From a virus: 22,721 bases of DNA. The stretch covers positions 1 to 22,721 of the IMG/VR virus record IMGVR_UViG_3300025101_000213; one strand, written 5' to 3'. Both the position numbers and the translations under genes were made by a program. Positions 1 through 22,721 of the stretch are shown piece by piece. Under the pieces are notes generated by a model. That model worked only from the letters and a program-made list of their open reading frames with translations, searched no databases and was not told the origin of the DNA. Numbering within the stretch: the first letter of the stretch is position 1; each line of letters begins with the position of its first letter.

Positions 1-1446
1 AGGAAAATTACTGCGAACGAAAAGCAGGAAGAGCTGGTTGGACTTGATACTACTATTGATTGGAAAAATACAGGTGATAACAGCTATGACGGTGAAAAGC
101 TTAATCTGTTAGTACACGATGAAAGTGGTAAGTGGGAAAGGCCTGACAATATACTTAATAACTGGCGAGTAACTAAAACTTGTTTAAGATTAGGTGCGCG
201 TGTAGTTGGTAAATGTATGATGGGCTCAACCAGCAATTCGCTAGACAAAGGTGGTGATAACTTTAAAAAGCTTTACAATGATTCAGACGTTAAGAGTAGA
301 AACCGCAATGGACAAACAAAGTCTGGTTTATATTCTTTGTTTATACCAATGGAATGGAACTTTGAAGGATTTATTGACAGATACGGACAGCCTGTATTTA
401 ATACGCCAAGTCATGATGTGTACGGACCAGACGGTGAACTAATTGATATTGGAGTTATAGATCACTGGGAAAACGAATCTCAAGGATTAAAAGAAGATCA
501 AGACGCTTTAAATGAATTTTATCGTCAGTTTCCAAGAACAGAAGAACACGCGTTTAGAGATGAAACAAAAAATAGTTTATTTAATTTAGCAAAAATATAT
601 GAGCAAATAGACTATAATGAAGGCAATAGAAACTCTTCTGTAGTTACTCAAGGCGCTTTTCAATGGACCAATGGAGTAAAAGATACTCAAGTTGTGTTTC
701 ACCCAGATCCTAATGGTAGGTTTAAAGTTAGCTGGATTCCTGATAGAAATTTACAAAACCGAGTAATACTTAAAAATGGAATAAAATATCCTGGAAATGA
801 ACACATGGGTGCCTTTGGCTGCGATAGTTATGATATTAGTGGTACTGTTGATGGTAGAGGATCTAACGGATCTCTTCATGGATTAACTAAATTTAGCATG
901 GACAATGCTCCAGTAAACCAGCTTTTTTTAGAATATATAGCTAGACCACAGACCGCTGAAATATTTTTTGAAGATGTTCTTATGGCTTGTATCTTTTATG
1001 GGATGCCATTGTTAGCAGAGAATAATAAACCAAGATTACTTTATTATTTTAAGCGAAGAGGCTATAGAGGATTTAGCATGAATAGACCAGACAAAATATG
1101 GAGTAAGCTTTCAACAACTGAAAAAGAAATAGGTGGTATACCTAACTCTAGTGAAGATATAAAGCAAGCTCATGCCGCTGCTATTGAAATGTATATCAAC
1201 GATCATGTTGGCCACTTGCAAGATGGCAATTATGGTAGCGTTTATTTTAATGAAACGTTAAATGATTGGGCAAAATTTGATATAAACAAAAGAACGAAAC
1301 ACGATGCTTCTATAAGCTCAGGTTTAGCGATCATGGCTTGCAACAAAAACTTATACAGACCAACAGCTAGTAGAACAAAACAAAAAATAAACCTAGGTAT
1401 AGCTAAATATAAGAACGACGGCTTTACTTCTAAAATAATAAAATAA
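1..1446 (+). CDS. terL: Terminase large subunit (packaging ATPase-nuclease), 5' end missing
   Basis: This is the motor that pumps DNA into the procapsid through the portal and cuts the concatemer. The frame is open from base 1, so the ATG at 217 is internal; 481 residues are visible. Numbering from the first visible codon, a Walker B strand LLVHDE lies at residues 36-41 (D40, E41), and a coupling-type motif GSTSN follows at 75-79. The Walker A loop must lie to the left of the window. The C-terminal half is an RNase H-type nuclease with three spaced acidic motifs: D275 in GCDSYD, E340 in LLAENN and D435 in HDASISSGLA. This order is typical of tailed-phage terminases, and the wording of the nuclease motifs recalls crAss-like and marine Bacteroidota phages. 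The stop is two bases before the portal start, which suggests coupled translation. The family call is secure; the lineage is an inference. Confidence 0.93.
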   Translation, partial: RKITANEKQEELVGLDTTIDWKNTGDNSYDGEKLNLLVHDESGKWERPDNILNNWRVTKTCLRLGARVVGKCMMGSTSNSLDKGGDNFKKLYNDSDVKSRNRNGQTKSGLYSLFIPMEWNFEGFIDRYGQPVFNTPSHDVYGPDGELIDIGVIDHWENESQGLKEDQDALNEFYRQFPRTEEHAFRDETKNSLFNLAKIYEQIDYNEGNRNSSVVTQGAFQWTNGVKDTQVVFHPDPNGRFKVSWIPDRNLQNRVILKNGIKYPGNEHMGAFGCDSYDISGTVDGRGSNGSLHGLTKFSMDNAPVNQLFLEYIARPQTAEIFFEDVLMACIFYGMPLLAENNKPRLLYYFKRRGYRGFSMNRPDKIWSKLSTTEKEIGGIPNSSEDIKQAHAAAIEMYINDHVGHLQDGNYGSVYFNETLNDWAKFDINKRTKHDASISSGLAIMACNKNLYRPTASRTKQKINLGIAKYKNDGFTSKIIK

Positions 1447-1448
1447 AT

Positions 1449-3863
1449 ATGGCATATTCTAGTAATAGTTATTTTCCAAGCCAAGTAGTAAGCGATATAG
1501 AAAAAGTTAGCTACGAATATGGTTTGAAAGTAGCAAAAGCTATAGAAAGCGAATGGTATGGTGATAACACTTCTCATAGAGGGTCTAGCTATAACATGCA
1601 CGGTCATAGTCAAAGAAACTTTCACAATTTAAGACTATACGCTAGAGGAGAACAGTCTATACAAAAGTACAAAGACGAACTTTCTATAAACGGTGATTTA
1701 AGCTACTTAAACTTAGATTGGAAGCCTGTGCCAATAATACCTAAGTTTGTAGATATTGTTGTTAACGGTATATCTGAAAGAACTTACGATATTAAAGCTT
1801 ACTCTCAAGATCCTTATGGAGTTACCTTAAGAACTGAATACATGGAGTCTGTACTTAAAGATATGAAGACTCAAGAGTTTAACGATTACGTAGGTAAAGC
1901 CTTTGGATTAAATATGTACGAAAATGATCCTTCTACTTTACCTAAAACTCAAGATGAACTTAAGCTACACATGCAGCTTTCTTATAAGCAAGCTATAGAG
2001 CTAGCTGAAGAACAAGCGTTGAGAGTATTGTTTGATGGCAATAAGTACGAGCTTACTAGAAAAAGGTTTTATTACGACTTAACAGTGCTAGGTATTGGTG
2101 CTGTAAAAACAAACTTTAACACTTCTGAAGGTATTACTATAGATTATGTTGACCCAGCTGACTTAGTTTACTCTTATACTGAGTCGCCTTATTTTGATGA
2201 CATATATTATGTTGGAGAAGTAAAGTCTATACCTGTTAACGAACTAGTTAAGCAGTTTCCACATTTAACACAGCAAGACTTAGAAGAAATACAAAAAGGC
2301 CCTAATAAAAAGCCTGACAACTACTCTAACGAAAAAGAAGACACAAACAAAATTAAAGTTCTTTACTTTAATTATAAGACATATATGAACCAAGTTTACA
2401 AGTTAAAAGAAACAGGTTCAGGCATGCAAAAAGCTATTGAAAAAGACGATACGTTTAATCCACCAGAAAATGCTGAAAACTTTTCTAAACTACAAAAAAA
2501 CGTAGAGTGTTTGTATGAAGGTGCTTTAATTTTAGGTACTGACAAGCTTTTAAAATGGGAGATGTCAAAAAACATGATGAGGCCAAAAAGCGACTATACT
2601 AAAGTTAAAATGAATTATAGTATTGTTGCTCCTCGTATGTACAAAGGCCGTATAGAGTCTTTAGTTAGTCGTATAACTGGTTTTGCAGACATGATACAGT
2701 TAACTCATTTAAAGCTGCAACAAGTAATGTCACGTATGGTGCCAGATGGTGTTTATCTAGACGCAGACGGTTTAGCTGAAGTAGATTTAGGTAATGGCAC
2801 TAATTATAATCCGCAAGAGGCTTTAAACATGTTCTTCCAAACAGGTTCTGTTATTGGTAGATCAATGACAGCTGATGGTGATATAAATCCTGGCAAAGTT
2901 CCTATACAAGAAATAAGAAGTAGTAGCGGCGGAGGCAAGATGCAAAGCTTAATAGCTAACTACAACTACTACTTGCAAATGATTAGAGACACTACCGGAT
3001 TAAACGAAGCTAGAGATGGTAGTACTCCAGATGCGAACGCTTTAGTTGGCATACAAAAATTAGCAGCAGCTAATTCAAATACAGCAACAAGACATATTCT
3101 TCAAGCTGGTTTATATTTGTCAAGTGACGTTGCTGAGTCTTTATGCCTTAGAATATCAGATGTCATAGAGTATTCTCCAACTAGAGATGCTTTTATAGAA
3201 GCTATAGGATCTCATAATGTAGGTACTTTAGAAGAGCTTAGTAATCTTCATCTTTATGATTTTGGAATATTCTTAGAGCTTGCTCCAGACGAAGAAGAAA
3301 AAGCGTTGCTTGAAAATAATATACAACAAGCGTTATCTCAAAAGAATATAAATTTAGAAGACGCTATAGATATTAGAGAAATAAGAAACGTTAGTCTTGC
3401 TAATCAGTTATTAAAAATAAGAAGAAAAGATAAGTTGAAGCAAGATCAACAAATGCAAGAAAGAAACATACAACTTCAAACACAATCTAACACTCAGGCA
3501 GCCCAAAACGCTGCTCAGCTTGAAGCGCAAAAAGAACAAGTTATGGCTCAAACAAAAGCTCAGCTTGCTCAACTACAAGGACAATTAGATGCTCAAAAAT
3601 TAAATCAAGAGGCTCAAGTTAAAAAAGAGCTTATGCAGTTAGAGTTTCAAATGAACATGCAGCTTAAGCAAGTGGAAGCTGAAACATTAAAGAGCAAAGA
3701 AAAACAAAAAGAAGATAGAAAAGACGAAAGAACTAAAATACAAGCGTCGCAACAGAGCGAGCTTATTGATCAAAGAAAAACAGGTGGTGCACCTAAAAAC
3801 TTTGAGTCAGCAGGTAATGATACACTTGGTGGATTTGACTTAGGTGGATTTGATCCTAGATAA
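1449..3863 (+). CDS. Portal protein, crAss-like type
   Basis: Portal proteins form the dodecameric ring at one capsid vertex through which DNA enters and leaves. The call rests on position (directly after the terminase), size (804 residues, within the range of large podovirus portals) and sequence style. The middle has the pattern common in this family, DYVDPADLVYSYTES followed by FDDIYYVGEV around residues 234-258, then a long helical part. Residues of about 660-775 are rich in Gln, Ala, Lys and Glu and should form an extended coiled coil or helical barrel. The tail end, near 790-804, is Gly/Asp-rich with a GGFDLGGFDPR ending. The start ATG lies two bases after the terminase stop behind AATAAAT, with no Shine-Dalgarno sequence. 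Function is well supported by context; I cannot verify the fold. Confidence 0.85.
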   Translation: MAYSSNSYFPSQVVSDIEKVSYEYGLKVAKAIESEWYGDNTSHRGSSYNMHGHSQRNFHNLRLYARGEQSIQKYKDELSINGDLSYLNLDWKPVPIIPKFVDIVVNGISERTYDIKAYSQDPYGVTLRTEYMESVLKDMKTQEFNDYVGKAFGLNMYENDPSTLPKTQDELKLHMQLSYKQAIELAEEQALRVLFDGNKYELTRKRFYYDLTVLGIGAVKTNFNTSEGITIDYVDPADLVYSYTESPYFDDIYYVGEVKSIPVNELVKQFPHLTQQDLEEIQKGPNKKPDNYSNEKEDTNKIKVLYFNYKTYMNQVYKLKETGSGMQKAIEKDDTFNPPENAENFSKLQKNVECLYEGALILGTDKLLKWEMSKNMMRPKSDYTKVKMNYSIVAPRMYKGRIESLVSRITGFADMIQLTHLKLQQVMSRMVPDGVYLDADGLAEVDLGNGTNYNPQEALNMFFQTGSVIGRSMTADGDINPGKVPIQEIRSSSGGGKMQSLIANYNYYLQMIRDTTGLNEARDGSTPDANALVGIQKLAAANSNTATRHILQAGLYLSSDVAESLCLRISDVIEYSPTRDAFIEAIGSHNVGTLEELSNLHLYDFGIFLELAPDEEEKALLENNIQQALSQKNINLEDAIDIREIRNVSLANQLLKIRRKDKLKQDQQMQERNIQLQTQSNTQAAQNAAQLEAQKEQVMAQTKAQLAQLQGQLDAQKLNQEAQVKKELMQLEFQMNMQLKQVEAETLKSKEKQKEDRKDERTKIQASQQSELIDQRKTGGAPKNFESAGNDTLGGFDLGGFDPR

Positions 3864-3885
3864 TTACTAATTTATATTTTATATT

Positions 3886-5094
3886 ATGGAAGAAAATGAA
3901 AACGTAGTTGAAGAAGCTACACAAGAAGAAACTACACAAGAACAAGTTGTTGATGAAAGTAAGTTTAAAAGCGCTGGAGATGACAATGTTATTAAAGTAG
4001 ATTTAAACAAACCAATAGATGACAATGAAAACCAAGAAGAAACAACGGAACCAGAAGCTGATGGAAGTGGAACTGACGACTCACGAGTGGTTGCAAGCGA
4101 TGAAAGTACCGCTGCCACAGAAGAGCAAGAAGACGTACAGCCGCAAGCAGAAACACAAGAACTTGAAGAAGTTTTAGAAGAGGTTACCGAAGAATCAACT
4201 GAAGAGGTTAAAGAGCTAGCTGAAGAAGTACAAGAAGCTGTAAACGAAGCTCAACAGACCGGCGAAGATTTACCAGAAAATATTCAGAAGTTAATAGACT
4301 TTATGAACGAAACTGGAGGATCACTTCAAGATTATGTTGATTTAAACAGAGATTACTCTGAGCTAGACAATTTAACAGCTTTAACAGAGTACTATAGAGT
4401 TACAAAGCCACATTTGTCGGCTGATGAAATAGACTTTTTAATTGAAGATCAGTTTAACTTTGACGAAGAAGTAGACGATGAAAAAGATATTAAAAAGAAA
4501 AAGATAGCGCTAAAAGAGCAAGTTGCCAGTGCTAAAGCCTACTTAGACGGGCAAAAGTCTAAATATTACGAAGAGATTAAAGCAGGATCACGCTTAACGC
4601 CTGAACAGCAAAAAGCTTGGGACTTTTTTAATCGATATAACAAGGAATCTGAGGAAAATCAAAAAGTAGCAGAAAACGCTAAACTTAAATTTAACAAGAA
4701 GACTGATGAAGTCTTTAACGACAAGTTCAAAGGTTTTGAATATAATGTCGGAGACAAAAAGTATAGGTTTAACGTTAAGGATGCTGAAAAGGTTAAGACA
4801 ACTCAAAGCGACATTAATAACTTTGTTAAAAAGTTTTTGAACGAAGATAATACAATGTCAGATGCTAAGGGTTATCATAAATCTTTATTTACAGCAATGA
4901 ATCCTGATGTTGTTGCTAAGCACTTTTATGAGCAAGGTAAAGCCGATGCTCTCAAGGAGAGTGTCGCAAAAAGCAAAAATGTAAGCATGAGTCCAAGACA
5001 GTCTCATGGTGAAGTAGAAGCTGGCGGCTTAAAGTTTAGAGTGTTAGGTGAAAGTTCCAATGATTTTAAGTTTAAAATTAAAAACAAAAAATAA
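3886..5094 (+). CDS. Acidic scaffold-like protein upstream of the capsid gene
   Basis: Lying between the portal and the major capsid protein, the usual place of a scaffold, this 402-residue protein is probably an internal assembly protein. Residues 1-125 are strikingly acidic (runs of Glu with Thr, Gln and Val) and probably disordered. A conserved-looking helical part follows: NIQKLIDFMNETGGSLQDYV from about residue 132, then a YYRVTKPHLS segment near 167. A Lys/Glu-rich segment at about 200-240 should be a coiled coil. The last residues (FKFKIKNKK) are basic, so the protein is polar in charge, acidic head to basic tail; basic scaffold tails contact capsid protein in other phages. I see no protease motif. 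Alternatives are a head decoration or a minor virion protein. No Shine-Dalgarno sequence; the leader is pure A/T (TTATATTTTATATT). Confidence 0.6.
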   Translation: MEENENVVEEATQEETTQEQVVDESKFKSAGDDNVIKVDLNKPIDDNENQEETTEPEADGSGTDDSRVVASDESTAATEEQEDVQPQAETQELEEVLEEVTEESTEEVKELAEEVQEAVNEAQQTGEDLPENIQKLIDFMNETGGSLQDYVDLNRDYSELDNLTALTEYYRVTKPHLSADEIDFLIEDQFNFDEEVDDEKDIKKKKIALKEQVASAKAYLDGQKSKYYEEIKAGSRLTPEQQKAWDFFNRYNKESEENQKVAENAKLKFNKKTDEVFNDKFKGFEYNVGDKKYRFNVKDAEKVKTTQSDINNFVKKFLNEDNTMSDAKGYHKSLFTAMNPDVVAKHFYEQGKADALKESVAKSKNVSMSPRQSHGEVEAGGLKFRVLGESSNDFKFKIKNKK

Positions 5095-5119
5095 TTATTA
5101 ACGCTTAAATTAAAAAATT

Positions 5120-6625
5120 ATGGCTATTACTAATGGACCATTGTTAAACAGCATAGCTGCTCCACAGCAGCAAACGCTTGCTAGCAATTACATTGACTTT
5201 ACGGGCGCAGGAAATGACTGGGCTCAACAATACTTGCCAGAACTTATGGAAAAAGAAGCTGAGGTTTTTGGAAACAGAACTATCTCAGGATTTCTTTCTC
5301 AAGTAGGTGCTGAAGAGGCTATGACATCTGATCAAGTTGTCTGGTCTGAACAATCACGTTTACACTTATCTTATATCGGAACTATTGACGCTGATGGAGA
5401 TGTTAACGGTACTTTTACTGTAGTATCTGACATTGACGGAAATATTGCTGGTGATGGATTTGTTGTAGCTAATCACGGTATTAGAACTAACGACACTGTA
5501 TTAATCGCGCAAGCGGGTGTTGTTGTTAAAGCTCTTATCGTTGAAACTCCAGAATCTGCTGTTGTAAGCTTCGAGCCTTATTCAGAGGCTACAGGTGCTG
5601 CTGCAGGACTTTCTGATGGAACTGCTACTTTATTAGTTATCGGCTCTGAGTACGGTAAAGGTCAAGAGTACACTGATAATACTGGTACTTTTAGATCAAA
5701 CAAAAGAACAGCTCTTACTCCTACTTTCAAATCATTTACTAACAAGCCAATCATATTAAAAGATTACTATGAGATCTCTGGATCTGATGCTGCTCAAATT
5801 GGTTGGGTTGAAGTTTCTGGTGAAGAAGGACAAAGCGGTTACTTCTGGTACTTGAAAGCTGAAGGTGATACTAGAGCTCGTTTTACTGACTACTTAGAAA
5901 TGTCTATGTTAGAAGGTGAGTTAACAGTTGCTAACTCTATCATCGGCTTTGGTGACGATGGACAAATTAGAGGCGCTGCTGATTCTGGTGCTAGTGGTTC
6001 TGGTACTGAAGGCTTATTCGCTGCTATTGAATCAAGAGGTAATATTACTTCTGGTGTAACTGGTGTAAACCCTGCTACTGACTTAGCTGAGTTTGACGCT
6101 ATCTTAGCAGAGTTTGATAAGCAAGGTGCTATTGAAGAAAACATGTTATTCGTTAACCGTGCTACAAGCTTGGCTATGGACGATATGTTAGCTTCTATGA
6201 ACTCTTACGGAGCTGGCGGTACATCTTACGGTGTATTTGACAACTCTGAAGACATGGCGCTAAACTTAGGCTTTTCTGGTTTCCGTAGAGGATCTTACGA
6301 CTTTTACAAGTCTGACTTCCGTTACTTAAACGACAAAGCTACACGTGGTGGTATTAATGACAGAGCAGGTAGCGCAGCTATCCGTGGAGTTATTATCCCA
6401 GCTGGTGTATCTTCTGTTTACGATCAAGCTTTAGGAAAGAACCTTAAGCGTCCTTTCTTACACGTACGTTATAGAGCTTCTCAAACTGATGACCGAAGAA
6501 TGAAAACTTGGGTTACTGGTTCTGTTGGAGCTACTACATCTGCGCTTGATGCAATGCAAGTTCACTACTTATCTGAAAGATGTTTAGTGACACAAGCTGC
6601 TAACAACTTCATGTTGATGAAGTAA
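5120..6625 (+). CDS. Major capsid protein (HK97 fold expected), crAss-like
   Basis: This 501-residue protein should build the icosahedral shell. The strongest landmark is the central segment GYFWYLKAEGDTRARFTDYL followed by EMSMLEGE, at about residues 241-268, which I associate with crAss-like major capsid proteins. A preceding part, about residues 85-205, is rich in Gly, Asp and Val and looks like an inserted beta domain; GSEYGKGQEY closes it. The C-terminal part has GVIIPAGVSSVYDQ and HVRYRASQTDDRRMKTWV, again in family style. Codon use differs from its neighbours: 9 of 22 arginines use CGT, while the 290-residue neck gene has none among 12, as expected for a very highly expressed gene. A strong terminator follows the stop. 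The ATG sits behind AAATTAAAAAATT with no Shine-Dalgarno sequence. Confidence 0.9.
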   Translation: MAITNGPLLNSIAAPQQQTLASNYIDFTGAGNDWAQQYLPELMEKEAEVFGNRTISGFLSQVGAEEAMTSDQVVWSEQSRLHLSYIGTIDADGDVNGTFTVVSDIDGNIAGDGFVVANHGIRTNDTVLIAQAGVVVKALIVETPESAVVSFEPYSEATGAAAGLSDGTATLLVIGSEYGKGQEYTDNTGTFRSNKRTALTPTFKSFTNKPIILKDYYEISGSDAAQIGWVEVSGEEGQSGYFWYLKAEGDTRARFTDYLEMSMLEGELTVANSIIGFGDDGQIRGAADSGASGSGTEGLFAAIESRGNITSGVTGVNPATDLAEFDAILAEFDKQGAIEENMLFVNRATSLAMDDMLASMNSYGAGGTSYGVFDNSEDMALNLGFSGFRRGSYDFYKSDFRYLNDKATRGGINDRAGSAAIRGVIIPAGVSSVYDQALGKNLKRPFLHVRYRASQTDDRRMKTWVTGSVGATTSALDAMQVHYLSERCLVTQAANNFMLMK

Positions 6626-6636
6626 ATCAATTATGG

Positions 6637-6664
6637 TCGAGGGCTACGGCCCTCGATCTTTTTT
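6637..6664 (+). terminator. Intrinsic terminator after the capsid gene
   Basis: A perfect 8-bp stem (TCGAGGGC at 6637-6644 pairing with GCCCTCGA at 6649-6656) is capped by TACG. In RNA this is a C(UACG)G tetraloop, among the most stable known. A U-run follows (TCTTTTTT, 6657-6664). It starts 11 bases after the capsid stop and ends 23 bases before the next start. It is much richer in G+C than its surroundings. It probably sets the 3' end of capsid mRNA and lowers read-through into the neck genes. Confidence 0.9.
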
Positions 6665-6687
6665 ATTAATTTTTATTATATTATATC

Positions 6688-7563
6688 ATGGCAAAAAAAC
6701 AAGCTAAAAAGGTTGAAGTAGCACCTGAAGTAAAAGCTACTAATGAAATGAAACCTGTTACTATTGAAGAGACTGTTGTTGAACAAGCTCCAGTTATAGA
6801 AAAACCAAAAAGAGTTGAGAAAAAATTTAAAACTCTTGAAGATGGTTGGGAAATAAAAAATAGAATATATAGGTTAAAAGGAAATAAAAGACCGTTGTCA
6901 AGATCTATCAGATCTGCAAACATACATTGGTTTGATGAGGAAAAAGGGTACGAAAGAGAACTTAAGTATTGTCAAAATCAAAAAACAGTTTTTGTAGATG
7001 AAATGAAAGGCGACCAAAGATTAGAGCATATTGTATTTAGAAACGGTATGTTAATAGTTGAAAGAGAAAAAACAATATTACAAAAACTTCTTTCACTATA
7101 CCATCCGGATAGAGATGTAATGTTCTATGAAGAAAAACCAGTTGCAAACGCTGTCAGTGAAATAGAAAGTATAGAAATAGAAATAGAAGCTTTAAACGCT
7201 GCTAAAAATATTGATATTGATATGGCTGAAGCTATCATGAGAGTAGAAGTAGGTTCTAAAGTATCTGAGATGAGTTCTAAAGAGCTTAGAAGAGATTTAC
7301 TACTATATGCTAAGAAAAATCCAATTTTATTCTTAGAGTTAGTTAGTGATGAAAATGTAGTTCTTAGAAACTTTGGTATTAGAGCTACAGAATCAGGTAT
7401 TATAAAGCTATCTTCTGATCAAAGAACTTTCAGCTGGGGCTCAAACGACAGAAAACTAATGACAGTTCCATTTGATGAACATCCTTATTCTGCGTTAGCT
7501 GCATGGTTTAAAACTGATGAAGGTATGGAAATATATTCCAATATTGAAAAGCGGTTAAACTAA
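6688..7563 (+). CDS. Virion structural protein downstream of capsid (function unknown)
   Basis: This 291-residue protein sits directly after the capsid terminator. Residues 1-48 are Lys/Glu/Val/Pro-rich and likely flexible. Then comes a compact part with KNRIYRLKGNKRPLS (57-71), HWFDEEKGYERELKYCQNQK and HIVFRNGMLIVERE. Related wording (a 'YxLKxxxxPLS' segment, a 'YxxNQxSxFxDEQ'-like segment, then 'F.NG.L.V') is what I remember from virion proteins next to the capsid gene in many environmental and Bacteroidota phages, where the exact role is unassigned. Residues of about 155-185 form an acidic Ile/Glu helix, and the C-terminal half (SSKELRRDLLLYAKKNPILF onwards) is helical with a short beta tail. 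Candidate roles are head completion, capsid auxiliary or head vertex protein. No enzymatic motif is visible. Confidence 0.6.
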   Translation: MAKKQAKKVEVAPEVKATNEMKPVTIEETVVEQAPVIEKPKRVEKKFKTLEDGWEIKNRIYRLKGNKRPLSRSIRSANIHWFDEEKGYERELKYCQNQKTVFVDEMKGDQRLEHIVFRNGMLIVEREKTILQKLLSLYHPDRDVMFYEEKPVANAVSEIESIEIEIEALNAAKNIDIDMAEAIMRVEVGSKVSEMSSKELRRDLLLYAKKNPILFLELVSDENVVLRNFGIRATESGIIKLSSDQRTFSWGSNDRKLMTVPFDEHPYSALAAWFKTDEGMEIYSNIEKRLN

Positions 7564-7571
7564 GTGATTAT

Positions 7572-7613
7572 TTATAGAGTTGGGTCACCTTTTAGGTGGC
7601 TCAACATCTATAA
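7572..7613 (+). terminator. Intergenic hairpin without a U-run (terminator-like or RNA-processing site)
   Basis: The arms 7579-7590 and 7594-7605 form a 12-bp stem with two G-U wobbles and a three-base loop (TTT). Past a one-base bulge (A7606), TTATAGA (7572-7578) pairs with TCTATAA (7607-7613), giving about 19 paired positions. The sequence after it is TAAAAATAC, so the U-run of an intrinsic terminator is missing. It lies in the 66-base gap between two + strand genes. It may be a weak terminator, a 3'-end stabiliser or an RNase site. Confidence 0.5.
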
Positions 7614-7629
7614 TAAAAATACAAAATAA

Positions 7630-8826
7630 ATGGCGATAAGCATAGACACGGTATATCAAAGAGTTTTGGCAATCGCCAACAAAGAGCAAAGAGGCTACAT
7701 TACACCTCAAGAATTTAACTTATTTGCTAATCAAGCTCAGCTAGAGATATTTGAACAATATTTTTATGACATAAATCAGTTTAGTAGAACTCACGGCAAT
7801 GACACTGAGTATTCTGATATGTTAGAAGGCCTTGATGAAAAAATATCTATATTTAAGCGTAATCAAACTACGCTTCTTTCTACTACGAACACACCTGGTT
7901 ATTTAGCTACTTTTGGAGCTAACTTAGTTACAAACGGAACTTTTGATGATGATATTGCTAGTTTTACTGCCGGAGTTTCTGCAGCAGAAAACGGAGGTAG
8001 TCAATCACATGATGCTGGAACTGGAAGTTTAAAACTAGAAAACGATGCAGCTAATAATGTGTTTAGATCAACTCAAGCTGTCGCTACTACCGCTGGTACT
8101 TTGTATAGAGCTAAAGCTAGCGTTAATACTGGTAGCTTAAATACTAGCGGAAATAATGCTACGGCAAATGCAGGTATTCTTTTTAACGGCGTTCCTTCCG
8201 CAACTCTTGGACCTGGATTTAATAGTACTTTAGAAGTTTATGCTAGTGCTGTTGGTAACTTTACTAACTTAAAACTGTTTATATCTGGTAACGGCAATAC
8301 TGGTGCTGCTGACTTTGCTTTATTTGACAATGTAGAAGTTGCCGAAGTAAGTAGTAGAAAACTTTCGCTTAACAGCGATATATATAGATTAGGCACGATA
8401 TTGTTTACAAACTCTTCAGGAGAATTTGTTGAAGTCGATAAAGTATTACCAAACGAATTAGTTTATGTAAACTCTTCTCCCTTAACTAAGCCTTCAACTT
8501 CAAACCCAGTTTATGTTTTAGAAAAAAATAGTACTGGTTCAATAGGAAGTTTTTCGGTTTCGCTTTACCCTTCTAGCGTAGGTGTTAGTAGCGTTTCTTA
8601 TAATTATATAGCTAAACCTACTCAATGTAATTGGGGTTATACTGTTGTTAACGAACAGGCAATGTATGATGCCGCTAGCTCTACTAACTTTGAATTACAC
8701 GAATCTGAAGTAGTTACTATTGTAAATAAAATACTAGAACTAGCTGGTGTTGCAATGCAAAAACAAGATATACAAGGATTTGCTACAGGCAAAGATAACA
8801 AAGAAGTTCAACAAGAAAAATCATAA
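7630..8826 (+). CDS. Neck/head-tail connector protein with inserted carbohydrate-binding-like domain
   Basis: The protein has 398 residues. Residues 1-85 (start MAISIDTVYQRVLAIANKEQ, then GYITPQEFNLFANQAQLEIF) match, from memory, a helical family found beside neck proteins in many marine phages. The C-terminal part (from about 241: RKLSLNSDIYRLGTILF, NELVYVNSSPLTKPS, NYIAKPTQCNWGY) belongs to the same family. Between them, residues 98-240 form what looks like a separate beta-sandwich module: it opens with NLVTNGTFDDD and closes with FALFDNVEVAEV, the bounds typical of galactose-binding-like or CBM4/CBM9/CBM22-like folds. The likely role of the core is to seal the portal or join head to tail; the insert could point outward and bind glycans. 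Neighbour order supports the neck assignment. The insertion is an inference from remembered relatives. Confidence 0.62.
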   Translation: MAISIDTVYQRVLAIANKEQRGYITPQEFNLFANQAQLEIFEQYFYDINQFSRTHGNDTEYSDMLEGLDEKISIFKRNQTTLLSTTNTPGYLATFGANLVTNGTFDDDIASFTAGVSAAENGGSQSHDAGTGSLKLENDAANNVFRSTQAVATTAGTLYRAKASVNTGSLNTSGNNATANAGILFNGVPSATLGPGFNSTLEVYASAVGNFTNLKLFISGNGNTGAADFALFDNVEVAEVSSRKLSLNSDIYRLGTILFTNSSGEFVEVDKVLPNELVYVNSSPLTKPSTSNPVYVLEKNSTGSIGSFSVSLYPSSVGVSSVSYNYIAKPTQCNWGYTVVNEQAMYDAASSTNFELHESEVVTIVNKILELAGVAMQKQDIQGFATGKDNKEVQQEKS

Positions 8827-8829
8827 TAT

Positions 8830-9702
8830 ATGCCTTTAATTAACGAAACAGGTAGCGCGTATTACGGAGGTAGCAACTTAGGTGGTTATCAATTTACTTC
8901 ATTAAAAAATGTTATTGATCAATTTATAATAGCATACGTTGGAGAAGATAAAATAATAAGTAAGATAAAAAAAACTGATGTTGTTTTTCACGCTAAAAGA
9001 GGTTTACAAGAATTAAGCTTTGATACTTTTAAGTCAACAAAAGCTTTTGAAATATCTGTACCAACAACATTACAAATGACTTTGCCTCAAGATTATGTTA
9101 ACTACGTTAAATTAACTTGGTCAGATAAGGCAGGCATAGAGCACGTTATACATCCAGCTAGAGTTAGTAGTAATCCAGAAAAAATAACTCAAAACGCAGA
9201 TGGCACTTACGCTTTTTCAAGTAATGAAATAGAAACATCCGACTCAGATACTTGGGCTAATTACCAGGCAAGCTCTCCTTCAGAACAAAACATGGACGAC
9301 TTTGATTATGACGACGATATAGTAGATTACAACTTGGGTCAAAGATATGGTTTAGATCCTCAGTTTGCACAAACGAACGGATCTTTTTACATAGACGAAT
9401 TAAGAGGTAAAATACACTTTAGCTCTAACCTTTCAGGTGTAACTATAATACTTAAATACATAAGCGATAGTTTAGGCACAGAAGCTGAAACGCAGGTTCA
9501 TAAATTTGCAGAAGAAGCTTTATATAAATATATAGCTTATGCCATTGTTTCTACCAGAGCTAATATGCCTAATAGGCTAATAGAAAGATTAAAGAAAGAA
9601 GCTAGAGCTTCAAAACGACAAGCTAAGCTTAGACTTTCAAACATAAAAATAGAAGAAATAACTCAAGTACTAAGAGGTAGATCTAAACAAATTAAACACT
9701 AG
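8830..9702 (+). CDS. Neck/tail adaptor-like protein
   Basis: This 290-residue protein starts three bases after the previous stop and lies between a neck protein and the giant tail proteins. That is where podoviruses encode the tail adaptor (P22 gp4-like or T7 gp11-like role). Residues of about 49-67 (DVVFHAKRGLQELSFDTFK) form an amphipathic helix, followed by a beta part with VPTTLQMTLPQDYVNYVKL, an arrangement I know from phage neck proteins. A very acidic stretch (MDDFDYDDDIVDY) lies at about 155-168. The C-terminal 70 residues are helical and basic (RLKKEARASKRQAKLRL), which could contact DNA or the portal. The stop TAG is followed at once by TAA, a tandem stop, just before the next ATG. 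The adaptor role is inferred from context and helix pattern, not from a decisive motif. Confidence 0.6.
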   Translation: MPLINETGSAYYGGSNLGGYQFTSLKNVIDQFIIAYVGEDKIISKIKKTDVVFHAKRGLQELSFDTFKSTKAFEISVPTTLQMTLPQDYVNYVKLTWSDKAGIEHVIHPARVSSNPEKITQNADGTYAFSSNEIETSDSDTWANYQASSPSEQNMDDFDYDDDIVDYNLGQRYGLDPQFAQTNGSFYIDELRGKIHFSSNLSGVTIILKYISDSLGTEAETQVHKFAEEALYKYIAYAIVSTRANMPNRLIERLKKEARASKRQAKLRLSNIKIEEITQVLRGRSKQIKH

Positions 9703-9705
9703 TAA

Positions 9706-12700
9706 ATGGCTGAATTAAAAAGAACTTTTTTAAAAGCCAGAATGAATAAAGACTTAGATGAAAGGCTTGTTCCAAGTGGCGAATACAGAGATGCTTTAAA
9801 TATTGAAATATCAAGCTCTGAAGGTCCAGATGTTGGAACAGCTCAAACATTAAAAGGTAATACTAAGTGGGCAACAGATGCTGATGCAAACTCATACTCA
9901 AAGCATCCCTCTGCTCAAACTGTTGGTGTTTTTAACGACGCAGAAAACAACCATATATATAACTTTGTTTGCGATAGCTCTAACTTTACTGAAACTGAAG
10001 TTAATACTGACTTTGGTCTTAGAACTATGTTTCTTGGCAAAAGATCTGATTTAATAGAGCAAATAACCCCACATAAAACTAATAGCTCTTTAACTACATC
10101 TAAAGTACTTTTTCACGATGTTTATCAAGTTAATAACAGGCCTCAGCAAACTGACGAGCTTGCTAATGATACTATAACTATCAACTACCAAGGCAACAGC
10201 TACACTTTGCCTAATACAGATTATCCAGCTGACACTTTTACAAACGCTGGAGATATAAGAGTAGGTATGAGAGTTCAAGCTATAGATGTTAATGGCAACG
10301 ATGTTTACGGCGCTGAAAATGTAATAATAGTAAAAAGCATTAGACAAGTAGGGCCTCCAGGTAGTTTTCAAATAAAAACTAATAGAATTTATAGCGTAGA
10401 AGGTGTTTTGTGGAACGCTAACATGAGAAACCAAGGTGTTTATTTAAAGTTTACAGCTCAAAGAGTTTTAAAGTTTAATAAAGGTAATTCTAAAGAGCAA
10501 GAAACTAACGTTGATGGCACACCAACAAGTTTTACTCCTAGCAACTCGTACATAAGCGCTATAAACGTAATAGACGACTATTTATTTTGGTCTGACGGTA
10601 GAAATGAACCTAAAAAACTCAGTATACAAAGATCAATAGCTGGCAATCCAGCTACCTCATCTTTTGCGAATATTTACAGATGCCCGCATACAATACTTGT
10701 TTCTAAGAAAAATAAAAAATTATTTCCAGTAGATTATATAAAAGAATCTCACATAACGGTGTTGAAGCCTAATCCTGAAACAGCTATGAAAGCTACAGAG
10801 ATTATTTCTAGCGTTAACAATGTGAGTGATATTCCTGTTTACAGTAAAATAGGAGGTAGTGATGATCCTTGGGCGCCTTGGTCTTTTGTTAATGCTTCAG
10901 GTAATCTTTACAACTTAAACTCTAATATATATATACAGCCTCAAACTACACTAGAAGATGCTTGGCCTGTAGGCACAATACTAAAGCTTGATGGTAGTAG
11001 CAGTGCTTCTTCAATTACAATTCAAGTTACAGAAGTTTACGGAAGCAATCCTAGCGCAACAAACGGCGGTTATTACGTTGTTAAAAGAACAAGTGAATAT
11101 CCTAGTGGTTATGATGCTGGAGCTAATCCTGAAGTATGGCTTGCTAACTCAGTTACTAAAGAAGAGTTATATAGTAACGACTTTATTAGTTTTTCTTATA
11201 GATATATATATGCTGACAACGAAACATCTTGTTTAGCCCCTTTTACAACAGCAATGTTTTTGCCTGACAACTATTCTTATTCGCCAAAAGACGGGTTTAA
11301 TCTTGGCATGCAAAATGTTTTAGAAGAGATTAGTTTAACTGATTTTATTCACGATCACACTCCAAAAGACGTTGTTGCTATTGAGTTAGCTTTTAAAAGC
11401 TCAAAATCAGATAATGTTTTTGTTTTTAGAACTATAGATAAAAATGCTACACCTTTATCATCTTTAGTGTTACAAGGCTTGCTAAAATACAGAATGACAA
11501 GTTCTTACGAAACTTCTTCTGTAATTGTAAAAGAAAGATTGTTTGGATATACAATTCCATCAGATCAACTGCTAAGAACTTTTGATGCTGTTCCAAAAAA
11601 AGCTATAGCTCAAGAAATTCAAGCAAATAGATTAATGTATGCTAACTACACGCAAGACTATAATTTGTTTGATATTTACAACAATGCAATAACACCTAAT
11701 ATTGTTAGTTATATCCAAAGCGACTCAAGAGGATTTCTCGGCTCTTTCAGCTCTGCAAATATATTTAGAGCTAGTCAAGGAACGCATAATAGTCTTGTAG
11801 AGAATAACGATGGGTTTGATATATTTGTAAACAATCCAACAAATTATTTATTAAACGGAAGTATGGGTAGCTTTGGTGGAGTGATGACTAGCATGCCTAT
11901 TAAAATGGGTGTTGAAGTTGATCCAGGAAATAACTTTGAGGCAGGAAATACTTTTAGCGTTTATACAGCTCCTGAAGAAGGTTTTTATAGAATAAAAGCT
12001 TCAGCTAGAGTTAGAGCTGATTATTCTGAGTTTAGCAATGGAAACTCTCCTAGGCCAAGAAGAGTTAGGCTTGCAATTCTGCCAGCAGCAGCTACAAACA
12101 GTGCCATATGGGCTGCTGTTCAAGACGTTAATGTTGGTTTATCATCACCTGATATTGATGTTAACGGACCAGTAAACCAAACAATCACTACTACAGTAGG
12201 CGCACAAAGTTTTGACGGAGACACTGGCGTTTGGACTGGCTTTAATAGTTCTCCTTGGACTTACTATAATAATTTTGCTATAAGTAATCAACACTCGCCT
12301 GTAGTTAGCCCTTGGAACGACGAAAATCAAATGATAGTTAATGGATTTGAAGCTAACTCTTTAGGAAACTATCCAAACGCTGCTTACGACATTGAAATAG
12401 CTGAAGTAGAAGTTTATTTAACTGAAGGTCAAAATTTATCTTTGCATGTTCAGTCTGATGAAGATCCGGTCACTAACTTTTTAGACGTTATGACTGTTAC
12501 TAATTCTACTTTTGAAATTACCTCAGCTCCTTCAACAACGTTTGAATTACCAACTTTAAAAGGTCAAAAGTCTATAAAATCAGAAAGAAATTATAATCTA
12601 GGCATTGTATATAGAGACGACTTAGGAAGAGAGTCCTCTGTTTTAATTGGTGAAGATGAGGACTTTACTTGTTCAAAAGATAAAGCGCCTAATAAAAATA

Positions 12701-15009
12701 GTTTGATAGTATCTCCTAGAAACAACGCACCGTCTTGGGCTAAAACATATAAATACTTTATAAAAGAAAACACTTCTAAATATGAAAATTTAGTTTTAGA
12801 AGCGGCGTTTGCTTCAGATGAAGGAGACTATGTATACTTAGTGTTTAACTCTGTAGACAAAGATAAAGTAAAAACTGGAGATTACTTAATATCTAAAAAA
12901 CAGCACAATTCAAACAACCCTATAATAGACACAGGCGCTAGACATAGAGTTGTGTCAATAATAGGTGAAGTTACCGGTCAAGATGAAGACGGAAATCCAG
13001 CTTTGCAAGGAACTACTGTGCCAGATAGTTTACAGCTAGACTCAAGTGAGGGCGATGGTAAGTTTTTTGTTAAAGTAGCTAGAGTTAATATTGACGGAAC
13101 AGCAGACTCTACTCTTGGAATTTTTGTTGAGGGCGTTATAGCTTCAGTAGGTAGCAATAACGGCGCTGTGTTTGAAGTTGAGCCTGACAACAAGCTAGAC
13201 TTAGATCTTTATTATGAAATAGGTGATGCTTATCCTATTAGACTTGAGAAAGGGCAAGCAACTAAATATATTAAAAAAGGAGCTAAAATAACGATACATG
13301 AAGATGTTTCTATAATAAGTGGTATATTTAACGAAGATCACTATTCAAACCCTTTTGTAATGGGCGTTGATGGCGCTACAACTGTCGGCGCAGCTCAAAG
13401 CGCAAGTAATGATGTAGACTACTATTGTAAAGTAAGATTAAGCGTGCCTTCAGATCTCAACTATTTTGTAGCTATGGGCAATTATAAAGTTAGATTTACA
13501 AATAGTGATGGATCTTATGTAGAGGCGTTTTTAGGTAAAGACTTATTCACTGGAGATAATTTTATATATTTAAACCCTATAGTTCACTATGACACAGCTT
13601 ATGATAACGGTGTTAGCTATTTATACAATAGTCTTCCTTGGTACAATTGCATTGCGTTTGGTAACGGTGTAGAATCTGATACTATTAGAGATGACTTTAA
13701 CGGTACAGAGCTTTTTAAATACATAACTAGCGGAAAACAAAGTGGCGTAAAAGCTAGCATGCCTATTGTAAACTACTCAGAGTATACTAAGCCAAATGAT
13801 ATAATATTTTCTGAAATATATAATGAAAATAGAGGGTTAAATAGATTTAACGAGTTTATAATGTCTAAAAACATTATAAAACAAATAAATCCTGATTACG
13901 GTAGTATACAAAAATTGTTTTCAAGAAATAATGATCTTTTAACAATATGTGAAAAAAAGTGTTTAAAGGTGTTATCTCAAAAAGATGCTTTATTTAACGC
14001 TGATGGAAAACAACAACTATTAGCTACAGACAAAGTTTTAGGGCAAGCCGTACCTTTTAAAGGCGATTACGGTATATCTAAAAACCCTGAAAGCTTTGCA
14101 GCAGACGAATATAGATGTTATTTTACAGATGTTCAAAGAAACGCTGTAATAAGACTTTCTGGAGACGGAATAACACCTATATCAAAAGTAGGTATGAACG
14201 ATTGGTTTAAAGATCATTTAACTAATGCCAACGCAATTGTAGGATCTTTTGATAGTGACAAAGAAGATTATAATATAAGTATTCATGAAATTATACAATT
14301 AAACGCTACAAAGCTAGTAAACACTTTATCTTATAACGAAACTGTAGATGGCTGGACTAGTTTTAAGTCTTTTATAAAAGAAGCTGGCTTAACTTTAAAT
14401 AATAAGTACTACACCTTTAAAAACGGTGAAATATATAGACATCATAACGATAAAGAGGGTTACAATATTTTTTACGGCACAGAATATAGCTCTTCAATAA
14501 CATGTATATTTAACGATAATCCTAGCATAGTAAAAGCTTTTAGATATTTTGATTATGAAGGCACTCAAGCTAGAGTTGTTATAAACGAAGAAGATAACGA
14601 TTATTATAACTTATTTGAAAAAGCAGGTTGGTATGGCGAGTACTTAAATACTAATTTGCAAGAATCAATACCTACATACTTTTTAGATAAAGAAGGCAAA
14701 TGGTTTTCTTATGTAAAAGGCGTAACAACTAAACACACTAACGTTGCAGATGGCGGAACTATAGATGATACTAATATAGATACTAAAGAATTTTCAGTTC
14801 AAGGTTTAGGTAATCTAACATCAAATGTAACTCTTATAAGCGGAACACTTCCAGCCGCAGGCTTTGATGTAGACATAACGCCTGTCTTTAATTTTGAGTC
14901 AGGGTTTGATGGCTTTGTTAACGCTGAAGGTTTTAGTAGTAGCTCTAGCGCTAGCAGTAGTAGCTACAGTAGTAGCAGTAGCAGTAGCAGTAGTAGTAGC
15001 TCATATTAA
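9706..15009 (+). CDS. Giant tail/stabilisation protein, beta-propeller-like, with polyserine C-terminus
   Basis: At 1767 residues this is the largest protein in the window. Its start, MNKDLDERLVPSGEYRDALN at residues 13-32, is a signature I know from marine phage structural proteins; P22 gp10-like stabilisation and crAss-like tail-hub proteins occupy the same place. DYLFWSDGRNEPKKL (about 291-305) resembles YWTD/NHL-type propeller repeats. A fibronectin-like segment with NYNLGIVYRDDLGRESSV falls near 963-980, and a second propeller-like part runs from about 1375 to 1530 (NPDYGSIQKLFSRNNDLLTI, DEYRCYFTDVQRNAVIRLS, GMNDWF). DKEGKWFSYVKG lies near 1661-1672. The chain ends in an extreme serine tract, listed separately. 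It probably forms the tail tube, hub or knob. The start is three bases after the tandem stop of the preceding gene, with no Shine-Dalgarno sequence. Confidence 0.7.
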   Translation: MAELKRTFLKARMNKDLDERLVPSGEYRDALNIEISSSEGPDVGTAQTLKGNTKWATDADANSYSKHPSAQTVGVFNDAENNHIYNFVCDSSNFTETEVNTDFGLRTMFLGKRSDLIEQITPHKTNSSLTTSKVLFHDVYQVNNRPQQTDELANDTITINYQGNSYTLPNTDYPADTFTNAGDIRVGMRVQAIDVNGNDVYGAENVIIVKSIRQVGPPGSFQIKTNRIYSVEGVLWNANMRNQGVYLKFTAQRVLKFNKGNSKEQETNVDGTPTSFTPSNSYISAINVIDDYLFWSDGRNEPKKLSIQRSIAGNPATSSFANIYRCPHTILVSKKNKKLFPVDYIKESHITVLKPNPETAMKATEIISSVNNVSDIPVYSKIGGSDDPWAPWSFVNASGNLYNLNSNIYIQPQTTLEDAWPVGTILKLDGSSSASSITIQVTEVYGSNPSATNGGYYVVKRTSEYPSGYDAGANPEVWLANSVTKEELYSNDFISFSYRYIYADNETSCLAPFTTAMFLPDNYSYSPKDGFNLGMQNVLEEISLTDFIHDHTPKDVVAIELAFKSSKSDNVFVFRTIDKNATPLSSLVLQGLLKYRMTSSYETSSVIVKERLFGYTIPSDQLLRTFDAVPKKAIAQEIQANRLMYANYTQDYNLFDIYNNAITPNIVSYIQSDSRGFLGSFSSANIFRASQGTHNSLVENNDGFDIFVNNPTNYLLNGSMGSFGGVMTSMPIKMGVEVDPGNNFEAGNTFSVYTAPEEGFYRIKASARVRADYSEFSNGNSPRPRRVRLAILPAAATNSAIWAAVQDVNVGLSSPDIDVNGPVNQTITTTVGAQSFDGDTGVWTGFNSSPWTYYNNFAISNQHSPVVSPWNDENQMIVNGFEANSLGNYPNAAYDIEIAEVEVYLTEGQNLSLHVQSDEDPVTNFLDVMTVTNSTFEITSAPSTTFELPTLKGQKSIKSERNYNLGIVYRDDLGRESSVLIGEDEDFTCSKDKAPNKNSLIVSPRNNAPSWAKTYKYFIKENTSKYENLVLEAAFASDEGDYVYLVFNSVDKDKVKTGDYLISKKQHNSNNPIIDTGARHRVVSIIGEVTGQDEDGNPALQGTTVPDSLQLDSSEGDGKFFVKVARVNIDGTADSTLGIFVEGVIASVGSNNGAVFEVEPDNKLDLDLYYEIGDAYPIRLEKGQATKYIKKGAKITIHEDVSIISGIFNEDHYSNPFVMGVDGATTVGAAQSASNDVDYYCKVRLSVPSDLNYFVAMGNYKVRFTNSDGSYVEAFLGKDLFTGDNFIYLNPIVHYDTAYDNGVSYLYNSLPWYNCIAFGNGVESDTIRDDFNGTELFKYITSGKQSGVKASMPIVNYSEYTKPNDIIFSEIYNENRGLNRFNEFIMSKNIIKQINPDYGSIQKLFSRNNDLLTICEKKCLKVLSQKDALFNADGKQQLLATDKVLGQAVPFKGDYGISKNPESFAADEYRCYFTDVQRNAVIRLSGDGITPISKVGMNDWFKDHLTNANAIVGSFDSDKEDYNISIHEIIQLNATKLVNTLSYNETVDGWTSFKSFIKEAGLTLNNKYYTFKNGEIYRHHNDKEGYNIFYGTEYSSSITCIFNDNPSIVKAFRYFDYEGTQARVVINEEDNDYYNLFEKAGWYGEYLNTNLQESIPTYFLDKEGKWFSYVKGVTTKHTNVADGGTIDDTNIDTKEFSVQGLGNLTSNVTLISGTLPAAGFDVDITPVFNFESGFDGFVNAEGFSSSSSASSSSYSSSSSSSSSSSSY
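14935..15003 (+). repeat. Polyserine-coding tract (AGY repeats) at the end of the giant tail gene
   Basis: The 23 codons before the final Tyr encode 21 serines, broken only by one Ala and one Tyr: runs of 5, 4 and 12 serines. Nineteen of the 21 serine codons are AGT or AGC, so the DNA is a near-perfect AGY trinucleotide repeat. It could change length by slippage without shifting frame, and would give a flexible, hydrophilic tail at the protein C-terminus. Confidence 0.9.
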
Positions 15010-15023
15010 TAAATTAAATTATG
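15008..15023 (+). promoter_or_regulatory. A/T-only translation leader, copy 1 of a 16-base repeat
   Basis: The bases AATAAATTAAATT directly before the start ATG, together with that ATG, recur exactly at 20406-20421. No Shine-Dalgarno sequence is present. A/T-rich, unstructured leaders are the usual start signal in Bacteroidota, so this is probably a strong host-adapted initiation region. A chance match is possible because all gaps are A/T-rich. Confidence 0.45.
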
Positions 15024-18000
15024 CCAAATATATTATCATCGCAAGGATTAGACATAAACAACGTAACTCAAGTGGGTGTTGGCGGCTTGTTGCAGTCTAA
15101 TTTTTTAATATCTCCAGCTGAAGGTTATTTTATAGCAGAATCTCAATTTAGTATAGACGAAGAGTATCTTGCAGAAATACTAGAAAATAATGTTGAAATA
15201 ACTAATATTACTTTTTCAAACACTACATTAGGATTTGCGCCAGATAATAAAGTTAATGTAAATATTACCTGGGCTGCAAACACTACGTTGACAAATGATA
15301 TAGACTTTAATTTAGCTATAAACTTCAACGATATTAACCAAGTATATGATGTAAATGCAACTTTAGTTACTATTCCTTTTGTTAGAGGAAGCGGCTATGA
15401 GAATAGTGATAACATATGGAATAATGTTACTGTAGAAATTTTACCTAACCCAGAAAATATTGTAGGTGTTTCTCAGGTTTCAAACTTTAACATAGTAAAC
15501 GATAACACCTATGCTAATCAAGCGCAAGGTCTTATTACTTTCGCCGCTACAGAAGACGGCCCTATGGTAGTGTGTGATGTGCAATTTAAAGCTAGCAGTG
15601 TTGAAGGTATGAGAGCTTTTATACAATCTGATGCTAATGAAATGTTTTCGTGGACAGTTAGCCCTGACGGTCAAAACGGTGAGTTTACTTGGCTGCCTAT
15701 TCAAACTATCAATGATCAATTTGGCAACCCATACTCTTATATATATAGATTACAATACACAAGAGATAATGAAGGGCCTAGTGAAGTAGAGTTTAATAGC
15801 TTTACATATTATTGCCTTGAAAACTCTAATCCGTACTCTATCACTAACGTTGGATCTAATCAATTAGTGATTGACGCTGTTGGCGCTGGAGATGCTTTAG
15901 ACGGAGCTGGAACATTAACAAGTGAAGCTTCAAAATCTTTTGCAATAAATAATATACCTTCTGGCGACGTTACTTTTACCTTTAGTTCAGTTTGGGCGCA
16001 GGCTGGTGACCAAGTTCCGTTTTACTTAGGTGAAAATCAGTACACATATCATTTTGATGTAAACGCTATAGACGTTGGTTTAGCCAATAGAACTTTAACT
16101 GTTGAAGTAAGAGATAATAAATACCCGTTAATACTAAGATCAACATTTACTATATATCAACAAACAGATCCTTATATACTATTAAAAATAGCTACAGACA
16201 ATGTAGACTCTATAGAGATGTTTTACGACGAATATATAGACTCAGGTTATGACGGCAGCTTTTCTAGTAACGAGGCTATTTTCACTTCTACTGGAAAAGT
16301 AATAAGTCATGTTAGCCCTGCTGCTACAGAGTGGCAATACATACCTAGCGATGACGGGCCTCAATCTTTGCTTACGTATGGTGGAGATGAAACTCTTTTA
16401 GGTGAGTCGCAAGGTATAACGCACTATGTATATGCTTTTACTAATACAAGCGTTACTCTAGCTCAAATGCAAGAGATACCTTTAAGTATTGTTCAAGATC
16501 AATATCCTGTAGGATCACCTACTCCTAAAGACTGGGTTATACCTCAGTCTACTGGATGGGATCAAGTAGGTGGTAATAATAGTGGGATATTTAAATATCC
16601 TATTGCTATAAGAAATCAAGACGAGCGTAATAATTTTGGCGCGTTAATAAATACAAATACAGATAGAACAGCAAATTTATCAATAGTACACCCACAAGAT
16701 GCTACTATATCTAGCACAGCAACGATAGAGCAAGACAATACTTGGAGAGCTGCTGATAAATCAATTTTAAAAATAGGTAGTATTAGCACTGCATTTTCTG
16801 CTGTACCGTCTGGTAATTATACTGAAGATCCTTCTTCTATTCCTTCAGATATTGGTAGCACTTCTACGTATAGGCTTTATGTTACTGTTGAAGATCCATC
16901 TTCACTTACTGAGTTTAACATGCGAACTTTAATATCTAACGATAAACAATATCCACCTCCGTATGTGACAGTTATAAATAGCGGCACATATACTACGTCT
17001 GAAAACGTAGAGGTATTTCAAAGTTCTAATGGAACACCTGATAGTTGGGTAAATCAAGCTGTTGAAGTAGATAATCTTACTTTAAACCCTAACTACGATC
17101 CTACAGACGCTGATAATAATTATCAATACTTTTTTGACTATACTGTTACGGCAAACACTAGCTTTGGAGAAAGATATATTCAGTTTATGGTTTTTCACCC
17201 ACAAAGAAGACTTTTTACGCCTGCTGATTGGAACGCTTATAGCTTTAGTACTGATATTATAAAGCACACTCAACAAGAGCCTGCTGTAGCTGAGTTAATG
17301 CCTGAAGTTGGTGGTGATGCTAATGAAATGTATTTTAACTGGGGCGAAGGTGTACAACTTAGAAATGTTATAGCTCAATGGACAGGTGGTGCGCCTACTA
17401 TTGGAATTTGGGACGAACTTACTGAATCATATTTTGCGTTTCCAGCTGGCACTACAGCTTTAACAGGATTTTCTTACCAGCAAGTTAGCCTTTCTGACAC
17501 GTCTTATCTTTTAGCGTGTTCTTTTCCAGAAAACACGCCAGACAACGAAAGAAGCAATACTTTAGGCATTTGGCACTCGTCATCATCTACAGCTGATTTT
17601 CCTAACGACACAATCACTTTAACACAGTATGCTCAGCCTTTTGATGAAGCTAATTTTTGGGTTTTAAGTCAAACGCTTGCTGGATTTGATGAACAAACAT
17701 CTGCTGCTGGAAGCGTAACTGTTTACTTTCAAGTAAGTAATTATAGCGCAGATGATTTTGCAAATGGCACTAATAATCCTACCGTTCAAGTTAAAAGATG
17801 GAATGGACCTAGTGTAGAGATAGGAGAATATGCTGACGACAATGGAGATTATGACGATTTAGGCATTTTACCATCTTATGCAAGTATTATTGCAAGCTTA
17901 ACCCCTAACCCTAGCTGGAACATGGCTGATCCTGTCTTAGGTATTCAATATACACATAGTCTTGTTGTAAACTATTCAGAATATACAGCAGGTGAACCTT

Positions 18001-19985
18001 ATTATTTTGCAATAAAAGCTAAACATCAATATGAAGATGATTATGCTATTGAAAATCATTCTTTTGTTACAATACTACCTGGTCAAACGCTTTCTTTAAA
18101 CCCATCAGTGTTTATTGATACTGGAGATGGTAATTTTGTACCTAATAGTACTTTCTTGCCTTCTAATACTCAAAGAATAAAACTACGCTTAACATACTCT
18201 AGTTTTTCTGATAGTACCTTATATCCTTCAAATCTTTTAATACCCGCTACAGATACTACAAACTATACTTACGCTAGGTTTTTAAACGCTACAACATCTG
18301 CAAGTGTTTTTGCAGAAGATAGTGGCAGCGAATTTAATAATATAGATCAAGAAAACATCCCATTAATGTTTGCTACTGGACCTGACGGAGAAAATACTAC
18401 ACATGTAATTGATAAACCTTTTCAACAAGGATTTGAAGGTTTCACAGATAATAATAATGCAAACAACAATAAGAATAATGCAACTCCTGTAGTAGCTGCT
18501 TTTCCATTGGCTAAGTTAGACGTGGTTCTTAATGTACGACAAAACGATACTGGAAGTGCTATAAATTCAAGGATAGGTTTTTGGAAAGGAGATAACGTTC
18601 CTAAAACAAATTTAATAAACACAAGCTACGCTTTTAATTCTGGTGGAGCTTTTGGTCCTTATCAAAATGCTAATTGTATTTGTAATTTTATTGATCCTAC
18701 CGCTCAAGGGCAATTTACAAACCTTTTTAACACTTACTCTATGCATCATCTTTACGATGAAGCTGACACAACTGGATATGCGTACACTATTGATGCTAAC
18801 AGTACTTCTGCAGTAATAGGTGATTTAAGAACAAAAGATGTTTATAAACCAATACAATCATCAGAGTATTCTGGCACTGATATTCACGATGGTTTTACTT
18901 GGAACATCGATAGCTTAAGTCCATATCCAACATTTAGTGATAGCTCTGGTGAAGTTGCTCTTAGGTTTTTAATATTTAACCCTAGTGTAGCTAGTGGTGG
19001 TGGTCAATACGAAGATGCTAATTTTCAATATAACGCTGTAAACTCTGTAGGAACTCCTCATAAATTTGGAAGAAATAAATTACTAGGTGTTAGCTTTGAA
19101 GTAGAAGACTTTGAAAAGTTTGATCCTGCTATGACTGACGAAGAAGTGCAGTGTGGATTTTTGTATAAAGCTAATCAAAACCACGCTTATGAACTTAACA
19201 ATGTTAGTAACGGCCAAGTTAATCAAAATAACTATACTACTGGTATAGGCGACACTTGGGAAGTGCCTAACAACATTTTAAATATAGACGGTGTTACTGA
19301 TGATTATTTAAGCACTTTTAGAAATGCTTTAACGTTTTCTGGTAATGGAAAATATCAAGGAGTAATAAAGCAAGGAGGTATGAACAATTCTTCGTGTATA
19401 AACTTTTTTGCTAAAGCAAAAGCAAAGTTTAGAATTAAAAATCTTAAAGTTTGGCAAATTAGAAACGATATACGCATTAGACCTAACGGGTCTGCAATAG
19501 AATTTGGCACGGCTCCAGACGCTCAGGTACTTCTTACTTTAGCTTCTATTATACAGCTAATTAAGTTTGATACAACTGGTTATCTTGGCTCTCCAATTGA
19601 TGGAAATCCAAACAACAATAATGCAATGCCAGAAGACGGCGCAAACTGGGTTATTGAAGCAAACTCTGATGCAGCTACTTTTAATGGACAAGCAAACTCT
19701 TATATATTTGAGATTGAAAACGTTAATAACTACGCAACTGCTAATATTTTAGTTTGGGACGGCACTAATAGTAGTAATTTAAGTACTATAGACTGGATAA
19801 CTGGTTTTGAGGATTTTCAGCAAGGTGGAATTTATGCTGCTTTTGAATTAGGATTTGCTAATAACTTTACAGGTGCATCAAGATCTGTAACTTTAGGCAT
19901 TTGGGCTGGTAATCCTGCAGATAATACTATTGCGCCTGAAGACACGTTTACAATAACACAAAACTTTACAGAAAGTCAATATTAG
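15021..19985 (+). CDS. Giant tail protein with BACON/Ig-like repeats, likely receptor or glycan binding
   Basis: The protein has 1654 residues. The N-terminal LISPAEGYFIAESQFSID (about residues 30-47) is a segment I recall from many marine phage tail proteins and may be the anchor. After it come divergent beta-sandwich modules. Several end in the BACON-like pattern of an Arg/Asn-Thr strand, about 20 residues, then a T/S-I-x-Q strand: RTLTV to TIYQQ (357-379), RTANLSI to TIEQ (549-571), GERYIQ to KHTQQ (716-750), RSNTLGIW to TLTQ (844-868) and RSVTLGIW to TITQ (1621-1647). Module starts also recur: DANEMF at 204, DSIEMF at 396 and DANEMY at 766. An Asn-rich linker lies at 1144-1154. The C-terminal part includes KAKFRIKNLKVWQI, jelly-roll-like. 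No lyase or hydrolase motif is visible. BACON-bearing tail proteins are known from crAss-like phages; host-surface binding is an inference. Confidence 0.68.
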   Translation: MPNILSSQGLDINNVTQVGVGGLLQSNFLISPAEGYFIAESQFSIDEEYLAEILENNVEITNITFSNTTLGFAPDNKVNVNITWAANTTLTNDIDFNLAINFNDINQVYDVNATLVTIPFVRGSGYENSDNIWNNVTVEILPNPENIVGVSQVSNFNIVNDNTYANQAQGLITFAATEDGPMVVCDVQFKASSVEGMRAFIQSDANEMFSWTVSPDGQNGEFTWLPIQTINDQFGNPYSYIYRLQYTRDNEGPSEVEFNSFTYYCLENSNPYSITNVGSNQLVIDAVGAGDALDGAGTLTSEASKSFAINNIPSGDVTFTFSSVWAQAGDQVPFYLGENQYTYHFDVNAIDVGLANRTLTVEVRDNKYPLILRSTFTIYQQTDPYILLKIATDNVDSIEMFYDEYIDSGYDGSFSSNEAIFTSTGKVISHVSPAATEWQYIPSDDGPQSLLTYGGDETLLGESQGITHYVYAFTNTSVTLAQMQEIPLSIVQDQYPVGSPTPKDWVIPQSTGWDQVGGNNSGIFKYPIAIRNQDERNNFGALINTNTDRTANLSIVHPQDATISSTATIEQDNTWRAADKSILKIGSISTAFSAVPSGNYTEDPSSIPSDIGSTSTYRLYVTVEDPSSLTEFNMRTLISNDKQYPPPYVTVINSGTYTTSENVEVFQSSNGTPDSWVNQAVEVDNLTLNPNYDPTDADNNYQYFFDYTVTANTSFGERYIQFMVFHPQRRLFTPADWNAYSFSTDIIKHTQQEPAVAELMPEVGGDANEMYFNWGEGVQLRNVIAQWTGGAPTIGIWDELTESYFAFPAGTTALTGFSYQQVSLSDTSYLLACSFPENTPDNERSNTLGIWHSSSSTADFPNDTITLTQYAQPFDEANFWVLSQTLAGFDEQTSAAGSVTVYFQVSNYSADDFANGTNNPTVQVKRWNGPSVEIGEYADDNGDYDDLGILPSYASIIASLTPNPSWNMADPVLGIQYTHSLVVNYSEYTAGEPYYFAIKAKHQYEDDYAIENHSFVTILPGQTLSLNPSVFIDTGDGNFVPNSTFLPSNTQRIKLRLTYSSFSDSTLYPSNLLIPATDTTNYTYARFLNATTSASVFAEDSGSEFNNIDQENIPLMFATGPDGENTTHVIDKPFQQGFEGFTDNNNANNNKNNATPVVAAFPLAKLDVVLNVRQNDTGSAINSRIGFWKGDNVPKTNLINTSYAFNSGGAFGPYQNANCICNFIDPTAQGQFTNLFNTYSMHHLYDEADTTGYAYTIDANSTSAVIGDLRTKDVYKPIQSSEYSGTDIHDGFTWNIDSLSPYPTFSDSSGEVALRFLIFNPSVASGGGQYEDANFQYNAVNSVGTPHKFGRNKLLGVSFEVEDFEKFDPAMTDEEVQCGFLYKANQNHAYELNNVSNGQVNQNNYTTGIGDTWEVPNNILNIDGVTDDYLSTFRNALTFSGNGKYQGVIKQGGMNNSSCINFFAKAKAKFRIKNLKVWQIRNDIRIRPNGSAIEFGTAPDAQVLLTLASIIQLIKFDTTGYLGSPIDGNPNNNNAMPEDGANWVIEANSDAATFNGQANSYIFEIENVNNYATANILVWDGTNSSNLSTIDWITGFEDFQQGGIYAAFELGFANNFTGASRSVTLGIWAGNPADNTIAPEDTFTITQNFTESQY

Positions 19986-20002
19986 CGTTTAAAAAATAAA
20001 AC

Positions 20003-20380
20003 ATGCCTTACGTAGTAGAATATAAATTAGAACACATAAATACTTCACTTCAAGTTGGAGACACAGTATATCATACTTCTTCAACTCAAGTTGGATTAAA
20101 CCCTTTTTCTTTCAATGTTAATCAAAACGATTGGTCAGACATTGTAAAGCTAGGTACTATAACTGTTATTAATAGACAAACAAACAAAATAAGAATATCT
20201 GGTAGTTTAAATTTAGTTTTACCAGAAAATGTAGGCTATTTGTTTTTTGCAAAAGATAATGCTCATGAGTTAAGTTCTATAAAGGGTTACTACGCAGAAA
20301 TAAAAATGGTAAATAACAATAATAAATCAAGATCAGAATTGTTTCAGATAAGTTTAGCTGCAGATGAGAGCAGTAAATAG
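20003..20380 (+). CDS. Small virion-associated protein, 125 residues (function unknown)
   Basis: This short all-beta-looking protein lies between the BACON tail protein and the ejection candidates. The end is its most recognisable part: LFFAKDNAHELSSIKGYYAE then KSRSELFQISLAADESSK. A closing like 'LLGYYAEV...NNS...AELFAVSSEVTESSK' is what I remember from small proteins in the structural regions of many marine phages, where no function has been assigned. The conserved tail end suggests a capping or binding role, perhaps a minor tail component or an assembly helper for its giant neighbour. The start ATG is 17 bases after the previous stop, behind AAAAAATAAAAC. No Cys, signal peptide or membrane segment is seen. 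Confidence 0.6.
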   Translation: MPYVVEYKLEHINTSLQVGDTVYHTSSTQVGLNPFSFNVNQNDWSDIVKLGTITVINRQTNKIRISGSLNLVLPENVGYLFFAKDNAHELSSIKGYYAEIKMVNNNNKSRSELFQISLAADESSK

Positions 20381-20405
20381 AGTACTCAAACTGTAACTAT
20401 ATATA

Positions 20406-20421
20406 AATAAATTAAATTATG
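20406..20421 (+). promoter_or_regulatory. A/T-only translation leader, copy 2 of a 16-base repeat
   Basis: This is an exact copy of the leader plus ATG found before the BACON tail gene at 15008-15023. It precedes the glycine-zipper protein. The wider gap (20381-20418) is nearly all A/T with a TATATATA core and no Shine-Dalgarno sequence. I cannot tell a promoter from a plain leader here. Confidence 0.45.
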
Positions 20422-21195
20422 GCGAAAGGAAGTTTAAAAGATCAGTTTAAAAATCAAGAAAAAAGCCCTTTAAAAAATACAGGCTCAGCTATTGGCTCTA
20501 CAGTATTAGGTGTGGCAGGCACTGCAATAGGAGGCCCTGTTGGTGGAGCTATAGGAAGTGCTATTGGAGGTTTAATCGGAGGAGCTATCGGTGGCGGCAA
20601 TAAACAAAACGCTGGCCCTAGTCAAGCAGAGCAAGATTTAGAAAAACGAATGAAGAGCTTTGAAGATTATACTTTTCAAACTACAAATCCTTATGAAGAC
20701 ATGCAGGTTAATACTCAGGCCGCTGAGTTTCAAAGAGACATGCAAGCTCAACAACAAGCCGATACACTACAAGCTCTTAGAGGTGCTGGCGGATCAGCAG
20801 GCGCAGCTTCTCTAGCAACAGCAATGTCAAGGCAAGCAGCACAAAAAGAAAGAGCTATAGCTGCAGACATAGGTAAACAAGAGCAAGCTATAAATATGGC
20901 CGCGGCTAAACAAGAAGCTCAAAACCAAGCTGCAAGACAAGCTTTTGAGTTAGATCGTATGACTACTATGTTAGGTATTGATATGGCTGAAGTTACTGGC
21001 CAAGAGCAAGCTAGGCTAGCTGCAGAGCAAGCTAAAATGAATAGAAACTCTCAACTATTAGGCGCTGGCATTGGAATGTTAGGAACTTTAGGTGGTTCGT
21101 TTATAGAAAGTGGTGGTTTACAACCTAAAAGTGATAGTGGTATAGACTATACGCCTGAAAATAATCCTATAATGGCTGGTGTACCACCAAAATAA
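20419..21195 (+). CDS. Glycine-zipper protein, candidate internal/ejection protein
   Basis: This 258-residue protein has a basic N-terminus (1-19), then a long Gly/Ala/Ile segment at 22-60 with glycine at every fourth residue (34, 38, 42, 46, 50, 54, 58, and earlier 22 and 26). This is a classical glycine zipper, able to pack helices tightly in a membrane. A second short hydrophobic Gly-rich segment, LLGAGIGMLGTLGGSFI, lies at about 213-229. The middle, about 70-205, is Gln/Ala-rich and strongly helical. Internal virion proteins of podoviruses (T7 gp14-like role) often pair a Gly-rich hydrophobic segment with Ala/Gln-rich helices and form a channel in the host envelope during infection. The place after the tail genes and before a coiled-coil protein fits that. 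Other options are a tail-tip or minor head protein. Confidence 0.58.
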   Translation: MAKGSLKDQFKNQEKSPLKNTGSAIGSTVLGVAGTAIGGPVGGAIGSAIGGLIGGAIGGGNKQNAGPSQAEQDLEKRMKSFEDYTFQTTNPYEDMQVNTQAAEFQRDMQAQQQADTLQALRGAGGSAGAASLATAMSRQAAQKERAIAADIGKQEQAINMAAAKQEAQNQAARQAFELDRMTTMLGIDMAEVTGQEQARLAAEQAKMNRNSQLLGAGIGMLGTLGGSFIESGGLQPKSDSGIDYTPENNPIMAGVPPK

Positions 21196-21204
21196 TCATA
21201 AATT

Positions 21205-22557
21205 ATGGCAAATAAAACTACATCATCATCACAGTCGTTAATAGCTGCTGCACAGAGAATGTACAGTGCTAAATATGCTGAAGCTCAAAAAGACGTAGCA
21301 CCAATACTTGAAGGTGTTCAAAGTGCTTCTGTGCAAATAGAAAATGCTATTAGTCAAAAACGAAAAGAGCAAAAAGAAAAGTCTGAAAAAATAGACGACT
21401 CATTTAAAGATATACTATTAAGCAATCCTACGCTTAGACCACAGCTTTCGGCAAAACTAGAAAGCCTACAAGATCAGTATTATGATAACTTAAAAACGTC
21501 GGAAGGCGCTTTTGTAAGTCGTGAAAATAAAAGAAAAGCGGCTGAAGCTAACAACATTATAGCTGGTCAACTGGCTAAATACGAATCACAATTAAGGTCT
21601 GTAGATCTAAACAAAAAGGGTTCTACGAACGTTTCTAATGCAAACAAAAGAGAAACTAGAGTTGACGATGTTATATTCAATGATAAAAGTTTAGTCGACA
21701 ACGTTATTATAAAAGATGACGGCCTGTATTTTATTAATAGTAAAAAAGAAGAAGTACCATTAGATCAATATAAACAACCAAAAGAAGTTTTTCAAGTAGG
21801 TATTGATGGTATGATAGACACTTTTAAAGTAGTACAAGGAGCTGGCAGTAAAGGTTTAGCTTATGAAGGCTCTGTTGAAGAAGAAGTTGAAGCTAATACA
21901 AAAAAGTTTTTAAACACGGACAACTTTGAGTCTTTATTGTTTGACGACATAGGCACATTTAACTGGGCTAAAGAAAACATGGTGCAAGAGTTTGGTGAAA
22001 ACTCAGGTGTTAAAAGAAATGAAAGTGGAAAAATAGAAATAGTTGACGAAGCTAAATACCTTGATAACTTAGAAACATTAAAAGATAGAGTTGCAACAGA
22101 TCCACAAAAATATAAAGATGACTTTAGAGGCGATTATTTAGCGTCTGCTAAAGCTAAATACACTGAAGCTAAATCAGCTTATGACGCCGAGAATATTAAG
22201 GAAAGCGGCACATATAAAGATAGATTAAATGACTTCCAAAGATTTGTAACTTCTTATAACATTGCCGCTGAAAATAAAAGTAATGTAATAAGCTTACCTG
22301 ATGGTCGTTTTGCTAAATACGAAGGAGAAGACAAATATAGACTTTTAAACAGAAATAATATACCAATAGAAGGTCCTGACGGCTTAGTAAGTGATCAAGA
22401 CTTAGTCAATATAGCTGGTATGCCATCTAGCTTTGTTCAACAACTCGATAGAAGATACATGGGTCCGATGGCTGGCGGTGAATTTGATAGAAGAACTGAA
22501 CAGGAAAAAGCTAATAGTAAAGCGCAAGATTTAATTAACAAATATACAATAAAATAA
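21205..22557 (+). CDS. Coiled-coil virion protein, candidate internal/ejection protein
   Basis: I do not recognise a family for this 450-residue protein. It is highly charged, largely helical, and has no membrane segment. After a short Ser/Thr-rich start (MANKTTSSSQSL) comes a long helical part, about residues 14-130, rich in Ala, Gln, Glu and Lys (ISQKRKEQKEKSEKIDDSF; KRKAAEANNIIAGQLAKYES). A small beta part follows near 165-200 (NVIIKDDGLYFINSKKEEV), then more Lys/Glu helices and a short part with VISLPDGRFAKYEGEDKYRL at about 356-375. It is encoded ten bases after the glycine-zipper gene and eight before the next virion gene. Genes for proteins packaged inside the capsid and ejected with DNA usually cluster like this. 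That role is inferred from place and composition only. Confidence 0.55.
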   Translation: MANKTTSSSQSLIAAAQRMYSAKYAEAQKDVAPILEGVQSASVQIENAISQKRKEQKEKSEKIDDSFKDILLSNPTLRPQLSAKLESLQDQYYDNLKTSEGAFVSRENKRKAAEANNIIAGQLAKYESQLRSVDLNKKGSTNVSNANKRETRVDDVIFNDKSLVDNVIIKDDGLYFINSKKEEVPLDQYKQPKEVFQVGIDGMIDTFKVVQGAGSKGLAYEGSVEEEVEANTKKFLNTDNFESLLFDDIGTFNWAKENMVQEFGENSGVKRNESGKIEIVDEAKYLDNLETLKDRVATDPQKYKDDFRGDYLASAKAKYTEAKSAYDAENIKESGTYKDRLNDFQRFVTSYNIAAENKSNVISLPDGRFAKYEGEDKYRLLNRNNIPIEGPDGLVSDQDLVNIAGMPSSFVQQLDRRYMGPMAGGEFDRRTEQEKANSKAQDLINKYTIK

Positions 22558-22564
22558 AAGGCTA

Positions 22565-22721
22565 ATGGAAGAATTAGAAACAATTGTTCAGCGCATGATT
22601 GACGCTGGAGAGTCAGAGGATAATATCAAGTTAGTTATTGAAGAGTACACGAAAGACGTGGAAAAGACAAACGGCTCTCAGAAAGAGGATGCGACTGTGG
22701 AGCCAAACGTTATGGCATCCA
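22565..22721 (+). CDS. N-terminus of a probable large internal virion protein, 3' end missing
   Basis: Only 52 codons are inside the window. The start is ETIVQRMIDAGESEDNIKLV at residues 5-24, then a Lys/Asn/Gly/Ser linker and an acidic stretch (KEDATVEPNV). A start of this style, 'IVQRMIDAGESEDNI', is one I remember from very large proteins (often over 1000 residues) at the end of the structural block of environmental phages, some carrying a lytic transglycosylase domain. So this may be the main ejected or wall-degrading protein, but the decisive part lies to the right. It is the only gene here with a purine-rich Shine-Dalgarno-like AAAAGG, three bases before the ATG, which is too close to be ideal and may be chance. 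Confidence 0.5.
   Translation, partial: MEELETIVQRMIDAGESEDNIKLVIEEYTKDVEKTNGSQKEDATVEPNVMAS

Follow-up and report, generated by a model that had tools for sequence, protein, structure and literature searches.

A predicted CBM-like domain inserted into a tail-barrel ring (neck) protein of a marine phage

In short-tailed phages, the search for receptor binding has mostly been directed at the tail fibres and the tip. The locus described here lies in the record IMGVR_UViG_3300025101_000213 of a marine virus of bacteria (positions 1 to 22,721; this whole stretch of 22,721 nucleotides is referred to as the window), and it raises the question of what a carbohydrate-binding-like domain might be doing within a protein of the phage neck.

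The carrier protein and its genomic context

The protein in question is encoded by an open reading frame of 398 codons at positions 7630-8826 on the plus strand and is filed by PHROGs under phrog_14543, virion structural protein. On the same strand lie a portal protein gene at 1449-3863 (phrog_6547, E = 1.9e-155), a probable major capsid protein gene at 5120-6625 (phrog_13704, virion structural protein, placed by a gene order as in phicrAss001) and a muzzle protein gene at 9706-15009 (phrog_14478), the product of which carries crAss_MUZ_C at residues 1586-1671 (Pfam PF25729; score 29.3 bits, cut-off 27). This gene order is like that of Maribacter phage Panino, the Flavobacterium elemo phages and phicrAss001, and the location of the 398-codon frame between the probable capsid gene and the muzzle gene is that of a gp34-type ring gene.

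The AlphaFold2 model of the entire protein (pLDDT 83.7) has the three-helix plus beta-sandwich fold of such rings and, outside a central insert, aligns with ring protein 3 of phicrAss001 (7qoj_D, gp35; Z 12.2 over 205 residues, model residues 3-379). In a profile comparison by hhalign the insert-less members of the family matched the homologues of gp34, i.e., ring 4/5, with a probability of 95.7 (E = 9.9e-9, 198 columns), while the same profile gave no clear match to single gp35 or gp40 sequences nor to the gp43 family, and sequence searches of the PDB with either the full 398-residue protein or its profile returned no matches. The model of one relative, L076, additionally matched tail proteins of the podoviruses Pa223, GP4, SU10 and VP1 at modest Z. 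Because gene order, fold match, gp34 profile match and these podovirus tail matches all point the same way, sequence and model together identify the protein as a ring (neck) protein of the tail barrel and as a homologue of phicrAss001 ring protein 4/5 (gp34). The original prediction of a neck protein is thus borne out by fold and profile homology, but its further assignment to the head-tail joint may be imprecise, since rings 4 and 5 of the phicrAss001 tail barrel are located towards the muzzle, and it is rings 1 and 2 that are bound by the fibre hubs (PMC10172136).

The core of the ring protein consists of a helical N-terminal part (residues 1-84, 7630-7881), which is kept in all relatives, and of a conserved C-terminal part comprising the beta-sandwich and the C-terminal helices (residues 243-398, 8356-8826), both parts being covered by the fold match to ring protein 3 and the profile match to the gp34 family. 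In the alignment of the relatives F75 is invariant, and Y252 and G255 are conserved in more than 90% of sequences, i.e., on either side of the insert.

Some further observations concern the surrounding genes. The muzzle protein is closed by a long serine-rich run, SSSSSASSSSYSSSSSSSSSSSSY (window positions ~14930-15009), and is followed by an open reading frame of 1654 codons (15021-19985) which has no Pfam match and the sequence of which looks, by eye, like repeated BACON-type beta domains, the respective stretches ending in FTIYQQ, FTITQN and ITLTQY. In homologues of phicrAss001 gp34 found in L259, L260, L269 and L271 near base 2611, the reading frame is interrupted behind codon 37 and continues some 300 bases downstream, perhaps owing to an intron; no Rfam match was found in L259 or L269.

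A domain predicted to fold separately at a hairpin of the ring core

A scan of the sequence collection yielded 518 relatives, 80 of which were kept, and further scans brought the sample to 175 non-identical proteins with all core parts. These comprise 25 proteins with the domain at the site seen in the window (site 1), 141 without an insert and nine with other inserts at a second site, numbers which reflect how the relatives were fetched and not natural frequency. With respect to length the relatives of the first scan fall into two classes: long proteins (~380-413 residues) align with the window protein from end to end, and short ones (~226-256 residues) match residues 1 to ~80 and ~240-398 and skip the block in between. 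Among the 175 proteins, the stretch from the N-terminal core to the YRLG strand measures 10-39 residues in 150 proteins and 160-186 residues in the other 25, with no intermediate lengths.

The motifs taken as the edges of the domain were found where they had been placed, NLVTNGTFDDD starting at residue 98 and FDNVEVAEV ending at residue 240. A discrete block was rightly recognised, but alignment with insert-less relatives such as L241 (EKIAAFKVNDSTLSDQTTLPSDLYR) sets its borders slightly wider, giving an extra domain of ~158 residues (about 85-242; 7882-8355) at a beta-hairpin of the ring core. Its absence from 150 of the 175 relatives argues against a segment common to the entire family. An intron, an intein or an assembly artefact is unlikely at this place, because the frame is open and the domain occurs at the same site in many independent contigs.

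According to AlphaFold2, the insert forms a beta jelly-roll of its own (pLDDT mostly 82-96), separate from the core that aligns with the crassvirus ring protein; it would thus not be part of the core fold. Its first and last long strands (residues 95-102 and 229-240) run back to the core hairpin, which fits an insertion into a loop. The best matches of the insert model among solved structures are an arabinanase domain (Z 14.2), a CBM16 (Z 13.7), a hyaluronan-binding module (Z 13.6) and a porphyran-binding CBM (Z 13.4), all of them glycan-binding or glycosidase accessory domains, and the model has the jelly-roll fold of the CBM_4_9 or galactose-binding-like family.

By sequence, the link to this family came from the inserts of relatives alone: Pfam CBM_4_9 is matched by 13 of 24 homologous inserts (best E = 5.5e-8), e.g., by those of L017 (31.0 bits) and L012 (29.4 bits), which exceed the cut-off of 25.9 bits, whereas the insert of the window itself scores 13.6 bits, and a Pfam scan of the whole 398-residue protein returned no CBM. 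A profile of the inserts found related structures in the PDB weakly (porphyran-binding CBM 8xmz, E = 0.058; laminarinase module 1gui, E = 0.42). Taken together, the predicted fold and the family matches of homologous inserts support an inserted, separately folded CBM-like domain, as the original prediction had proposed from the letters of the window.

Divergence of the insert and further insertion sites

In a tree based on the core only, all carriers of the site-1 insert are united in a supported clade (97/88), which also includes the insert-less L241; a topology that groups the carriers by themselves was not rejected (p = 0.215). One gain followed by one loss is the simplest history on the core tree, and to judge from these sequences the site-1 insert probably arose once. 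The insert diverges much faster than the core: identity is 46% in the insert against 68% in the core within the group of the window, and 18% against 53% between groups. A scan with the insert of the window alone retrieved two close relatives, and searches of the cultured phages in the collection with the insert gave no match. In eight larger phage contigs the insert is present once per record.

Such rapid divergence bears on the possibility that the insert acts as a structural brace, packing between the ring and the capsid, the collar or the next ring and stabilising the joint without binding any sugar. The Ig-like domain of the roseophage R4C adaptor, which touches the capsid and has been proposed to be structural (PMC10276861), would be a precedent for this. 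However, many close relatives assemble without the insert, and divergence well ahead of the core is unusual for an interface; we therefore consider a brace rather unlikely. Optional presence among relatives with the same gene order speaks also against a docking module by which another virion protein, for instance a fibre or a hub, would be anchored on the ring. Although tail hubs do dock on ring proteins in phicrAss001, they do so on rings 1 and 2 and not on the gp34 type (PMC10172136), and this explanation appears improbable.

The cultured relatives, Maribacter phage Panino and the Flavobacterium elemo phages, lack the insert. In a scan of bacterial genomes the only finds were three phage-like contigs within MAGs, and insert-less relatives of the ring gene are seen in the MAG contigs L245 and L247 (labelled Maricaulis) and L246 (labelled Sphingobacteriales). 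The contigs labelled Maricaulis may be binning errors, since the named hosts of the cultured relatives are Bacteroidota.

Site 1 is not the only place at which this family has taken up additional sequence. Different inserts are found in L041, L052, L076, L091-L093, L095, L098 and L102 at a second site, which precedes the YIxKP strand, and to account for them the core tree needs no fewer than three changes along supported branches; L076 and L087, for instance, are sisters (100/98), and only L076 carries such an insert. AlphaFold2 predicted this insert with a pLDDT below 50 over most of its length.

The adjacent gene (8830-9702, plus strand), coding for a virion structural protein of 290 residues (phrog_13977), is present in the window in its short form, whereas relatives have large inserts at about residue 125-135; among 157 relatives its central gap measures 43-73 residues in 118 and 175-339 residues in 39. 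These inserts, found in homologues from, e.g., L041, L076, L112 and L237, are varied and in part CBM-like: that of L237 scores 24.2 bits against CBM_4_9, just below the cut-off of 25.9, and several more look alike by eye, with NGNF...W starts. Another module type is common to the neighbouring gene and the second site of the ring protein (28 bits, E = 7e-9 within the compared set of inserts), and the second-site insert of L076 scores 19.9 bits against a profile of the CBM-like inserts of the neighbour. By sequence comparison, the gene next to the ring gene is thus an insertion platform as well; that its product is itself a ring protein was looked for and could not be shown.

No phage in the sample combines a site-1 insert with an insert in the neighbouring gene. 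The resulting apparent mutual exclusion (24 to 0 versus 94 to 39; Fisher p = 0.0007) fails on the tree as independent evidence because it follows clades.

The occurrence of several unrelated module types at several sites, together with the apparent loss in L241 and the difference between the sisters L076 and L087, one of which has gained or the other lost a second-site insert, might be taken to mean that the insert is a promiscuous phage module tolerated in a permissive loop with little effect. Yet the site-1 insert keeps an open frame and the signature of its fold in 25 proteins, down to ~18% identity between groups, which implies selection for the fold and makes a mere passenger very unlikely.

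Possible function and comparison with known systems

An exposed accessory module would be in keeping with the fold of the insert, its place at a hairpin, its optional presence and its fast divergence, and the many relatives that lack the domain or have other inserts nearby suggest that the virion carries an exchangeable grip. A domain with a CBM-like fold does not necessarily bind sugar, and we put glycan binding by the insert, as judged from model and family matches, at about an even chance. An adhesive role may nevertheless be fairly inferred. The optional CBM_4_9-type jelly-roll at the ring hairpin, present in up to twelve copies per dodecamer, would then most likely provide weak, multivalent attachment to polysaccharides that aids adsorption, a reading in which our confidence is evenly balanced.

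If the ring is dodecameric, up to twelve inserted domains could be displayed round the barrel. They would probably face outward, since the DNA channel would be too narrow for the bulk of twelve copies, and might bind, weakly and multivalently, polysaccharides of the host surface or of the surrounding algal or bacterial slime. Adsorption would thereby be helped by the ring domains, with specific recognition being left to the tail fibres and the muzzle. More tentatively, and with less confidence than in attachment by the ring domain itself, the two adjacent neck proteins of this group of crass-like phages might constitute a platform on which beta-modules, CBM-like and others, are displayed at three or more insertion sites; the modules would come from a pool that is shared in part, be swapped between phages and tune polysaccharide binding as a second adsorption system apart from the tail fibres.

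Should ring or neck proteins prove to be carriers of exchangeable glycan-binding modules, predictions of host range for phages of marine Bacteroidota ought to include them. The idea can be tested, since some close relatives have inserts and others lack them, and the insert-less Panino and elemo phages are in culture. No description of a CBM-like insert in a ring protein of the crassvirus type, or of a two-gene insertion platform, was found in the literature searched.

That an accessory beta-sandwich resides on a phage virion protein is, by contrast, already known. Ig-like domains (Fraser 2006, in the account given of it in PMC10276861) are optional and promiscuous beta-sandwich modules on phage virion proteins, albeit of another fold family. 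The adaptor of roseophage R4C, a dodecameric neck protein, likewise bears an accessory beta-sandwich, but this peripheral attachment domain is Ig-like, N-terminal and proposed to be structural (PMC10276861), whereas the present insert is CBM-like and internal. In Anabaena phage A-1(L), too, a CBM is present at the neck, although on a separate long fibre (gp80), and binding of this CBM to the host was not detected (PMC10966104); both precedents therefore advise caution as to an adhesive role. CBM_4_9 and CBM16 modules (PDB 2zew, 2zey; porphyran-binding 8xmz) share the jelly-roll, and several of the homologous inserts exceed the CBM_4_9 cut-off, but those modules are attached to enzymes, whereas the domain described here, known from its predicted fold, lies inside a virion ring protein. 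The closest counterparts of the carrier, gp34 and gp35 of phicrAss001 (R3-R5, PDB 7qoj), have the same core fold, family and gene position ahead of the muzzle, yet they have 238 and 230 residues, respectively, and no inserted domain.
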